The position numbers and the translations under genes were made by a program. A model generated the notes under the pieces. That model ran no database searches. It was not told the origin of the DNA and saw nothing but the letters and a program-made list of their open reading frames with translations. This document shows, in pieces, positions 1-64,000 of a stretch of 64,000 bases of DNA (position 1 is the first letter of the stretch; the number at the start of each line of letters is the position of its first letter). The stretch is from Parasphingorhabdus marina DSM 22363 (GTDB lineage Bacteria > Pseudomonadota > Alphaproteobacteria > Sphingomonadales > Sphingomonadaceae): the NCBI RefSeq assembly GCF_900128895.1, contig NZ_FSQW01000001.1, positions 1,612,001 to 1,676,000 of the forward strand. The letters run 5' to 3'.

Positions 1-286
1 CACCATCAATGGCACTGCGGGGCAGGGGGATTTTGGTTTCCGTTTCAAATGGGCCGGAGAAGGCAAGGGGACCCGTCTTTATCGCTTCCAGCTGGTGGCG
101 GGCGACAAGTCGGCGGTGCCGATGGTTGACGAGGCGGGCCTGACCGCGGATGTTTTGACCCTGTCCGATCTTCCCGACGGCGACTATTTCTGGCGGGTTG
201 GGGTCACCCAGTTTACCGGCGATCCGGATGATCCCGAACCGGTGGAAAAATGGACGGAATTTGAAAAATTGACCGTTGCCGGCTGA
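1..286 (+). CDS. C-terminal end of a FecR-like exported protein (5' truncated by the window)
   Basis: The frame is open from the first bases and stops at 284-286, so only about the last 94 residues are visible. They contain beta-strand-like, Fn3-like sequence (YRFQLVAGD, LPDGDYFWRVGV), as in the C-terminal repeats of FecR-domain periplasmic proteins that commonly sit directly upstream of CHASE2 sensor proteins. The internal GTG at 95 is not a likely start because the reading continues upstream without a stop. The next gene starts 49 bases downstream on the same strand, which suggests one operon. The FecR assignment is inferred from the tail and the neighbour; the FecR domain itself lies outside the window. 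Confidence 0.6.
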   Translation, partial: TINGTAGQGDFGFRFKWAGEGKGTRLYRFQLVAGDKSAVPMVDEAGLTADVLTLSDLPDGDYFWRVGVTQFTGDPDDPEPVEKWTEFEKLTVAG

Positions 287-335
287 CGCCTTATTTTCCT
301 GAACGCGGCATCTCGCCCCGGAGACCATTTCTGCC

Positions 336-2612
336 ATGAAACTGCGCCGTCGCCTCGGGATAGAATGGGCCGGTGTCGCGATCTTGTCTTCGCTGGTTGT
401 GGCGCTGCTGATTCACTGGAACAGCCTGTCCCGCGTGGACCACCTGCTTTACGATCAGCTGTCCGGACTAGAGCGGCCGGAAGCCAGCAGCGAAGTGCTG
501 ATCATCGGTGTTGACGAGGACAGTCTCGCGCAATTCGGCAAATGGCCGTGGTCACGTGACCGCCATGCCGAACTGTTCCGGCGCCTGGAGGCCGGAAACC
601 CCAAAGCAATCGCTTTTGATATCATTCTCAGCGAACGCGGGGATCCAAAAAATGATCAGCTGCTGTCAGACGCCATGGCGAGAAATCCGGGCCTGTTCCT
701 GCCGTTGCATTTCGTTTTCCCTGGCCGCGATGGCGCCGCTTTCGATGTGAAGGAACCCTTGCCACAATTCCGGCAGGTGGCAGCGGGTGTGGGTCATGTA
801 AATCTGGTGTTTGACGACGACGGCGTCGTGCGCCGCGCCGCGCTGTGCTTTGCCGGGGAGGGCGAGCGGCCGCAGAACTGGCCACATCTGATGGAACAGC
901 TTTATCGGCATCTGCGTGACGGCCGACCGTCTCCCGCTTTTCAGAGGCTGGACCGGTGTGACGATCCGTTGCTCATGCCCTGGTCAGAACGCAACAGCTT
1001 CGCTGCCATTTCCTACTCCTCCATTGCCAATGGCGAAGTGCCACCCGCCTTTCTGGAGGACAAAGTCCTGCTGATTGGTGCCACGGCCAGTGGTCTGGGG
1101 GACCGCCACAATGTCCCCCTCAATGATGGTGGATCCATGGACGGCGTGGAAATCATGGCCAATTTGCTGGGGGCGCTGGAACGGGATGATTTTGTCGCGC
1201 CGCTGGCTTTCTGGCAGCAGCTGGCGCTGTCGCTGGCTCCACTGTGGATCTTGCTCGCCGGATTCTGGCGCTGGCGCCCCCGTTCGACCATCTTCATATC
1301 CATCGGCCTCATCGCAATGGTCCTCGGTGCGACGGCGCTGTTGCTGGCATTCCGCCTCTGGTTTGCTCCGGGCGCAGCGCTGGTGGGACTGGCATTGGTT
1401 TATCCGGTCTGGGGCTGGCGGCGACTGCAGGCGACGAGCGATTTCATGGACGAGGAGCTGGAGAATTTTCGGGCAAGCAAGGTAGATATCCCCGTAGTCG
1501 CCCGGCCGGCAGGGCCAGTGGATGTGGTGACCGGCCAGGCGGAGGAATTGACGCATGCGATTTCTCACATGCGAGATTTGCGGCGGTTTATTTCGGATGC
1601 CCTGTCCAACCTGCCCGACCCGATGTTCATCACCGATCTCGAAGGCCGGGTGAAATTTGTAAACAAGCTCGCCCAGATCGGGTTTGAACCGGCCGGGAAA
1701 GATCAGGAACTTGCGCTTGATGACATGCTGGCACGATTTGTGACATCCGGAGACTTGCCGGAAGTGCGGGAATATCTGGCGATGGATCGGCAGTCGCAGG
1801 AGCTTGATTATGTCGAGTTCACTTCTCTCAACGACGAAGTCTTCGCGATGCGGCGGGCGCAGATATTGTCCGATGACGGCGATTTGCGCGGCCATATCCA
1901 CTATCTTGCGGACATAACGCAAGTTGCCAATGCCGCCGAAGAGCGCGAGGAAGTGCTGCAGCTCCTGTCCCACGACATGCGGGCGCCTCAGGCCGCGATC
2001 CTCGCTCTGCTCGACAGTACCGCGCCATCCGACTCCGCCCGGCGGATAGAGGAGCACGCCCGGCGGACGCTCGCGCTGGCGGACAATTTTGTCGGGCTGG
2101 CCCGGATAAAGTCCAGTGAATTTGCGGGTGAGGATATCTTGCTGTCCGACCTTGTGGTCGAGGCGAGCGACAGCCTCTGGCCGCTCGCCGAAGCACGCAA
2201 GATCAAGTGCCGGGTCGAGGACAAGTCGGATGGGGCTTTCATCGTCGGCGAACCGAGCAGTCTTCACCGTTCATTCGTCAACCTGATCGACAATGCGATC
2301 AAATACAGTCCGGACAAGGGCGCAATCAATATCGGCCTCCGGCGGATTGATCTGGACAAGCAGCCTTTCGTCTCGATCGAGATCAGTGACCAGGGACCGG
2401 GCGTATCGCCGGACATGATTGGCCAGCTGTTCGAGCGTTTCGCCAGCGATGACAGCCAGGCCCAGGGACAGGTCAAGGGCAGCGGTCTCGGTCTCAGTTT
2501 TGTGGCAGCCGTAATCGAGCGCCACGGGGGGTCGGTTCGTGCTGAAAATCTCCGGAATGGCGGTGCACGATTCACCGTCTTGCTGCCGGTCGCTCCTGAT
2601 ATTGCGGAGTGA
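336..2612 (+). CDS. CHASE2-domain sensor histidine kinase
   Basis: Predicted inner-membrane histidine kinase of 758 residues. An N-terminal membrane segment (about 11-27) is followed by an extracytoplasmic CHASE2 domain (about 35-285), then three closely spaced membrane segments (about 293-360), a PAS-like domain (about 418-530; PDPMFITDLEGRVKFVN) and a kinase core. The phosphoacceptor is probably His546 in LLSHDMRAP. ATP-binding boxes are visible: Asn653 in NLIDNAIKYS, DQGPG at 685 and GSGLGL at 715-720. The C-terminus lacks a receiver domain, so an external response regulator is expected, but none is adjacent. The likely signal is sensed in the periplasm, perhaps with the FecR-like protein encoded just upstream. 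The ligand is unknown. Confidence 0.93.
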   Translation: MKLRRRLGIEWAGVAILSSLVVALLIHWNSLSRVDHLLYDQLSGLERPEASSEVLIIGVDEDSLAQFGKWPWSRDRHAELFRRLEAGNPKAIAFDIILSERGDPKNDQLLSDAMARNPGLFLPLHFVFPGRDGAAFDVKEPLPQFRQVAAGVGHVNLVFDDDGVVRRAALCFAGEGERPQNWPHLMEQLYRHLRDGRPSPAFQRLDRCDDPLLMPWSERNSFAAISYSSIANGEVPPAFLEDKVLLIGATASGLGDRHNVPLNDGGSMDGVEIMANLLGALERDDFVAPLAFWQQLALSLAPLWILLAGFWRWRPRSTIFISIGLIAMVLGATALLLAFRLWFAPGAALVGLALVYPVWGWRRLQATSDFMDEELENFRASKVDIPVVARPAGPVDVVTGQAEELTHAISHMRDLRRFISDALSNLPDPMFITDLEGRVKFVNKLAQIGFEPAGKDQELALDDMLARFVTSGDLPEVREYLAMDRQSQELDYVEFTSLNDEVFAMRRAQILSDDGDLRGHIHYLADITQVANAAEEREEVLQLLSHDMRAPQAAILALLDSTAPSDSARRIEEHARRTLALADNFVGLARIKSSEFAGEDILLSDLVVEASDSLWPLAEARKIKCRVEDKSDGAFIVGEPSSLHRSFVNLIDNAIKYSPDKGAINIGLRRIDLDKQPFVSIEISDQGPGVSPDMIGQLFERFASDDSQAQGQVKGSGLGLSFVAAVIERHGGSVRAENLRNGGARFTVLLPVAPDIAE

Positions 2613-2617
2613 CCGGG

Positions 2618-3163
2618 CTATTCGACGCCGCTTCGGGTACGGACAAATTGCCGGGTGCCGGATCCCGATCCGAACTCCGCCATGGCACCGCGGACAAGAT
2701 GCGGCAGGGATTCTTCAATGGTGCCTTTGCAGTGATATTCCGCCGCGGTCCCGGAATAGAGCATTGCCCCGGAGACCCGGTCGGCAAAGGTGATGGTCAG
2801 CCGGTGCTCGCGATCCTTGCAGGATTGCAGCGGCTTCTGTGCCTTCACATCTGCCAGAACGAGTTCTTGCGTGGCTTCGCCCACCCTGATGGCGATATCA
2901 GCGGGGCGGTCGGCCAGGGTCAGGTCGACCAGAGTGGATGCATTTTCCGCCGTGCGAAATCCGCGCGATTTCAAAGCTGAATCAACCAGTTCGCGAGCGG
3001 CCCGGTACAGTTCATTATCCTGTTCCGCGACCGATCCGAAATCATAGGTCTGTTTGTCGGGAAGCGGCGCCGCAGCCTGTGTCATGATCCGGGTTTCAAT
3101 CGGGCCAGCGCAGCCTGCGACAAGGGTCGCGGTCAAAACTGTCAGAATGGCTGAACGGATCAT
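2618..3163 (-). CDS. DUF4136-like lipoprotein
   Basis: 181 residues with a clear lipoprotein signal: a hydrophobic stretch ending in the lipobox LVAGC, so Cys18 would be lipidated after cleavage. The remainder resembles the DUF4136 family of periplasmic or outer-membrane lipoproteins: an early YDFGSV-like strand, a central LVDLTLADRP segment and a C-terminal GTAAEYHCKG segment. It is convergent with the CHASE2 kinase with only 5 bases between the stop codons, so it is unlikely to belong to that system. No catalytic motif is apparent and the function is unknown. Confidence 0.7.
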   Translation of the reverse strand: MIRSAILTVLTATLVAGCAGPIETRIMTQAAAPLPDKQTYDFGSVAEQDNELYRAARELVDSALKSRGFRTAENASTLVDLTLADRPADIAIRVGEATQELVLADVKAQKPLQSCKDREHRLTITFADRVSGAMLYSGTAAEYHCKGTIEESLPHLVRGAMAEFGSGSGTRQFVRTRSGVE

Positions 3164-3279
3164 GGCGCTCCCGGACCTGTAACCGATTGTCTAATCAGGA
3201 TAATACAGACCGGTTGAAATGTCACGGAAATAGCCGCCGGTTATCGCTCGCCCCGTCGCAAAACGGCATGTTGTCGGGC

Positions 3280-3513
3280 CTAGCGAGTCAGCGCGTAGTA
3301 AATTACGTAGAGCCAGGACAGGAAACCGTGAATGATCGCCCAGATGATCGACTTGTGGGTGGTGAAGCTGATGACGATTGCCAGCGCGCTGCCAAAGCCG
3401 ACGCCGTTGCGGACGATTTCCTTGCGGACATAGGTTGCGCCTCGACTCATCGGTGATTCTCCTGGTGCATAATCTTCCGGACGCATCCGTTCCGGCCGGA
3501 TTTTCTCGGCCAT
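3280..3513 (-). CDS. Small membrane protein, hypothetical
   Basis: 77-residue protein with a charged N-terminal half (repeated RPE motifs) and a hydrophobic C-terminal half that could form two membrane helices (about 41-52 and 55-73). It starts 2 bases after the stop of the DAHP synthase gene on the same strand, so it is almost certainly co-transcribed and probably translationally coupled. I do not recognise a named family. The tight linkage to aroG looks like a sphingomonad arrangement, but nothing in the sequence ties it to aromatic biosynthesis. Confidence 0.7.
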   Translation of the reverse strand: MAEKIRPERMRPEDYAPGESPMSRGATYVRKEIVRNGVGFGSALAIVISFTTHKSIIWAIIHGFLSWLYVIYYALTR

Positions 3514-3515
3514 GA

Positions 3516-4889
3516 TCAGGCTGCCTCGCGAGCGCGGTCAGAAAGCTCCTGGTTCAGCATTTCTGCCAGCAGGAATGCCAGTTCCAGCGATTGCGCCGCA
3601 TTGAGCCGCGGATCACAATGGGTGTGATAGCGATCGCCCAGCGCCGCATCGGTGATCGCCACGGCTCCGCCGGTGCATTCGGTGACATTCTGCCCGGTCA
3701 TCTCGCAATGGATGCCGCCGGCAAATGTACCCTCGGCCCGGTGGACGGCGAAGAATCCGCGCACCTCTGCCAGAATCCGGTCAAATGGCCGGGTCTTGTA
3801 ACCGCTGTCAGCCTTGATCACATTGCCGTGCATTGGATCACAAGACCAGATGACCGGATGGCCTTCCTTTTTGACGGCACGAACCAAGGGTGCCAGTCCG
3901 GCTTCGATCTTGTCATGGCCAAAGCGCGAGATCAGCGTGATTCGCCCGGCTTCGCGGGCCGGGTTCAGTGTATCCAGCATTTTCAGCAGATCATCGGCCT
4001 CGAGCGAGGGACCGCATTTCATGCCGATCGGATTGCTGATGCCGCGCAGGAATTCGACATGGGCCGAGCCTTCGAAGCGCGTGCGGTCACCGATCCACAG
4101 GAAATGGGCGCTGGTGTCATACCAGTCGCCGGTCAGTGAATCCTGGCGGGTGAGCGCTTCTTCATAAGGAAGGAGCAAAGCCTCGTGACTGGTGTAGAAA
4201 GATGTCGCCTTGAGTTGCGGCACCGTATCGGGATTGATCCCGCAGGCTTCCATGAATGCCAGCGCTTCGCCAATCCGGTCGGCCATTTCCTCGAATTTCT
4301 TGGCCCAGGGACTGCGCGACATGAAATCATGGGTCCAGCCGTGGACCTGCTGCAGGTTGGCATAGCCACCGGTGGAGAAAGCGCGGAGGAGATTGAGTGT
4401 GGCTGCGGCCTGGTTATAGGCGCGGATCATCCGGTCGGGGTCGGGTTCCCGGCGACCGGAATCAAATTCGATGCCATTGATAATGTCCCCGCGATAGCTT
4501 GGCATTTCCACACCATCCTGCACCTCGGTCGGCGCCGAGCGGGGTTTGGCGAACTGACCGGCCATCCGGCCCAGCTTCACGATCGGGAGCTTGGACGCAT
4601 AGGTCAGGACCACCGCCATTTGCAGAATGACCCGGAAGGTATCGCGAATATTGTTGGGATGAAATTCCGCGAACGACTCCGCACAGTCGCCGCCCTGCAG
4701 GAGGAAAGCCTTGCCTTCCGCCACTTCGGCGAGATCTGCTTTCAGGCTTCTGGCTTCTCCGGCAAACACCAGCGGAGGATAGGTGCCCAGCAGCTGTTCG
4801 GTTTCCGCGAGCTTTGCGGAATCACGGTATTCGGGCATCTGCAGCCCTTCAAAATTCTTCCAGCCGTTCGGCGTCCAGTTTGTCGCCAT
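3516..4889 (-). CDS. aroG: Class II 3-deoxy-7-phosphoheptulonate (DAHP) synthase
   Basis: 457 residues, the usual length for class II (plant-type) DAHP synthase, which condenses phosphoenolpyruvate with erythrose 4-phosphate in the first step of the shikimate pathway. Characteristic segments are the N-terminal [10 protein letters not shown], the metal-binding cysteine region [11 protein letters not shown] (Cys69), the CDPMHGN segment with [10 protein letters not shown], and the C-terminal [17 protein letters not shown]. It is the first gene of a two-gene unit with the small membrane protein. The ATG at 4889 matches the family N-terminus. Confidence 0.97.
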
Positions 4890-5016
4890 GAGTGCACTCC
4901 GCTTAATCTGTTTTAAAATCGGGTGGCTTTAGTCCCGATTCAAGGGGCAAGGCAAGCAAAAGCCTTGTTTGGTTGCGACTGTAACCGGGCCGCGTCGGTC
5001 TGTTTCCGTGTCCGGA

Positions 5017-6333
5017 TCAGCTGCCCGGTTCCGCTTTCCAGGTTCCGGATTTTCGGTATTCGGGCTTTATCTGACTGACATCGGGCAGTTTCTGTCCGGC
5101 AAAAGCCCCGTCGCCGCCTTTTTTGAGTGCCTCTGCGCTGTAATCGGGTGCCCGGTAAGTGCGGCTCGTATTGGCGGCATGTGCAGGACTGAGGCGCAAA
5201 CGCCGGGCCCGGTCCGCTGCCACGGCTGCGGCTTTTTCCTGTCGGGCCGCTTCCCGTTCAGCCTTTTGCCGCGCTTGTTCATAGGCTTTTTCCAGCGCGA
5301 TCGGGTCGAGCGATTTGGGGGTGCTGGCCGCTGCACTGCGCGGTTTCGGAGCCGGGAGCGGCTCCCGTCCGCGATATTTCTGGCTGAAGGCGCTGGCTTT
5401 GCCTGCGCTGCCTTTCCAGCTGTAGAAACGGTGGGCCCCGATTGTCCCGAGGAAGCGCAGACTGGGGGCCCAGTACGGATAGATTTCCGTAGTGTGATAA
5501 TGGGTCGCAGTGCCGACCGGTGAAGCGACTTTCCCGGACAGTGCCGCAGCGGCCACCTTGCCGGCCCGTTTCCAGTGGAAACGCGAGGGCTTGCGGCGGA
5601 GGGATCCGTCACATGTATAGGAAAACTGGCAGCCGGTTGCGCGTTCGCTGCCCTGGAACACCACCCCGCATACCGTGGGAGGATAGCTTGGATGACGCAC
5701 GCGGTTCAACACGACCTGAGCGACGGCCTTTTGACCGGCATCCGGCTCGAGACCGGCTTCGTAGTAAATCGCCGACGTCAGGCACTGTAACGCCCGGCCA
5801 TTGTCGAGGGCTGAACCGCGAAAGGCGACGGGTCGGATGAGATGCGCCGTCGCGAGTTCCGGACTGGCCAAATCCCCGGATGTGTTGGGCAATCCGCTGT
5901 CTTGTTCGGCCAGCGGATCAATCGCCAGGTCTCCATAATTTTGCGGGATCGCATAGCCCGGATCGATAAAGTAGAAGGCCGAGCCGGCAAAATTTTCCTC
6001 CGGCTTTTCTACCGGCAGCAATGCGATTTGGGCAGGCTGAAATCCGCGCGCGTCCAGGCTGGCGCGGGGCATGGTCACCGGGATCAGGATGATCCCCAGA
6101 ATAAGCAGCGCGAACAGCACTTTCTCGCGGCTACTGAGGTGCAGCCAGCCGGGCATTTTTCCTCGGTCTGTGTTCGGTGCAGGGGCATTTGCCGATGTCA
6201 CCGCGGCGTGAACCAGTGGCACAGGTTCCTGGACCGGCGCCGGTTGCTGATGCGGCAGCGAAAAGCCTGCTGGCCCGTCTGTGGCCAGATCATTTTCGCT
6301 CAGCCGCGGAACATAGGGCGGGGGGACATGCAT
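5017..6333 (-). CDS. SleB-type cell wall hydrolase with N-terminal membrane anchor
   Basis: About 438 residues from the ATG at 6333. A TTG eight codons upstream (6357) is possible but has no better ribosome site. The order is a cytoplasmic proline-rich head, one membrane segment (about 70-87) and a periplasmic Hydrolase_2 (SleB/CwlJ) domain at about 180-305. The hallmark AIYYEA gives the likely catalytic Glu192; further family features are VAQVVLNRVRHP and THYHTTEIYPYW near the end of the domain. A low-complexity basic tail rich in Lys, Ala and Arg follows (about 330-438). It probably cleaves peptidoglycan. Similar genes are frequent in non-sporulating alphaproteobacteria, so no spore function is implied. 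Confidence 0.88.
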   Translation of the reverse strand: MHVPPPYVPRLSENDLATDGPAGFSLPHQQPAPVQEPVPLVHAAVTSANAPAPNTDRGKMPGWLHLSSREKVLFALLILGIILIPVTMPRASLDARGFQPAQIALLPVEKPEENFAGSAFYFIDPGYAIPQNYGDLAIDPLAEQDSGLPNTSGDLASPELATAHLIRPVAFRGSALDNGRALQCLTSAIYYEAGLEPDAGQKAVAQVVLNRVRHPSYPPTVCGVVFQGSERATGCQFSYTCDGSLRRKPSRFHWKRAGKVAAAALSGKVASPVGTATHYHTTEIYPYWAPSLRFLGTIGAHRFYSWKGSAGKASAFSQKYRGREPLPAPKPRSAAASTPKSLDPIALEKAYEQARQKAEREAARQEKAAAVAADRARRLRLSPAHAANTSRTYRAPDYSAEALKKGGDGAFAGQKLPDVSQIKPEYRKSGTWKAEPGS

Positions 6334-6541
6334 CTGTCGCAAAAGGCCTTCCTGCAAAACCGGTCTGCAAATTGACCGGAAGCGGCTGTATAGCCCGGAT
6401 TTGCAACGGATTCCGCAGGCGATTCGGACTTGTTTCAGGATGGGACGGCGAGGGAATGCGGATTAAATGGTTAATGCTGTTCTTCCGCCATTTTTGGCAT
6501 GTCCGCTGGTTTTGAAGCCGGAATATCGCGGCTCGGGCAGA

Positions 6542-7975
6542 TCAGGTTTCGGAGGCTCGTGCTTTTGATTCATGCAGGTTCACCAGATAGCGACTGACGG
6601 CATAGCCCAATATGCCAAAGATGATGCCGCCGATGGCTGGCCCGATCAATATCCCTTCCAGACCGTAAAGCGCCCCGCCAATCCACAGAAAGGGTATCAG
6701 GCCCAGCGTGTTGCGCAGCCAGTTCATGATCATCGACCAGGCCGGCCGTTCAAGATTGTTGCAGGCGGCATTGGAAATGAACAGAATGCCGTTGAAAAAG
6801 AACAAAGGTGTCAACACCAGCGCGAAAGTCCAGAACAGGTCGCGTCCCTGGGCTTCGAGATTGAATATATCGGCAATCGGCTCGTTGAGCAGGAGCAGCA
6901 ACGGCCAGACCAGCAGGGTGTAGCCCAATGCAAAAAGCATCGCTTGCTGGATGGTCAGGCGGATGCGATCAAACTTCCCGGCGCCAAAATTCTGGCCGAT
7001 AATCGGCCCGACCGCGCCGGACAGGGAGAAGAGCAGGCAGAAGGCCACGGGTGTGATCCGGCCCATGACCGCGAATCCCGCGACAACATCATCCGAATAG
7101 CCCGCGATAAACCGGTAGGAAATGAAACCGCCAACAGGTGTCGCGACATTGGTCATGATCGCCGGCAGCAGGATTGCCATGATCGGCTTGAGGTCGATCC
7201 GGAAAAATTCGGCGGAAAATTTTTCAAACCCGCCATAGCTCTTGATCACCGGGACGATCGCCACGCCCGCAGACACGATCGCGGCAATGGCGGAAGCAAT
7301 AGCGGCTCCGTTGATCCCGAGGTCCAGTCCAAAAATGAAAATGGGATCCAGTACCGCGTTGGTGATACCCATGCTGAGCGTAACATTCATCGCGCGTCGT
7401 GCAGCACCATGCGCTCGCAAAAACCCGGAACAGACCATGGCGGCCACGCCAAATGGCATGAACGGGGCAACGATCCGGATATATCCCGAAGCGGCGTCTC
7501 GTGCCATCCCGTCCGCGCCCGCCAGTTCGAGTAACTGGGGCGCAAACACGAAAAAGATAATCGCAAGCGGAATCATGATCATCATGCTGAGCACCAGGAT
7601 ATTGGTGAGATAGCGCCGTGCAAAACGGGGATCTCCCTGTCCGATACTGCGCGAAGCGAGGGCGCTGGTGGCGATCATCAGGCCGATATTGAACGCAGTT
7701 CCGAAGAACAGGATTGTTGCTGCGAATCCCATCGCTGCGGTCAGCGCACTGTCGCCCAGCTGTGCGATATAGAGCAGATCGACAAAATCGACGATGAACA
7801 TGGTGAGCAGGCCGACACTGGCCGTCAGCGTCATTACCGTGATGTGGCGGATGGGTTTGCCGCTGAGAAATATGGCTTGCTGGGAAGAAATCGGGCGGTC
7901 CTGAGTTGGGTTTTGGCCGGAACTGGCAATTTGCGTTTCGCGGATTTGCCCTATAGCCTTTTGCCTTGCGGTCAA
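6542..7975 (-). CDS. MATE family efflux transporter
   Basis: Polytopic membrane protein of up to 477 residues with about 12 hydrophobic segments and MATE features (SVGLLTMFIVDFVDLLYIAQLGD near the N-terminus, read here in two parts: SVGLLTMF and DLLYIAQLGD; AVGPIIGQNFGAGKFDR at mid-length). It probably exports cationic or hydrophobic compounds using an ion gradient. The start is uncertain: the frame opens with a TTG at 7975, and no ATG occurs until about residue 48, which would remove part of the first helix. The segment TTGACC...TATAGG read on the minus strand just inside this frame could be a promoter, so the true start may be a non-ATG codon slightly downstream. It is divergent from the DUF2891 gene. 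Confidence 0.9.
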   Translation of the reverse strand: MTARQKAIGQIRETQIASSGQNPTQDRPISSQQAIFLSGKPIRHITVMTLTASVGLLTMFIVDFVDLLYIAQLGDSALTAAMGFAATILFFGTAFNIGLMIATSALASRSIGQGDPRFARRYLTNILVLSMMIMIPLAIIFFVFAPQLLELAGADGMARDAASGYIRIVAPFMPFGVAAMVCSGFLRAHGAARRAMNVTLSMGITNAVLDPIFIFGLDLGINGAAIASAIAAIVSAGVAIVPVIKSYGGFEKFSAEFFRIDLKPIMAILLPAIMTNVATPVGGFISYRFIAGYSDDVVAGFAVMGRITPVAFCLLFSLSGAVGPIIGQNFGAGKFDRIRLTIQQAMLFALGYTLLVWPLLLLLNEPIADIFNLEAQGRDLFWTFALVLTPLFFFNGILFISNAACNNLERPAWSMIMNWLRNTLGLIPFLWIGGALYGLEGILIGPAIGGIIFGILGYAVSRYLVNLHESKARASET

Positions 7976-8014
7976 TCCATCTCTAGGATTCGCGGCAATT
8001 TCGGAGAGTCATTC

Positions 8015-9250
8015 ATGCGCCTGCCCATGGTTATATCCATCCTTGCCGTGACACTGCTATCCGGTTGCGCGCCTCAGGCAGACCAGGGAGCAGATATGGG
8101 CGAAGAGCGGGGTTTTTTCGAGCGCAGGAATGTCGCGCCGGATCCGAACGACGAGATCCGGGGACCGCGCAAAGCCGAACATGCTTTTGCACGCACTGCG
8201 CTGAGCTGTATCAATCGGCAATATCCCAACAAGATCAGCCATGTCATGCAAAGTGCGGCGGATGTCGCTGAACCGGTCCGTCTGACTCCGGTCTTCTATG
8301 GCTGTTTTGACTGGCACAGCGCCGTCCATGGACACTGGCTGCTGGTCCGTCTGTGGGGGCAGAATCTGGTGCCGGAAATGGATGCGGAAATTGTTGCGGC
8401 TCTGGCGAGCAATTTTACGACCGATCGCATTGCCGGGGAAATCGGCTATTTCAACGTCGAAGGTCGCGCGTCTTTCGAACGTCCCTATGGACTGGCCTGG
8501 TTTCTCCAGCTGACGGCGGAACTTCGGGAGATTGCGGCGGGTTCGGACGCCAAAGCTGAGCAGGCACAATCCTGGCTTGACGAATTGCAGCCACTGGAGG
8601 TGATTGTCGCGCAGCGGATCCGGGACTGGGTCCCGAAACTGGCTTATCCGATCCGGCTGGGGACGCACAACCAGTCCGCCTTTGCCTTTGGTCTGATCCT
8701 CGACTGGGCACGCGGCGCAGAGGATGCGCAAATGGAAGCACTCATTCGGGAAAAGTCCCTGGCTTTTCACCGCGATGACCGCAATTGCCCGATTGGCTAT
8801 GAGCCATCGGGCGAGGATTTCCTGTCTCCTTGCCTGATGGTCGCCGACCTGATGCGGCGGATCATGGATGAAGCGGAATTTGCCGCGTGGCTATCCGGAT
8901 ATCTGCCCGATCTGCCGACCGAAGGCAGCGGAGACTGGTTGCAACCCGGAATTGTCAATGATCCGACCGATGGCAAGCTGGTTCACCTCGATGGCGTGAA
9001 TCTGTCGCGCGCATGGGCGCTGGAGGGTGTCGCCTCCGCCTTGCCCGCCGACGATGCGCGTCGGGCGGGATTACTGGCAACCGCTCGCATCCATGGCGAA
9101 GCCGGCGAAGCATCTGTCAGCACTCCCCACTATGCCGGCAGCCACTGGCTGGCCAGTTTTGCGACCTATTTGCGAACGCAGCGCGGGATCGACCGACCCT
9201 TTGAAACGCCTGAGCCAGCGGCGGATTCCGCGGCTGATCCGGACGGGTGA
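8015..9250 (+). CDS. DUF2891-domain lipoprotein
   Basis: 411 residues from the ATG at 8015. The upstream part of the open frame overlaps the divergent MATE gene and is unlikely to be coding. The signal peptide ends in the lipobox LLSGC, so Cys18 would be lipidated. The body matches DUF2891 proteins: FYGCFDWHSAVHGHW, an ERPYGLAW segment, and RLGTHNQSAFAFGL. His and Trp residues clustered in these motifs suggest an alpha/alpha-barrel, possibly carbohydrate-active, but the activity is unknown. The stop lies 6 bases before the LytS-like kinase, so the three genes probably form an operon. Confidence 0.85.
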   Translation: MRLPMVISILAVTLLSGCAPQADQGADMGEERGFFERRNVAPDPNDEIRGPRKAEHAFARTALSCINRQYPNKISHVMQSAADVAEPVRLTPVFYGCFDWHSAVHGHWLLVRLWGQNLVPEMDAEIVAALASNFTTDRIAGEIGYFNVEGRASFERPYGLAWFLQLTAELREIAAGSDAKAEQAQSWLDELQPLEVIVAQRIRDWVPKLAYPIRLGTHNQSAFAFGLILDWARGAEDAQMEALIREKSLAFHRDDRNCPIGYEPSGEDFLSPCLMVADLMRRIMDEAEFAAWLSGYLPDLPTEGSGDWLQPGIVNDPTDGKLVHLDGVNLSRAWALEGVASALPADDARRAGLLATARIHGEAGEASVSTPHYAGSHWLASFATYLRTQRGIDRPFETPEPAADSAADPDG

Positions 9251-9256
9251 CTGACA

Positions 9257-10420
9257 ATGATTACGGATGTGCCGGGAACACTGGAAAACCGGAGTGACCA
9301 TCCACCGGCCTCCGCGCTTCGCTACCTGTTCCCGGTCAATCCCGGTATCGCAATTGGCAGCATGCTCGCGGTCTGGGGCACCTATTTTCTGTTCGCCACC
9401 ATCTATGTCCAAATATTGCAACCCCCGTCACCCGCCCGCGCGACGGGGCAATATCTGCTGCTGACGGGTTTCGCGCTGGCGACGACCTGGGTTCTTTATC
9501 GCGTCCTGGCTTTTTTGGGAAGCGGGCGGATTTCCAGCGGATTAACGGTGCTGATCATTCCCGGACTTGCGCTGGCACTGCTTATTTCCTGGTTTGGAAT
9601 GACATTCGTCGACCAGCAGGCTTTTTTCTCCGGCCGATTTGGCGGGGCGAATTTATCCGGGTCATTGGCAGAAACACGTGCCGCGCTGCTGCTGGCGACA
9701 TTTGTGCATTTTTTGATCCTGGCCAGCTGGGGATGCGGCTATCTGGCATGGTCCCATGACCGCGCGACACAAAAGGCGATGGAGAAGAGCAGGCTGCTGG
9801 ATCGATTGACCCGGGAAAGCGAGCTCCGCGCACTGCGATTCCAGCTCAATCCGCATTTTGTTTTCAACGCGCTCAATTCGGTCAGCAGCCTGATCATTGA
9901 TCGCCGCAATTCGGAAGCCGAGCAGCTGGTTGAGCAGCTGGCCGATCTCATGCGGGTGGTGCTTGACGAAGGACAGCACCGGATGACTACGGTTGAGAAA
10001 GAGATCGAACAGCAGTCTCGCTATCTGGAGATCGAGAAGGTGCGGTTTCCTGACCGGTTGAACTATTCCTGCGAGATTGCAGTTGATGTCCGGGACTGGG
10101 AAGTTCCGGTTCTCATCATTCAGCCACTGGTGGAAAATGCGATCAAGCATGGCGTGGCGCAATTCTCTGGCGCTGTCCGGGTCGAGATATCGGCCCGCCG
10201 AGACGGCGACAGATTGCGGCTGGTTGTCGCAAATGATGGAGCAATATCGGGCACCGGAACGGAGGAGTGGCAAGCCGGGACCGGTCTGGCCAATGTCAGG
10301 GAGCGCCTGAAGGCCGTTTACGGATATGAGGCTGCACTGGAAACCGGCCATGATGCGGAAGGATTTGCCGTGGCCACAATCATCGTTCCGGATGCCGCCA
10401 AAGCGCTGCAGGTCAGGTGA
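9257..10420 (+). CDS. LytS/AlgZ-type sensor histidine kinase
   Basis: 387 residues. Four or so membrane helices span about 30-165 (cores near 33-52, 68-86, 96-115 and 143-165), with no obvious periplasmic sensor domain. A His_kinase (PF06580-type) module follows, with the phosphoacceptor region RFQLNPHFVFNALNSV (His200), and then a HATPase domain with QPLVENAIKHG and GTGLANVRERL. Its TGA overlaps the ATG of the LytTR regulator by one base, so the pair is translationally coupled. The upstream DUF2891 lipoprotein could be a signal partner or an output; that link is inferred from position only. Confidence 0.93.
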   Translation: MITDVPGTLENRSDHPPASALRYLFPVNPGIAIGSMLAVWGTYFLFATIYVQILQPPSPARATGQYLLLTGFALATTWVLYRVLAFLGSGRISSGLTVLIIPGLALALLISWFGMTFVDQQAFFSGRFGGANLSGSLAETRAALLLATFVHFLILASWGCGYLAWSHDRATQKAMEKSRLLDRLTRESELRALRFQLNPHFVFNALNSVSSLIIDRRNSEAEQLVEQLADLMRVVLDEGQHRMTTVEKEIEQQSRYLEIEKVRFPDRLNYSCEIAVDVRDWEVPVLIIQPLVENAIKHGVAQFSGAVRVEISARRDGDRLRLVVANDGAISGTGTEEWQAGTGLANVRERLKAVYGYEAALETGHDAEGFAVATIIVPDAAKALQVR

Positions 10421-11187
10421 TGTCCGCGAACGGAGATCCGGCCGCTTGCAGTCCGATTCATGTTCTGGTCGTCGATGACGAGCCCCTGGCGCGCAATCGC
10501 CTGCGGGCACTTTGTCAGCGACTGGATTCGGTCGGATTGATTGATCTGTGTGACTCCGGAGAGGAAGCTTGCCAGAAAGTGCGCGATCACGGACCGGACC
10601 TGGTCTTGCTGGATGTGGATATGCCCGGCCTTTCCGGACTCGAGGTGGCAGATATGATCCGTTCGAATGCGGCGGCAGGGGACAAGGTGCCGGAAATCGT
10701 CTTCACCACCGCGCACAGCAGCTATGCAGCCCAGGCCTTTCGGCTGGATGCGGCAGACTATTTGCTCAAGCCTGTGAAACAGGCCCAGCTGGAGGAGGCG
10801 GTGGCCCGGGCCCGTGAGAGACTGCGTATCCGCCGGCAGGGCGATACAGCGCAGCCGCCGCCCTATCTGTGGGTGCAAGATGGAGCAGGCTCGGTCCAGA
10901 TCCTTTGCCGAGATATCGCGTATATCCTCGCCGAACGAGACTATATGCGCCTGTGCCTGACTTCCGGTTTGTCCCGGCTGGTGCATGAACCGATGCATGT
11001 TCTGGAAGACCGGCTGCCGAGTGGAGATTTCTTGCGTATTCATCGTTCGACGATCGTGCGCAAAGCCGGAATCCGGGAGTTCCGGCGCGACGGCCGGCAG
11101 GTTCTGTGTGTCCTGCAATGTGGTGCGGAATTTCCGGTGGGGCCCAGCTACAAGAACAAGATTGGCCAGAATATTCGCACGCGATGA
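10420..11187 (+). CDS. LytTR-family response regulator
   Basis: About 255 residues: an N-terminal receiver domain (about 13-130) with the acidic pair VVDDEP, phosphoacceptor Asp65 in LVLLDVDMPG, and Lys in DYLLKPVK; then a C-terminal LytTR DNA-binding domain (about 150-250) with the core FLRIHRSTIVRKAGI. It follows the kinase with a TGATG overlap. A GTG one codon upstream (10417) is an equally close alternative start. LytTR regulators usually bind paired direct repeats; none was identified with confidence upstream of this operon. Confidence 0.94.
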   Translation: MSANGDPAACSPIHVLVVDDEPLARNRLRALCQRLDSVGLIDLCDSGEEACQKVRDHGPDLVLLDVDMPGLSGLEVADMIRSNAAAGDKVPEIVFTTAHSSYAAQAFRLDAADYLLKPVKQAQLEEAVARARERLRIRRQGDTAQPPPYLWVQDGAGSVQILCRDIAYILAERDYMRLCLTSGLSRLVHEPMHVLEDRLPSGDFLRIHRSTIVRKAGIREFRRDGRQVLCVLQCGAEFPVGPSYKNKIGQNIRTR

Positions 11188-11194
11188 TCCCGAA

Positions 11195-12235
11195 TCAAGC
11201 AGGCGGTTCGGGTTTGTCTGATACCGTTTCGGAATAGCGGGGGGCCGGAGCCGGCTGCAAATGTCCACCAACATCGACAAAGGCCTGACGTTCGACATTA
11301 TGTGGATGCTGCTTGGCTTCCGTCAGTGACAAAACCGGTGCGAAGCAGATATCCGTGCCTTCCATCAGCTCGCACCATTGGTCGCGGGTTTTGGAAAGAA
11401 ACAGGGTGGTCAGCTTGTCTTTCAGCTTTGGCCACATCGCCGGGTTCATCTGGGCATCAAACTCGCTGTCATCTGCCAGCCCCGCAACTTCGCGGAGCTG
11501 CGCATAGAATTGCGGCTCGATCGAGCCGATGGAAATATATTTGCCGTCGGATGTCTCATAGGAGTCATAGAAATGCGCACCTGTATCGAGCAGATTGACA
11601 CCGCGTTCATCCTGCCACTGACCAATGTTCTGAAAATCGAAAATCATCGCCATCAGCGCCGCCGAGCCGTCGGTCATCGCGCAGTCCACCACCTGGCCCT
11701 TGCCGCCGGTTTTGGCATGGAGCAGCGCCGATACCATGCCGAGCGCCAGCATCATGCCGCCACCGCCAAAATCGCCGACCATGTTGATCGGCGGTGTCGG
11801 CTTCTGGCCAGCGCGGCCGAATGCATGGAGCGCGCCGGAGATGGAAATATAATTGATGTCATGCCCCGCTGCCTGTGCAAGCGGGCCATATTGCCCCCAT
11901 CCGGTCATCCGGCCGTAGACCAGCCCCGGGTTATCGGCGAGCAGCACATCGGGACCCAGTCCGAGTCGTTCCATCACGCCCGGGCGGAAACCTTCGATCA
12001 GGCCGTCCGCTTCGCGGACAATGTCACGTGCCTGCCGGATTCCCTCGGCAGATTTGAGGTCAATCTCGACCAGCTTGCGTGATCTGGAAAGTGCCAGCCG
12101 GGGATCCGGTGGACGACCCGGCCGGTGCAGGACGGTGACAGTCGCGCCCTGGTCGGCGAGCATCATGCCGCAAAAAGGTCCGGGGCCGATCCCGGCAAAT
12201 TCAACGATATGTATTCCTGCAAGAGGTCCCGCCAT
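11195..12235 (-). CDS. CaiB/BaiF-family CoA enzyme, alpha-methylacyl-CoA racemase-like
   Basis: 346 residues of the family III CoA-transferase/racemase fold. The residues that define alpha-methylacyl-CoA racemases in this family are present: His125 in AAGHDINY, Asp155 in MVGDFGGGG, and a Glu in GSIEPQFYAQL. This favours epimerisation of 2-methylacyl-CoA (branched-chain or sterol side-chain catabolism) over CoA transfer, although substrate cannot be read from sequence. A perfect palindrome lies 10 bases upstream of the start (listed separately). It is convergent with the LytTR gene, with 7 bases between them. Confidence 0.9.
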   Translation of the reverse strand: MAGPLAGIHIVEFAGIGPGPFCGMMLADQGATVTVLHRPGRPPDPRLALSRSRKLVEIDLKSAEGIRQARDIVREADGLIEGFRPGVMERLGLGPDVLLADNPGLVYGRMTGWGQYGPLAQAAGHDINYISISGALHAFGRAGQKPTPPINMVGDFGGGGMMLALGMVSALLHAKTGGKGQVVDCAMTDGSAALMAMIFDFQNIGQWQDERGVNLLDTGAHFYDSYETSDGKYISIGSIEPQFYAQLREVAGLADDSEFDAQMNPAMWPKLKDKLTTLFLSKTRDQWCELMEGTDICFAPVLSLTEAKQHPHNVERQAFVDVGGHLQPAPAPRYSETVSDKPEPPA

Positions 12236-12244
12236 GATCTGCTC

Positions 12245-12266
12245 CGTTTAATCGCGTGATTAAACG
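12245..12266. promoter_or_regulatory. Perfect 9+9 inverted repeat upstream of the racemase-like gene (candidate operator)
   Basis: Arms CGTTTAATC (12245-12253) and GATTAAACG (12258-12266) are exact inverted repeats separated by 4 bases. The centre lies about 20 bases upstream of the ATG at 12235, where a repressor would block the promoter or early leader. The TTAATC/GATTAA form resembles TetR-family operators, but no TetR gene is nearby, so a regulator encoded elsewhere would be needed. Confidence 0.55.
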
Positions 12267-12327
12267 TCCTAGGCCGGGCAGGCGGAGGAAATCAAGTCTT
12301 CTGAATAGCCGTTGCCGGCTGACGGGG

Positions 12328-12738
12328 TCAGCGCGGGCGCTGGCCGTGGGCAAGCGGCTTGTGTTTGGCGGCCTGCTTCCTCAGATAATGCGGCAGTTCC
12401 AGCTTCGACTGACCCACCGGTTTGCGCGCCAGTTTTGGATCAATGGCGTGATCAAAGGCGACACCGAAACGACCCTGGGCCACCCAGGCCACATGGCCGG
12501 TCACCTTGCCGATATTCCGCAATTCGAGCTCGATCCGGTCACCGCGTTTGGCCCGGACGGCGGCTTCTGCCATCAGTCCGCCAGCCGACAGGTTGCGCAC
12601 CCGCACGTCGCCGCAATCATCGCCGTCAACAAATTTGAGACGGGCCTGAAGAAACAGGCTGTCGCGATCGACTTCCCGCTTTGGCATCCCGCTGGTCTGA
12701 TTGTCAGGGCCGAGATTCTCGTCATATGGCTCTATCAT
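12328..12738 (-). CDS. PilZ-domain protein
   Basis: About 136 residues from the ATG at 12738; a TTG two codons upstream is less likely. It has the PilZ layout: an Arg-rich segment (PKREVDRDS), then a beta-barrel with NLSAGGLM, the family's (D/N)xSxxG motif, and GRFGVAF. The C-terminal 35 residues are basic. PilZ domains often bind cyclic di-GMP, but the N-terminal RxxxR-type motif here is imperfect, so nucleotide binding is uncertain. It is a single gene with no clear partner. Confidence 0.8.
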   Translation of the reverse strand: MIEPYDENLGPDNQTSGMPKREVDRDSLFLQARLKFVDGDDCGDVRVRNLSAGGLMAEAAVRAKRGDRIELELRNIGKVTGHVAWVAQGRFGVAFDHAIDPKLARKPVGQSKLELPHYLRKQAAKHKPLAHGQRPR

Positions 12739-12972
12739 TTGCAACCCATTCCTGGTTTGATCATTCGCTCGTTAACAGACCGAATAGCGCGCAAATGATG
12801 GAAAATTGGTTAAAATTTCGCGCGGTTTTGTTGATCTTGATGATCAGGACATTCTGATGGATTGGGAAGGGGCATCCGCGTCCGAGGCACGTCGTCATTC
12901 GCGAACGCCTGGCCAGTGCAGCTGAGTCGATTACTTTATATTCAACAAAAAATCTGCAAAGAGTATTTTAAG

Positions 12973-13452
12973 CTATTGATCTCGAGAGATTTTCTCGTTT
13001 CTCTCATGCGCTTCTTGCGCCTCGACCGTCATCGTAGCGATGGGCCGGGCCTTCAGGCGCTCGAGCGAGATCGGCTCGCCGGTGACCTGACAATAGCCAT
13101 ATTCTCCGTCCTCGATTCGCTGCAAAGCGGCGTTGATCTTGGATGTCAGCTTGCGCTGGCGGTCGCGGGTTCGCAACTCCAGTCCCCAGTCGGTTTCGCT
13201 GGATGCGCGATCATTCAGGTCAGCTTCCTGTATCGGTCCGTCCTGCAAATGTGCCAGCGTTTCCTTGGACTCGTCAATTATCTCTTGTTTCCAGGTCTCT
13301 AGCAGCTGTTTGAAATATGCCAGCTGAAGTTCATTCATGAACTCTTCGTCGTCAGCAGGGTGATAGCCGTCAGGCAGGACAACATCATTGGTCGTCATAT
13401 TCTTCGAGTTGGATTTTTTCTTCGCCGAGGACGCCACAACACTCTCCAACAT
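12973..13452 (-). CDS. dksA: DksA/TraR-family RNA polymerase-binding regulator
   Basis: About 159 residues from the ATG at 13452, preceded by a GGGGG/AGGA ribosome site. An ATG at 13491 would add 13 residues but lacks a good site. It has a coiled-coil region with an acidic tip (EADLNDRAS, cf. the DxxDxA motif that works in the RNA polymerase secondary channel) and the C-terminal globular domain (YGYCQVTGEPISLERL...RPIATMT). Only one of the four zinc-ligand cysteines of classical DksA remains, as in other alphaproteobacterial DksA proteins. It probably works with ppGpp in transcription control. Confidence 0.9.
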   Translation of the reverse strand: MLESVVASSAKKKSNSKNMTTNDVVLPDGYHPADDEEFMNELQLAYFKQLLETWKQEIIDESKETLAHLQDGPIQEADLNDRASSETDWGLELRTRDRQRKLTSKINAALQRIEDGEYGYCQVTGEPISLERLKARPIATMTVEAQEAHERNEKISRDQ

Positions 13453-13903
13453 TTGCCCCCAATCCTGCCCGGACTGGTGAGGGAAGGCCATAGGGCGGGC
13501 CTATAACCATGGGTCGTATCGGAGACAAGTCGCAAATTGAAACCCGGAAGAAAATTTTGACTTTCCGGTGCAGCGGTGTCGTTCGTCCTGGATTGCGATC
13601 ACCCACTTCGCGGTTCGGGACCGGCGCGTAAAGCTGCGGGAATTCCGGATGTCGCCTGCCGACTTGCAAGCTGTTCTGACCGGTTTTCTCAACACTTCAG
13701 CCGAAATTGGTATCAAATCGGGACATTAACTTTGCCCGGTCACGGATTGATCTGATTTTCCGGAATTTAATTGGCCCAAACAAGGTTAACGCAATTGTTA
13801 TTAACTTTTTCTTCTGCGCTTCTGATCCATGTCGGAACCGAAAGGGCACCACCTGCACAGGGGGTTTGCGCTGGAGGCTCCAAAGCGGAAGAGAGAAGAT
13901 ACT
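13453..13903. other. Intergenic region between dksA and the Ser/Gly-rich protein gene
   Basis: About 450 bases containing the two divergent promoters. Several short frames exist but none has a convincing start, composition or family. AT-rich stretches with repeated TTAAC near 13785-13806 precede the Ser/Gly-rich gene and may be part of its promoter, but the spacing does not fit a canonical CtrA box. No hairpin terminator or repeat stood out. Confidence 0.5.
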
Positions 13904-15286
13904 ATGTCGGTACGGATGGCTTTAGCGAAATTATGTGCTTGCACATGTGGCGGTGCACTGATCGGCGGCGGCGCAGTCCATGTGACGGAAGCACCTGCGG
14001 CTCCCTATGTCAAAAAAGCTGACTCGAAAAAGAAATATCGCAAACGGGTTTTGCGCAAGGGTGAATCGGCGCGCAAGGTCAAACGTATCCGGCGGACGGT
14101 TACGACCAAGACCGTGACGGCCTGTGCACCGAGTGTTGTCAAAATTGCGCAGACGCCTGCACCTCTTCCTCCGCCACCCTATATCCCGGCTCCCCTGCCT
14201 CCGGTTCCCGTTCTGGAAAGCGGCGGCGGTTCGGTTCCTGTTGTCATCGGTGGCAGCGGTGGCTTCGGTGGCGGCGGCGGATTCTTTGGCGGATTCTTCG
14301 GCGGCGGTGGCAGCGGTGGCGGCAGTGTCGTCATCTCGTCCACCAGCACCGGCGGTTCCACCAGCACCTCGACCGGCGGCAGTTCGACCAGTGGTGGGTC
14401 GACCAGCACATCTTCGGGCAGCATCAGCAGCTCGACCGGCGGCGTGAGCACGTCCACCGGCGGGGTCAGCACTTCCACGGGCGGCGTCAGTACGTCTACC
14501 GGTGGCAGCAGCTCGTCATCATCCTCCTCATCATCCTCAAGCAGTTCGAGTTCCTCGAGCAGCTCGTCCAGTTCGTCCGGTTCCAGTGGGGGTTCCAATG
14601 GCGGCAAACCGCATCCTGGGGGCAGCACCGGTTCGACCGGCGGCTCGTCGGGATCAAGTGGTTCATCGGGCAGTTCCGGATCTTCCGGTTCTTCGGGCGG
14701 ATCTTCTGGCGGTTCCAGCAGCTCCAGCAGCTCCGGTTCGTCCAGCAGCTCGGGCTCCTCGAGCAGCAGTGGTGGCTCGGGCGGCAGTTCCGGCTCGTCT
14801 GGTGGCAGCGGCGGATCGGGCGGCAGCTCCGGTTCTTCCGGTGGCAGCGGCGGATCTTCCAGTTCGTCCAGCAGTTCCGGTTCCTCCAGCAGCTCCAGTT
14901 CGTCCAGTGGCGGATCGTCGGGCAGCAGCTCTGGTGGATCCGGAGGCAGTGGTGGCTCTTCGAGCAGCGGTGGCAGCTCCTCGAGCAGCAGCTCGTCCAG
15001 CTCAAGCTCCAGTTCTTCGAGCAGTTCGACCTCTTCCGGCGCAACCGGCGGATCCTCGAGCTTTGGCGGAACCTCAAGCGGCTCGAGCAGCTCCAGCTCG
15101 TCGAGCAGCAGTTCTTCCAGCTCGAGTTCAAGTTCTTCGAGCAGCAGCTCATCCTCGGGCGGTTCGACCGGCGGTTCCACAGGCGGGACTCCGGTTCCGG
15201 CACCTCCCGTCGTCCTGCTCTTCGGTGCAGCAGCAGCAGCGCTGTTCGCGCGCCGCCGCATCGGGAAAAAGGCAGCCGACGCCTGA
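13904..15286 (+). CDS. Ser/Gly-rich exported protein with PEP-CTERM-like anchor
   Basis: 460 residues from the ATG at 13904 (ribosome site GAGAGAAG). It has a short signal-like N-terminus, a basic segment (about 35-70), a Pro-rich stretch, then about 300 residues made almost only of Ser, Gly and Thr (about 115-425). The C-terminus is sorting-signal-like: VPAPP, a hydrophobic helix ([14 protein letters not shown]) and RRRIGKK. Ser is encoded by a mixture of AGC, TCG, TCC, TCA, AGT and TCT, so the run is kept as protein, not as a simple DNA repeat. It is probably a surface or matrix protein that exosortase-like machinery would process. A strong terminator follows. The exact function is unknown. 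Confidence 0.8.
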
Positions 15287-15311
15287 GCAGCGGTTTTTGA
15301 ACTCCATTCTG

Positions 15312-15343
15312 GGGCGGCCGGGTCAAACCGGCCGCCCTATTTT
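15312..15343 (+). terminator. Rho-independent terminator after the Ser/Gly-rich protein gene
   Basis: Perfect 10-bp GC-rich stem GGGCGGCCGG (15312-15321) with CCGGCCGCCC (15328-15337), a 6-base loop, and a TATTTTT tail. It separates this gene from serS, so serS must have its own promoter in the 50 bases that follow or depend on read-through. Confidence 0.85.
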
Positions 15344-15395
15344 TGCGAGGATTGCCCTTGATCGTACCCGGCAGGCTCGGCATAGGCATGAGCCC

Positions 15396-16679
15396 ATGCA
15401 TGATCTGAAATATATTAGAGAAAACCCGGCCGATTTTGACGCGGCTCTGGCGCGTCGCGGCGATGACCCGGTCTCGGCCCGGATACTGGAACTCGACGAA
15501 CGCAGACGCGCGCTCCAGACCGAGGTTCAGATGGGGCAGGCGCGCCGCAACGAAGCTTCCAAGGCGATTGGCAAGGCCAAGGGGCAGGGTGATGAAGAAA
15601 CCGCCCAAGCCCTGATGGCAGAGGTCGCCGAACTGAAGCAGAAACTGCCGACCCTTGAAGAGGAAGAACGACAGGTTGGCGAAGAGCTGAAAAATGCGCT
15701 GGCTGTCATCCCCAATCTGCCGGCTGCGGATGTACCGGCTGGCGCGGATGAATCCGACAACCTGGAGGTCGCAACCTGGGGCCAGCCACGGGACTTTGAT
15801 TTTGCACCGCAGGAACATGCCGATATCGGTCCGGCCTTAGGGATGGACTTTGAAACCGGTGTCCGCATGTCCGGTGCGCGTTTCACTTTTCTGCGCGGGC
15901 AGATGGCACGTTTGCATCGCGCTTTGGGCCAGTTCATGCTGGATCACCAGACCGGCAATCATGGCTATGTCGAATGCAACCCGCCGGTTCTGGTGCAGGA
16001 TGAGGCCATGTATGGTACCGACAAGCTGCCGAAATTTGCGGAAGATTCCTTCCGGACGACCGACGATCTCTGGCTAATCCCCACCGCAGAAGTCAGCCTG
16101 TCCAGTTCGGTCATGGGAGAAATTGTCGAGGAAGCGGCTTTGCCGATGCGCCTGACCGCCCTGACATTATGTTTCCGGTCCGAGGCCGGATCGGCCGGAC
16201 GTGATACACGCGGGTTCATCCGCCAGCATCAGTTTGAAAAATGCGAACTGGTCAGCATCACGAAGCCCGAAGACAGTGACGCAGAACATGAACGGATGGC
16301 TGCGGCGGCCGAATCGGTGCTGCAGGCGCTGGAACTGCCCTATCGCAAGATGTTGCTCTGCACGGGAGACATGGGTTTTGGAGCGAGGAAAACCTATGAT
16401 TTGGAAGTCTGGCTGCCCGGGCAGGGGAGCTATCGCGAAATCTCGAGCATTTCCAACACTGGCGATTTCCAGGCACGGCGCATGAATGCGCGTTTCCGGC
16501 CCGACGGCGAAGCGAAGGGGACGCAATTTGTGCATACGCTGAACGGATCGGGGCTGGCAGTGGGCCGGACGCTTGTCGCGGTGATCGAAAATTATCAGCA
16601 GGCTGACGGATCTGTTACAATCCCGGATATATTGCAGCCCTATATGGGCGGCGTCACCACACTGGAACCGCAAAACTGA
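15396..16679 (+). CDS. serS: Seryl-tRNA synthetase
   Basis: 427 residues, the normal length for bacterial SerRS, which charges tRNA-Ser. The N-terminal tRNA-binding coiled coil covers about 25-105, followed by the class II catalytic core with motif 2 ([15 protein letters not shown]) and motif 3 ([13 protein letters not shown]). The ATG at 15396 encodes [11 protein letters not shown], the typical N-terminus. The same frame is open for 900 bases upstream through the Ser/Gly-rich gene, but that extension is an artefact. The TGA overlaps the surE start (TGATG). Confidence 0.98.
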
Positions 16680-17446
16680 TGCGCATTTTGTTGACCAATG
16701 ATGACGGTTTTGATGCCCCCGGCATGAAGGTGCTGCTCGATATCGCCCAGACATTGTCCAATGATCTGTGGATTGTCGCGCCATCTGAAGAAAAATCCGG
16801 CGCCGGTCATTCCCTGACCCTCACGCGCCCGCTGCGCATCCGCCAGCGCGGGGATCAGCAATATTCCGTTGATGGCACGCCGACCGACAGCGTGATGATG
16901 GCGGTTGCGAAGATCATGAAAGACGGCCCGCCCGACCTGATCCTGTCCGGGGTCAATCGCGGCGCCAATCTGGGAGAAGACGTCACCTATTCCGGTACAG
17001 TATCGGCGGCAATGGAAGGCGCATTGGCCGGCATTCCATCCATCGCGCTCAGCCAGTGTTATGCAAGAGGGGATCTCGGCAATGATGTCCCGTTCGATGC
17101 CGCCTTGCATTGGGGCGAAAAGGTCCTCCGCCCGCTGATCAAGCAGCGCATGGATCACCGGACGCTGGTCAACATCAACTTTCCCGCCGGTCCCGCTGAT
17201 GACGTGAAAGGGGTGCGCGTGGTGTCCCAGGGCATTCGCGATTATGGCCGGTTGCAGATTGTCAGCAATCGGGATCCGCGGGGCTTTGAATATCACTGGT
17301 TCGGACTGGGGCCGATGGTGGAAACGCCGGCGCACAGTACAGATCTTGAAGCAACCGCGGATGGCTATGTATCGGTTACGCCGCTCCATCTTGATCTGAC
17401 CCACTATGAATCGATGGACGCACTTGCGCGGCTCTACGGCAAGTAG
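16679..17446 (+). CDS. surE: 5'/3'-nucleotidase SurE
   Basis: 255 residues, a metal-dependent nucleoside 5'- or 3'-monophosphate phosphatase involved in stationary-phase survival. The N-terminal ILLTNDDGFDAPG supplies the metal-binding Asp pair (Asp8, Asp9); SGVNRGANLGEDVTYSGTV holds further active-site Asn and Ser residues. Start and serS stop overlap by one base. The serS-surE-peptidase order is common in sphingomonads. Confidence 0.97.
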   Translation: MRILLTNDDGFDAPGMKVLLDIAQTLSNDLWIVAPSEEKSGAGHSLTLTRPLRIRQRGDQQYSVDGTPTDSVMMAVAKIMKDGPPDLILSGVNRGANLGEDVTYSGTVSAAMEGALAGIPSIALSQCYARGDLGNDVPFDAALHWGEKVLRPLIKQRMDHRTLVNINFPAGPADDVKGVRVVSQGIRDYGRLQIVSNRDPRGFEYHWFGLGPMVETPAHSTDLEATADGYVSVTPLHLDLTHYESMDALARLYGK

Positions 17447-17562
17447 CCGTTCCGGTCGCCTTGTGCCGTCGAACCGGTTCGGCTCAACCTGGGCTGGCAA
17501 GACCCTGTTTTGCTGCTAGAAAGACGGCCAGTTTTGAAGACCTGCTGTTCATGGGGGCATCC

Positions 17563-18651
17563 ATGCGTAATCTGATCCTTCTCGTTCTGGCTGGAACGTT
17601 GTCGGCCTGCATCCCGCCGGGTCAGGACTATAGCTGGCCGCAAAATGAAGCAGTTCCTGACACCGCACCGGACCGCGTACCTATGCTGCGAACGGACGAG
17701 GCCGCATTCGGTTCAGCCCGGATCGACTCGCAACCCGCACCCTGGCAGGCGCGCGGCGTCGTGCCGGTCGCACTCGATGTCGAGGACATGACCTATGTGG
17801 TGAAGCCGGGTGACACGTTGCGCGGAATCGCCAACACCACCGGCGCCGGTTCCCAGATTATCGCGAAGAAAAACGGGCTGGTTGCGCCTTATGTGATCAA
17901 CCCCGGGCAACGACTGTCCATCCCCGGCGGTCGCTATCACCGGGTCAGTTCCGGTGAAACGGGAATTGCGATCGCCCGGGCCTACGGGGTGCCCTGGCGA
18001 GAGGTTGTTGATCTCAATGGACTGGAAGAACCCTATGTATTGCGGGTTGGCCAGAAATTGCTGTTGCCCGCCTCCGCACCTGCGGATCCGGTCAATATGA
18101 GCCTCGAGCAGCGCGCGGCGGCCTTCCGGCTGGATATCGATGATATCGTGACTGGGGGTCAACCGGCGCTGGCGGACCCTGCCAGCCAGGTAACCGTTTC
18201 GCCGCCACCCTCTGACTGGCGCAAGGCGGTGATGCCGGAGAAGCGTGTCGCTCCGCCTTCAGCCTTTGCCGGCCGATTCAATTGGCCCGTCGAAGGAAAG
18301 CTGCTATCCGGATTCGGTAGCAAAGGCGGTGGCGTGGTAAATGACGGTCTGAACATTGCGGTATCGGAAGGCACGCCCATTCGTGCAGCTGCGGATGGTG
18401 TTGTCGCTTACAGCGGGGACGAGATCGACGTTTTTGGCGGGCTGATCCTCATCAATCACGGATCGGGATGGGTCACGGCCTATGGTCATGCGGCCCGGCT
18501 GAATGTCGAACGGGGCGAAAAGGTCCGGGCGGGTGACGTGATCGGTCTGGCAGGCGAAAGCGGTTATGTTGAGGAACCGCAACTGCACTTTGAAATTCGC
18601 AAGAACCGCAAGCCGGTAGACCCGGCTCTCCACCTGCCGAAGCGGACCTGA
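17563..18651 (+). CDS. NlpD-like lipoprotein: two LysM domains and a degenerate M23 (LytM) domain
   Basis: About 362 residues from the ATG at 17563; an ATG at 17551 would add MGAS. The signal ends in a lipobox (LSAC), so the protein is probably outer-membrane anchored. Two LysM repeats (YVVKPGDTLRGIA... and YHRVSSGETGIAIA...) bind peptidoglycan. The C-terminal LytM domain has DGLNIAV where active enzymes have HxGxD, and QLHFE where they have HLHFE. It therefore looks catalytically dead, as in NlpD and EnvC, which activate cell-division amidases. Its place after surE matches the enterobacterial surE-pcm-nlpD order, with pcm absent. Confidence 0.88.
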   Translation: MRNLILLVLAGTLSACIPPGQDYSWPQNEAVPDTAPDRVPMLRTDEAAFGSARIDSQPAPWQARGVVPVALDVEDMTYVVKPGDTLRGIANTTGAGSQIIAKKNGLVAPYVINPGQRLSIPGGRYHRVSSGETGIAIARAYGVPWREVVDLNGLEEPYVLRVGQKLLLPASAPADPVNMSLEQRAAAFRLDIDDIVTGGQPALADPASQVTVSPPPSDWRKAVMPEKRVAPPSAFAGRFNWPVEGKLLSGFGSKGGGVVNDGLNIAVSEGTPIRAAADGVVAYSGDEIDVFGGLILINHGSGWVTAYGHAARLNVERGEKVRAGDVIGLAGESGYVEEPQLHFEIRKNRKPVDPALHLPKRT

Positions 18652-18658
18652 TCGACAT

Positions 18659-19732
18659 ATGGCGCGCAGAACCCGGCACATGCTGTCTGACTATCTGACG
18701 TTGCGGCGGCGTTCGAGCCTGCCGGTCTGGGCAGATATCGCGTGGCGGGTTCTGTTTGTGCTCGGTCTTATCGGCACGGCTGTCGCTGTGCACTGGTTTG
18801 ATCGCAACGGTCTCCAGGACAGCTATGACGGCGATGTCAGCTTTCTGGATGTCATTTATTTCACGATGATCTCGATCACCACAACCGGTTATGGTGACAT
18901 CGCGCCAGTTACGGAACGCGCGCGCATGTTCGATGCACTGGTGGTGACTCCTATTCGCATCTTTGTCGTGCTAATCTTCGTCGGCACGGCCTATAATTTC
19001 GTACTCAAGAGAACCTGGGACAACTGGCGCATGAAACTTATTCAAGGCAATTTGCACGACCATATCGTGATCGCAGGATTTGGCACCAGCGGCAAGGAAG
19101 CTGTCCAGGAGCTGATTGCGCGCGGGACCAATCCGGAAGATATCGTGGTGATTGATCCCTATGACGAGGCGCTGGCTGCGGCGGAGCAACTGGGCTGTGC
19201 GGTCATCAACGGCGACGCCACGCGGGACGTTGTGCTGCTCGACGTCAAGATATCCCGCGCCCGGTCAATGATCGTGTCGGCAGGTCGGGATGACACCAGC
19301 ATCCTGATTGTCCTGACCGCGCGTCATCTTGCCTATCATCTGCCGATCAGCGTGTCGGTAAAGGCCGCCGACAATGAATTGCTGGCCCGTCAGGCCGGCG
19401 CGACCACGGTGATCAATCCCGTCAGCTTTGCCGGGTTGCTGCTCGCCGGCAGTTGCGAAGGCGCGAAAATTTCAGATTATCTCAGTGATCTGGCCTCCGC
19501 GACTGGCCGGGTGAAACTGGTTCAGCGGGAGGTTGAACAGGACGAAGTTGGAATGGCGATGAACGATGTCGTCAAGGATGGGCTGGGAGTGCGTATCTAC
19601 CGCGGCAATGATGTTTATGGCTTTTGGGAACCGCAGGTTCAGAAACTTGAAGAGAAAGACGTCATTGTCGAGATCATTCCCGGCAATGGCGCGCCGGCAG
19701 AAAGCGACGAAGAAAAGGCAGCGACGTCATGA
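18659..19732 (+). CDS. Potassium channel with RCK (TrkA-N/TrkA-C) domain
   Basis: 357 residues. Two membrane helices (about 27-45 and 91-115) flank a pore loop with the K+ selectivity filter TTTGYGD (74-80). A cytoplasmic RCK domain follows, starting with the Rossmann glycine motif IVIAGFGTSG (about 136-145) and ending in a TrkA-C-like part. The layout matches MthK/Kch-type ligand-gated channels. It starts 7 bases after the NlpD-like gene and overlaps the next gene by 4 bases (ATGA), so it belongs to the serS-surE unit or a sub-operon of it. Confidence 0.93.
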   Translation: MARRTRHMLSDYLTLRRRSSLPVWADIAWRVLFVLGLIGTAVAVHWFDRNGLQDSYDGDVSFLDVIYFTMISITTTGYGDIAPVTERARMFDALVVTPIRIFVVLIFVGTAYNFVLKRTWDNWRMKLIQGNLHDHIVIAGFGTSGKEAVQELIARGTNPEDIVVIDPYDEALAAAEQLGCAVINGDATRDVVLLDVKISRARSMIVSAGRDDTSILIVLTARHLAYHLPISVSVKAADNELLARQAGATTVINPVSFAGLLLAGSCEGAKISDYLSDLASATGRVKLVQREVEQDEVGMAMNDVVKDGLGVRIYRGNDVYGFWEPQVQKLEEKDVIVEIIPGNGAPAESDEEKAATS

Positions 19733-20454
19733 CCGACATCAAAGAAATTCCCATGCCGACCGGTCTGCGTCCACCTGGACCGCTGGCGCAGGTCAGCGAA
19801 TTTGCCTTTCCGCTCGATCTCGCCCGGTTCAGTTTGCAATGGCCAAGGCTGATAACCGCGCCGCGCGGCGATGGACGGCCGATATTCCTCTTGCCTGGCT
19901 ATGGTGCGAGCGAGCGTTCCATGATTCCGTTGCAACGCTTTCTCGAGCGCCTCAACTATGACGCATCGGATTGGAATCTTGGGACGAACACGGGTGCCGT
20001 AAACCGCTACATCGCTCATTTTGGCGAGGTGGCGGAGGCACGTTTCTCCGAAAATGGCGGGCAGCCCTTCACACTGATTGGCTGGTCCCTTGGCGGGGTC
20101 ATCGCACGCGAGGCGGCACGATTATTTCCCGAAATGGTGCGTGAAGTGATCACCATGGGCACACCGATTATCGGCGGACCCAAATATACCGCGGTCGGTG
20201 CCCGCTATGCCCGGTCGGCGAGCATCGAACTGGATGAATTCGAACGGGAAGTACATGAACGGAACAGCATCGGTTTCAAACAGCCGCTGACCGTCATCTA
20301 TTCCAACCGCGACGGTATTGTCGGTCCGGATATCGCGAAGGACATCTACAATCCTCAGGCGCGCAACATTCGGGTCGATGGCGGGCATCTCGGCCTCGGG
20401 TTCAATCCGAAAGTCTGGCGGATCATTGCCGATACACTGGCAGGCAAGGCCTGA
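19729..20454 (+). CDS. Alpha/beta hydrolase (lipase/esterase-like)
   Basis: 241 residues with the nucleophile elbow GWSLGG (Ser120), an oxyanion-region motif LLPGYGA, and a late Asp/His pair (SNRDGIVGP and GGHLGLGFNP) that completes a plausible triad. There is no signal peptide. Its ATGA overlap with the channel gene shows co-transcription. Sphingomonad homologues are annotated only as hydrolases; the substrate is unknown. A strong bidirectional terminator follows. Confidence 0.88.
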   Translation: MTDIKEIPMPTGLRPPGPLAQVSEFAFPLDLARFSLQWPRLITAPRGDGRPIFLLPGYGASERSMIPLQRFLERLNYDASDWNLGTNTGAVNRYIAHFGEVAEARFSENGGQPFTLIGWSLGGVIAREAARLFPEMVREVITMGTPIIGGPKYTAVGARYARSASIELDEFEREVHERNSIGFKQPLTVIYSNRDGIVGPDIAKDIYNPQARNIRVDGGHLGLGFNPKVWRIIADTLAGKA

Positions 20455-20466
20455 GTTACTGGCAAT

Positions 20467-20502
20467 AAAAATGGGCAGGTTGTTGCCAACCCGCCCATTT
20501 TA
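20467..20502. terminator. Bidirectional rho-independent terminator
   Basis: Stem AAAATGGGC (20468-20476) with GCCCATTTT (20493-20501), one A/C mismatch, then an inner stem GGTTG/CAACC with a 4-base loop. A-rich and T-rich flanks on both sides allow termination of the + strand hydrolase gene and of the convergent PEP-CTERM gene. Confidence 0.85.
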
Positions 20503-20530
20503 TTACTGCAGCTGCTTTATCTGATCTGAA

Positions 20531-21175
20531 TCAGGTCGTCTGGAAGGTCACTTTGCGGCGACGGGTCCGCAGGGCGCTACCGACGGCGCCAAAGCCGAAG
20601 ATCATGAAAGCCCAGGTTGCCGGTTCAGGAACCGCACCCGCATCAGCGATAACGAAAGCCGTTGCGACGTCACAGCAAAACTGGTCCAAATCAAGCGTGC
20701 TGGAGCCGAATGCGCCATTGAGGTTCTGATTTCCGGTGAAGAAGTTGAACCCACCAACTGAATTGGCCATCGTGTCAAGACGGTAAGTCGCCCCGTTGCT
20801 GCTCGATACACCAACGCTGTAGGTGGTCCCGGTGTTAAACGTAAAGTTTAATGGGTTGCTGAAATAATAGTCTTCTCCAACATCAACAAAAGATTGAATG
20901 GCCGATGTAAACAGATTGGCTCCTGTATTCGCGTCAAAGATCAGGAATTGTAGATCTGAGTCCCCGTCGATGTCTGCCAGAATGCCAAAGCTGGAAATCG
21001 AGATCGCCGAGTCGACGGTCAATCGCCCCATCGGTGCGCTACCAGCTCCACGGGACGTGCTCTGCTGCCCAACACCAGGATCGTGATGGAATATCGTTGT
21101 GGCGGACGCCGTGCCAGCCATCATCAGCGCCGTTGCTACGCCGGTTGCATAGGTTAAAGATTTCTTCAGTCGCAT
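20531..21175 (-). CDS. PEPxxWA-CTERM sorting domain protein
   Basis: About 214 residues from the ATG at 21175, which has a GGGG ribosome site; an ATG at 21190 is the alternative. The N-terminal signal peptide ends near AGTASA. The body is a beta-rich domain with no recognised catalytic motif. The C-terminus is a complete PEPxxWA-CTERM anchor: VPEPATWAFMIFGFGAVG, then a basic RTRRRK tail. Such proteins are exported, cut at the PEP motif by an exosortase and anchored or released; no exosortase gene is in this window. A second protein with a near-identical tail is at 51712. Confidence 0.88.
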   Translation of the reverse strand: MRLKKSLTYATGVATALMMAGTASATTIFHHDPGVGQQSTSRGAGSAPMGRLTVDSAISISSFGILADIDGDSDLQFLIFDANTGANLFTSAIQSFVDVGEDYYFSNPLNFTFNTGTTYSVGVSSSNGATYRLDTMANSVGGFNFFTGNQNLNGAFGSSTLDLDQFCCDVATAFVIADAGAVPEPATWAFMIFGFGAVGSALRTRRRKVTFQTT

Positions 21176-21354
21176 TGATTTACCCCACATCTGAAAATTC
21201 GATTTTGCAGACCCATGTTCAAACTATCTGACATATGGCCTGAAAGCAAACTCCTTTTCAGACTGTTAACCATGTTATTGGAGGAGCTTTGGCAGGTTCC
21301 GCGGCTTGAGATTGTCTCGCAACGGTCCTAGGCTCTTCGAAAAGGAGAGAGACG

Positions 21355-22254
21355 ATGGGCGAGTTGCAAAGGCTTCCGGCGAACAGTGATCCCGATACGC
21401 TGGCACAGGTTCTGCGCGATGACGGGGCAGCGATTGTTGAAAATGTCCTCGATCCCGCAGCTCTGGATCAGCTGAAATCCGAAATTATGCCCTATGTCGA
21501 GGCGACCGAACCGGGGCGGGATGATTTTACCGGGCGCCACACCACGCGAACCGGTGCTCTGGTGGCGCGTTCTCCGGCCTGCCGCGAACTGGTCATGAAC
21601 AAGCTGATCCTGGGCGGAGCCAATGCCTTTCTCGATCCGTTCTGTGAACGCATCCAGCTGCATCTGACGCAGCTGATCCGCATCCGGCCCGGGCAGGGCA
21701 AGCAGCCGCTGCACCGTGACCGGCTGGCCTGGGGCGGGTTTTTGCAAGACAGCATCGAACCGCAATTCAACACGATCTGGGCCGTCACGGACTTTACCGA
21801 AGAAAACGGAGCGACGCAGGTGGTGCCCGGATCCAGCAAATGGGAAGCCGGACGCGAAGCCAGGCCGGAGGAGATCCGGTATGCCGAAATGGCCGCCGGC
21901 TCGGTACTGGTCTATTCGGGATCGGTCATCCACAGCGGCGGGGCGAACCAGGCTGACCATGACCGGATGGGGCTCAACATTACCTATGCGCTGGGCTGGT
22001 TGCGACAGGAGGAGAACCAGTATCTCTCTTGTCCGCCGCATATTGCAAAGGACTTCGATCCCGCGCTGCGCGATCTGCTCGGTTACTGCATGGGCAGCTA
22101 TGCACTGGGCTATTTCACCCCGCCAACCGGACCAGGTGAAAATCCCGAAGTCGTGCCGCCGGAATTCCTGTTCAGCGGCAAGGTGACCGACTGGAGCGAA
22201 GGTGATGATCTCTACGAAAAAGTCTCGGAACGCGCGTGTGCCGGGCCGGTTTGA
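21355..22254 (+). CDS. Phytanoyl-CoA dioxygenase (PhyH) family protein
   Basis: 299 residues with the Fe(II)/2-oxoglutarate facial triad: His120 and Asp122 in PLHRDRLAW, and His193 in GSVIHSGG; the 2-oxoglutarate-binding Arg is likely just downstream in DRMGLN. It is probably a small-molecule hydroxylase. It stands alone on the + strand and is convergent with a second PhyH-type gene 30 bases away. The two share the fold but little obvious sequence, so they are not a recent duplication. Confidence 0.88.
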   Translation: MGELQRLPANSDPDTLAQVLRDDGAAIVENVLDPAALDQLKSEIMPYVEATEPGRDDFTGRHTTRTGALVARSPACRELVMNKLILGGANAFLDPFCERIQLHLTQLIRIRPGQGKQPLHRDRLAWGGFLQDSIEPQFNTIWAVTDFTEENGATQVVPGSSKWEAGREARPEEIRYAEMAAGSVLVYSGSVIHSGGANQADHDRMGLNITYALGWLRQEENQYLSCPPHIAKDFDPALRDLLGYCMGSYALGYFTPPTGPGENPEVVPPEFLFSGKVTDWSEGDDLYEKVSERACAGPV

Positions 22255-22284
22255 CGCCAGTTTTGGATAGCTGGAAGACGGGTC

Positions 22285-23064
22285 TCAGTACCAATTTGTG
22301 CCGACCGACGTTCCGGGCAACCGGCATGTCAGCATCATGCGCGCGCTATCGGCGGCATTTGGTGCCGGTGAATGCAAAATTCTGAGATCCATGAACCAGG
22401 CATCACCCGCCCGGCCGGTCAATTCCATGACCCGCACATTGACATCGCCAATTTTTCCCTGAGTCTCATCAAGCCGTGCAATCGGGTCGCGGTCCGGATT
22501 GAACAGGGACCGGAAATAGGGTTCTCTGGCAAGCCGCCGCTTGAACTCTTTGGAGCGAAGCTGGCCCGCATGATTGAGCAGGTGGTGCGATCCCGCGACG
22601 GCAAGTGTCCCACCGCCCGTGGGTTCAACATCGTCCAGAAACGCAAATAATTGCAGGCCGGGCGAGATATTTTTGCCGGACCTCGGCGCGTCCACATGCC
22701 AGACATCATGCGGAACCGACCATGATGACGCGCCCGGGAGCGTGAACAAAATCTGTTGCCCGGGCGGCATCAGGGTGACCGATTCACCCAGAAGACGTTC
22801 GGCAAGGTCGAGCAGGTCCGGCGTGACGAGATTTGGGAAACTGTCGGAATGGGTCAGCGCATTGACCGCGGCACGAAACTCCTTGGCGCCGGTAAATCTC
22901 GACTGCGATCGCTCCCAGCCAGTCGCAGAGTGCAAGCCGTGTTTTGCGCCGATCCGGACAATGGGATCACGGGCAGATTCCACCTCTGCCAACGAGAACA
23001 GCTGGTCTATCCTCGTGATCCCCCATGTGGTCAGGTCTTGTCTGTGCCGCTCGATATCGATCAT
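22285..23064 (-). CDS. Second PhyH-type Fe(II)/2-oxoglutarate dioxygenase
   Basis: 259 residues. The triad is readable as His123 and Asp125 in DVWHVDAPRSG, and His231 in RILHSPAPN, with Arg242 (SARMMLTCR) as the probable 2-oxoglutarate anchor. A GGGTLAVAGSH segment is typical for the family. No signal peptide. It is convergent with the other PhyH gene and followed upstream by a secreted protein in the same orientation after 78 bases. Substrate is unknown. Confidence 0.85.
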   Translation of the reverse strand: MIDIERHRQDLTTWGITRIDQLFSLAEVESARDPIVRIGAKHGLHSATGWERSQSRFTGAKEFRAAVNALTHSDSFPNLVTPDLLDLAERLLGESVTLMPPGQQILFTLPGASSWSVPHDVWHVDAPRSGKNISPGLQLFAFLDDVEPTGGGTLAVAGSHHLLNHAGQLRSKEFKRRLAREPYFRSLFNPDRDPIARLDETQGKIGDVNVRVMELTGRAGDAWFMDLRILHSPAPNAADSARMMLTCRLPGTSVGTNWY

Positions 23065-23142
23065 GCAGGAGCCAGTAGCACGGATGGGAAATGGAGTCTG
23101 CTTTCGGCAGGTGATGGACCATCCGGCTTTCCGCCTACCAGT

Positions 23143-23673
23143 CTATTCCGGCAGGCTGATCAAATGGGCGATCATCCGGGTTCCTTCAAATACCGCCGTA
23201 TCTTCCACATTGATGCCATCTTCCACGAAGACGAAATCGAAGACGCGATCCTGATCGACATCGCTGTGTAACATGACCAGGAACTTGTCACCGGCACCGG
23301 CAGGATGTTGAATCCGGATGGCGACATCGGCGTTCTGTCCCGCGTCCAGATACGTGAAACCGGACACGATATCTCCGTCCGGACGTCCGTCGATCACGGG
23401 GTGCAGGACGAGCCAGCCGGGCTTTTCAATTGTCACTTCGGGAAAGGTCAGCCTGGTACTGTTGGCCCTGAGAGTAGACACGTCGGCGCCGTCAACCCGG
23501 ACGGACGATGCAACTGTGTCCGCTTTTTGCCGGGTCACACCCTCGACCTGAATCGCGTTGGCAGCGCCATTGCCCATGGTAATCTGGGCTCTCTGGGGTG
23601 TTTCCTGCGCAGCAGCTGGGACCGACAGAAATGCCAGTGAAAGAGCCGTGGCAAGCGCGCCTTTGATATGCAT
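23143..23673 (-). CDS. Exported protein with a DUF7282-like domain
   Basis: About 176 residues from the ATG at 23673, chosen because it opens a clear signal peptide (hydrophobic core then VPAAAQE) and has a GAGAGG ribosome site; the open frame extends 23 codons further without one. The mature part holds a beta-rich segment (KPGWLVLHPVIDGRPDGDIV...YLDAGQNADVAIRI) like DUF7282 domains of secreted prokaryotic proteins. The function is unknown. It probably stays in the periplasm. Confidence 0.72.
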   Translation of the reverse strand: MHIKGALATALSLAFLSVPAAAQETPQRAQITMGNGAANAIQVEGVTRQKADTVASSVRVDGADVSTLRANSTRLTFPEVTIEKPGWLVLHPVIDGRPDGDIVSGFTYLDAGQNADVAIRIQHPAGAGDKFLVMLHSDVDQDRVFDFVFVEDGINVEDTAVFEGTRMIAHLISLPE

Positions 23674-23778
23674 GACCGGAACCTCTCCATCCTGTTTGAT
23701 ATGGTTTTGCCTGACTATGGATGGGAATTCCGAACAACACAATAGCCGGGCGGCTGGCGGTATCGGCCTGTGTTTTGG

Positions 23779-24135
23779 CTATTTTTCTTCCTGTCCCGCC
23801 ACCCACCAGTCATGCATGGCCATGAACATGTCCTGCAGGTCATGCGCTCTTTTGGTCGCCGTATATTCCACCCTGGGGGGCACTTCGGGATAGATTTTCC
23901 GTTTGACCAGCCCATCCGCTTCCAGCGCGCGGAGCTGTTTTGTCAGCATGGTCTGGGTGACGCCGTCGATCATCCGGCGCAGCTCATTGAAACGTTTCAT
24001 CCCTTTAAAAATCAGGATCTGCAAAATGATCAATTTCCATTTGCCCCCGATCAGCTTGGCAATGTCCGGCATCGGACAGGGCTCGCTTTCAAATGCTGCA
24101 GAAGGGGGTTTTTGGCTCGATTTCAACCGGTTCAT
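23779..24135 (-). CDS. HxlR-family transcriptional regulator
   Basis: About 118 residues from the ATG at 24135, with GGAG six bases upstream; a TTG at 24147 is less likely. The winged-helix HxlR core is clear: IGGKWKLIILQIL, MKRFNELRRMIDGVTQTMLTKQLRALEADGLV, here cited in parts, and RVEYTAT. An N-terminal Cys precedes the helix, as in redox- or electrophile-sensing members. It is divergent from a GST gene across about 130 bases that contain a palindrome, which suggests control of the GST/SRPBCC pair. Confidence 0.9.
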   Translation of the reverse strand: MNRLKSSQKPPSAAFESEPCPMPDIAKLIGGKWKLIILQILIFKGMKRFNELRRMIDGVTQTMLTKQLRALEADGLVKRKIYPEVPPRVEYTATKRAHDLQDMFMAMHDWWVAGQEEK

Positions 24136-24156
24136 TTTACGCTCCAAAAAAGATAC

Positions 24157-24166
24157 TTGGTACCAA
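24157..24166. promoter_or_regulatory. Candidate HxlR operator (TTGGTACCAA)
   Basis: A perfect 10-base palindrome sits 21 bases upstream of the HxlR start codon in the divergent HxlR/GST intergenic region, in an AT-rich context (AATACTACTATAT follows). HxlR repressors typically bind GTAC-centred palindromes next to their own gene. The assignment is inferred from position. Confidence 0.45.
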
Positions 24167-24263
24167 TAATACTACTATATACGAAAATTCTGCCTACTTG
24201 TGAAATGTTACCACGTGATTCATTTTCCGGCAAATCATGCAACAACCAGGAAAGTGATTCTCC

Positions 24264-24944
24264 ATGTCGATGAAAATATATGCTGTATCCGGTGCGCCTC
24301 GGCCCTGGCGGGTTTTGGCGGGGCTTGCCTTCAAGGAACTGGGCTATGACATCCATTATCTTGAAGCGTCAAAGCGCGAACACAAGGCACCCGAATATCT
24401 GAAAATCAATCCGCGCGGGACTGTCCCTTCTCTGGTGAGAGGAGACCTGATCCTGCGCGACTCGATCGGCATTCTCGCCTGGCTTGACCGGGAATTCCCC
24501 GATCAGCCGCTATTCGGCCGAAACGCCAATGAAGCTGCCAGCATCTGGCAGTCCGTTTTCGAAAGCGCGGACTATTTGCGGTCTGCGCATAATGCGGTGT
24601 TCTTTCCAATATTGGTGGAGGGAAAATCAGTAACTGCGCTGCCAGCGGAGGAGCAAGCGGAAAAGAAGGAAGCGGCCAGGCGGCTCAAAGCCGAATGCCA
24701 GAGACTCGAAGACATGCTCCAAATCCGGCCCTATCTGTGCGGGGAAAATCCGACTGCAGCCGATGCCGTAGCTTTTCCGGACATTCGCCTGATCCAGCGG
24801 GCACTGGAGTTGAAGCCAGAAGACATGGCCATGCTGGATCTCGACCGGCCGGACCGGGATTTTCCCAAACTCGAAGCCTGGAAATCCCGTATCGAGGCGT
24901 GGCCCGGAATGGCGAAGACCATGCCGCCGCACTGGGCTTCGTAA
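24264..24944 (+). CDS. Glutathione S-transferase family protein
   Basis: 226 residues. The N-terminal thioredoxin-like domain contains SGAPRPWRVLAGLAFKEL and the cis-Pro/glutathione-binding segment INPRGTVPSLV followed by DSIGILAWLDREF; the C-terminal domain is all-helical. It is probably a cytosolic detoxification enzyme. It diverges from the HxlR gene and is followed after 28 bases (or 1 base with the earlier start) by a SRPBCC-domain gene on the same strand, consistent with an electrophile-stress unit. Confidence 0.9.
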   Translation: MSMKIYAVSGAPRPWRVLAGLAFKELGYDIHYLEASKREHKAPEYLKINPRGTVPSLVRGDLILRDSIGILAWLDREFPDQPLFGRNANEAASIWQSVFESADYLRSAHNAVFFPILVEGKSVTALPAEEQAEKKEAARRLKAECQRLEDMLQIRPYLCGENPTAADAVAFPDIRLIQRALELKPEDMAMLDLDRPDRDFPKLEAWKSRIEAWPGMAKTMPPHWAS

Positions 24945-24972
24945 AATGAAAGCAACCCGACAGGATACCCCG

Positions 24973-25455
24973 ATGCCCAATGAAAATTTCACCCGTACCA
25001 TTTCCGTTTCCGCAAGCGTCGACAAAGCCTATTGGGCGCTGACACAAGGCATGCACAAATGGTGGACAACGCCCGACCGGCCCATGGTCAGAACGGGAGA
25101 TCGCTCCAAATTCACCTTTCCGCCGGGACGGAGCTTCTGGACATTCGAAGCCGTGGCGCTGGAGCCGGGAAAACTGGTGGAGATGCGCTGCGTTGAAGCA
25201 CTCCATTTGCACGAAGGGCAGCCCGCAGACATCGAGCAGGAGTGGCTGGATACCCGCGTACGCTGGGATATCAAAAGCTGTGAGGAGGGCGCTGAAATAA
25301 CGCTGGAGCATATTGGCCTGGTGCCGGATCTGTTGTGCCATGGTATTTGTTCAGCCGGCTGGGACATGTTCTTCACAAACAGTCTCAAGCAGTTTCTGGA
25401 CACCGGCACCGGCCATCCCCATCCGTCCACGCAAAAAGAAGCGCAGGCCGGATGA
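24973..25455 (+). CDS. SRPBCC (AHSA1-type) domain protein
   Basis: About 160 residues from the ATG at 24973, which has an AGGA site eight bases upstream; an ATG at 24946, one base after the GST stop, would add nine residues. The START/Bet v1-like fold is suggested by TRTISVSASVDKAYWAL, FTFPPGRSFWTFE and the long C-terminal helix SAGWDMFFTNSLKQFL. Such domains bind hydrophobic ligands. It is the second gene of the GST unit and convergent with the GNAT gene. Confidence 0.8.
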   Translation: MPNENFTRTISVSASVDKAYWALTQGMHKWWTTPDRPMVRTGDRSKFTFPPGRSFWTFEAVALEPGKLVEMRCVEALHLHEGQPADIEQEWLDTRVRWDIKSCEEGAEITLEHIGLVPDLLCHGICSAGWDMFFTNSLKQFLDTGTGHPHPSTQKEAQAG

Positions 25456-25478
25456 GAATGCCCGGCACCGCTCGCCCG

Positions 25479-25976
25479 TTAAAGCCGCTGACAATATAAC
25501 AGCGACGGAATCGCCTTTGCAAAACCGGCCTTCTGGTAGGCGCGCCGGGCCGGGGCGTGGCTGGCATCGCCGCCGGTCCCGACAGTCACCGCCAGCATGC
25601 CCGCCTCTTTCATTTGGCCGAGCGCATGGTTGTACAAAGCGGTTCCGATGCCTTGTCCGCTATCATGCGGATGGACGGCGTTGAGACCTATCTGGCCGAC
25701 CTTGCTTTTGCTGTTGACGGACCAGCTGCAAAAGCCCGCAACCCGGTCATCAACTGTCGCCACGCAGATGTGAAAACGGGAGTCCGGATCACAGACCTGG
25801 TCCAGATGATCGGCCTGCTCGGCTTCTGCACCGGCGTAAACAACGGCAGCAATTGAGTCGCCGAGCAAGTCGCGAAAAGACCCGAAGACGGGTTTAAACG
25901 CGGCGGCACGGATGTCTTGCACCCTGTCCATATCGGCTTCGGCAAAGGGGCGAATGGTAATTGGGGAATAGCTCAT
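25479..25976 (-). CDS. GNAT-family N-acetyltransferase
   Basis: About 165 residues from the ATG at 25976, preceded by AGAGGA five bases upstream; the frame is open 18 codons further. The order of GNAT motifs is visible: ITIRPFAEADMDRVQDIR, a central beta strand, the acetyl-CoA pyrophosphate loop QIGLNAVHPHDSGQGIGTAL in part (motif Q/RxxGxG as SGQGIG), and a late AYQKAGF. The substrate is unknown. It is convergent with the GST/SRPBCC unit. Confidence 0.87.
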   Translation of the reverse strand: MSYSPITIRPFAEADMDRVQDIRAAAFKPVFGSFRDLLGDSIAAVVYAGAEAEQADHLDQVCDPDSRFHICVATVDDRVAGFCSWSVNSKSKVGQIGLNAVHPHDSGQGIGTALYNHALGQMKEAGMLAVTVGTGGDASHAPARRAYQKAGFAKAIPSLLYCQRL

Positions 25977-26318
25977 AATGTCCTCTTGAATCTCATGAAT
26001 GTTCGTGTGGCAGGCCGGCGGCCATTCCATCAGGAACGTCCGTTTCGGCGAGGGTGCCGCATGCGCAAGGGCGGGGCACCAGCCTGAAGAGGAGGATCTG
26101 TCGACGATCTGTGTGTCAGAATGTCACTGGCAATAATTGCGTCCCGCCGATCCGCGATCTTCCGGAGGAAGGATCATGGCGTTCGGGGAACGGAATATTC
26201 CGATGTCCTCAATTCAGGCGGTAATCTGCACTAACATCCGGAGGTCTCTCTGTTGCGGGACTGTCTTTTGAATAGGTACCAGTATCATGACCGTCAAGGT
26301 GCCGGTCAGCTGTGTCCC
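25977..26318. other. Intergenic region upstream of the GNAT gene
   Basis: About 340 bases between the GNAT start and the stop of the DUF4287 gene. I see no terminator hairpin or repeat. One 31-codon frame on the + strand (26176-26271) has a strong ribosome site and is listed separately with low confidence. Confidence 0.5.
26176..26271 (+). CDS. Possible 31-residue open frame with strong ribosome site
   Basis: An ATG at 26176 is preceded by GGAGGAAGGA at a short spacing, and the frame runs 31 codons to TGA. The peptide starts MAFGERN, is Cys-containing near its end and has no signal or family I recognise. The site is better than that of many real genes here, but length and context give little support, so it may be fortuitous. 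Confidence 0.18.
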   Translation: MAFGERNIPMSSIQAVICTNIRRSLCCGTVF

Positions 26319-26864
26319 CTAACTGCGTTCATAGGCCAGCTGCATCCAGGCCTTCACGTCGTCGTCCAGATCATCGACATTTTCCAGACGCACCCGGTGG
26401 CTACACATGGCATTGTAGCTTTCCAGCCGCCCTTCTGCTTTCTCGCCTTTCAGCGCCAGCCCGAGATCGACGCGGGATTTTGTTGCAGGCGTGATGAGGG
26501 CAAACTGTTTGGACCGTCTCAGACTGACCGACGCCTTTTTGGGGGCAATCTCGACATCTGCTCCCAGGGTCTGCGCGAAGGCCACGACTGCATCGTGAAT
26601 TGGCTTCAATCCGGCCTTGGCTCCGCCATATTGCGCGGTCACCAGATCTGCTTCGCCAACGGGCTCGGGATTGAGCGCCTTGCTGGCGACCAGATTGGCA
26701 AAACCGTGCGTCATGCCGTGATCGGTTTTCAGATATTTGACGATCTGGCCGTGCTTCTCCATTCCCGTGCCGTGAACGATTTTGAGCCAGTCCTCGAGCG
26801 CCTTTCCGGTTTTTTCGGGCATGTTGGCAATCATGCTTTGCGCCATTTCTTCCGGTGTTGCCAT
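26319..26864 (-). CDS. DUF4287/DUF5655-domain protein
   Basis: 181 residues. The N-terminal third is DUF4287-like (MIANMPEKTGKALEDWL, then DHGMTHGFANLVA); the C-terminal part is DUF5655-like (ITPATKSRVDLGLALKG). The ATG at 26864 has a GGAGGAG ribosome site. It is the last gene of an ArsR-SRPBCC-DUF4287 unit, starting 11 bases after the SRPBCC stop. The same trio is often seen in actinobacteria and alphaproteobacteria; its role is unknown. Confidence 0.85.
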   Translation of the reverse strand: MATPEEMAQSMIANMPEKTGKALEDWLKIVHGTGMEKHGQIVKYLKTDHGMTHGFANLVASKALNPEPVGEADLVTAQYGGAKAGLKPIHDAVVAFAQTLGADVEIAPKKASVSLRRSKQFALITPATKSRVDLGLALKGEKAEGRLESYNAMCSHRVRLENVDDLDDDVKAWMQLAYERS

Positions 26865-26875
26865 TTGCTCCTCCT

Positions 26876-27442
26876 CTATTTCAATTTGTCATGCAGGCTG
26901 CTCAGCGGCCAATATTCGCTACGGCATTGTCTGGGTGTCATGAATCCCATGACTGGTCCGAGCCAGGTGACCATCTTGCCGCTGAGCAAGGGCGATCCGG
27001 TTTCGGCCAGCGCCTTGAGGTTGCCGGTGATGAACGGTCCACCCTGTGCCATCGATTTTTCGGTGCGGGTACCGGTCGCAACATTTTCTGTTGTCAGTGT
27101 GAACTCGGTGACCCCGTTGGATTCTTTCAGGTCATAGGTGACCATGCAGGGGGGATCGTCAAACTGGGTGAACTTGAAGCTGTGTGCGTAGCGATGCGGC
27201 GGATCAAATTCGAGCACTTCGCCAACCACGCTGGTATATTTGCCATTTCGGCTCTGCATCGCCATCGGAGCGCCGGGTTTCAGGCCGGTGGTGTGGCACA
27301 CGGCGCCGAAGAAAAAGGGCAGGACCTCGTCAGTCTGGACCAGAAGATTCCAGACGGTCTCGATCGGGGCGTTGATCATCGCCTTGTACATGGCCTTGCC
27401 TGAACTTTTTGCGGGTTCCGGCGCATTGCTGCTGTCTGTCAT
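26876..27442 (-). CDS. SRPBCC (AHSA1-type) domain protein coupled to ArsR
   Basis: 188 residues with the START-like fold: YKAMINAPIETVWNLL at the N-terminus, a central GEVLEFDPPHRYAHSF typical of AHSA1-type proteins, and GVTEFTLTTE. The ATG overlaps the ArsR stop (ATGA), so the two are translated together. ArsR/SRPBCC pairs are widespread; the regulator usually represses its own operon and may respond to a ligand bound by the SRPBCC partner, but no ligand can be inferred. Confidence 0.85.
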   Translation of the reverse strand: MTDSSNAPEPAKSSGKAMYKAMINAPIETVWNLLVQTDEVLPFFFGAVCHTTGLKPGAPMAMQSRNGKYTSVVGEVLEFDPPHRYAHSFKFTQFDDPPCMVTYDLKESNGVTEFTLTTENVATGTRTEKSMAQGGPFITGNLKALAETGSPLLSGKMVTWLGPVMGFMTPRQCRSEYWPLSSLHDKLK

Positions 27443-27789
27443 GGTTTTTCTCCTCCCTCTGCGGTTTTCCTTTCAGCCAGATCCTTGAGCGCGGTCACTC
27501 TCCCCGCCCAATAGGCGCCATATTCATCGCTCCAGCGTTCGTGGATCATCTGCAAGGGCACCAGATTGAGATAGAGCAGGCGGGATCGCCCGTCTTTCTC
27601 GCTGATCACCAGACCGGCTTTTTCCAGCACCGCCAGATGATTCATGATCGCGATACGGCTGACATCGAATGATCGGGCGAGCACGCCCACGCCCTGTCCG
27701 GGCTGATCCCGGAGCAGATCGAGTATCTTGCGCCGTGTCTCGTGGGACAGGGCGTGGAAGATCTGATCCATATGCGACTCGTCAAGCAT
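27439..27789 (-). CDS. ArsR-family transcriptional regulator
   Basis: 116 residues with a winged-helix ArsR core: IFHALSHETRRKILDLL, DVSRIAIMNHLAVLEKAGLV and a wing SEKDGRSRLLYLN. There is no metal-binding CxC motif, so it belongs to the metal-independent group often paired with SRPBCC genes. The start could also be the ATG at 27771. A near-perfect palindrome 4 bases upstream of the first ATG is probably its own operator. Confidence 0.92.
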   Translation of the reverse strand: MLDESHMDQIFHALSHETRRKILDLLRDQPGQGVGVLARSFDVSRIAIMNHLAVLEKAGLVISEKDGRSRLLYLNLVPLQMIHERWSDEYGAYWAGRVTALKDLAERKTAEGGEKP

Positions 27790-27792
27790 GTA

Positions 27793-27818
27793 TATATGTA
27801 ATTACATTATTACATATA
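27793..27818. promoter_or_regulatory. Operator-like inverted repeat upstream of arsR
   Basis: Arms TATATGTAAT (27793-27802) and ATTACATATA (27809-27818) are exact inverted repeats with a 6-base spacer, which itself contains TACA. The element lies just upstream of the first ATG of the ArsR gene. AT-rich palindromes with 10-bp arms in this position are the usual autoregulatory site for ArsR repressors. Confidence 0.65.
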
Positions 27819-27889
27819 AGTCAAGTCGCAAGGTTTCAGGCGGCGTTCAAGCGTCCAGTTCGTCCATTTTTCGGTCGGTTACAGTACCG

Positions 27890-28300
27890 TCAACCCAGCC
27901 AGGCGTGCACGCAACCCATGGCCGTGTAGAAGAGCAACCAGTAGCCCGCGTCGATGAAAAATAGCGCCTTGCCCTTTTGCGAGAACAGATAATTGGTTCC
28001 GATGGCCGGCACGATGAAGCCCAGTGCGACACCAAATGCGGTGAGCACCTTGACTGCAAAGCTCAGGTCCACGGCATAGGTTGCGAACGTATGGGCCAGA
28101 GTCCAGGAGGCGACAAGGCTGAAGGCAAAGGCTCCGCCATAGATCATCCCCATATTTCCGCCCTTGATGTCTTCCTCGGTCAGTCCGACAGCACCCATCC
28201 ATTTCTTGCCCATGACCGGGCCGTACCAGATCCCCCCGACCACAAAGCCGGCCAGTGCGGCGACAACGACCGCGATCCAGTTGACGTCAAATATATTCAT
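27890..28300 (-). CDS. DUF1761-domain membrane protein
   Basis: 136 residues with four hydrophobic segments (about 8-26, 57-73, 82-102 and 112-130) and the DUF1761 signature near the N-terminus, GFVVGGIWYGPVMGKKWM. The ATG at 28300 has a GGAGG ribosome site. It is a small inner-membrane protein of unknown function. It lies upstream of the ArsR unit in the same orientation, with about 70 bases and the operator between them, so it is probably separate. Confidence 0.85.
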   Translation of the reverse strand: MNIFDVNWIAVVVAALAGFVVGGIWYGPVMGKKWMGAVGLTEEDIKGGNMGMIYGGAFAFSLVASWTLAHTFATYAVDLSFAVKVLTAFGVALGFIVPAIGTNYLFSQKGKALFFIDAGYWLLFYTAMGCVHAWLG

Positions 28301-28440
28301 TTCATCCTCCCCAAAATTTATGAACCTGCTGGTTTTACACTCAAATTCCGAATTTCGCCAGTCAGCGACGGGGTTTGCTGCGCTGCCGCGGCACTGGAGG
28401 CGTGACTCGGCCAGAAATTCCGCCTAAAGGCTCCCCCATC

Positions 28441-29805
28441 ATGGCAACCGCAATTCCTTCCCCGCCCAAAGTCGGCATGGTGTCCCTGGGCTGTCCCAAG
28501 GCGCTGGTCGACAGCGAACGCATTCTGACACAGCTCCGTTCCGACGGATATGACCTGTCGCCGGACTATGCCGGCGCGGATGTCGTGCTGGTCAATACCT
28601 GCGGCTTTCTGGACAGCGCCAAGGAAGAAAGCCTTGAAGCCATAGGCGAGGCCATGGCGGAAAACGGCCGGGTCATCGTCACCGGTTGCATGGGCAATGA
28701 AGCCGATACCATTCGCGCGCGCTTTCCTGAGGTGCTGGCTGTCACCGGTGCCCATCAATATGAAGATGTCGTCACCGCCGTACATGCCGCAGCTCCCGCG
28801 GCACGGGGGGCGTTTGTTGACCTGGTGCCGGAAGCAGGCCTGAAACTGACCCCGCGTCATTACAGCTATCTCAAGATTTCCGAAGGCTGCAATCACCGCT
28901 GTTCCTTCTGCATCATCCCCTCGCTGCGCGGTGATCTCGTGTCGCGTCGGCCGGATGCCATTTTGCGGGAAGCCGAAAAGCTGGTGGCGGCGGGCACCAG
29001 GGAACTGCTGGTTATCTCGCAGGACACATCGGCCTATGGCGTCGATATCCGGCACCAGTCGCGGCCGTGGAATGGTCCGGTTGGCCAGGGCAGGGAAGTC
29101 CGCGCCCACATGACCGATCTCGCGGAAGCGCTGGGCGAACTGGGTGTGTGGACCCGGCTGCACTATGTCTATCCCTATCCGCATGTCGACAAGGTCATCC
29201 CGCTGATGGCCGACGGCAAGATCACGCCCTATCTCGACATTCCCTTCCAGCATGCCGCGCCCAATGTTTTGAAGCGGATGAAGCGGCCCGCCAATGAAGC
29301 AAAGGTGCTGCAGCGGGTGAAGAGCTGGCGCGACATCTGTCCGGACCTCACCATTCGCTCGACCTTTGTGGTCGGCTTCCCGGGTGAGACGGAAGAGGAT
29401 TTTCAGTATCTGCTCGACTGGCTGGAAGAAGCCCAGCTCGACCGGGTCGGCGGCTTTCGTTTCGAACCGGTCGAAGGCGCTGCTGCCAATGATCTGGACG
29501 GGGCCGTGCCGGAAGAGGTCAAGGAAGAGCGTTATCAGCGCCTGATGGAAAAAACCGCAGGGATCAGCGCCGCAAAGTTGCAGGCCAAGGTCGGGCGGAC
29601 ATTGCCCGTAATCATCGATGACATTGGCGAACCGGACGAAGATGGCGACATCGGTGCGACCGCCCGGTCACAGGCCGATGCGCCGGAAATTGACGGCAAT
29701 GTCTTCCTGCGCGATGCCGGAGAGACGCTTGCCGTCGGAGACATTGTCGATGCGCTGATCGAAGACGCCGACGCGCATGACCTTTATGGCGTGCCGGTCA
29801 GCTGA
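28441..29805 (+). CDS. rimO: Ribosomal protein S12 methylthiotransferase
   Basis: 454 residues from the ATG at 28441; the 22 upstream codons are open but not family-like. It is a radical-SAM enzyme that adds a methylthio group to Asp of ribosomal protein S12 (rpsL is also in this window at 53147). The UPF0004 domain has Cys18, Cys54 and Cys83; the radical-SAM cluster is Cys150, Cys154 and Cys157 ([13 protein letters not shown]). A C-terminal TRAM domain ends the protein. RimO rather than MiaB is indicated by [16 protein letters not shown]. Its last 8 bases overlap a small gene on the opposite strand. Confidence 0.96.
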
Positions 29806-29971
29806 GTTCGCTGTCCTTCCGGTCGGCAGCTCCTTCGGCGGAGACTCTGGCTCCTCTTTCCGATCTTTCCGACATCTCTTGCCGTTGCATTTCCAGCGCA
29901 GCGCTATGATTTGCCGCTTCCATCCCGAACCGGAAAAATTCGGCGACTGACAGCTCTTCAGATTTGCTCAT
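29798..29971 (-). CDS. Small hypothetical protein, 57 residues, 3' end overlapping rimO
   Basis: ATG at 29971 preceded by GAGGAG eight bases upstream, running 57 codons to a TGA at 29798-29800. The peptide begins [20 protein letters not shown], is strongly charged, and is predicted helical (Glu, Arg and Ala rich) without a signal or membrane segment. The good ribosome site and helical amphipathic composition favour a real gene. The convergent 8-base overlap with the rimO stop is unusual. No family is recognised. Confidence 0.55.
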
Positions 29972-30089
29972 TTTCTATTCTCCTCAAGTGTGTGTCATTG
30001 TTATAACACACCTTGAAGCGGGAAACGAGATGATATTTCCCGGTCGTCCGGAAAATGTCCAAAGAGTCGAAGACGCCGGCGATTGCGTG

Positions 30090-30932
30090 CTAGTAATCAA
30101 ATCCGGGATTGGTCCGGTTGAGCTTGCGCATCAGGCCGGGCCAGATCAGGTTGTCTCCTAGCCCCGGCGCAAAGGCGGGTGCACTTTGCTGGAAGACGCG
30201 GTGTCCCATGTCTTCGCTTTCCTCGTGCAGCTTGTCGGCACTGCCCACGGACTGCGCCATGATCTGGGTCTTGCAGGCATTTTCAAGGAAATACATGCGC
30301 AGGAATGCGATGGCGCAATTCGGTCCGACGGTCAGCGTGCCGTGATTGCGCAGGATGAGCAGGCTCTTGTCGCCCATGTCGGCGATCAGCCGCTCGCGCT
30401 CGTCCAGTTCCAGCGCGATACCCTCATAGTCATGATAGGCCACGTCATCATGCACCTGCATCGAAAACTGCGTGTAGCGCCGCAGGCCGTCCTTCTGGAC
30501 CGAAACGGCGATGCCATAAGGCGTGTGCACGTGAATAACACAGCCGGCATCCTCACGCGCACTGTGTACCGCGCTGTGGATCGTGAACCCGGCCGGATTG
30601 ATGAAATAGGGCGTATCCTGCTTGATATTTCCATCGAGGTCGATCTTGACCAGCGAAGACGCGGTCATTTCATCGAACATCACGCCATAGGGGTTGATCA
30701 GGAACCGTTCTTCGCCATCCTCATCGGGCAGCCGTGCGGAGATATGGGTGAAGACCAGATCTGTCCAGGCATGCATGGCGCACAGGCGATAGGTCGCGGC
30801 CAGATCACAGCGCAATTGCCATTCTTCCGGCGAAACTTTCCCCTCCAGTCGATCGATAGTGGACGGATCCGGAATGTTGAACCCGGCGGTTACGGGCATT
30901 GCGGTGGCAGCATCTTTGACGGCGGTGGCCAT
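30090..30932 (-). CDS. Class II aldolase/adducin family protein
   Basis: 280 residues from the ATG at 30932, which has AGGAG upstream; the longer frame to 31091 lacks a site. It has the zinc-binding class II aldolase core: FTHISARLP, the metal ligands HVHTPYG, and LRNHGTLTVG. Members include fuculose-phosphate aldolases, but this longer subgroup is mostly annotated by fold only. It is divergent from the AbgT gene across 224 bases that hold a GATAGA/TCTATC palindrome. Confidence 0.88.
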   Translation of the reverse strand: MATAVKDAATAMPVTAGFNIPDPSTIDRLEGKVSPEEWQLRCDLAATYRLCAMHAWTDLVFTHISARLPDEDGEERFLINPYGVMFDEMTASSLVKIDLDGNIKQDTPYFINPAGFTIHSAVHSAREDAGCVIHVHTPYGIAVSVQKDGLRRYTQFSMQVHDDVAYHDYEGIALELDERERLIADMGDKSLLILRNHGTLTVGPNCAIAFLRMYFLENACKTQIMAQSVGSADKLHEESEDMGHRVFQQSAPAFAPGLGDNLIWPGLMRKLNRTNPGFDY

Positions 30933-31065
30933 GAGTAGTTCTCCTGACAGAAAAATATCGGACGGAATGCCTTTCGGACAATTCTCATTTTGCATCGCGG
31001 AAGGTAGCACAAGCTTTTTTGCGAGGCCAGCGGGAGTCGGCTGTCCTGACACAATTCCTGTCAGC

Positions 31066-31082
31066 GATAGATACTGTCTATC
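31066..31082. promoter_or_regulatory. Short palindrome between divergent aldolase and AbgT genes
   Basis: GATAGA (31066-31071) and TCTATC (31077-31082) form a perfect 6+6 inverted repeat with a 5-base spacer, about 75 bases upstream of the AbgT start and 134 bases from the aldolase start. It could be an operator shared by both divergent genes. The short arms make chance occurrence possible. Confidence 0.3.
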
Positions 31083-31156
31083 ACAAATCATTGTTCTTGA
31101 CCGCTATCCGGTTCAGACTGTTAGGTCCCGTCAAAAGGGTGTTACAGGAAGATCAT

Positions 31157-32758
31157 ATGACAACTGGTGGTTCGGAGACTTTGAACAAGGGCGTGTTTGG
31201 CTGGATCGAGCGGACAGGGAACAAGCTCCCCGACCCGGTCTTCCTTTTTTTCTACCTGATTTTGTTTGTGATCGCGCTGTCGGTCATTGCCGACTGGCTG
31301 GGCTGGTCCGCGGTTCATCCGGTCGCGATTGATCCGGATACCGGACAATCCCAGGTTATCGCCGCAACGGCCTTGCTGTCGGCAGAGAATATCCAGCGTA
31401 TCTGGGTCGAGATGCCCAAGACCTTCACGCATTTCCATCCGCTGGGCTATGTGCTGGTCGTCATGCTCGGTGCCGGTGTTGCGGAACGATCCGGGTTGTT
31501 CGGCACGGCGATGCGGGCAGGGGTCAGCGGGGCGCCGACCTTCCTGCTTACCCCGATCGTGGCACTGGTGGCGATGATGGGAAATCTGGCCGCCGACGCG
31601 GCCTATGTTGTGCTGATCCCGCTGGCAGGCGTCATATTTGCGGCTGCTGGCAGACACCCCATTGCCGGAATCGCGGCAGCTTTTGCCGGAGTATCGGGAG
31701 GCTTTTCGGCCAATCTGTTCCCCGGACAGCTGGACGCGTTGCTGTTTGGCATTACCCAGGCCGCCGCAGAAACCGTGTTTCCTGGCTGGGAAGCCAATAT
31801 TGCCGGCAACTGGTATTTCATTTTTGTCATGACCTTCGTGTTCCTGCCGGTCATCTGGTATGTGACCGACCGGATCATTGAGCCGCGGCTTGGCCATTAT
31901 TCCGGCCCCCTGAACCCCAGCGATAGCAAGTCCGGTGATGCGGTTTCCGTTGATGATGAGGTGCAAGACCGTCCGCTGGATGAAAAGGAGCGGCGCGGGA
32001 TGCGCTATGCCGGTCTCGCGGTATTGGGCGTGATTGCCCTTTGGCTGATCATGCTGTTCGGTCCCGGCACCCCGCTGATTAACGAAAGCGCTGCCGCCGA
32101 AGCGCAACTGACACCGTTCTACCAGTCACTGGTTGGCGGTTTCTTTCTTCTGTTCCTGCTCGCGGGCTGGGCTTACGGCAAGGGCTTCGGCAATATCAAG
32201 ACGCATCGCGATCTGGTCGACATGATGAGCGACAGCATGAAGGACATGGCCTATTTCCTGGTACTGGCGTTCATGGTCGCCCATTTTGTCGCCATGTTCG
32301 GATGGTCCAACCTCGGTCTGATCACAGCTGTGCACGGCGCTGAGCTTTTGCAGAGCCTGGACATGCCAGCCCCGATATTGCTCGCGCTGGTCGTGATATT
32401 TGTCGGTGTGATGAATCTTTTTGTTGGTTCGGCCAGTGCCAAATGGGCATTGCTGGCGCCGATACTTATCCCGATGCTGATGCTGATCGGTGTGAGCGCG
32501 GAAACCACTACGGCTGCCTATCGTGTGGGTGACAGTGCGACGAATATCATCACGCCGCTGATGGTTTACTTCCCGCTGATCCTGATTTTCTGCCAGCGCT
32601 GGAAAGCCGATTTCGGGATCGGCAATCTGACGGCCATGATGCTGCCCTATGCGCTTTGGCTGCTGGGCGCGGGTCTGGCCCTGATCATGGTCTGGGTGGC
32701 ATTCGAAATTCCGCTTGGACCGGCAGCACCGGTGTTCGCACCGCCACCTACCAGTTGA
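31157..32758 (+). CDS. AbgT family transporter
   Basis: 533 residues from the ATG at 31157 (AGGAAG site). The frame is open 46 codons upstream but lacks a good site and overlaps the promoter region. About 12 hydrophobic segments and AbgT hallmarks are present: GWIERTGNKLPDPVFLF at the N-terminus, FPGQLDALLFGITQAA, and VGSASAKWALLAPI. AbgT proteins import p-aminobenzoyl-glutamate or export sulfonamides. The next gene is an AbgB-like peptidase on the opposite strand with convergent ends 22 bases apart. Confidence 0.94.
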   Translation: MTTGGSETLNKGVFGWIERTGNKLPDPVFLFFYLILFVIALSVIADWLGWSAVHPVAIDPDTGQSQVIAATALLSAENIQRIWVEMPKTFTHFHPLGYVLVVMLGAGVAERSGLFGTAMRAGVSGAPTFLLTPIVALVAMMGNLAADAAYVVLIPLAGVIFAAAGRHPIAGIAAAFAGVSGGFSANLFPGQLDALLFGITQAAAETVFPGWEANIAGNWYFIFVMTFVFLPVIWYVTDRIIEPRLGHYSGPLNPSDSKSGDAVSVDDEVQDRPLDEKERRGMRYAGLAVLGVIALWLIMLFGPGTPLINESAAAEAQLTPFYQSLVGGFFLLFLLAGWAYGKGFGNIKTHRDLVDMMSDSMKDMAYFLVLAFMVAHFVAMFGWSNLGLITAVHGAELLQSLDMPAPILLALVVIFVGVMNLFVGSASAKWALLAPILIPMLMLIGVSAETTTAAYRVGDSATNIITPLMVYFPLILIFCQRWKADFGIGNLTAMMLPYALWLLGAGLALIMVWVAFEIPLGPAAPVFAPPPTS

Positions 32759-32780
32759 TCAAAGGCCGTTCGACGCCGGA

Positions 32781-34211
32781 TTATTTGCGATAGTTGAGCG
32801 GCGGCTTGCGATCGCCCAGCAGCGATTTGTAGACATAGTCCGGCCCGCGCGCTTCATCAAAAGCCGCTCGTGCTTCGGATCGCAGATCGGGATTGGTGTA
32901 GAGCTCAATGGCAGCCAGTGTCATCGCCTTGGCCGCAAGCTCGGTACCCTTGAACCCGATTGACATGCCGCTCGCCGCAGAAGACTGCCAGCTGTGCGCC
33001 GAAGTCCCTGGCACCCAGGTCGCGGTCCGGACTCCCACTGTCGGGGTGGCAAAAGATACATCTCCTACATCTGTGGACCCGTAACCCAGCGTCACATCAT
33101 AGGGCTGGATCATGGCCTGGCTGCCCAGCGCATTTTTCGGTTTGTCAAACCCGGCGTGGATCGTCTCTGCAAATTTTTGTTCCTCAGCACTATAGGTGAT
33201 CCCGCCCAGCTGCCGCAGTTTGCTGTCCATCATCCGGGCCATCGGTTCATTCACGAGCAGCGGGTTGTTCCCGTGGATCACTTCCCAGTCCACCGTGGTT
33301 CCCGTCCCCAGCGCTGCGCCTCTGGCAGCTTCTTCGACCCGTGACCAGATCGCCTCTACACCATCCGGGTCCGGGTGCCGGACATAGTAAAAGACTTCGG
33401 CAAAATCCGGCACAACATTGGGAGCGGTCCCGCCTTCGGTGATGACATAATGTATGCGCGAATCCTGCGGCACATGCTCGCGCATCATGTTGACCATCAT
33501 GTTGAACGCTTCGACCCCGTCCAGTGCGGACCGGGCGCGATCCGGCGCACCCGCGGCATGTGCGGACACACCGCGGAAACGGAATTTGGCAGACCGGTTG
33601 GCGAGGGTTGTGCGCGCTGCAGCGGAATTTTCGTCTGCTGCATGCCAGTGGATGGCAAAGTCGACATCATCAAACAGACCTTCCCGGACCATATACACCT
33701 TGCCGCTGCCGCCTTCTTCGGCTGGTGTTCCATAGAGCCGGATCCTGCCGGGAGTCCGGGTTTCCTTGAGCCATTTGCGCACGGCAATGGCGGCTTCGAC
33801 CGAACCGGCAGCAAAAAGGTTATGGCCGCAAGCATGCGATGCGTTTTTCCCGGCTATCGGTGACCGGACGGCCAGAGCATCCTGATTTATGCCGGGCAGG
33901 GCATCATATTCCGCCAATATGCCAATGACAGGACCATCGGTTCCGTATTCCGCAACAAATGCTGTGGGAATTCCAGCCACGCCGGATTTGATGGAAAACC
34001 CTTGCGCACGCAAATTCTGCTTGAGAAGCTCGCTGGACTTTTCTTCCTGATAGCCGACTTCTGCCAGTTCCCAGATTGTGCGAGCGGTATCAGCCAGTTG
34101 CTCATATCTGCCATCGATGCTGGCGAGAATATCCGACTCGGACAATGTGGCTTGTGCCTGTGCGGTGCCTGAAAGCGCCAAAATCGGCAGAACGAGTGCC
34201 AGCTTCTTCAT
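32781..34211 (-). CDS. Exported M20-family amidohydrolase (AbgB-like)
   Basis: 476 residues from the ATG at 34211, chosen for its signal peptide (hydrophobic core, then GTAQAQ) and AGGGGAA ribosome site. The M20 metal-site motifs are present: EYDALPG, SHACGHNLFAAG, and the catalytic/ligand region AEEGGSGKVYM and HWHAAD. The closest named relative by motif order is AbgB, the p-aminobenzoyl-glutamate hydrolase subunit. It is probably secreted to the periplasm. The neighbouring AbgT transporter supports a role in folate-breakdown product use, although exported location would change the order of steps. Confidence 0.88.
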   Translation of the reverse strand: MKKLALVLPILALSGTAQAQATLSESDILASIDGRYEQLADTARTIWELAEVGYQEEKSSELLKQNLRAQGFSIKSGVAGIPTAFVAEYGTDGPVIGILAEYDALPGINQDALAVRSPIAGKNASHACGHNLFAAGSVEAAIAVRKWLKETRTPGRIRLYGTPAEEGGSGKVYMVREGLFDDVDFAIHWHAADENSAAARTTLANRSAKFRFRGVSAHAAGAPDRARSALDGVEAFNMMVNMMREHVPQDSRIHYVITEGGTAPNVVPDFAEVFYYVRHPDPDGVEAIWSRVEEAARGAALGTGTTVDWEVIHGNNPLLVNEPMARMMDSKLRQLGGITYSAEEQKFAETIHAGFDKPKNALGSQAMIQPYDVTLGYGSTDVGDVSFATPTVGVRTATWVPGTSAHSWQSSAASGMSIGFKGTELAAKAMTLAAIELYTNPDLRSEARAAFDEARGPDYVYKSLLGDRKPPLNYRK

Positions 34212-34315
34212 AATCTTCCCCTCGTTTTTGATAGCAACCGGATAATTGCCCGATTGGGAGACTGCTGGCAACCGCGACCCTTTCGCTACGTCGCCGGGGG
34301 GTCGCGGTGGTCAAT

Positions 34316-34356
34316 TGCAAAAATGCAACTCGCAGGTGCAACATTTCACATTGCAA
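34316..34356. promoter_or_regulatory. Cluster of four TGCAA elements upstream of a small secreted protein gene
   Basis: TGCAA occurs at 34316-34320, 34324-34328, 34337-34341 and 34352-34356, within 41 bases and about 55-95 bases upstream of the ATG at 34411. The spacing is irregular. This resembles the TTGCA half-sites upstream of the phasin gene, but the link is only suggestive. Confidence 0.25.
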
Positions 34357-34410
34357 CTTAAATTCAGAAGTTCATGATCCTCAAACCTCTCCCAAGAAGG
34401 AACGACCATC

Positions 34411-34677
34411 ATGACCAAATTTCAATCTTTGCTCCTCGGAACCGTGGCTGCAGCAGTCACCGCTTCTTCCGCATTTGCAGCGGATGCTGCACGCAACGAA
34501 CGCCTCTACGACGCCAATGGCGCAAGCGTTGCCAAGGTGAACCGTGTTGCCGACGATGGCGATGTCATGGTCATCTACAAGGGCAAGGTCATCCGGGTTC
34601 AGGCGGAGACACTTTCCAAAACTGACGGCAAGCTGATGACCAGCCTGACCAGGAAAGAATTGCGCCGCATGAAATAA
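34411..34677 (+). CDS. Small exported protein, hypothetical
   Basis: 88 residues. A signal peptide (about 1-23, cleavage near AFAADAARN) precedes a short beta-rich domain with VYDANGASVAKVN-like and GDVMVIYKGKVIRV motifs, here read as LYDANGASVAKVNRV and DDGDVMVIYKGKVI. It resembles small PRC-barrel-like periplasmic proteins common in sphingomonads. AAGGA ribosome site. A strong terminator follows. Function unknown. Confidence 0.75.
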   Translation: MTKFQSLLLGTVAAAVTASSAFAADAARNERLYDANGASVAKVNRVADDGDVMVIYKGKVIRVQAETLSKTDGKLMTSLTRKELRRMK

Positions 34678-34702
34678 CGCGGAAGCAATATCCTCCTCAG
34701 GA

Positions 34703-35326
34703 TCAACGAAGCCGGTGCACGTTCCTCCCGTGCGCCGGCTTTTCCTTTTCCCGGTCTTTTGCAGCTGCCAGCTCCTCCGGCGTGTTGATGTTGAGAAATG
34801 CCTTGTCTTCTTCCCAGAATACCGTCCTGGCCCCGCATTGTTTTACCAGCCAGTGCAGGGAAGGCGCGCGATCTCCTGTCTCATGTGTATGATGAACCGC
34901 GGAGATGATGGCCGGATCCCAGCAGCCGAAAGTCGGATGCAGCCTTTCCTGCCCCTCCGCCACCGTACAGCCGTCGGGACCGGTCAGTCTTGAAATCAGA
35001 TCCTTGGGGGGGAAGGGGGCATCCACCGGTACCGTGACAAAACGCTCCGCCCCGGGACAGACATCTCTGATTTTCTTCGACAGCGTGTAGATCGCGCCCA
35101 CCGGGCCGCCCGGGCTATCCGGATCATCAGCAATGAACGGCAGTCCAGTGCCAAAATCTTCCGGAGCGGACAGAATGATCCGGTCGGCCATGTCTTCGTA
35201 ACGTGCGATTAGCCGGTCGATCAGCCGTTGACCGTCAAACAGAATGGTGGCTTTGGGCCTGCCCATTCGGCGCGATTGACCACCGGCCAGAATGACGAGG
35301 CAATGGGGGCTGTCTGATGCGGGCAA
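34703..35326 (-). CDS. mobA: Molybdenum cofactor guanylyltransferase MobA
   Basis: 207 residues. The nucleotidyltransferase motif LAGGQSRRMGRPKA (about 13-26) binds GTP; MobA links GMP to molybdopterin to make the MGD cofactor. The frame starts with TTG at 35326, with AGGA seven bases upstream and no usable ATG, so a TTG start is likely. The last 13 codons coincide with the terminator of the convergent small gene. The C-terminal basic tail (EKEKPAHGRNVHRLR) may therefore be a by-product of that hairpin. Confidence 0.9.
   Translation of the reverse strand: MPASDSPHCLVILAGGQSRRMGRPKATILFDGQRLIDRLIARYEDMADRIILSAPEDFGTGLPFIADDPDSPGGPVGAIYTLSKKIRDVCPGAERFVTVPVDAPFPPKDLISRLTGPDGCTVAEGQERLHPTFGCWDPAIISAVHHTHETGDRAPSLHWLVKQCGARTVFWEEDKAFLNINTPEELAAAKDREKEKPAHGRNVHRLR
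34709..34741. terminator. Rho-independent terminator inside the 3' end of mobA
   Basis: Stem AAGCCGGTGCACG (34709-34721) with CGTGCGCCGGCTT (34729-34741), 13 bp with one G/T wobble, 7-base loop, and TTCCTTTTC tail on the + strand. It terminates the small secreted protein gene and lies within the coding end of convergent mobA. Confidence 0.85.
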
Positions 35327-35597
35327 ACCGAATTCCTGCTGAGTAAGGATTTTATCCTAGTGATGCGGCTTGCGGGCGGCAACAGGCATGAAACGGCATT
35401 GCCAGGGAAGGCAGGCACCGGGGGTGCTGGCCATATCGATCAGACCGCAACCGGAAACGCGAACGCCTGGACGGCCAGAAGTATGGCGACAATGCTGCCT
35501 CCGGCAATGCGCGCTGCAGATGTCAATTTCGATCGCATGGCCGAAAGCATAGGGTCGCTCAGCCAATTATTCGTGAAATTTCGTGCTGAAGAATCTC

Positions 35598-36692
35598 TTA
35601 ACTTCTTCGATCTTCGCTTTCGTCCGGGCTGACTGTTGCGTTGTGGACCGTTAGCCTCTGGGCGCCGGCCGGGGCATCCGAAAAGAGCTCCGGTTCGGTG
35701 CCGGTTAGCCAGACCTGTCCGCCCCGGTCGGTCAGCCGCTCGAACAATATTGCGCGTCGTCCCGGATCGAGATGTGCAGCCACTTCGTCCAGAAGCAGGA
35801 CCGGACGCATGCCACGCTGCTCGCCGATCAGATCGGCATGGGCGAGCACGATCGACAGGAGCAGGGCCTTTTGTTCGCCGGTGGAGCACAATGCTGCAGC
35901 CTGGTTCTTGGCCTTGTGAAACACGGTCATGTCGGTGCGATGCGGGCCGAGCAGGGTACGCCCGGCGGCCCTGTCTGCCTGTCGGCCGGCTGCCAGAGCG
36001 GCGCGCAGCTGTTCTTCCGTTTGCAAGCCACCATCGTCCAGTATCAGCTCCGCTGCGGCAAACAGACTGTCATCTGCCGTTCCGATCCGTGCATTGAGCG
36101 CGGTGGCATTGCGAGATCGGGCCTCGGCGATGGCGCTGCCAAATTCGGCGAGCTGACGGTCGAGGGCATCCAGCCATTCCGGATCGGGAGAAAACTCTTC
36201 CGCCAGCAACCGGTTGCGTTCGCGGCGCACGGCTTCATATCGGGCGGTATTTCTGGCGTGACCCGGTTCCAGCGCCGTCACCAGGCGATCGAGAAAATTC
36301 CGCCGACCGGCCGCGCCTTCGAGAAACAGCCGATCCATGGCCGGCGTCAGCCACAAGAGCGAAAGCCACTCGCCAAGTTCGTTGGTTGGAACCGGTGCGC
36401 CATTGACCCGCGACTTGCGCCGGTCCGGATGTTCGGCGCTGATGCCGGTGCCAAGCCGGGTTTCGCCAATGGTACCGGCCACCGCGAAATCGCCGCCACC
36501 TCCGGCCAGTGCGATGTCTCGCAGCGGTGCCCGGCGCAGTCCGCGTCCCGGGGCCAACAGGGAAACCGCTTCCAGAATATTGGTTTTTCCAGCCCCATTT
36601 TCCCCGCTGAAGATGATCAGCCCCGGTGAGACGTCCAGTCGCAACTCTGCGTAGTTTCGGAAATTCTGCAATGTCAGCCGGGATATCGTCAT
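35598..36692 (-). CDS. recF: DNA replication/repair protein RecF
   Basis: 364 residues, an SMC-like ATPase that loads RecA at single-strand gaps. Walker A is GENGAGKTN (30-38), preceded by the RecF signature [15 protein letters not shown]; the family signature LLGPHRTDM is present, and a Walker B-like [11 protein letters not shown] follows, with [11 protein letters not shown] before it. The gene stands alone here; dnaN and gyrB, its usual neighbours, are not in view. A 36-codon hydrophobic frame downstream (35440-35550) was considered but not accepted. Confidence 0.95.
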
Positions 36693-36880
36693 GATGCGGG
36701 AATTGTCCTAGCCCCGGCCCCGCAGCTTGAGAAGAAAATTCGCGGGATTTTACAGGTTCATTCATTTCTCGTTCAGGAAATGCTAAAAGTTAGGAATATT
36801 TCCCACTAATCAGGATTGGATGACATGGCGAAATATGGAAAAATCGCATAAACTGTTGAAATATAAAGATAAATTAAAAC

Positions 36881-36896
36881 TGGCACGGCCTGTGCA
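36881..36896 (+). promoter_or_regulatory. Sigma-54-type promoter (TGGCAC... TGC) upstream of the micropeptide/pspC operon
   Basis: TGGCACGGCCTGTGCA matches the RpoN -24/-12 form: GG at 36882-36883, exactly 10 bases, then GC at 36894-36895. The -24 half TGGCACG is perfect against the consensus; the -12 half is TGC preceded by G instead of T. The predicted start is about 12 bases downstream, giving a leader of about 50 bases before the first ATG (36958). Sigma-54 control is known for the enterobacterial psp operon, which fits the PspC gene here. Confidence 0.65.
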
Positions 36897-36957
36897 ATGT
36901 ATGGGGCAACTTCGCAAACAAAACCGCGAAGACCCAGTTTTGGAAAAGGAAAGAAAA

Positions 36958-37077
36958 ATGATCTCGAATATGTCTCACAATGTCGCCGCCGCTTTTGCCG
37001 CTCTTGTTTCCTCCGCCGTCCTGCTCAGCGCGAGCATCGGACCTGCAGTCGACAATGCCGCAAACCTGATCGCCTGA
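36958..37077 (+). CDS. 39-residue micropeptide, first of a tandem pair
   Basis: Starts at ATG 36958 after an AAAAGGAAAG ribosome site and ends at TGA 37075-37077. The peptide has a short polar N-terminus, a hydrophobic segment with NVAAAFAALVSSAVLLSAS (about 8-26), and a PAVDNAANLIA tail. It shares about 20 of 39 identical positions with the next gene, with no gaps. It could be a small membrane peptide or a signal-peptide-like product. It lies behind a sigma-54-like promoter and ahead of pspC. Confidence 0.75.
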   Translation: MISNMSHNVAAAFAALVSSAVLLSASIGPAVDNAANLIA

Positions 37078-37121
37078 TCAGCAAATCTGAACCAGCCAAA
37101 TTACACCCAAAAGGAAAACTC

Positions 37122-37241
37122 ATGACCCTGAATTTGAAAAACCACTTCGCCGCTGCATTTGCTGCCCTGGCTTCTGCCGCAGTTCTGATCAGCACGAGCA
37201 TCGCTCCCGCTTTCAACAATGCCGGCTCCATGGTGATCTGA
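37122..37241 (+). CDS. 39-residue micropeptide, second of a tandem pair
   Basis: Starts at ATG 37122 after AAAAGGAAAA and ends at TGA 37239-37241. The sequence is a clear paralogue of the preceding peptide: HFAAAFAALASAAVLISTS (about 8-26) and a PAFNNAGSMVI tail. Conserved Asn, Pro and the AAAFAAL core point to selection on the protein. Its stop overlaps an ATG (37241) of a longer reading of pspC, but the probable pspC start is 37325. Confidence 0.75.
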   Translation: MTLNLKNHFAAAFAALASAAVLISTSIAPAFNNAGSMVI

Positions 37242-37324
37242 TGACCAGCAAGGAAAAACAGACCACCAGCACCCCCCGCAGCTGGCCCACTTCAACCGAA
37301 ACCAGAAAAGGAAAAAGCAACCCG

Positions 37325-37504
37325 ATGAAAAACGCACTTCGTCTCGACAAGGCCAATGGCAAATTGATGGGCGTATGTTCCGGTCTCGCCAACTGGAGCG
37401 GAATTGATGTTACGATCTGGCGGATTGGCTTTGTTGCCGCTGCCCTGTTCGGTATCGGCGCGCCGGTCCTGATTTACATCGCTCTCGGCCTGATCGTCGA
37501 CTGA
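37325..37504 (+). CDS. PspC-domain small membrane protein
   Basis: 59 residues from the ATG at 37325; the frame is open from 37241 (87 residues) but only the later ATG has the AAAAGGAAAA leader shared with the two upstream micropeptide genes. It is almost a bare PspC domain: RLDKANGKLMGVCSGLANW, then one or two hydrophobic helices ending APVLIYIALGLIVD. PspC proteins sense or respond to envelope stress at the inner membrane. It is probably the third gene of the sigma-54 unit. Confidence 0.85.
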   Translation: MKNALRLDKANGKLMGVCSGLANWSGIDVTIWRIGFVAAALFGIGAPVLIYIALGLIVD

Positions 37505-37527
37505 ACTCCGGTTCAGCCCTTCAAATC

Positions 37528-37539
37528 ATGATATAACAT
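37528..37539. promoter_or_regulatory. Possible Zur-like palindrome upstream of the CDF exporter
   Basis: ATGATATAACAT is a 12-base palindrome with one mismatched pair; alphaproteobacterial zinc-uptake regulator sites contain similar ATGTTATA/TATAACAT halves. It lies about 93 bases upstream of a cation exporter, next to a second palindrome TTATATAA at 37550-37557. The resemblance is partial and metal specificity is not established. Confidence 0.3.
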
Positions 37540-37568
37540 ACGGAAAAAGTTATATAAGTTCAGTAGAC

Positions 37569-37628
37569 CGCTCCGATAATAACGTGTAATTGATGATGGC
37601 ATAGTCCGTCGGACAGATTATCGGAGCG
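37569..37628 (+). promoter_or_regulatory. Leader hairpin covering the ribosome site of the CDF exporter
   Basis: Perfect 12-bp inverted repeat: CGCTCCGATAAT (37569-37580) and ATTATCGGAGCG (37617-37628), enclosing 36 bases with an inner GTCC/GGAC stem. The right arm contains the presumed ribosome site CGGAG and ends three bases before the ATG at 37632, so in RNA the stem would hide the site. This suggests a translational switch. The arms could alternatively be a DNA operator. Confidence 0.55.
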
Positions 37629-37631
37629 CTG

Positions 37632-38582
37632 ATGTCAGGTCATCACCATCATCACAGTCACCTGTCTCACAGCCATCACGATCGCCATGGCCCGCACGGC
37701 CACATGCCCACGGATTTCAGCCGGGCCTTTGCTTTTGGCATAGCTCTCAACATCATCTATATCATTGTCGAAGTTACCTTTGGCATTCTCGCCGGTTCGA
37801 TGGCGCTCATCGCAGACGCGGGACATAACCTGTCCGATGTACTCGGCCTGGCCGTAGCATGGGCCGGTGCCGAACTGTCCAAACGCCCCCCCAGCAAACA
37901 ATTTACTTACGGACTGGGTGGCTCTTCCATCCTCGCAGCTCTGCTTAACGGCCTGTTCCTGCTCGTGGCATGCGGTGCGATCGCCTGGGAAGCGATCGAA
38001 CGGTTCAGGACACCCAGTCCCGTCGCCTCGACAACGGTGATCATTGTGGCTTCGATCGGTATCGTCATCAATTTTGCCACCGCCATGTTGTTCGTCCGCG
38101 GACAGAAAGAAGATATCAATATCCGCGGCGCGTTTCTGCACATGATGGCAGATGCCGGCGTTTCGGCTGGTGTCGTCCTTGGCGGCATTGCGATTTTCCT
38201 CACTGGTCTGAACTGGATCGATCCGCTGGTCAGTCTCGGGATTGTGGCGTTGATCTTCTGGAGCACCTGGGGCCTGTTGCGGGAAGCGGTACGCATGTCC
38301 CTGGCCGGTGTACCGCGCGATATCGATGCCGAGGAAGTCATGAATGCGCTGGCCCAATTGCCCGGTGTGCAAACGGTGCACGATCTTCATATCTGGCCGA
38401 TGAGCACAAGCGAGAATGCGATGACCGCGCATCTGGTCATTCCTGACGGACATCCGGGCAAGGGATTTCTCGCTGATGTGCAGCGCGACATGAAGGCCCG
38501 CTTTGCCATCCACCACATTACCATTCAGATTGAGCTGGAGGATGAGGAATCCGGAGAATGCCAGACGGATTGCCAGTCCTGA
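37632..38582 (+). CDS. Cation diffusion facilitator (CDF) family metal exporter
   Basis: 316 residues. A His-rich N-terminus (about 11 His in the first 24 residues) precedes six membrane helices, with CDF metal-site HxxxD motifs in helices II and V: DAGHNLSD and HMMADAGVS, typical of zinc exporters of the CzcD/ZitB type. A cytoplasmic C-terminal domain (about 225-305) ends in a Cys pair. It probably exports Zn2+ (or Cd2+/Co2+) by proton exchange. The leader has an occluding hairpin (listed separately). Confidence 0.94.
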   Translation: MSGHHHHHSHLSHSHHDRHGPHGHMPTDFSRAFAFGIALNIIYIIVEVTFGILAGSMALIADAGHNLSDVLGLAVAWAGAELSKRPPSKQFTYGLGGSSILAALLNGLFLLVACGAIAWEAIERFRTPSPVASTTVIIVASIGIVINFATAMLFVRGQKEDINIRGAFLHMMADAGVSAGVVLGGIAIFLTGLNWIDPLVSLGIVALIFWSTWGLLREAVRMSLAGVPRDIDAEEVMNALAQLPGVQTVHDLHIWPMSTSENAMTAHLVIPDGHPGKGFLADVQRDMKARFAIHHITIQIELEDEESGECQTDCQS

Positions 38583-38702
38583 TCGGGTTTTCGAGCGCGA
38601 GCCGTGTCATCCTGCTTCCGAATTCTCCCGTTAACCTGACCCGATAAGCCTCCTGTTAACTTTTGCATAAGCAACTGCTGTTAGATTTCTGTCAGGGATC
38701 AG

Positions 38703-39128
38703 ATGCAGGCTGGCCGGGCGATGCGCGCTGGCCACTCAGTCATGCGGGCCCTCAAATGCGGAAAAGCGAGGAAAGTGCTCAAGATGAACGCACGGCCAGA
38801 TCAGAGGGAATTGGACAAGCAGATGAAGCGTGGGGACGACCGCGTCTCCACCCGGACTGGCGTGGAAATCGAAGCCGAGGTCCGCGAGCCGGGCCTGGGA
38901 CGGGTACAGGCCATGATCATGGATCTGTCACTGACCGGTTTTCGCATGCGTTGCATGACCCGATTGACCGGAGAAAAGAATATTTTCATGACCCTGCCGT
39001 CGTTCAACGCGATTGAAAGCAAGATTTGCTGGATCGAAGGGGACTTTTACGGGTGCGAATTCACCAAGGCCCTGTATCCCGCAGTCTTCGACCATATTGT
39101 GACGAAATATCCCCAGTTGAAACAATAA
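38703..39128 (+). CDS. PilZ-domain protein
   Basis: 141 residues from 38703, or 114 from the ATG at 38784, the more family-like start with AGGAAAG upstream. The PilZ core shows as RGDDRVSTRTGVEIEAEV, then MDLSLTGFRMRC, matching the (D/N)xSxxG motif, and EGDFYGCEF near the end. The RxxxR element before it (RVSTR) makes cyclic di-GMP binding more plausible than in the PilZ protein at 12328. Single gene. Confidence 0.8.
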   Translation: MQAGRAMRAGHSVMRALKCGKARKVLKMNARPDQRELDKQMKRGDDRVSTRTGVEIEAEVREPGLGRVQAMIMDLSLTGFRMRCMTRLTGEKNIFMTLPSFNAIESKICWIEGDFYGCEFTKALYPAVFDHIVTKYPQLKQ

Positions 39129-39177
39129 CGGTTCGGCTTGCGCCAATCCGGGTATCGCGGCTAGTCGGGTTTCCGGC

Positions 39178-39711
39178 ATGGCACGATCTTCCAAATTGAA
39201 AAAAAGTTCCCTGATTTTGACGCTGCTTCTCATCGGCGGGGTCATGCTATGGCAAGGCCTGTTCATGCGCAATGAGGTTCTCCGGATCGATGGCAAATCC
39301 ATTGCCGTGATTGATGGCGACAGTTTCAAATCGGAAGATGAAGAATATCGCTTGCAGGGTATCGACGCGCCCGAATTTCGGCAGACGTGTACCAGTGGAG
39401 AGGGAAGTCCCTGGCCCTGCGGTAGGGCGGCGCGCCAACAGCTCAAGGAAATTCTCGGACGGGGAGTCTGGTCCTGCACTGTCCAGGCGAGGGATCAGTT
39501 TGGACGGGCCATTGTCACCTGTCGTGACCGCGAAAACCGGGACTTGGGCTCTTCGCTGGTGCAGTCCGGCCATGCGGTTTCTGGCGGCCGGTTCGATGAA
39601 ACAACTTATGGAACGGAAGAATCCGAAGCGAAGAAAGCCCGGCGCGGGATCTGGCAGGGTCCGTTTCAGCGACCGGAAGTCTGGCGCGCTGAAAATCCGC
39701 GTGGTTCGTGA
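39178..39711 (+). CDS. Thermonuclease (SNase-like) family protein with N-terminal anchor
   Basis: 177 residues. An N-terminal hydrophobic segment (about 10-27) acts as signal or anchor, followed by a staphylococcal-nuclease OB-fold: VIDGDSFKSEDEEYRLQGI, DAPEFRQTC, and FGRAIVTC, which hold the Arg and Glu residues expected in the active site. Extra cysteines suggest a periplasmic disulfide. It is probably a secreted or membrane-held nuclease. Confidence 0.85.
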   Translation: MARSSKLKKSSLILTLLLIGGVMLWQGLFMRNEVLRIDGKSIAVIDGDSFKSEDEEYRLQGIDAPEFRQTCTSGEGSPWPCGRAARQQLKEILGRGVWSCTVQARDQFGRAIVTCRDRENRDLGSSLVQSGHAVSGGRFDETTYGTEESEAKKARRGIWQGPFQRPEVWRAENPRGS

Positions 39712-39832
39712 AGCCTGGGCGTTCAGGTTTCGAGCTGCCCTTTAATGCCCTTTGGGACATCTTTCATTGCGCTGTGCCAGAAACCACCTATGTTCCAACC
39801 GGTGCAAAGATATGCACATGCGGGGAGGCAAA

Positions 39833-40465
39833 GTGCACAGCGAAATCAAACCCAATTGGCTGTCCGAAATCGTGCGGCGTTTTTCGGTATTCATGTACAA
39901 GCTGAACGGGTGGAAAGCTGTCCAGGAGAACCCGCCGCCGCGCAAATGTGTGATCATCGCGGCACCACATACCAGCAATTGGGACTTCCTCTATTTTTTC
40001 GGACTGACAAACCAGCTGGGCATCAACTCCTACTGGATCGGCAAGGACACATTGTTCAAATGGCCGTTCGGTGACATGATGCGGCGGTTGGGTGGTATTC
40101 CGGTCGATCGATCCAAATCCAACAATATGGTCGACGCCATGGTTGAGGAATTCCGCAAACGCGACGATTTCATTTTGACCATTCCCCCGGAAGGCACGCG
40201 TGGCAGCGTCAGGCAATGGCGCACGGGCTTCTATTACATCGCCTTGAAGGCCAAGGTGCCGCTGATCATCGGGATGATGGACTATCCCAAGAAAACTGGC
40301 GGCCTGGGACCATCGGTGAAGCTGACAGGTGATTACAAGGCGGACATGGCGCGGATCAGCGAGTTCTACCACAGCGTGATCCCGAAATATCCTGACAAAG
40401 CAATGCGCGACCTGGTCGCGACGGACGCAGGATCACCGGACGGGAATTCCGGCGAGAACCCATGA
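39833..40465 (+). CDS. Lysophospholipid acyltransferase (PlsC-like) family protein
   Basis: About 210 residues from a GTG at 39833, which has a perfect GGGGAGG ribosome site four bases upstream; ATGs at 39752, 39812 and 39818 are weaker. The acyltransferase HxxxxD motif is APHTSNWDF and the second motif PPEGTRGS. It is likely peripheral at the inner membrane, acylating a lysolipid or related acceptor. It overlaps the DUF1295 gene (ATGA). Confidence 0.87.
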   Translation: MHSEIKPNWLSEIVRRFSVFMYKLNGWKAVQENPPPRKCVIIAAPHTSNWDFLYFFGLTNQLGINSYWIGKDTLFKWPFGDMMRRLGGIPVDRSKSNNMVDAMVEEFRKRDDFILTIPPEGTRGSVRQWRTGFYYIALKAKVPLIIGMMDYPKKTGGLGPSVKLTGDYKADMARISEFYHSVIPKYPDKAMRDLVATDAGSPDGNSGENP

Positions 40466-41289
40466 CTCCCGAACTGTTGATTGCACTGGCTTCCAATTTT
40501 GCGCTTCTCGTTGGCCTGATGATCATCCTTTGGCTGATCTCGGTCAAAATCGGAGACGTGTCCTTCATCGACTCCTTTTGGGCTTACGGCATGGCAATCA
40601 TGGCGGGCGCGTCGATCATGCAAGTGCCAGAGCCGGGCATATTGGCCTGGGTGATCTGGGCACTCACCCTGTTCTGGGGATTGCGTCTGGGCACCTTTCT
40701 GTTCCTGCGCTGGCGGAAGGAAGGGGTAGACCCCCGTTATGCCAGAATTCTGGGCCGGGCGACGGACAAGCTGGGCTGGTCTTTCGCAAAGGCCGCCTTT
40801 TTCAAGGCCTGGGCCTTGCAAATCCCATTGCTCTTTCTGGTATGCCTGCCCGCGCAGCTCGGCATCCTGCTGGCGGGAGATCAGACAATCGGTCCGGTCG
40901 CGTGGGCCGGGATCGCGCTGGCGCTGACCGGCATTCTTTTCGAGACGATTGGCGACATGCAATTGAAGGCTTTTCGCTCTAACCCTGCAAACAAGGGCAA
41001 GGTGCTGGACACGGGTCTGTGGCGCTACACCCGGCACCCAAATTATTTCGGTGACTTTTGTGCCTGGTGGGGCATTTGGCTTGTCGCGGCTACCACCGGC
41101 TGGCCAGTCTGGGTCGCCGTTGTGGGGCCATTGTTCCTGTCGTTCACGCTGATGAAATGGAGCGGGGCGCCGATGCTCGAAAAATCGCTGCAAAAGACGA
41201 AACCCCAATATGCGGACTATATTGCGCGGACTTCAGCATTTTTCCCGCGGCCACCCAGATCGCTGTCGGGAGGGGACAAGGCGGGATGA
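40462..41289 (+). CDS. DUF1295-domain membrane protein (steroid 5-alpha-reductase-like)
   Basis: 275 residues with about seven hydrophobic segments and a C-terminal reductase-like motif: GLWRYTRHPNYFGDFCAWWG, as in DUF1295 and isoprenylcysteine methyltransferase-related enzymes. It is an inner-membrane enzyme of unknown substrate. The start overlaps the acyltransferase stop and the end overlaps the next start by 4 bases (ATGA), so three genes are translationally chained. Confidence 0.9.
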   Translation: MTPELLIALASNFALLVGLMIILWLISVKIGDVSFIDSFWAYGMAIMAGASIMQVPEPGILAWVIWALTLFWGLRLGTFLFLRWRKEGVDPRYARILGRATDKLGWSFAKAAFFKAWALQIPLLFLVCLPAQLGILLAGDQTIGPVAWAGIALALTGILFETIGDMQLKAFRSNPANKGKVLDTGLWRYTRHPNYFGDFCAWWGIWLVAATTGWPVWVAVVGPLFLSFTLMKWSGAPMLEKSLQKTKPQYADYIARTSAFFPRPPRSLSGGDKAG

Positions 41290-41714
41290 TCAGGGGTGTG
41301 CATCATATAGCTATTGGTGTGTCCGATCTCGATCTTGCGCTGGATTTTTATCGCGATGCGCTTGGCTTTGTCGTGGAGCAGGAATCGACGATCTCCGCCG
41401 ATCACAAGAAAGCAGGTGAGGCGGTGGGCATTCCGGGGTTTGAAGCCCGCATGGCGATGCTTGTGACCGGTAATATCCGGATTGAGCTGTGGCAATATTC
41501 CCGGCCCAACCAAGGAGACAGGCGTTCGGAACCGCAGGATCTGGGCTATCCTCATTTTGCGCTGGAGGTTGAAGATATCACCGCCGAATGCGCGCGCCTG
41601 TCACTGGCGGGCATGACATTTGTCGGGCCGCCAGTGGATTTCGGAACCCTCAAGGCTGTCTACGGGCGCGATCCGTTCGGGAATATCATCGAGCTGCTGG
41701 AGACAGTCGAATAG
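41286..41714 (+). CDS. VOC-superfamily (glyoxalase-like) protein
   Basis: 142 residues from the ATG at 41286, the first codon that gives the typical N-terminus GVHHIAIGVSDLDLALDFYRD. The end has FGNIIELLE, the second metal-side motif. Such proteins bind a divalent metal with His and Glu residues and act as lyases, dioxygenases or epimerases; the reaction cannot be chosen. Third gene of the acyltransferase-DUF1295 chain, convergent with the DsbA-like gene. Confidence 0.9.
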   Translation: MIRGVHHIAIGVSDLDLALDFYRDALGFVVEQESTISADHKKAGEAVGIPGFEARMAMLVTGNIRIELWQYSRPNQGDRRSEPQDLGYPHFALEVEDITAECARLSLAGMTFVGPPVDFGTLKAVYGRDPFGNIIELLETVE

Positions 41715-41720
41715 CCAGAA

Positions 41721-42380
41721 TCAGGCCGCCTTGGCCAGGATCTTGCTTTCGATGATCTGGGCAAACACGTCGCTGTCCTGGGCACCCGGTACCATGAATT
41801 TCTTGTTGAAGATAAAGGCTGGCACGCCCGTGATGAAGCGATCCTGCCACTCCGCTTCCACCGCCCGAACCTCGGGAGCAAACATCCCGGTTTCCAGAAT
41901 ATTGGCAGCGCGTTCCGCGCTCAGACCAACAGATTTGGCAATATCTACCAGCGTTTCATGGTCGCTCACGTCCTGACCGTCGGTAAAATGGGCCTTGAAC
42001 AGAGCGAGTTTCAATTCAGTCTGCTTGCCGGTCTCGCCAGCCCAGTGGAGCAGTCGGTGCGCATCAAACGTGTTCACCATGCGCATGTTCTCCCGATACT
42101 GGAACTCGAAATCCAGATCACTCCCCGCATCACGGAGACGATCGCGGTTCGCCTTGCTCTGTTCGGGCGTAGCGCCATATTTCTGGGCCATATGCTCGTT
42201 GATGTCCTGACCTTCCGGCGGCATCCCCGGGTTGAGTTCAAAGGCATGCCAGGCAAGCTCGAATCGGGCCTTGCCTTCGAAACGTTGCATTGCCTGCTCC
42301 AGTTTCTTGAACCCGATGATACACCAGGGACAGACCACGTCAGAGACAATATCTACGGTGACGACCGGGGTTTCTGACAT
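41721..42380 (-). CDS. DsbA-family (FrnE-like) oxidoreductase
   Basis: 219 residues, no signal peptide. Thioredoxin-fold protein with the active-site CxxC at Cys17-Cys20 (VVCPWCIIG) and the long helical insertion of the DSBA/FrnE group. It is likely a cytosolic disulfide oxidoreductase or isomerase with stress roles. Two bases short of a tight convergent end with the VOC gene. Confidence 0.92.
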   Translation of the reverse strand: MSETPVVTVDIVSDVVCPWCIIGFKKLEQAMQRFEGKARFELAWHAFELNPGMPPEGQDINEHMAQKYGATPEQSKANRDRLRDAGSDLDFEFQYRENMRMVNTFDAHRLLHWAGETGKQTELKLALFKAHFTDGQDVSDHETLVDIAKSVGLSAERAANILETGMFAPEVRAVEAEWQDRFITGVPAFIFNKKFMVPGAQDSDVFAQIIESKILAKAA

Positions 42381-42413
42381 GGGTATTTCCTTTATATTGG
42401 AGTTGCGAAGTGC

Positions 42414-42839
42414 TCAGGCTTTTTCGAGAGTACATTGCAGCGGGTGCTGGTTCTTGCGGGCAAAGTCCATGACTTGCGTGACTTTGGTTTCCGCCACTTC
42501 GTAGCTGAATGTGCCGCACACACCGACGCCTTTTTGATGGACATGCAGCATGACCCGTGTCGCTTCGTCGATATCCATCTTGAAAAAGCGTTTCAGGACC
42601 AGAACCACAAATTCCATCGGCGTGTAATCGTCGTTCAACAGCAGGACCTTGTAGGGACTCGGCTTCTTGGTTTTGACCCGCGTTTTTGTGGCAATACCGA
42701 GATCCGTATCATCACCATCGCCATTGCCTGGGCTATCCGGATTTTCCGGCGAATCATCATCGCCCGCCGCCAGAATGGCCAGAGCCAGATCGGAGGCGGT
42801 TGTTGCGGTTACCGGAAAGAGAATCTCTGAGTCACTCAT
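42414..42839 (-). CDS. clpS: ATP-dependent Clp protease adaptor ClpS
   Basis: 141 residues from the ATG at 42839. The ClpS domain (about 60-141) has [23 protein letters not shown], here read as [17 protein letters not shown], and the C-terminal [13 protein letters not shown]. It delivers N-end-rule substrates to ClpAP. The N-terminal 55 residues are long and acidic ([15 protein letters not shown]), longer than in most ClpS proteins. The ribosome site is weak. Confidence 0.93.
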
Positions 42840-42931
42840 GTCGAAAAGAATATGGTATTTTTGCCGCCGAGGGCAAGTGGTCCTTTGATCAGTCAGGGCC
42901 GAATATCGACAAATTGCCGTCCGTCCCAACA

Positions 42932-42965
42932 AAAAGGGCCGCTCCCGGCAGGAGCGACCCCTTTT
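42932..42965 (-). terminator. Rho-independent terminator downstream of the phasin gene
   Basis: Stem GCTCC (42941-42945) with GGAGC (42951-42955), extended by further pairs with one mismatch to the flanking GGG/CCC, with T-rich ends. Read on the minus strand it ends in TTTTTG, so it terminates phasin transcription ahead of clpS. Confidence 0.7.
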
Positions 42966-42984
42966 GGTTCATCCTGTAAAAAGC

Positions 42985-43812
42985 TTAAGCAGCCTTTTTC
43001 AGTTCCTTGCGGATGTCGCTGACACGATCAGCGATCGGCTGATACGCCTTGCCGGCGATCTTGGTCACAGCATCGGCATTGCTGGAGGTCTGGTCCATGA
43101 CGCGGTCAAGGTTGCTGCGCATGTAGTCAGCCTGCTTTTCAAAGAAGTCCCGCGGCGTTGCTACACTGAACAGGTCTTTCAGAACACGGCTGGCTTCGGT
43201 AAGGTTTTCCCGGGTGTACTTGACGTTGGTCTTGCCCAGTTCCTGTGCACCCTTGGCAGCGATCTTGCCGCTTTCTACCAGTGCTTCGACATTTTCGCGA
43301 TTGAATTCAACGGCGGTTTTCGAAACTTCGGTTGCGCGTTCGGCGGCATCCTTGGCACGTTCCTGGGCGGTCGCAGCGAGCTCTTCAATGCGAGCGCGGA
43401 TTTTTGCGGTTACGTCCTGGTTGGTCTTCTTTGCAGTTGCAGTTTTTTTCGGTGCAGCCTTCTTGGCAGCAGTTTTCTTTGCAGTAGCCATTTTCTTCGT
43501 TCCTTTTTTCAATTTCGGTTTCGCGGCAGTTTTGGTGGCGGCTTTTTTCGGCGCGGCCTTCTTCGCTGTCGCTTTCTTTGCTGCAGGCTTCTTTGCAGCG
43601 GGTTTTGAAGCCTTTTTCACGGGAGCGGCAGGTTTGGCAGTGGTCACTGCCGGCGCTGCTGCCTTTTTGGTGACAACCGGTTCCGCTTTGGTCTCGGTCG
43701 TCTTTACAGGTTCTGCCGACGCAGCTGCGGCATAGGCAGCTTCAGCAGAAAGCGTAGCCGGCCGTTTTGCGGCAGGCTGGGTTTCGGATACTGGGTTGTT
43801 CGTGTCGGCCAT
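42985..43812 (-). CDS. Phasin-family protein with Lys/Ala-rich N-terminal region
   Basis: About 275 residues from the ATG at 43812. A GTG at 43842 lies inside a conserved repeat and is not a likely start. Residues about 20-120 are Ala, Lys and Pro rich (PAAKKPAAKKATAKKAAPK), as in histone-H1-like tails. The C-terminal half (about 130-275) is a helical phasin domain that coats polyhydroxyalkanoate granules. The basic region might bind DNA or negatively charged surfaces. The upstream repeats are candidate PhaR sites, and a terminator follows. Confidence 0.87.
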   Translation of the reverse strand: MADTNNPVSETQPAAKRPATLSAEAAYAAAASAEPVKTTETKAEPVVTKKAAAPAVTTAKPAAPVKKASKPAAKKPAAKKATAKKAAPKKAATKTAAKPKLKKGTKKMATAKKTAAKKAAPKKTATAKKTNQDVTAKIRARIEELAATAQERAKDAAERATEVSKTAVEFNRENVEALVESGKIAAKGAQELGKTNVKYTRENLTEASRVLKDLFSVATPRDFFEKQADYMRSNLDRVMDQTSSNADAVTKIAGKAYQPIADRVSDIRKELKKAA

Positions 43813-43830
43813 AAGAGCTTCCATTTGTTT

Positions 43831-43892
43831 GTTGCAGTGCACAAATAAGGGAGGCAGGGCGCGATGTCAAGGATAAATGTTGCAGTGCACAA
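43831..43892. promoter_or_regulatory. Two direct 14-base repeats upstream of the phasin gene (PhaR-like sites)
   Basis: GTTGCAGTGCACAA occurs at 43831-43844 and again at 43879-43892, 48 bases apart. TTGCA/TGCA-type motifs are the binding sites of PhaR, the regulator of phasin genes. The nearer copy lies 19 bases upstream of the ATG at 43812, where PhaR would block translation or transcription. The match to published PhaR consensus is from memory, not a search. Confidence 0.55.
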
Positions 43893-44063
43893 TAAAATTT
43901 GAAATTCAGATAAACATAACAAATACAGATATATAATTGGAAATATACTGTCATATCGAGCAGAAAAATGCTGCAGAAGCCCAATTCATGCACCGCATCA
44001 AAGTCAGGCAGTGGCCTTGATGCGGTGAGTGGTCAATCAACCGTCCAGTTGTTCCAGTTCCTG

Positions 44064-44918
44064 TCAGACCCATCGCGCAGTGGTTGCGACTGATAGCAAG
44101 GCGAAAGCGATGATACTGATCTGGGATGCGGCCTTCACATTCCATCCTATCGGTTTCGCAACAGCGTTGAATTTCGCTTCATATTCCGGATGCTCGGTCC
44201 CCATCCAGCGATCCCACCATGTAAAGTAGAGTCCGAAATTGCTGTGACCCTGACTGTGGTGCAGATCATGATGCGTGGTCGTTGTGATCCAGCCCAGCGG
44301 ACCGCGTGTCCATCCGGCGGGGAAAAGCTCGACGCCGGAATGCCCCATGACATTGCGGATGATCATGTGTGCAAGGAACAGGAAAATGGCAAACGGATAC
44401 ATGCCTCCGGCCAAAACCGACACGATCAGCAGATATACAGGTACAAATGCAGCTTCCGCCACAGCTTCAAAGGACGAGAAGCTGTACGCTGACCAGGGCG
44501 TCGGGGTCCGCGACTTGTGGTGGTGCAGATGGGAAAAGCGGAACATCGTTTTGGTGTGGAGCCAGCGATGCATCCAGTAAAAATAGGCATCATGTGCCAC
44601 AATCATGGCCAGCAGCTGGAGGACAAATAACGGCCAGATGATTTCTCCAGCGGTGATGGTGACCCATCCTGCCGCCTCCATGAGCACGGTGGATATCGTG
44701 GTCAGTCCGAAGACAAGCACCGTCCGCATCGATGAAAAGAACTCTCGCTTGTAGTCCGCAATGCCGGCTCGCCTTGACTGGATCCGCCGCGCATCGCTCC
44801 ATTTACGAAATATCCAGAGGAGCAGGGACAACACTCCTGCGGCAATCAGATATCGCCCGAGATCAAAAGTAAAGGCTCCGATCATATGGTCGACAATTGC
44901 ATCAATAAGGTCCGGCAT
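44064..44918 (-). CDS. Fatty acid hydroxylase/sterol desaturase superfamily protein
   Basis: 284 residues from the ATG at 44918, with GGAGAG upstream (an ATG at 44930 is the alternative). Membrane helices precede the eight-His di-iron motif set: HDAYFYWMHRWLHT, SHLHHHKSRTPT, then NVMGHSGVELF and THHDLHHSQGHSNFG, which together define the superfamily. It is an inner-membrane oxygenase or hydroxylase. It lies just downstream of the AraC gene in the same direction and may be its target. Confidence 0.9.
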   Translation of the reverse strand: MPDLIDAIVDHMIGAFTFDLGRYLIAAGVLSLLLWIFRKWSDARRIQSRRAGIADYKREFFSSMRTVLVFGLTTISTVLMEAAGWVTITAGEIIWPLFVLQLLAMIVAHDAYFYWMHRWLHTKTMFRFSHLHHHKSRTPTPWSAYSFSSFEAVAEAAFVPVYLLIVSVLAGGMYPFAIFLFLAHMIIRNVMGHSGVELFPAGWTRGPLGWITTTTHHDLHHSQGHSNFGLYFTWWDRWMGTEHPEYEAKFNAVAKPIGWNVKAASQISIIAFALLSVATTARWV

Positions 44919-45033
44919 ATTTCTCTCCATCAGTCTTGTGGCCTATGTGATGGCAAGACAGTGGTGCATTGGCCGGGACAATTCTCCTCAATGTCAAAAA
45001 AGGCTGTGCAATTTCGAAAAGGATCATGTTTTT

Positions 45034-46074
45034 TCAGTTTTGATCAATGGTACTTTTGCGGAAATCACTAGGTGTCTGGCCGGTTTCGTAACGGAACGCG
45101 CGATTGAACGGGGCGAGCGATCCATAGCCTAGATCCATCGCGATTGTCAGAATGGGCACATCCACCAAATCGCGATCTGCCAATTTGGTCTTCGCTTCCC
45201 GGATTCGATAGCCGTTCAGAAAGGAGGAGAAGTTGCGATGGCCGAGTTTGCGATTGATCAGAGCCCGCAGGCGATGTTCGGGGGTGTCCAGATATTCGGC
45301 GAGCATCTGAATGGTCAGGGATGAAGTTCGATATTGTCCTGCTTCCATCGCTGACATCAATTTATCATGCAGCACAGTTTCAGACGGCGAGAAATGGTTT
45401 GCAGGCACAGAAACCTGCTCAGCAGCCGGCTTTTCTGACAATATCTCGTTGTCGACGCGGAGCAGTGAAAGCGCCGCGCCCATAACCAGCGTCAGAATCA
45501 AGGTGGCGTTGATTGAAGAAATGACAGGATATCCATCTACGGCACCAAACAGAATTTCATAGGTCAGAACTCCACCGACCTGGAGCCCGACAAATAGTGG
45601 CAGGAACATCCGGATTTTGCGGCGCTTCTCGACAAGATCATCTGCGCGACCGACCAGTGCGATCAGGATCAGATGAATGACCATTGCCAGCGAGACAAAA
45701 TGGATCGCGTAAAATGTAAACCATTGAAGATGGGGCAAGATGTGAGCGACGATCCAGAACAGTGCAAGCAGCAAGGGCGCCAGGAAAAGCGGTTTGGCAA
45801 TTTGTCGTTCAAACAACCGATGTGCAAAAAGCCATATCCAGAATGTTGTGGAAATCGATAATCCGTCGACAAAAGTCCGGTAAGGTTCCGACAAATGCAT
45901 GGTTGTAGATGAATTGACCAGATAGCCGGTCGCGCCAATCATCAATCCGATCGCTGTCCATTTCAAACCGGGCCGGGTGGCACTTGTCAGAAGCAGGATG
46001 ATCATCGTGAACAGGCCGCCAATGGCAAGCAACCGCAAGAGCGTATCCAGTTGTTCAAAAACCGTCAGGTTCAA
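45034..46074 (-). CDS. AraC-family regulator with N-terminal membrane domain
   Basis: 346 residues from a TTG at 46074 that has GGAAGG eight bases upstream; no earlier usable ATG. Six or seven hydrophobic segments fill the first two-thirds, including LLAIGGLFTMIILLLTSA and FYAIHFVSLAMVIHLILIAL; the C-terminal AraC HTH (about 250-345) shows LTIQMLAEYLDTPEHRLRAL and DVPILTIAMDLGYGSLAPF. It is divergent from the type III PKS gene and may control the island. Sensing a membrane lipid would fit such a layout. Confidence 0.9.
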   Translation of the reverse strand: MNLTVFEQLDTLLRLLAIGGLFTMIILLLTSATRPGLKWTAIGLMIGATGYLVNSSTTMHLSEPYRTFVDGLSISTTFWIWLFAHRLFERQIAKPLFLAPLLLALFWIVAHILPHLQWFTFYAIHFVSLAMVIHLILIALVGRADDLVEKRRKIRMFLPLFVGLQVGGVLTYEILFGAVDGYPVISSINATLILTLVMGAALSLLRVDNEILSEKPAAEQVSVPANHFSPSETVLHDKLMSAMEAGQYRTSSLTIQMLAEYLDTPEHRLRALINRKLGHRNFSSFLNGYRIREAKTKLADRDLVDVPILTIAMDLGYGSLAPFNRAFRYETGQTPSDFRKSTIDQN

Positions 46075-46229
46075 AATGGCTGCCTTCCCTGTTTAATGCC
46101 ATGCTAGTGATTACCGTCGCCATCGCAATGGCTATTTGATGGCTCGGGCTATCGATTTTTTGGCGAGAATTATATGGTCTCGATGGATTGACCGTGTAAC
46201 AACAAGCGCATGCTCCGCGAATATGCCCC

Positions 46230-47291
46230 ATGCCCGGTTTGAAACATCCCCGCTTGCAATCCATTGCCACTGCTGTCCCCGACCATCGCATCAGTCAGGC
46301 AGAGGTTCTCGCCATTCTGGCTCGCGCCCGCGGCGCAGCCCTGCCAGCCCGGCTGGAGCAAATCCTCGGCAATTCGGGAATTGACCAGCGCTATCTGGCA
46401 TGTGAGCCGGACTATTATCTCGAACAGCGTAGCTGGCCCGACCGCGCGGCATGTTATGATCGCGTTGGCCGGACACTCGCAGAACAGGTTGCGGCTGAAG
46501 CAATGGATCGCGCCCGTATGACCCCCGCTGACATTGATGCCATCGTCATGATTTCCACAACCGGTACAATGACCCCCTCCATTCCCAGCCGCATGATCGA
46601 GACCATGGGCTTCCCTTCTTCCACTCGGACGGTTCCGGTTTTTGGCTATGGCTGTGCCGGTGGCGTTCTGGGACTGCGACTGGCCTCTGATCTGGCCAAT
46701 GGCGGAGAAGGTCAGAATATCCTGCTTGTTTCTCTTGAGCTCTGCAGCCTGTCTTATGACTACAGCCAGTTTGACAAGAAAAACATGATCGCCACGGCCT
46801 TGTTCGCGGACGGCTGTGCTGCCGCGGTGATCAGCGGCCGTCCGGATTGCAAGCCTGGTCCGGCCTTCCGCGGCTTTGAACAGAAAACCTGGCCCGACAC
46901 ACGCGATATGATGGGCTGGGAAATCGGTCAGACCGGTTTTGATCTGGTTCTCGCCCGCGATATCCCGACGTTTGTTGCCCGCGATTTCGCCCCGTTTTGC
47001 GACCGGTTCCTTGAAGAGCAAGGCCTCGCAATGGCAGACCTTTCCGAGCCAGCCTGCCATCCCGGTGGCGGACGGGTGGTTGATGCGCTGGAAAATTATT
47101 TCGCCCCGGAAATTGCAGCTATCACCGCAACAAGAAGCGTTTTGGAAAGATATGGCAACATGTCGTCACCCACCGTGCTGTTCGTTCTCGAGCATTTGTT
47201 GCGTGGCAAACCGGACCGGCCAGTTTTGCTGACGGCTCTGGGCCCTGGTTTCACTTCGGCCCTCGCCATTCTCGACCCGAGGGAGGATTAA
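46230..47291 (+). CDS. Type III polyketide synthase (chalcone synthase-like)
   Basis: 353 residues with the thiolase-fold catalytic triad readable as Cys142 (VFGYGCAGG), His277 (ACHPGGG) and Asn310 (RYGNMSS). It probably makes alkylpyrones or alkylresorcinols from long fatty-acyl-CoA and malonyl-CoA. Its stop overlaps the start of the ICMT-like methyltransferase gene (TAATG). This two-gene arrangement resembles Bacillus bpsA-bpsB and Streptomyces srsA-srsB, where the partner O-methylates the product. Confidence 0.94.
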   Translation: MPGLKHPRLQSIATAVPDHRISQAEVLAILARARGAALPARLEQILGNSGIDQRYLACEPDYYLEQRSWPDRAACYDRVGRTLAEQVAAEAMDRARMTPADIDAIVMISTTGTMTPSIPSRMIETMGFPSSTRTVPVFGYGCAGGVLGLRLASDLANGGEGQNILLVSLELCSLSYDYSQFDKKNMIATALFADGCAAAVISGRPDCKPGPAFRGFEQKTWPDTRDMMGWEIGQTGFDLVLARDIPTFVARDFAPFCDRFLEEQGLAMADLSEPACHPGGGRVVDALENYFAPEIAAITATRSVLERYGNMSSPTVLFVLEHLLRGKPDRPVLLTALGPGFTSALAILDPRED

Positions 47292-47827
47292 TGGAACAGA
47301 TCGGCACGATCTTCAGCACGTCTCCCACGCTGGTCACCTGGATACTCATCTACATTGTCGCGCAGCGACTGGCGGAGCTGGTTTACGCCAACCGCAATAC
47401 GCGGCGCCTGCTGGCGGAAGGCGGCGAGGAATTCGGAGCTGACCATTATCACTGGTTCATTCTGCTCCATGGCTCCTGGCTGGCGGTGATCTTCCTGATG
47501 GTCGATCCGCTGCGCCCAATCGCGCCGCTGATGCTGGCGCTCTTTGTCGGAACCCAGATCCTCCGGGTCTGGACGCTGGCAAGCATCGGCAGATGGTGGA
47601 CCACCCGGATCATCTCTGCTCCCCATTTCGACCTTGTGAAACGCGGCCCCTATCAATTCCTCTCGCACCCCAACTATACCGTCGTTGTCCTGGAAATCGC
47701 CATTGTCCCGCTAATGCTGGGATTGCCGTGGGTGGCACTGTTTTTCTCCATCCTCAACGCCCTGCTTTTGCGTCACCGGATCGGAGTGGAAAATGCCGTG
47801 TTGCAAGGTCGCGGAGATAATGCCTGA
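47291..47827 (+). CDS. Isoprenylcysteine carboxyl methyltransferase (ICMT)-family protein
   Basis: 178 residues, about five hydrophobic segments. The C-terminal motif is FDLVKRGPYQFLSHPNYTVV and EIAIVPLMLGLPW, as in ICMT/PEMT-type SAM-dependent membrane methyltransferases. It overlaps the PKS gene by one base, so it is translationally coupled. It is probably the pyrone or resorcinol O-methyltransferase, by analogy with BpsB/SrsB. Confidence 0.9.
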   Translation: MEQIGTIFSTSPTLVTWILIYIVAQRLAELVYANRNTRRLLAEGGEEFGADHYHWFILLHGSWLAVIFLMVDPLRPIAPLMLALFVGTQILRVWTLASIGRWWTTRIISAPHFDLVKRGPYQFLSHPNYTVVVLEIAIVPLMLGLPWVALFFSILNALLLRHRIGVENAVLQGRGDNA

Positions 47828-47900
47828 CCGGATCTTGTAATTGACTAAAAGTCCAATAATCGTCATTATGCTCGCGAAGAATCAGAGCGCGAGGGTCAAT

Positions 47901-49061
47901 ATGGCAGGCGGTCCATCCACGGAATTGCAATCCTATCAAAACCGGCACCTGCCTGAACAGGCTGGAATTGCTAGGTTTATCGAAAAATGGGCCGGGATTC
48001 CGCTCAACTTTGTCGAAGCCATCGGGTCCTGGATAATCGTCAGGCCGATGAACGCGGCTTTGCGGCAATTGGACGGACTGTCTTACAAGCTGGAAGGGAC
48101 CCTGCTGAAACGCATATTGCAGCATTCGCTTTTTCCCGTCATCATGATTGCCGGGTTTTTCATTGGTCTCACAGCTACCGAGGCGGGCGCGTCGACAGAG
48201 TCGATCACAACGCTGGCGCTCATCCCTGTTGTCATTGGCCTGATCGTGGCACCGCTGGAACGGCTGTTGCCCTATAGTCGTAACTGGCTGGAAGGCGGTA
48301 ATGACAGCTCGGTCGACCTGATGATGTTCATTTCCGGTGCATTCTGGAACGGCTTTGCCAAATATCTGATCCAGGTCCTTTTCCTGGTCGGCATGATCGA
48401 GATGCTGGAATCCTATGGCCATGGCCTTTGGCCCGGTCACCTGCCGATCGTGGTGCAGGTGTTCCTGTTCATCCTGATCAAGGATTTCTTCCGCTACTGG
48501 CTGCATCGCGCCCTGCATGAAGTGCCGTTTCTGTGGCGCTTTCACGCGGCGCATCATTCGGTCAAGCGCCTCTACTGGCTGAACGGCATCCGCAGTCATC
48601 CGGTGGAAGTTGTGGGGCAGGCGATCCTGTTTGCCTTTCCCTATGCGTTGCTGCAACCATCGGCCGAAATCGCCATGATCGCGATTCTCATGCAGCTGAC
48701 CATCGGTATTTTCCAGCACGCCAATATCGACCTCAAACTGGGCTTCTGGGAATATATATTCTCGATCGGCGATAATCATCGCTACCACCATTATCCCGAC
48801 AAAAAGGTTGGTGACTCCAACTATGGCGGCGAGTTCATCCTGTTCGATATCCTGTTCGGCACCTTCCACAAGGTGAAGGGCGAACGCCCCCACGACCGCA
48901 TCGGCATCGGCACCGCGCCCAATTATCCGATGACCATGGCGGGGCTGTATATCGCGCCGTTCCTCCCGGACCAGAAGGTGTTCGGACCGGAAGGGGAGCC
49001 TGAGACCGAGGACGGAATTCCCGTGGAAGCGGAACTGGGCGAACTCCGGTCGCAAGGGTGA
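47901..49061 (+). CDS. Large fatty acid hydroxylase/sterol desaturase superfamily protein
   Basis: 386 residues from the ATG at 47901, with GCGAGGGT six bases upstream; the frame is open back to 47841. The di-iron His motifs are RYWLHRALHEVP, HAAHHSVKRLYW, and IFQHANIDL with GDNHRYHHYPDKK. It is longer than the relative at 44064, with an extra N-terminal 100 residues. It follows the PKS-ICMT pair by about 75 bases on the same strand and may modify the polyketide or a lipid precursor. Confidence 0.9.
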   Translation: MAGGPSTELQSYQNRHLPEQAGIARFIEKWAGIPLNFVEAIGSWIIVRPMNAALRQLDGLSYKLEGTLLKRILQHSLFPVIMIAGFFIGLTATEAGASTESITTLALIPVVIGLIVAPLERLLPYSRNWLEGGNDSSVDLMMFISGAFWNGFAKYLIQVLFLVGMIEMLESYGHGLWPGHLPIVVQVFLFILIKDFFRYWLHRALHEVPFLWRFHAAHHSVKRLYWLNGIRSHPVEVVGQAILFAFPYALLQPSAEIAMIAILMQLTIGIFQHANIDLKLGFWEYIFSIGDNHRYHHYPDKKVGDSNYGGEFILFDILFGTFHKVKGERPHDRIGIGTAPNYPMTMAGLYIAPFLPDQKVFGPEGEPETEDGIPVEAELGELRSQG

Positions 49062-49545
49062 CAAAGGTGACACTGTGTCAACCTGATGGAAGAGCGGCGT
49101 TGCGGCCACTAACTATCTGAAAATCAGCAAAAACATATCGTGGCACCAGGCCAATGCGCAGGGTGACAGTCTTGCGAAACAAAATACTCACAACATTCCT
49201 GAATGCAAAATTTCAAAGAGCCGGAGCCGGAATTCTGACGGAGAAAGGGCGAGTAGGAAAGGGGGTCTTTCGTCTCGCCGGCGGGAGTGTCGCGGCTGAG
49301 TATCGGGATATCCCAAAATTGCAGATCACGCGAAGACGCGAAGGCGCCAGGAGTGGGAGTCACGCAAGGACCCATGCGCGTCATGCTGAACTTGATTCAG
49401 CATCCATTTCTCCGTTCACACTACTGTTCATGATTGCACCATGGATCCTGAGCCGAAGGCCACCGAAGGTAAACGAGTTCAGGATGACGGAAAGGGCAAA
49501 GGAGGGATTTGGCAATAGCCTGATTTCTGCGCTAGACTCATCCCC
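49062..49545. other. Intergenic region with interspersed repeats
   Basis: About 480 bases with no supported gene. It contains a repeat with inverted ends (49380-49489) described separately and a CACGCGAAGACGCGAAGG-like sequence near 49328-49346, another motif often seen between sphingomonad genes. The ORFs across it are shadows. Confidence 0.6.
49380..49489. repeat. Sphingomonad-type interspersed repeat with inverted ends
   Basis: The left end CGTCATGCTGAACT (49380-49393) and the right end AGTTCAGGATGACG (about 49476-49489) are inverted repeats with one mismatch, each joined to a CAGCATCCAT/ATGGATCCTG inner part. Very similar TGAACTTG...CAGGATGACG elements occur between genes in many sphingomonad genomes. 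It is probably a non-autonomous repeat (REP/MITE-like). Confidence 0.55.
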
Positions 49546-50376
49546 ATGAAACTCACTCCCTATTCCGAAGGCTGCGGCATGGTCGTGGGCGATGTCCAGC
49601 TGGCGGAGATTGATAATGCCGCGCTCGCCGATCTGAAGGCCGCCTTTGTCGAGCACGGCCTGCTCTTCTTTCGCGACCAGGATCTGCCGCCTGAAGAGCA
49701 TCACCGGTTCGCGACCCGTTTTGGCGACATCGTGCTCAACAAGTTCTTCAAGCCCTCCGACGCCCATCCGGAAATTGCCGAGGTTCGCAAGACCAAAGAC
49801 CAGCAGATGAATATCGGCGGCGGCTGGCACACCGATCACAGCTATGACGCGGAACCTGCGCTCGGCTCGATCCTGGTTGCCCGCACGCTGCCCGACAGCG
49901 GTGGCGACACCCGCTTCGCCAATCTGGCGGCGGCCTATGATGCGCTGTCCGATGGCCTCAAGCGGACGCTGGAAGGGCTGCGCGCGATCCACAGCAACCG
50001 GCATATTTATGGCGAGGATGGCTATTACCGCAAAACCGATCTGGCGCAGACGCTCGGCGGCATGGACCGGGTCGGCGACGCCATCCATCCTGCCGTCATC
50101 CGCCACCCCGAAAGCGGGCGCAAGATCCTCTACGTCAATCCGGGCCATACGATCGGCTTCGAAGACTGGACGCGGGAAGAGAGTTTCGCGCTGCTGAATC
50201 ATCTTTACAAGCATGTCGACCAGCCCGCATTCACCTGCCAGTTCGCATGGCAACCCGGCTCGGTCGCCTTCTGGGACAATCGCAGCACCTGGCATTTTGC
50301 CAATAATGACTATCCGGGCCAGGAGCGTCTGATGCACCGGATCACGCTAGCCGGTGGAGCGTTGGCGGGGGTTTGA
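49546..50376 (+). CDS. TauD/TfdA-family dioxygenase
   Basis: 276 residues with the Fe(II)/2-oxoglutarate triad: His95 and Asp97 in GGGWHTDHSY, and His250 in NRSTWHFANNDY, with a late Arg (LMHRITLAGG). Substrates in this family include taurine, alkyl sulfates and aromatic ethers; none can be chosen here. The gene stands after the repeat-rich spacer and ahead of a DUF1304 gene. Confidence 0.93.
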   Translation: MKLTPYSEGCGMVVGDVQLAEIDNAALADLKAAFVEHGLLFFRDQDLPPEEHHRFATRFGDIVLNKFFKPSDAHPEIAEVRKTKDQQMNIGGGWHTDHSYDAEPALGSILVARTLPDSGGDTRFANLAAAYDALSDGLKRTLEGLRAIHSNRHIYGEDGYYRKTDLAQTLGGMDRVGDAIHPAVIRHPESGRKILYVNPGHTIGFEDWTREESFALLNHLYKHVDQPAFTCQFAWQPGSVAFWDNRSTWHFANNDYPGQERLMHRITLAGGALAGV

Positions 50377-50450
50377 GTGCCTCAATAGCGAGCGTTTGTA
50401 CTTGTGGACTGGCGGCCTATAGTGATGGTCTGGGACCAGGGAGCAGAAAC

Positions 50451-50828
50451 ATGTCAAAACTCGCAGCCATTGTCATCGGCCTGATCGCGGTATTGCATCT
50501 TTATATTGCCTGGTTTGAAATCTTCGCCTGGACCACCAGGGGGCCGGTGGTTTTTTCCAGTTTTCCCGTCGACCTGTTCGAACCCACAAAGGCCATGGCC
50601 GCCAATCAGGGGATTTATAACAGCTTTCTGGCGGCGGGTTTGATCTGGTCACTGTTTATCAAGGACACATTGTGGCGGCGCAATGTTGCGACCTGCTTCC
50701 TGCTGTTTGTCGCCGTCGCCGGATTATTCGGTGCAGTCACTGTCGCCCCGCGCATAGCGGTCGTACAGACATTGCCGGCGGTCGTGGGCCTTGTGCTGGT
50801 CTGGTTGTCTTGGGGACGAAAGGGCTGA
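50451..50828 (+). CDS. DUF1304-domain membrane protein
   Basis: 125 residues from the ATG at 50451 (AGGGAGCA site). Four membrane segments with the DUF1304 features HLYIAWFEIFAW near the N-terminus and AANQGIYNSFLAAGL. The function is unknown. It follows the TauD gene by 75 bases on the same strand. Confidence 0.88.
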   Translation: MSKLAAIVIGLIAVLHLYIAWFEIFAWTTRGPVVFSSFPVDLFEPTKAMAANQGIYNSFLAAGLIWSLFIKDTLWRRNVATCFLLFVAVAGLFGAVTVAPRIAVVQTLPAVVGLVLVWLSWGRKG

Positions 50829-50881
50829 TCGCACGATTTGGGCGTGACTCATCGCGGTCAATATGCTGTGAACCCCATCCC

Positions 50882-51517
50882 ATGCAAACTTACCCTACTT
50901 CAAGGACACCCGAACGCCGCGCGGACTTTATTGTTCATGCCATCGGATTGCTGCTGATCCTGCTCGCCGGTGCGGCGCTCATGGTGCGGGCGACGGATCA
51001 CGGCCCGGCGGTGATTGCGGCGATCGCAGTCTATGTGATCGGCGCATTGTTCTCGCACATCATTTCAATGTTCTACCATCTGTCGCCCTATCACAACCAG
51101 CGCCTGATGCTGCGGCGGATCGATCATGCCGCGATTTATCTGACGATAGCGGGGACGTTTACGCCCTTGTTCGTGATGGCGGATACCGAGTTCAGCCTGT
51201 TCCTGCTGGCCATCATCTGGGCGCTGGCCTTTCCGGCGATGCTGTTCAAGATGTTCGGCAAGGGCCTGGACTCGCGCTGGTCGATGGCCTCCTATCTGGG
51301 CATGGGATGGATGGGTCTGATCGGTGTGCCCGAACTGATGGACCATTTGCCGCCGCTATCCCTGTGGGCCATGCTGGCGGGCGGCCTGTTCTATTCCCTC
51401 GGCGCGATCGTCTACGCCCGCAAGACGCTGCCCTTCCGCTATTCGATCTGGCACGGTTTCGTCATGTTCGGCGGCGCGAGTTTCTTCGTTTCGATCTGGG
51501 CGGGGCTGGTTGGGTAG
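50882..51517 (+). CDS. Hemolysin III family (PAQR-like) membrane protein
   Basis: 211 residues from the ATG at 50882. Seven membrane helices, with the hemolysin III/PAQR His and Ser motifs HIISMFYHLSP, RRIDHAAIYLTIAG and a late IWHGFVMFGG. Some relatives act as receptors or hydrolases of lipids; no hemolytic function should be assumed. It follows DUF1304 by 53 bases. Confidence 0.92.
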   Translation: MQTYPTSRTPERRADFIVHAIGLLLILLAGAALMVRATDHGPAVIAAIAVYVIGALFSHIISMFYHLSPYHNQRLMLRRIDHAAIYLTIAGTFTPLFVMADTEFSLFLLAIIWALAFPAMLFKMFGKGLDSRWSMASYLGMGWMGLIGVPELMDHLPPLSLWAMLAGGLFYSLGAIVYARKTLPFRYSIWHGFVMFGGASFFVSIWAGLVG

Positions 51518-51527
51518 ATGGAACAGT

Positions 51528-51549
51528 CCGCTTTGGGCGCAAAAGCGGA
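51528..51549. repeat. Short hairpin, possibly a repeat remnant (CCGCTTT / AAAGCGG)
   Basis: A 7-bp stem with a 7-base loop lies in the spacer after the hemolysin III gene. The motif TCCGCTTT recurs at about 52340 (AATGTCCGCTTTCGGG), before the DUF3592 gene. I recall this class of sequence between sphingomonad genes, but two partial copies do not define a repeat family. There is no T-tail to make it a terminator. Confidence 0.25.
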
Positions 51550-51711
51550 AGTCGGGAAACGTACCAAACTGAGACAGGCTGGATAGATCTTCTGAGATTT
51601 GAATTGGAAACTTGTTGTTAACTTGTTAGCTGACCGTGGGATTGATCAAAAGCACAAGGAAGTAATAATTTCTTGTCGCTTGGCAAATACAGAGCCACAA
51701 AAGGGAAAATT

Positions 51712-52269
51712 ATGAGAAAAACTCTTCTGATTTCTACCGCCATCGCGATGCTTGCTGCCCCCGGTTGCGCAAATGCAGCGATAGTGATGAAATCTCTCGA
51801 CATTACTGGTTCAGACTTTTCGTTGCGCTTCGGTAATGGATCCGTTGCTCCAGCGGATCCGTTTTCAGTCGTATTTTCTGTCACATTTGATAACAGCTCA
51901 GATGTTAATAGGACAACCAATGGACTGAACATAATTTCGTCGACTCTGCCCTACTCAGCAGAATATGCCTACAACAGTTCCAGAGATGTTCTGACTCTCG
52001 CTACGGATGTGACAGACGACGGTAGTTGTCTCGGCTCAGCAAACAGTTTCTGCATTTTCGTCAACAACTTTTCGACTGCACCGAACGCCAGTTTCTTTAA
52101 CCAAGTCACCGGCGGGAATGGCGGTCCCGGAATTTGGGTGGCGAATAGAATCTCCACGTCTGCAGTTCCAGAACCGGCCACATGGGCATTCATGATCTTT
52201 GGTTTCGGTGCTATTGGCGGCGCGATGCGGCGTCAGCGTAAAACCACTTTGAAAGTCAACTACACATAG
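51712..52269 (+). CDS. PEPxxWA-CTERM sorting domain protein
   Basis: 185 residues from the ATG at 51712 (AAAGGGAAAA site). Signal peptide ending near ANAA, a beta-rich mature part without known motifs, and a C-terminal anchor VPEPATWAFMIFGFGAIG followed by RRQRK. The anchor matches that of the protein at 20531 in 17 of 18 positions, while the rest is unrelated. A terminator follows. Confidence 0.85.
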   Translation: MRKTLLISTAIAMLAAPGCANAAIVMKSLDITGSDFSLRFGNGSVAPADPFSVVFSVTFDNSSDVNRTTNGLNIISSTLPYSAEYAYNSSRDVLTLATDVTDDGSCLGSANSFCIFVNNFSTAPNASFFNQVTGGNGGPGIWVANRISTSAVPEPATWAFMIFGFGAIGGAMRRQRKTTLKVNYT

Positions 52270-52291
52270 TATCCGGCCAAAACGTTTACCC

Positions 52292-52325
52292 AAAAGCCCT
52301 GCCAGATCGCTCTAACAGGGCTTTT
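52292..52325 (+). terminator. Rho-independent terminator after the PEP-CTERM gene
   Basis: 10-bp perfect stem AAAAGCCCTG (52292-52301) and CAGGGCTTTT (52316-52325) with a 14-base loop and a T-run at the end. Confidence 0.85.
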
Positions 52326-52460
52326 GTTTGCGCGCCAATGTCCGCTTTCGGGATAATGCTGCCATAGTCGCTGCTGCTCATTTTGGGACCGGATTCCACT
52401 ATTCCGGTTTTCCAACATATTCCTCCCAAATTGCGGTTATGCCGTGCTATTCCCGTCACC

Positions 52461-52934
52461 ATGCCCGATCTGACCGATATTCTCGCACGGCTGTTTGCCA
52501 ATACGCCCGCGATGGTCTTCAGCACTTTGGGTATGGCCGGGTTGATCGGCGCCGCAGGCCTGGCCTTTCGCGCATTGCGGCTGATCAACGGTGTCAGTGT
52601 CGGCGGCACGATAGTCCGTTGGCAAAAGCGGACCTCTGACGGAACCGTTTCCTATGCGCCTATTGTTCGTTTTCGGACTGGTCCAGCGGACGAGTATGAA
52701 GTGCAAAGTTCCACTGTTTTTGAAGATGAGCCGGGCGAGGTCGATCTGCCGGTCACCATAAGATATGATCCTCACAACCCCGAGCGCGCGGATATCGAGG
52801 GACGGCATCATCCCTGGCGGCCGGTAATGGCATTCACGGTTTTGGCGTTGGGTGCCTTGGCCGTGGGCTGGCAGGCGGGTGGCTATGCTGAAACCGATGG
52901 TGCGGATGTTGATGACGAGCTAAGTGCGCCCTGA
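52461..52934 (+). CDS. DUF3592-domain protein
   Basis: 157 residues from the ATG at 52461; the upstream frame is open but has no signal. Two membrane segments (about 14-36 and 118-136) bracket a soluble DUF3592 part, with APIVRFRTGPADEYEV and LPVTIRYDPHNPERA typical of the family. Function unknown. It is followed by the str operon promoter region. Confidence 0.85.
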   Translation: MPDLTDILARLFANTPAMVFSTLGMAGLIGAAGLAFRALRLINGVSVGGTIVRWQKRTSDGTVSYAPIVRFRTGPADEYEVQSSTVFEDEPGEVDLPVTIRYDPHNPERADIEGRHHPWRPVMAFTVLALGALAVGWQAGGYAETDGADVDDELSAP

Positions 52935-52995
52935 CTTTCGCTTTCGGGGTTATGTGGCCACCGGCAATCGCCGGATTTCCTTCCCCGGTCACCCC

Positions 52996-53024
52996 TTGAC
53001 CCTCAAACGAATCCCCGCTAAGGG
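52996..53024 (+). promoter_or_regulatory. Candidate promoter of the str operon
   Basis: TTGACC (52996-53001), a 17-base spacer, then TAAGGG (53019-53024). The -35 is close to consensus; the -10 is of the weak TAAGGG type seen with GC-rich alphaproteobacterial ribosomal promoters. The transcript would carry a leader of about 115 bases to rpsL. Confidence 0.45.
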
Positions 53025-53146
53025 CCGCGCTTCTGTTGTTGCGGGTCGCACTCGGCGCAGCGGAAAACTGACATAGGCAAAACACTGGGCCGCCTTCGGG
53101 CGCCAGAGTAACCCTAGTTTATCTAGTATTATAAGGTGAAGACTTT

Positions 53147-53518
53147 ATGCCAACGATTAATCAGCTCGTCCGTAAAGGGCGGGTGCCCCAGAAGACGAAG
53201 TCCAAGGTTCCGGCAATGGAAGCCAACCCGCAGAAGCGCGGCGTTTGCACCCGTGTCTATACCACGACTCCCAAGAAACCAAACTCCGCTCTCAGAAAGG
53301 TTGCCAAGGTTCGCCTGACCAACCAGCGCGAAGTCATCAGCTATATTCCCGGTGAAGGCCACAACCTTCAGGAGCATAGCGTGGTGCTGATCCGCGGCGG
53401 CCGTGTGCGCGACCTTCCCGGTGTGCGTTACCACGTCCTGCGCGGCGTTCTCGATACCCAGGGTGTCAAGGACCGCAAGCAGAGCCGTTCCAAATATGGC
53501 GCCAAGCGTCCGAAATAA
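53147..53518 (+). CDS. rpsL: 30S ribosomal protein S12
   Basis: 123 residues, first gene of the str operon. The conserved [27 protein letters not shown] and [14 protein letters not shown] are complete, including the Lys residues where streptomycin resistance mutations occur (Lys43 and Lys88 region; wild-type-like). The methylthiolated Asp of RimO falls in the same loop (RVRDLPG). AAGGTGA ribosome site. Confidence 0.99.
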
Positions 53519-53541
53519 GATCAGATACGGAGTTATAGAAA

Positions 53542-54012
53542 ATGGCACGTCGTCGTCGTCCCGAGAAACGGGTTATCCTTCCTGATCCCAAGTTCAAGGA
53601 CCAGGTTCTTTCGAAATTCATGAACAACCTCATGCTCGACGGGAAAAAATCCGTCGCGGAGAAAATCGTCTACGGTGCGCTGGACAGCGTCGAAGCCAAG
53701 GCGAAGAAAGATCCGCTGCAGCTGTTCCATGATGCGCTGAACAATATCAAGCCGGGCATCGAGGTCCGCAGCCGCCGTGTCGGTGGTGCGACCTATCAGG
53801 TTCCCGTTGAAGTGCGTCCCGAGCGTGCCCAGGCACTGGCCATCCGCTGGATGATCTCTGCCGCCCGCTCGCGCAGTGAAACCACCATGGCAGCGCGTCT
53901 GTCCGGTGAGATTCTCGACGCTTCCAACAATCGCGGCAACGCGGTGAAGAAGCGGGAAGATGCGCACAAGATGGCCGAAGCCAACCGGGCCTTCGCGCAT
54001 TATCGCTGGTAG
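53542..54012 (+). CDS. rpsG: 30S ribosomal protein S7
   Basis: 156 residues, normal length. The typical N-terminus [10 protein letters not shown] and the [18 protein letters not shown] segment ([17 protein letters not shown]) are present. Second gene of the str operon, 23 bases after rpsL. A hairpin lies just downstream. Confidence 0.99.
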
Positions 54013-54023
54013 TATTTCCGAAC

Positions 54024-54048
54024 GAGCCGGGGTTTGTTGCTCCGGCTC
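54024..54048 (+). terminator. Hairpin after rpsG (attenuator or weak terminator)
   Basis: Stem GAGCCGG (54024-54030) with CCGGCTC (54042-54048), 11-base loop, followed by TTTC. It could weaken read-through from rpsL-rpsG into fusA, which has a candidate promoter of its own. Confidence 0.45.
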
Positions 54049-54080
54049 TTTCAAACGTAGCAATTGAAACCAATCAAGGC

Positions 54081-54109
54081 TGGTCAAAACCGGCCATATT
54101 AACTATAGG
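54081..54109 (+). promoter_or_regulatory. Possible promoter ahead of fusA
   Basis: TGGTCA (54081-54086), a 17-base spacer, TATAGG (54104-54109), about 42 bases upstream of the fusA ATG. The -10 is good and the -35 matches 4 of 6 bases. It would allow fusA expression independent of the rpsG hairpin. Confidence 0.35.
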
Positions 54110-54150
54110 GCGGCCAGATTTTGGTTCCCCTTCACACTGGAGTAAAGACT

Positions 54151-56244
54151 ATGGCACGCAGCCATCCGCTCGAACGCTATCGCAATATCGGCATCATGGC
54201 CCATATTGATGCCGGGAAAACGACCACCACGGAACGTATCCTTTATTATACCGGCAAGTCCTACAAGATCGGCGAAGTGCATGATGGCGCGGCGACGATG
54301 GACTGGATGGAGCAGGAGCAGGAGCGGGGTATCACCATTACTTCTGCTGCGACCACTTGTTTCTGGAACAGCGAAGACCGCCAGGGTCCCGAGCACCGGA
54401 TCAACATCATTGACACGCCGGGTCACGTGGACTTCACCATTGAAGTCGAACGCAGCTTGCGTGTACTCGACGGCGCGGTTGCCTGTTTCGACGGCGTGGC
54501 CGGCGTGGAGCCGCAGTCCGAAACCGTCTGGCGTCAGGCGGACAAATATAAAGTGCCGCGGATGTGCTTCATCAACAAGCTCGACCGGACCGGCGCCGAC
54601 TTCAAGTTCTGCGTGAATTCGATCATCGAGCGTCTCGGTGCGACCCCGGCTGTTCTGTATCTGCCGATCGGCATTGAAGCCGACCTGGTCGGTCTCGTTG
54701 ACCTGATCAACGAGCGTTCGATCACCTGGAAGAACGAAGATCTCGGCGCCGAATATACCTATGGCGAAATCCCCGAAGACATGGCGGAAGAAGCTGCGGA
54801 ATATCGCGAGAAGCTGATCGAACTGGCTATCGAGCAGGACGACGAGGCGATGGAAGCCTATTTCGAAGGCAACATGCCCGATGCGGCAACGCTCAAGGCA
54901 CTGATCCGCAAGGGTACGTTGAACCAGAGCTTCGTTCCGGTTCTCTGTGGCTCGGCGTTCAAGAACAAGGGTGTGCAGCCTTTGCTCGACGCGGTTGTCG
55001 ACTTCATGCCGAGTCCGCTCGACGTTCCGGCGATCAAGGGCGTTCTGCCTGACAGCGACGAAGAAGCCTCGCGTCCGTCTTCGGATGACGAGCCCTTCTC
55101 TGCGCTCGCCTTCAAGGTCATGAACGACCCGTTTGTCGGTTCACTGACCTTCTGCCGCATCTATTCCGGCAAGCTGGAAAAAGGCACGCTGCTCAACTCG
55201 GTCAAGGACAAGAAAGAGAAAGTCGGCCGTATTCTGGAAATGCACTCCAATGACCGGAAGGACATTGACGAGGCATTTGCAGGCGACATTGTCGCGCTTG
55301 CCGGCATGAAGGAAACCACCACTGGCGATACGCTGTGTGATGCGTCCAACCCGATCATTCTGGAACGGATGGAATTCCCGGATCCGGTTATCGAGCTTTC
55401 GGTGGAACCGAAGACCAAGGCCGACCAGGAGAAAATGGGCGTCGCCCTCAATCGTCTGGCAGCCGAGGATCCTTCGTTCCGCGTGACGACTGACCATGAA
55501 AGCGGTCAGACGATCATCAAGGGCATGGGCGAATTGCACCTCGACATCCTGGTCGATCGCATGAAGCGTGAATTCAAGGTCGAAGCCAATGTCGGTGCGC
55601 CGCAGGTGGCCTATCGCGAAGCCCTCGGCAAGCCGGTCGACACGGACTATACGCATAAGAAACAGTCCGGTGGTTCCGGTCAGTTCGCGCGGATCAAGTT
55701 TGAAGTCACGCCGGGCGAGCGCGGTGCGGGCATCACCTTTGAAGACGAAATCAAGGGCGGTAACATTCCGAAGGAATATATCCCGTCTGTTGAAAAGGGC
55801 ATGCGCGAAACCGCGGAAACCGGTTCGCTGATCGGCTTCCCGATCATCGACTTCCATATCCGGGTCTATGACGGCGCCTATCATGACGTTGACTCTTCGG
55901 CACTGGCTTTCGAAATCGCGGCACGTGCCGCGATGCGGGAAGCGGCGCAGAAGTCCGGCATCAAATTGCTTGAACCGATCATGAAGGTCGAAGTGATCAC
56001 GCCGGAAGACTATCTTGGTGACGTGATCGGTGACCTCAACAGTCGCCGTGGTCAGATCCAGGGTACCGACACCCGCGGTATCGCCCAGGCAGTCGATGCC
56101 ATGGTGCCGCTGGCCAACATGTTCGGCTATGTGAATGAACTGCGTTCGTTCACCCAGGGTCGCGCGCAATATTCGATGCAATTCTCTCACTATGAGGAAG
56201 TGCCGAACAATGTTGCCACCGAGCTGAAGGAGAAGATGGCCTAA
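54151..56244 (+). CDS. fusA: Elongation factor G
   Basis: 697 residues from the ATG at 54151; a longer frame from 54121 is not family-like. The GTPase motifs are [14 protein letters not shown] (G1), [10 protein letters not shown] (G2), DTPGHVDF (G3) and NKLDR (G4). Domains II-V follow and end with [15 protein letters not shown]. It moves tRNAs through the ribosome. Third gene of the str operon. Confidence 0.98.
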
Positions 56245-56320
56245 GGCCGGATTTCTTTTTGAAATAACTTGCGCTTCCTTTTGCGCGACGGGCAAAAAAA
56301 GCCGGATGCGCAAAAGGGTG

Positions 56321-56364
56321 TTGACAGATTTGGATAGTCTCGCCAAAGCGCGGCACAGACTATC
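56321..56364 (+). promoter_or_regulatory. tuf leader: TTGACA box and 8-bp inverted repeat
   Basis: TTGACA at 56321-56326 is a consensus -35, but the expected -10 positions (56344-56350) are poor. GATAGTCT (56333-56340) and AGACTATC (56357-56364) form a perfect inverted repeat 30 bases upstream of the tuf ATG, which might be a leader hairpin or a protein-binding site. Confidence 0.3.
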
Positions 56365-56393
56365 AAGACGATAGAAAATCAGAGGTAAATAAA

Positions 56394-57584
56394 ATGGCTA
56401 AAGAGAAGTTTGAGCGCAACAAGCCGCATTGCAACATCGGCACCATCGGTCATGTTGACCACGGTAAAACGACGTTGACTGCGGCCATCACAAAAGTTCT
56501 GGCAGAAGCAACCGGCGGTGAAGCTGTTGACTTCGCGAACATCGACAAGGCTCCCGAAGAGCGCGAGCGTGGCATCACCATTTCAACGGCACACGTTGAA
56601 TATGAAACCGAAGCCCGTCACTACGCGCATGTCGATTGCCCGGGTCACGCTGACTATGTGAAGAACATGATCACCGGTGCGGCCCAGATGGATGGCGCCA
56701 TTCTGGTTGTGAACGCAGCCGACGGCCCGATGCCCCAGACTCGTGAGCACATCCTGCTCGCCCGTCAGGTTGGTGTACCTGCTCTGGTTGTCTTCATGAA
56801 CAAGGTTGACCAGGTTGATGACGAAGAGCTGCTCGAGCTGGTTGAAATGGAAGTTCGTGAACTTCTGTCTTCCTATGACTTCGATGGCGACAATATTCCC
56901 ATCGTTGCCGGTTCTGCTCTGGCTGCCCTCGAAGGCCGCGACGACAATATCGGCAAGGAAAAGATCCTTGAGCTGATGGCTGCCGTTGACGAGCACATCC
57001 CGCAGCCGGATCGTCCGGTTGATCAGGACTTCCTGATGCCGATCGAAGACGTGTTCTCGATTTCCGGTCGTGGTACGGTTGTAACCGGCCGTGTGGAAAC
57101 CGGTGTTGTGAATGTTGGTGACGAAGTTGAAATCGTTGGCATCAAGGACACCACCAAGACCACCGTTACCGGTGTTGAAATGTTCCGCAAGCTGCTCGAC
57201 AGCGGCGAAGCCGGCGACAATATCGGCGCTCTGATCCGCGGCGTTGCCCGTGAAGAAGTTGAGCGTGGCCAGGTTCTCTGCAAGCCGGGTTCGATTACCC
57301 CGCACACCGAGTTCAATGCCGAAGTATATGTGCTGTCGAAAGACGAGGGTGGCCGTCACACGCCATTCTTCGCCAACTATCGTCCGCAGTTCTACTTCCG
57401 TACGACGGACGTTACCGGTGAAGTGATCCTGCCGGACGGCACCGAGATGGTTATGCCTGGTGACAACGTGACAATTGGCGTCAAGCTGATCGCGCCGATC
57501 GCCATGGACGCTGGCCTCCGCTTCGCTATTCGTGAAGGCGGCCGGACCGTTGGTTCAGGGGTTGTCAGCACCGTAACAAAGTAA
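56394..57584 (+). CDS. tuf: Elongation factor Tu
   Basis: 396 residues, the standard length. [15 protein letters not shown] (G1), [13 protein letters not shown] (G2), [11 protein letters not shown] (G3) and NKVDQ (G4) are intact. It brings aminoacyl-tRNA to the ribosome. Last gene of the str unit, with a strong terminator behind it. Only one tuf copy is in the window. Confidence 0.99.
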
Positions 57585-57598
57585 TATAGGACTGCATC

Positions 57599-57633
57599 GC
57601 CGCCCGGGTCACTGATTCGGGCGGCCAGTTTTT
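57599..57633 (+). terminator. Rho-independent terminator after tuf
   Basis: GC-only 8-bp stem GCCGCCCG (57599-57606) with CGGGCGGC (57618-57625), 11-base loop, followed by CAGTTTTT. It ends the str operon ahead of rpsJ. Confidence 0.85.
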
Positions 57634-57717
57634 CGCCGCTCCGGCTTAATCGTCCGACGTTTCGGGCAGAAAATCGGGGCGGTTTATTTTTGGCTCTTTC
57701 GCATCGGTATAAGGTTT

Positions 57718-58029
57718 ATGGAAACGCAGAATATTCGCATTCGCCTCAAGGCATTCGATCATCGGGTACTGGATCAGGCAACCGGCGATATCGCTGACAC
57801 GGCTCGCCGGACTGGCGCGCTGATCCGTGGACCGATTCCATTGCCGACGCACAAAGAGAAATTTACCGTAAACCGCGGCCCGCACGTTGACAAAAAGTCG
57901 CGTGAGCAGTTCGAGGTCCGGACTTACAAGCGGTTGCTCGATATCGTGCAGCCGACACCGCAGACTGTGGATGCTTTGATGAAGCTCGACCTGGCTGCCG
58001 GTGTGAATGTCGAGATCAAACTGGCCTGA
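57718..58029 (+). CDS. rpsJ: 30S ribosomal protein S10
   Basis: 103 residues with the conserved [25 protein letters not shown] and VEIKLA end. First gene of the S10 operon. The ATG at 57718 ([10 protein letters not shown]) matches relatives. A structured spacer of 186 bases separates it from rplC. Confidence 0.99.
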
Positions 58030-58215
58030 GCCAGTCTGGCCTTCGGATAGTCGGAGGCCCTCGAAGACATTGGGATACCTCCGGTTGTTACCGGGTAGCG
58101 TCCCCCGTCTCGCGCCACATCTGATGTGGTGCAATACAGCCCGGACGGGGTGATGCATGACAATTTGGGTTGGCAAGCCGGGGGGAATGGTCCCGTCGGC
58201 CTCTGTTAAGGAGAA
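58030..58215 (+). promoter_or_regulatory. Structured spacer between rpsJ and rplC (leader RNA candidate)
   Basis: This spacer is much longer than others in the operon (1-60 bases). Several stems are readable: CGGAGG/CCTCCG (58052-58057 with 58078-58083), an alternative CCGGT/ACCGG (58081-58085 with 58090-58094) that cannot form with the first, CCCCGTC/GACGGGG (58103-58109 with 58144-58150) enclosing CCACAT/ATGTGG, and GCCG-GGGA/TCCC-CGGC at 58177-58200. It could be an autoregulatory leader or attenuator. Confidence 0.5.
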
Positions 58216-59082
58216 ATGATCGTGCGTACTGGCGTGATCGCGAAAAAAATGGGGATGACCCGCTTGTTCCAGGAAGACGGTCGGCACGTGCCGGTTACCG
58301 TTCTCTCGCTGGAAGAATGTCAGGTTGTCGGAGCCCGCAAGCAGGATCCGGATGGCTATTATGCTGTTCAGCTTGGTGCAGGTGCCCGTAAAGCGAAAAA
58401 TGTAAACAAACCACAGCGGGAAGCTTTTGCGAAAGCGGAAGTCGAGCCCAAGGCGCGTGTTGCCGAGTTCCGGGTTGAGAGCGAAGAAGGCTTGCTCCCC
58501 GTCGGTGCAACCGTAACCGCAGACCACTTTATTGCCGGCCAGATGGTCGACATCCAGGGCGTGACCCAGGGTAAGGGCTTTGCCGGTGCGATGAAGCGCT
58601 GGGGCTTCGGTGGTATGCGAGCGACACATGGTGTCTCCATCTCTCACCGTGCCCATGGTTCGACTGGTCAAAACCAGGATCCGGGCAAGGTCTTCAAGGG
58701 CAAGAAAATGGCGGGCCACATGGGCGCGCGGAACCGGACCCAGCAAAATCTCGAAGTCGTGCGCACAGATGCTGCTCGCGGCTTGATTTTTGTCCGCGGC
58801 AGCGTTCCCGGTGCCAAGGGCGGCTGGTTGCTGGTCAAGGATGCCGTCAAGGTGCCGGCTCCGGAAGGTGTTCCGTTCCCGGGTGCGATGCGTCGCAACG
58901 CCGATGAAACAGCGACTGAAGATGCACCGGCTGGCATGATCGAAGCGGATGCCGCGATCGAAGCCCCAGCTGGTCCGACCGACGAAGAAGTGGCGGCAGC
59001 CGCAGCGGAAGCTCCTGCAGAAACGCCGGCCGAGGAAACCAAGGCAGATGATGCCAAAGACTCTGACGAGAAGGAGGGTTAA
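58216..59082 (+). CDS. rplC: 50S ribosomal protein L3 with long acidic tail
   Basis: 288 residues; typical L3 is near 210. Start [15 protein letters not shown] is standard and the 23S-binding core ([18 protein letters not shown]) is intact. The extra 60 residues at the C-terminus (about 225-288) are Glu, Ala and Pro rich and acidic. The ATG at 58216 has AAGGAG upstream. Confidence 0.98.
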
Positions 59083-59085
59083 GCG

Positions 59086-59712
59086 ATGAAACTCAAAGTC
59101 AAAACCCTCGACGCGAAGGCCAAGGGCGACATCGAGCTGAATGATGACGTATTTGGCGTTGAGGCCCGCGCAGACATTCTGCACCGCGTCGTCAACTGGC
59201 AGCGTGAAAAAGCCCGCGGAACGGCCCGTGCTGTTCGGGAACGCGGTGATGTCGCTCGTACCGGCAAGAAGTTCGGCAACCAGAAGGGTGGTGGTACCGC
59301 TCGTCATGGTTCGCGCCGGGCGCCAATCTTTGTCGGCGGCGGCAAGGCCCACGGTCCGCGCAAGCGCGATTTCAATCCGTCGCTGAACAAAAAGGTTCGT
59401 GCACTGGGTCTGAAAATGGCGCTGAGCGACAAGGCGAAGAACGACAATCTCATCGTGCTCGAAAATATTGAACTGAAAGATGCCAAGACCAAAGCGCTTC
59501 TGGCCAATATCGAAAAGCTCGGTTTCGGCAAGTCGGCCCTGGTCATGGACGGTGAAGCGGTGAATGATGCTTTCTCGAAGGCGTCGAACAACATTCCGCG
59601 TCTGAACGTGATGCCGGCAGCCGGTGCCAATGTTTACGACATTCTCAACCACGAAACTCTGGTGCTGACCCGCGCCGCAGTGGAAAAGCTGGAGGCGCGC
59701 TTCAATGGCTAA
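59086..59712 (+). CDS. rplD: 50S ribosomal protein L4
   Basis: 208 residues, normal. The conserved [20 protein letters not shown] loop at mid-length is present. Starts 3 bases after rplC and overlaps rplW by 8 bases (ATGGCTAA). In enterobacteria L4 represses the S10 operon; whether it acts on the rpsJ-rplC spacer here is unknown. Confidence 0.99.
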
Positions 59713-60013
59713 AAAAGAAGCTGTGGACATTCGTCACTATGACGTAATTGTCGGCCCGCACATTACAGAAAAAACCACCTTGCTCAGCGAAAATAACGCT
59801 GTGGTGTTCAAGGTCGCAAATGACGCGACCAAGCCGCAGATCAAGGCTGCTGTGGAAGCGCTGTTTGACGTCAAGGTCAAGGGTGTGAACACGATGGTCC
59901 AGAAGGGCAAGACCAAGCGCTGGCGGGGTCGTCCCTATACGCGCAACAATGTCAAAAAGGCGATTGTCACGCTGGCCGAAGGTCAGACGATTGACATCAC
60001 CACGGGAGTTTAA
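59705..60013 (+). CDS. rplW: 50S ribosomal protein L23
   Basis: 102 residues, with [17 protein letters not shown] and the internal [17 protein letters not shown] typical of L23, which sits at the tunnel exit. Overlaps rplD by 8 bases. Confidence 0.98.
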
Positions 60014-60018
60014 GGGCA

Positions 60019-60855
60019 ATGGCACTCAAATCCTATAAACCAACCAGCCCCGCCCGGCGTGGTCTTATCCTGGTCGACAAGAGCGGCCTTTGGAAGGGCA
60101 AGCCGGTCAAGAAGCTGGTTGAAGGCAAGCGCAAGACAGGTGGTCGCAACAACAAGGGCCACGTGACATCGCGCGGCATTGCTGGTGGTCACAAGCAGAA
60201 ATATCGCCTGGTCGACTTCAAGCGCCGGAAATTTGATGTTTCGGCAACGGTCGAGCGGATCGAATATGATCCCAACCGGACGGCCTTCATCGCGCTGATC
60301 AAATATGACGATGGCGAGTTGAGCTACATCATCGCTCCGCAGCGTCTCGCAGTAGGTGACACGGTCATCTCTGGCGAAAAGGTTGACGTGAAGCCGGGCA
60401 ATGCGATGAAATTGTCGCAGATGCCGATCGGCACGATCATCCACAATGTGGAAATGAAACCAGGCAAGGGCGGTCAGATTGCCCGTTCCGCCGGTGCTTA
60501 TGTCCAGATTGTCGGTCGTGACCGCGGAATGGTGATTGTGCGTCTGAACTCGGGCGAACAGCGCTATATCCGCAGCGATTGCATGGGCACTGTTGGCGCG
60601 GTCTCGAACCCCGACAACAGCAACCAGAATTTCGGCAAGGCCGGACGCACCCGCTGGAAAGGGCGTCGTCCTCTCACCCGTGGTGTCGCCAAGAACCCGG
60701 TCGATCACCCGCATGGTGGTGGTGAAGGCCGGACCTCCGGTGGCCGCCATCCGGTGACCCCGTGGGGCAAGCCGACCAAGGGCGCACGGACCCGCAAGAA
60801 TAAACAGACCGACAAGATGATCATCCGGTCGCGTCACGCGAAGAAGAAGAGGTAA
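60019..60855 (+). CDS. rplB: 50S ribosomal protein L2
   Basis: 278 residues, standard. The ends [18 protein letters not shown] and [19 protein letters not shown], including the conserved His in [12 protein letters not shown] near the peptidyl transferase centre, are intact. Confidence 0.99.
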
Positions 60856-60857
60856 GC

Positions 60858-61133
60858 ATGGCTCGTTCCATCAAAAAAGGTCCATTTGTTGACCTCCACC
60901 TGCTGAAAAAAGCGCAGGATGCACAGGAAGCGAATAGTCACGCGCCGATCAAGACCTGGTCGCGTCGTTCCACTGTTCTTCCGGATTTCGTTGGACTGAC
61001 CTTCAACGTGTATAATGGCCAGAAATTCATTCCCGTCTCGGTGAATGAGGACATGGTCGGTCACAAGCTTGGCGAGTTTGCGCCCACGCGCAACTATTAC
61101 GGCCATGGCGCTGACAAAAAAGGCAAGAAATAA
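60858..61133 (+). CDS. rpsS: 30S ribosomal protein S19
   Basis: 91 residues with [12 protein letters not shown] and [17 protein letters not shown]. Its last base overlaps the rplV start (TAATG). Confidence 0.99.
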
Positions 61134-61516
61134 TGGGTAAGGCATCATCACCCCGCCGCGTTGGCGACAATGAAGCTTTGGCTGTTGGCAATTCCATTCG
61201 TGGTTCTGCCCAGAAGCTGAATCTGGTTGCGCAACTGATCCGCGGCAAGAAAGCGGAAGACGCACTGAACATCCTGTCATTCTCGAAGAAGAGCATGGCC
61301 AAGGATGTCAGCAAGGTTCTGGCCTCGGCGATCGCCAATGCGGAAAACAACCACAATCTGGATGTTGACGCATTGATCGTTCACGAAGCCAGTGTCGGCA
61401 AGTCACTGACCATGAAGCGCTGGAAAGCCCGCGCCCGTGGCCGCTCCGCCAAGATCATCAAGCCATTTAGCCGCGTCCGCATCGTCGTTCGCGAGCATGA
61501 AGAAGAAGAGGCGTAA
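61133..61516 (+). CDS. rplV: 50S ribosomal protein L22
   Basis: 127 residues, normal length, with the tunnel-lining beta-hairpin near the end ([18 protein letters not shown]). Starts with TAATG overlap from rpsS. Confidence 0.98.
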
Positions 61517-61519
61517 ACC

Positions 61520-62215
61520 ATGGGTCAAAAGAGTAATCCTATCGGGCTTCGCCTGCAGATCAACCGGACCTGGGACAGCCGCTGGTATGCGGAAGGGGAC
61601 AATTATGGCGATCTCTTGATGGAAGACATCAAGATGCGCAAATATATCCTCGAAACCGTGCCGCAGGCAGCGATTTCCAAGGTTGTCATCGAGCGCCCGG
61701 CCAAAACCTGCCGCGTTTCGATCTATGCTGCCCGCCCCGGTGTCATCATCGGCAAAAAGGGTGCGGACATCGAGAAGCTGCGTCGCAAGCTCAGTGAAAT
61801 GTCGTCCAGCGACGTGTCGCTGAACATCGTTGAAATCCGCAAGCCGGAAGTGGACGCGAAACTGGTGGCGCAGGGCATCGGCGATCAGCTGATCCGTCGT
61901 GTGGCTTTCCGCCGGGCGATGAAGCGCGCGGTTCAGTCCGCACTGCGTCTCGGCGCCGAAGGCATCAAGATTGTCTGTGGTGGCCGTCTCGGTGGTGCAG
62001 AAATCGCGCGCGTCGAATGGTACCGCGAAGGCCGCGTGCCGCTGCATACGCTGCGCGCCAATATCGACTATGCCGAGCATGAAGCGCTCACCGCTTACGG
62101 CATTATCGGTATCAAGGTCTGGATTTTCAAAGGCGAGATCATGGGGCACGACCCGATGGCTCAGGACCGGCTGATGGTGGAAGCACAGACTTCCGGCGTC
62201 CGTCCGTCGCGATAA
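61520..62215 (+). CDS. rpsC: 30S ribosomal protein S3
   Basis: 231 residues. The KH-domain [15 protein letters not shown] motif ([18 protein letters not shown]) and [19 protein letters not shown] are intact. Three bases after rplV. Confidence 0.99.
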
Positions 62216-62245
62216 CTGCTAGATTTAGGGAATAGGTAGAGCATC

Positions 62246-62677
62246 ATGCTGCAACCAAAGAAAACAAAGTTCCGCAAGGCTCACAAGGGCCGGATCAAGG
62301 GCAAGGCGCCCGGCGGCACGACGCTGAACTTCGGTTCCTATGGCCTGAAAGCCCTGGAACCCGAGCGGATCACTGCACGCCAGATCGAGGCAGCCCGCCG
62401 TGCGATCACGCGTCACATCAAGCGGCAGGGCCGTTTGTGGATCCGCGTGTTCCCGGATGTGCCGGTTTCGAAGAAGCCTGCAGAAGTCCGTCAGGGCAAG
62501 GGCAAGGGCTCGGTTGAATACTGGGCTGCCAAGGTGAAACCGGGCCGGATCATGTTCGAACTGGACGGTGTTCCGGGACCGATCGCTGCCGTTGCTTTCG
62601 AGCGCGCTGCGATGAAGCTTCCCATCAAGACGAAAGTTGTGGCGCGCCTTGGCGATACGTCACACCTGGAAGGATAA
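62246..62677 (+). CDS. rplP: 50S ribosomal protein L16
   Basis: 143 residues with [16 protein letters not shown] and the [14 protein letters not shown] segment. Normal length. 30 bases after rpsC. Confidence 0.99.
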
Positions 62678-62682
62678 GGGTC

Positions 62683-62919
62683 ATGGCCGACAAGAAAAAT
62701 TCAAGCAGTGCCAAGATGGAAGACATGCGCACCAAGACCGACGATCAGCTCGAGACCGATCTCGGTGATCTGAAGAAAGAGGCATTCAACCTCCGTTTTC
62801 AGGCTGCGACCAACCAGCTCGAAAAGCCGAGCCGGATGCGCGAAGTCCGCCGGACCATTGCACAGATCAAAACATTGCAGACCGAGCGCGCGAAAGCCGC
62901 TGCTGCAGAAAAGGCGTAA
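62683..62919 (+). CDS. rpmC: 50S ribosomal protein L29
   Basis: 78 residues, slightly longer than the usual 65-70 because of an N-terminal Lys/Ser extension and an Ala-rich end. The core TDDQLETDLGDLKKEAFNLRF and IKTLQTERA mark the family. Confidence 0.96.
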   Translation: MADKKNSSSAKMEDMRTKTDDQLETDLGDLKKEAFNLRFQAATNQLEKPSRMREVRRTIAQIKTLQTERAKAAAAEKA

Positions 62920-62928
62920 GGAACCGAT

Positions 62929-63240
62929 ATGCCAAAACGTATTCTCACCGGCACGGTAGTGTCAGACAAGGGCGACAAGACCATTGTCGTCAACGTCGAG
63001 CGCAAGGTGAAGCACCCGCTCTACGGAAAGATCATGCGGCGGTCGAAAAAATACCATGCGCATGATGAAAATAACGAGATGAGCACCGGCGAGACCGTGC
63101 GCATTGAGGAAACGAAGCCGATTTCCAAGCTGAAGACCTGGAAGGTGCTGGAACGCGTTGGCGCTGCCGCCGCTCCTGCCACTCCAAAGGTTTCGGAAGT
63201 CACGGCCGAAGACGAAGGCGAAGTGAAAGCCGAGAGCTGA
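62929..63240 (+). CDS. rpsQ: 30S ribosomal protein S17 with C-terminal extension
   Basis: 103 residues; most S17 proteins have about 85. Core [20 protein letters not shown] and [11 protein letters not shown] are normal. The last 20 or so residues ([19 protein letters not shown]...) are Ala and Glu rich, like the tail of L3. Confidence 0.97.
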
Positions 63241-63300
63241 AGCAACGAAGTTTAACTGGGCCCGGGCAATCCGGAGCGGAATGAAGAAGGAATTGGATCC

Positions 63301-63669
63301 ATGATCCAGATGCAATCGAACCTGGAGGTCGCTGACAATAGCGGAGCCAAACGCGTGCAGTGCATCAAGGTGCTGGGCGGCTCAAAGCGTCGCTTTGCCG
63401 GCGTTGGCGACATTATTGTTGTGTCGATCAAGGAAGCGGCTCCTCGCGGCAAGGTGAAAAAGGGCGACGTGCACCGTGCGGTGATCGTGCGCACCAAGAA
63501 GGACATCCGCCGGAAAGACGGATCGGTCATTCGCTTTGACAGCAATGCTGCCGTTCTGGTCAACAATGCGCAGGAGCCGATCGGCACGCGTATCTTTGGC
63601 CCCGTGGTCCGCGAACTGCGTGCCAAAAAGCACATGAAAATCATCAGCCTGGCTCCGGAGGTACTCTGA
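63301..63669 (+). CDS. rplN: 50S ribosomal protein L14
   Basis: 122 residues with [19 protein letters not shown] and the [17 protein letters not shown] motif. The 60-base gap from rpsQ corresponds to the place where the spc operon promoter lies in E. coli, but no clear promoter is seen here. Confidence 0.99.
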
Positions 63670-63671
63670 AC

Positions 63672-63995
63672 ATGGCCAATGCAAAGATCAAAAAGGGTGA
63701 CACGGTTGTCGTTCTGTCCGGCAAGGACAAGGGCAAATCCGGTGAAGTGACCAAGGTCATGCCGAAAGACAGCAAGGTGCTGGTTTCCGGCGTGAATGTC
63801 GCGATCCGTCACCGCAAGCCGACCCAGGCCAACCCGCAGGGCGGTCTGGAACGCAGCGAAGCGCCGATGCACATCAGCAAGGTGGCACTTGCCGATCCGA
63901 AAGACGGCAAGCCGACCCGGGTGCGTTTCGAAAAGACCAAAGACGGAAAAATGCAGCGCGTAGCTGTCAAGTCCGGGGAGAAAGTCGATGGCTGA
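63672..63995 (+). CDS. rplX: 50S ribosomal protein L24
   Basis: 107 residues with the KOW motif [20 protein letters not shown] at the N-terminus. Two bases after rplN; it overlaps the rplE start by 8 bases. Confidence 0.98.
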
Positions 63996-64000
63996 CAAAT
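63988..64000 (+). CDS. rplE: Start of 50S ribosomal protein L5 (cut by the window end)
   Basis: ATG at 63988 overlaps the rplX stop (ATGGCTGA). Only four codons (MADK) are present; the identity follows from the conserved rplX-rplE order of the spc operon. Confidence is based on context. Confidence 0.75.

Follow-up and report, generated by a model that had tools for sequence, protein, structure and literature searches.

Candidate PspF-controlled micropeptides beside a small pspC gene in Parasphingorhabdus marina and other sphingomonads

Among the closest described counterparts of the locus reported here is the Psp regulon of E. coli. PspF binds the upstream activating sequences of pspA and pspG, aided by IHF (PMC3709507), and its known repertoire in E. 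coli consists of the psp operon and pspG (PMC9239133). YohP is described as a protein of 27 residues that lowers the membrane potential and raises PspA and PspC (PMC12719787). Here we examine a window of 64,000 nucleotides from Parasphingorhabdus marina DSM 22363 (contig NZ_FSQW01000001.1, positions 1,612,001 to 1,676,000), in which two tandem peptide genes and a small PspC-domain gene follow a sigma-54-like element. PspF-type enhancers point to unannotated peptides of this kind, which many sphingomonads encode first in the pspA operon and which one genus has amplified.

Layout of the locus

The features of the locus are as follows.
35598..36692, minus strand: divergent neighbour, which from its sequence we take to be RecF-like; conserved neighbour family F1, 30 members.
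36790..36806, plus strand: PspF-type upstream activating sequence TTAGGAATATTTCCCAC, 91 bp 5' of the sigma-54 site; 19.7 bits by matrix.
36849..36860, plus strand: IHF-like TAA-N4-TTGAA in the enhancer-promoter interval, matching YAAN4TTGAW at -32.
36881..36896, plus strand: putative sigma-54 (RpoN) -24/-12 promoter TGGCACGGCCTGTGCA, with GG-N10-GC.
36958..37077, plus strand: micropeptide 1, 39 residues, first position of the operon; dN/dS 0.20 among first peptides of pspC-linked loci.
37122..37241, plus strand: micropeptide 2, 39 residues, last position, N-terminal Lys; dN/dS 0.20 among last peptides of pspC-linked loci.
37241..37504, plus strand: stand-alone PspC-domain protein (PF04024), an 87-residue ORF with a TGATG overlap with the stop of micropeptide 2.
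37632..38582, plus strand: downstream neighbour, presumably a His-rich CDF-type cation transporter, as named from its sequence; conserved neighbour family F0, 31 members.

An initial annotation had described two gap-free 39-residue paralogues with about 20 identical positions, behind a GG-N10-GC element and next to a PspC-domain protein. All of this agrees with our analysis: the peptides align without gaps at 20/39 identical positions, TGGCACGGCCTGTGCA lies at 36881-36896 with the start of micropeptide 1 77 bp after its first base, and the third gene product matches PF04024 (E 4.5e-16, 58.8 bits against a gathering cut-off of 25), while missing the TIGR02978 equivalog cut-off of 104 bits whether read as 59 residues (54.8 bits) or as 87 (53.3 bits). 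The leader said to be common to all three genes is shared by the second and third (AAAAGGAAAA) and differs before the first (AAAAGGAAAG).

The start first assigned to the third gene probably has to be moved. In 31/31 pspC-linked clusters the PspC frame starts inside the stop of the final peptide (29 TGATG, 2 TAATG), which favours 37241 and makes the window PspC the 87-residue ORF. The N-terminal extension thereby gained (37241-37324 in the window) is coding, with a dN/dS of 0.27 against 0.026 for the domain in the 28/31 sequences used (3/31 fell out of the domain/extension split), and carries a Trp-Pro in 30/31. A start at 37325, giving 59 residues, is on this comparison probably wrong, and the overlapping start and coding extension together place the third AAAAGGAAAA inside a gene. 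A possible link to metal stress is offered by the His-rich CDF-like transporter gene (37632-38582) that follows the pspC-linked operon.

The peptide family and its sequence

The peptides are encoded in 32/32 genomes of the same genus, with 2-10 matches each at E 0.01 or better; outside the genus 1/28 related genomes gave a weak match (60 related genomes searched in all). An iterated profile recovered 168 copies in 77 clusters from the fetched stretches (60 pairs, 14 triplets, one quartet and two singles), 166/168 being 38-40 residues long. Each same-genus genome holds 2-10 copies in 1-5 operons; that of the window holds four copies in two operons, the second lying at C1:1185767. The three-gene unit of the window is one among several peptide operons. 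Across the order, the profile found a match at E 0.01 or better in 39/296 genomes and 12/79 genera; a wider distribution rests on the position of such peptides before pspA. The second operon, the peptide heading the pspA operon and the family-wide distribution had all escaped the initial annotation.

A PspC motif lies within 400 bp of 31/77 clusters, and a pspC-linked cluster was found in 31/32 genomes. Such a motif is missing over that distance in the other 46/77 clusters, of which 37 have, in the automatic layout, an opposite-strand ORF as first neighbour. PspC is therefore not an obligate partner, a candidate that we reject, and the earlier suggestion that the peptides work specifically with PspC is unsupported.

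Database searching returned 252 protein matches at E 0.01 or better; where the matches listed (at least 120 of the 252) have a product name, it is hypothetical, unnamed or uncharacterized protein. Neither Pfam nor NCBIfam gave a match for the window peptides, and membership of a known protein family was rejected for them on this account; a known RNA was also rejected, the one snoRNA match scoring 20.8 bits where the gathering score is 36. DUF7503 matched two pspA-operon peptides at E about 0.05, below the cut-off.

That short peptide ORFs should be conserved in relatives had been proposed as a check, and it holds: besides their presence in all 32 genomes, dN/dS is 0.20 for both first and last peptides at the pspC locus and 0.20 and 0.28, respectively, elsewhere, third codon positions differing most. 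These values come from equal-length pairs only (pS 0.05-0.6), and the figures for other loci mix paralogous positions. Judged by these comparisons, selection on the peptides is purifying. Chance ORFs were rejected, given 168 copies and a dN/dS of about 0.2.

The most conserved residues are A15 (98%), A16 (96%), P30 (99%) and A31 (96%), and 104/168 copies have no charged residue. Charge follows position in the operon: Lys or Arg occurs within the first 12 residues in 0/75 first and 56/75 last peptides, and 72/75 first against 18/75 last peptides lack K, R, D and E altogether. The window pair follows this uncharged/cationic order, except for one Asp in peptide 1. AlphaFold gives a single helix over residues 3-38 (mean pLDDT 74, pTM 0.39), and conservation has a periodicity that peaks at 100 degrees per residue (P 0.012); for side-chain volume no significant helical periodicity was seen (P 0.30). 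The peptides are probably embedded in the membrane.

Promoter, enhancer and the pspA operon

A sigma-54 site scoring at least 9 of 12 against the consensus lies 73-90 bp before the first ATG in 75/77 clusters, 63 of the 75 scoring 11; mononucleotide shuffles reach 9 in 5.1%, 10 in 0.4% and 11 in 0.06% of cases. The site has the form TGGCAYR-N5-TGC with a dyad 91 bp upstream, spaced as in the pspA promoters of the genus. The window site matches 11/12 positions in a TGGCACG-N4-TTGCW context, with GG and GC 10 bp apart, and the 3.55-Mb genome contains 14 instances of TGGCACG-N5-TGCW and two of the reversed pattern. The genome has one rpoN match and 12 PF00158 activator matches (7 below E 1e-53), one of which exceeds the cut-off for PspF (TIGR02974, 498.7 bits against 443.55) and adjoins the pspA operon. 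The RpoN-type promoter proposed initially is thus upheld; the element put forward for testing (TGGCAC-N5-TGC) recurs, in the form TGGCAYR-N5-TGC, in those 75 clusters at a nearly fixed distance, and the PspF activator to be looked for is present. A sigma-70-like site was not found, and sigma-70 control was rejected on that basis; as 1.1 such sites are expected by shuffling, this is weak evidence. The two clusters that lack a sigma-54 site (L049 and L067) hold divergent peptide pairs and adjoin a shared neighbour family, F41.

Promoter scans covered 74 of the 77 clusters, dropping L030 (too little upstream sequence) together with L049 and L067 (no site), and 65 of the 74 remained after filtering for redundancy. 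The consensus of these 65 contains a dyad, TTGG-N9-CCAA, centred at -83, with a self-complementarity of 56.5%, the median for the scanned axes being 26%. It also contains TAA....TTGATATA, an IHF-like box (TAA-N4-TTGAT). As a sequence match, the strict IHF pattern lies at -32 in the window and at -18 in the psp operon of this genome and is absent from its second peptide operon; the IHF part is the weakest element of the promoter case.

We trained one matrix on pspA enhancers of the genus, taken from 19 operons in which they precede the sigma-54 site by 91-93 bp. Its median score on the 74 peptide promoters was 3.1, against -4.9 for shuffles, with 53% above the 95th percentile, and its best hits fell at -90 to -95 in 55/74 against 4.3 expected. 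In the reverse direction, a matrix trained on 64 peptide promoters other than that of the window picked out TTAGTGTAATTCGCTAA, which lies 81 bp ahead of the E. coli pspA promoter, with 0/500 shuffles as good; we take TTAGTGTAATTCGCTAA to be the PspF site of E. coli pspA. Among the 14 TGGCACG sites of the window's genome only three score 10 or more by this reverse matrix, each at -91, namely those of the psp operon (10.8), the second peptide operon (18.7) and the window (19.7), the next best site reaching 5.6. For random pieces of the fetched loci, a background in which true sites may partly be included, its 95th and 99th percentiles are 5.5 and 15.3.

The same matrix exceeds the 95th percentile of shuffles in 63/63 testable pspA operons (of 65 loci) from other named sphingomonads, with the enhancer at -90 to -93 or -80 to -81. 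We also scored 28 loci belonging to other genera of the family: 20 have a recognisable sigma-54 site, and there 0/100 shuffles score as well for 19 and 1/100 for L123; among these 20, 12/12 selected peptide loci of genera g2, g35 and g36 have an enhancer of 13.1-22.3 at -90 to -92. An enhancer common to the pspA operon and the peptide operons ties the peptides to PspF, as the psp link drawn initially had anticipated, and control by PspF and sigma-54 is, as far as regulatory sequence can tell, very probable. The eight loci of the 28 without a recognisable site all belong to genus g37, in which they make up 8/14 loci (L109, L112, L114, L115, L116, L118, L119, L125); in six of them (not L114, L119) a peptide lies directly before PspA, and control has perhaps been switched.

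The pspA operon of this genome itself begins with a hydrophobic peptide. Depending on the start codon it has 54 or 60 residues, and an N-extended PspA frame overlaps its stop. Small PspC and PspA (L003, about 9436-9576) are alike in having N-terminal extensions that start by overlap with the stop of the preceding peptide. Site and peptide are present in 19/19 same-genus pspA loci read. More widely, we read the best 80 of 567 pspA loci, mostly named Sphingobium, Sphingomonas, Blastomonas, Sphingorhabdus, Parasphingopyxis or uncultured sphingomonads, 15/80 (L172-L186) being of the window's genus by similarity. A sigma-54 site is present in 78 of these 80, and 71/78 have, between site and pspA, a short hydrophobic ORF with a small-x-small-P motif, against 0.1% of shuffles; excluding the 15 loci of the window's genus the count is 56/63. 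A stricter filter had given 63/80, which the figure of 71/78 replaces, and two of the seven misses (L199 and L213, Blastomonas) show a hydrophobic frame under looser criteria. Some Sphingomonas versions are 35 residues long and end directly after the GPA motif, so that the helix is the part kept. By hhalign the amplified peptides match 15 pspA-operon peptides of other genera with a probability of 90% (E 1.6e-6), but eight of the same genus only weakly, at 44% (E 2.3e-4).

In other families of the order the small ORF seen in 6/8 pspA loci is a different one, 37-59 residues long with an Arg-rich C-terminus (e.g. RRRERARR). It lies between the sigma-54 site and pspA in L141, L142, L143, L144, L145 and L149, and the four such ORFs tested had no Pfam match. 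Six of 20 same-genus genomes searched (G002, G003, G005, G015, G016, G018) have a further PspA/IM30 homologue that matches more weakly (E 1.5e-10 to 1.5e-8).

Possible roles and relation to known systems

We lean slightly towards a reading in which the micropeptides are membrane-inserted helices of the Psp regulon, an uncharged/cationic pair acting as structural effectors on the stressed inner membrane; for the effector role taken by itself the balance is even. Membrane stress would free PspF from PspA, so that the peptides would be produced in quantity along with PspA and PspC. Each peptide would enter the inner membrane as a single Ala/Ser-rich helix, the helices would pack via their conserved face, the uncharged first type and cationic last type would probably assemble together, and the assemblies would stabilise or reshape the stressed membrane. 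A structural, dose-dependent role is suggested because the peptides are multicopy and come as an ordered uncharged/cationic pair. A broader scenario, which we put forward tentatively and consider rather doubtful as a whole, is that a passenger-less, signal-peptide-like micropeptide became the centre around which sphingomonads rewired their phage-shock response. The micropeptide would have been the ancestral first gene of the pspA operon, amplified later in several genera into stand-alone PspF operons; in Parasphingorhabdus, with an uncharged-N-terminus helix first and usually a cationic one last, a two-subunit membrane assembly would be a main output of the response.

The main rival to an effector is a regulatory role beside PspA, PspB and PspC, in which the peptides would bind one of these proteins in the membrane and tune Psp signalling by feedback or sensing. 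The peptide in the promoter-pspA interval of 71/78 loci (among the best 80 of 567), the frame overlap with PspC in 31/31 clusters and also with PspA, and the helical period of conservation would all suit such a partner; the 46/77 clusters without a pspC motif within 400 bp do not, and 2-10 copies per genome seem more than a regulator needs, and we consider this role unlikely. The same overlaps, together with the signal-peptide-like sequence, could also indicate leader peptides, whose translation would only couple the translation of PspA and PspC or target it to the membrane. A mere leader was rejected since stand-alone operons exist: 37 of those 46 clusters have an opposite-strand first neighbour, and with the amino-acid sequence itself under selection (dN/dS 0.20-0.28) this explanation appears highly improbable.

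TisB is a stress-induced hydrophobic peptide, and the size, single hydrophobic helix and psp-type promoter of the micropeptides would fit controlled depolarisers of the TisB or YohP sort, lowering the proton motive force to bring about a protected slow state. YohP triggers Psp, whereas the micropeptides lie downstream of PspF, so that depolarisation would form a positive loop; nor was an antisense antitoxin seen (no Rfam family above cut-off, no sigma-70-like site), which is weak evidence. We regard such a function as improbable. Finally, the GPA-x-A of the pspA-operon version resembles a signal-peptidase site, and the helix could then be a signal peptide from which the C-terminal 8-20 residues are released as a secreted signal; as this tail is variable, and missing in the 35-residue Sphingomonas versions, secretion is the least credible of these readings.

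The regulatory kind is known, and in the open-access literature searched we did not find this peptide family as a PspF target; in the Psp surveys searched by term, "Sphingo" and "small protein" have 0 occurrences. Micropeptides overlooked by annotation can be found via their regulatory signature, and those described here give straightforward genetic access to the action of Psp effectors on a damaged membrane.

The third gene of the window belongs with the stand-alone PspC-domain proteins (PF04024) and differs from the PspC equivalog TIGR02978, of which it covers only positions 4-59 of 121, at 53-55 bits against 104. By size (<50 residues) and hydrophobicity the micropeptides can be likened to YohP-like stress-induced small membrane proteins (PMC12719787), from which a PspF-type promoter and multiple copies distinguish them. 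The enhancer/sigma-54 layout of the window is like that of E. coli pspG and pspABCDE, the PspF/IHF/sigma-54 regulon, from which the peptides are set apart by having no Pfam or NCBIfam match, by their length (38-40 residues in 166/168 copies), by their tandem arrangement and by their presence in several operons.
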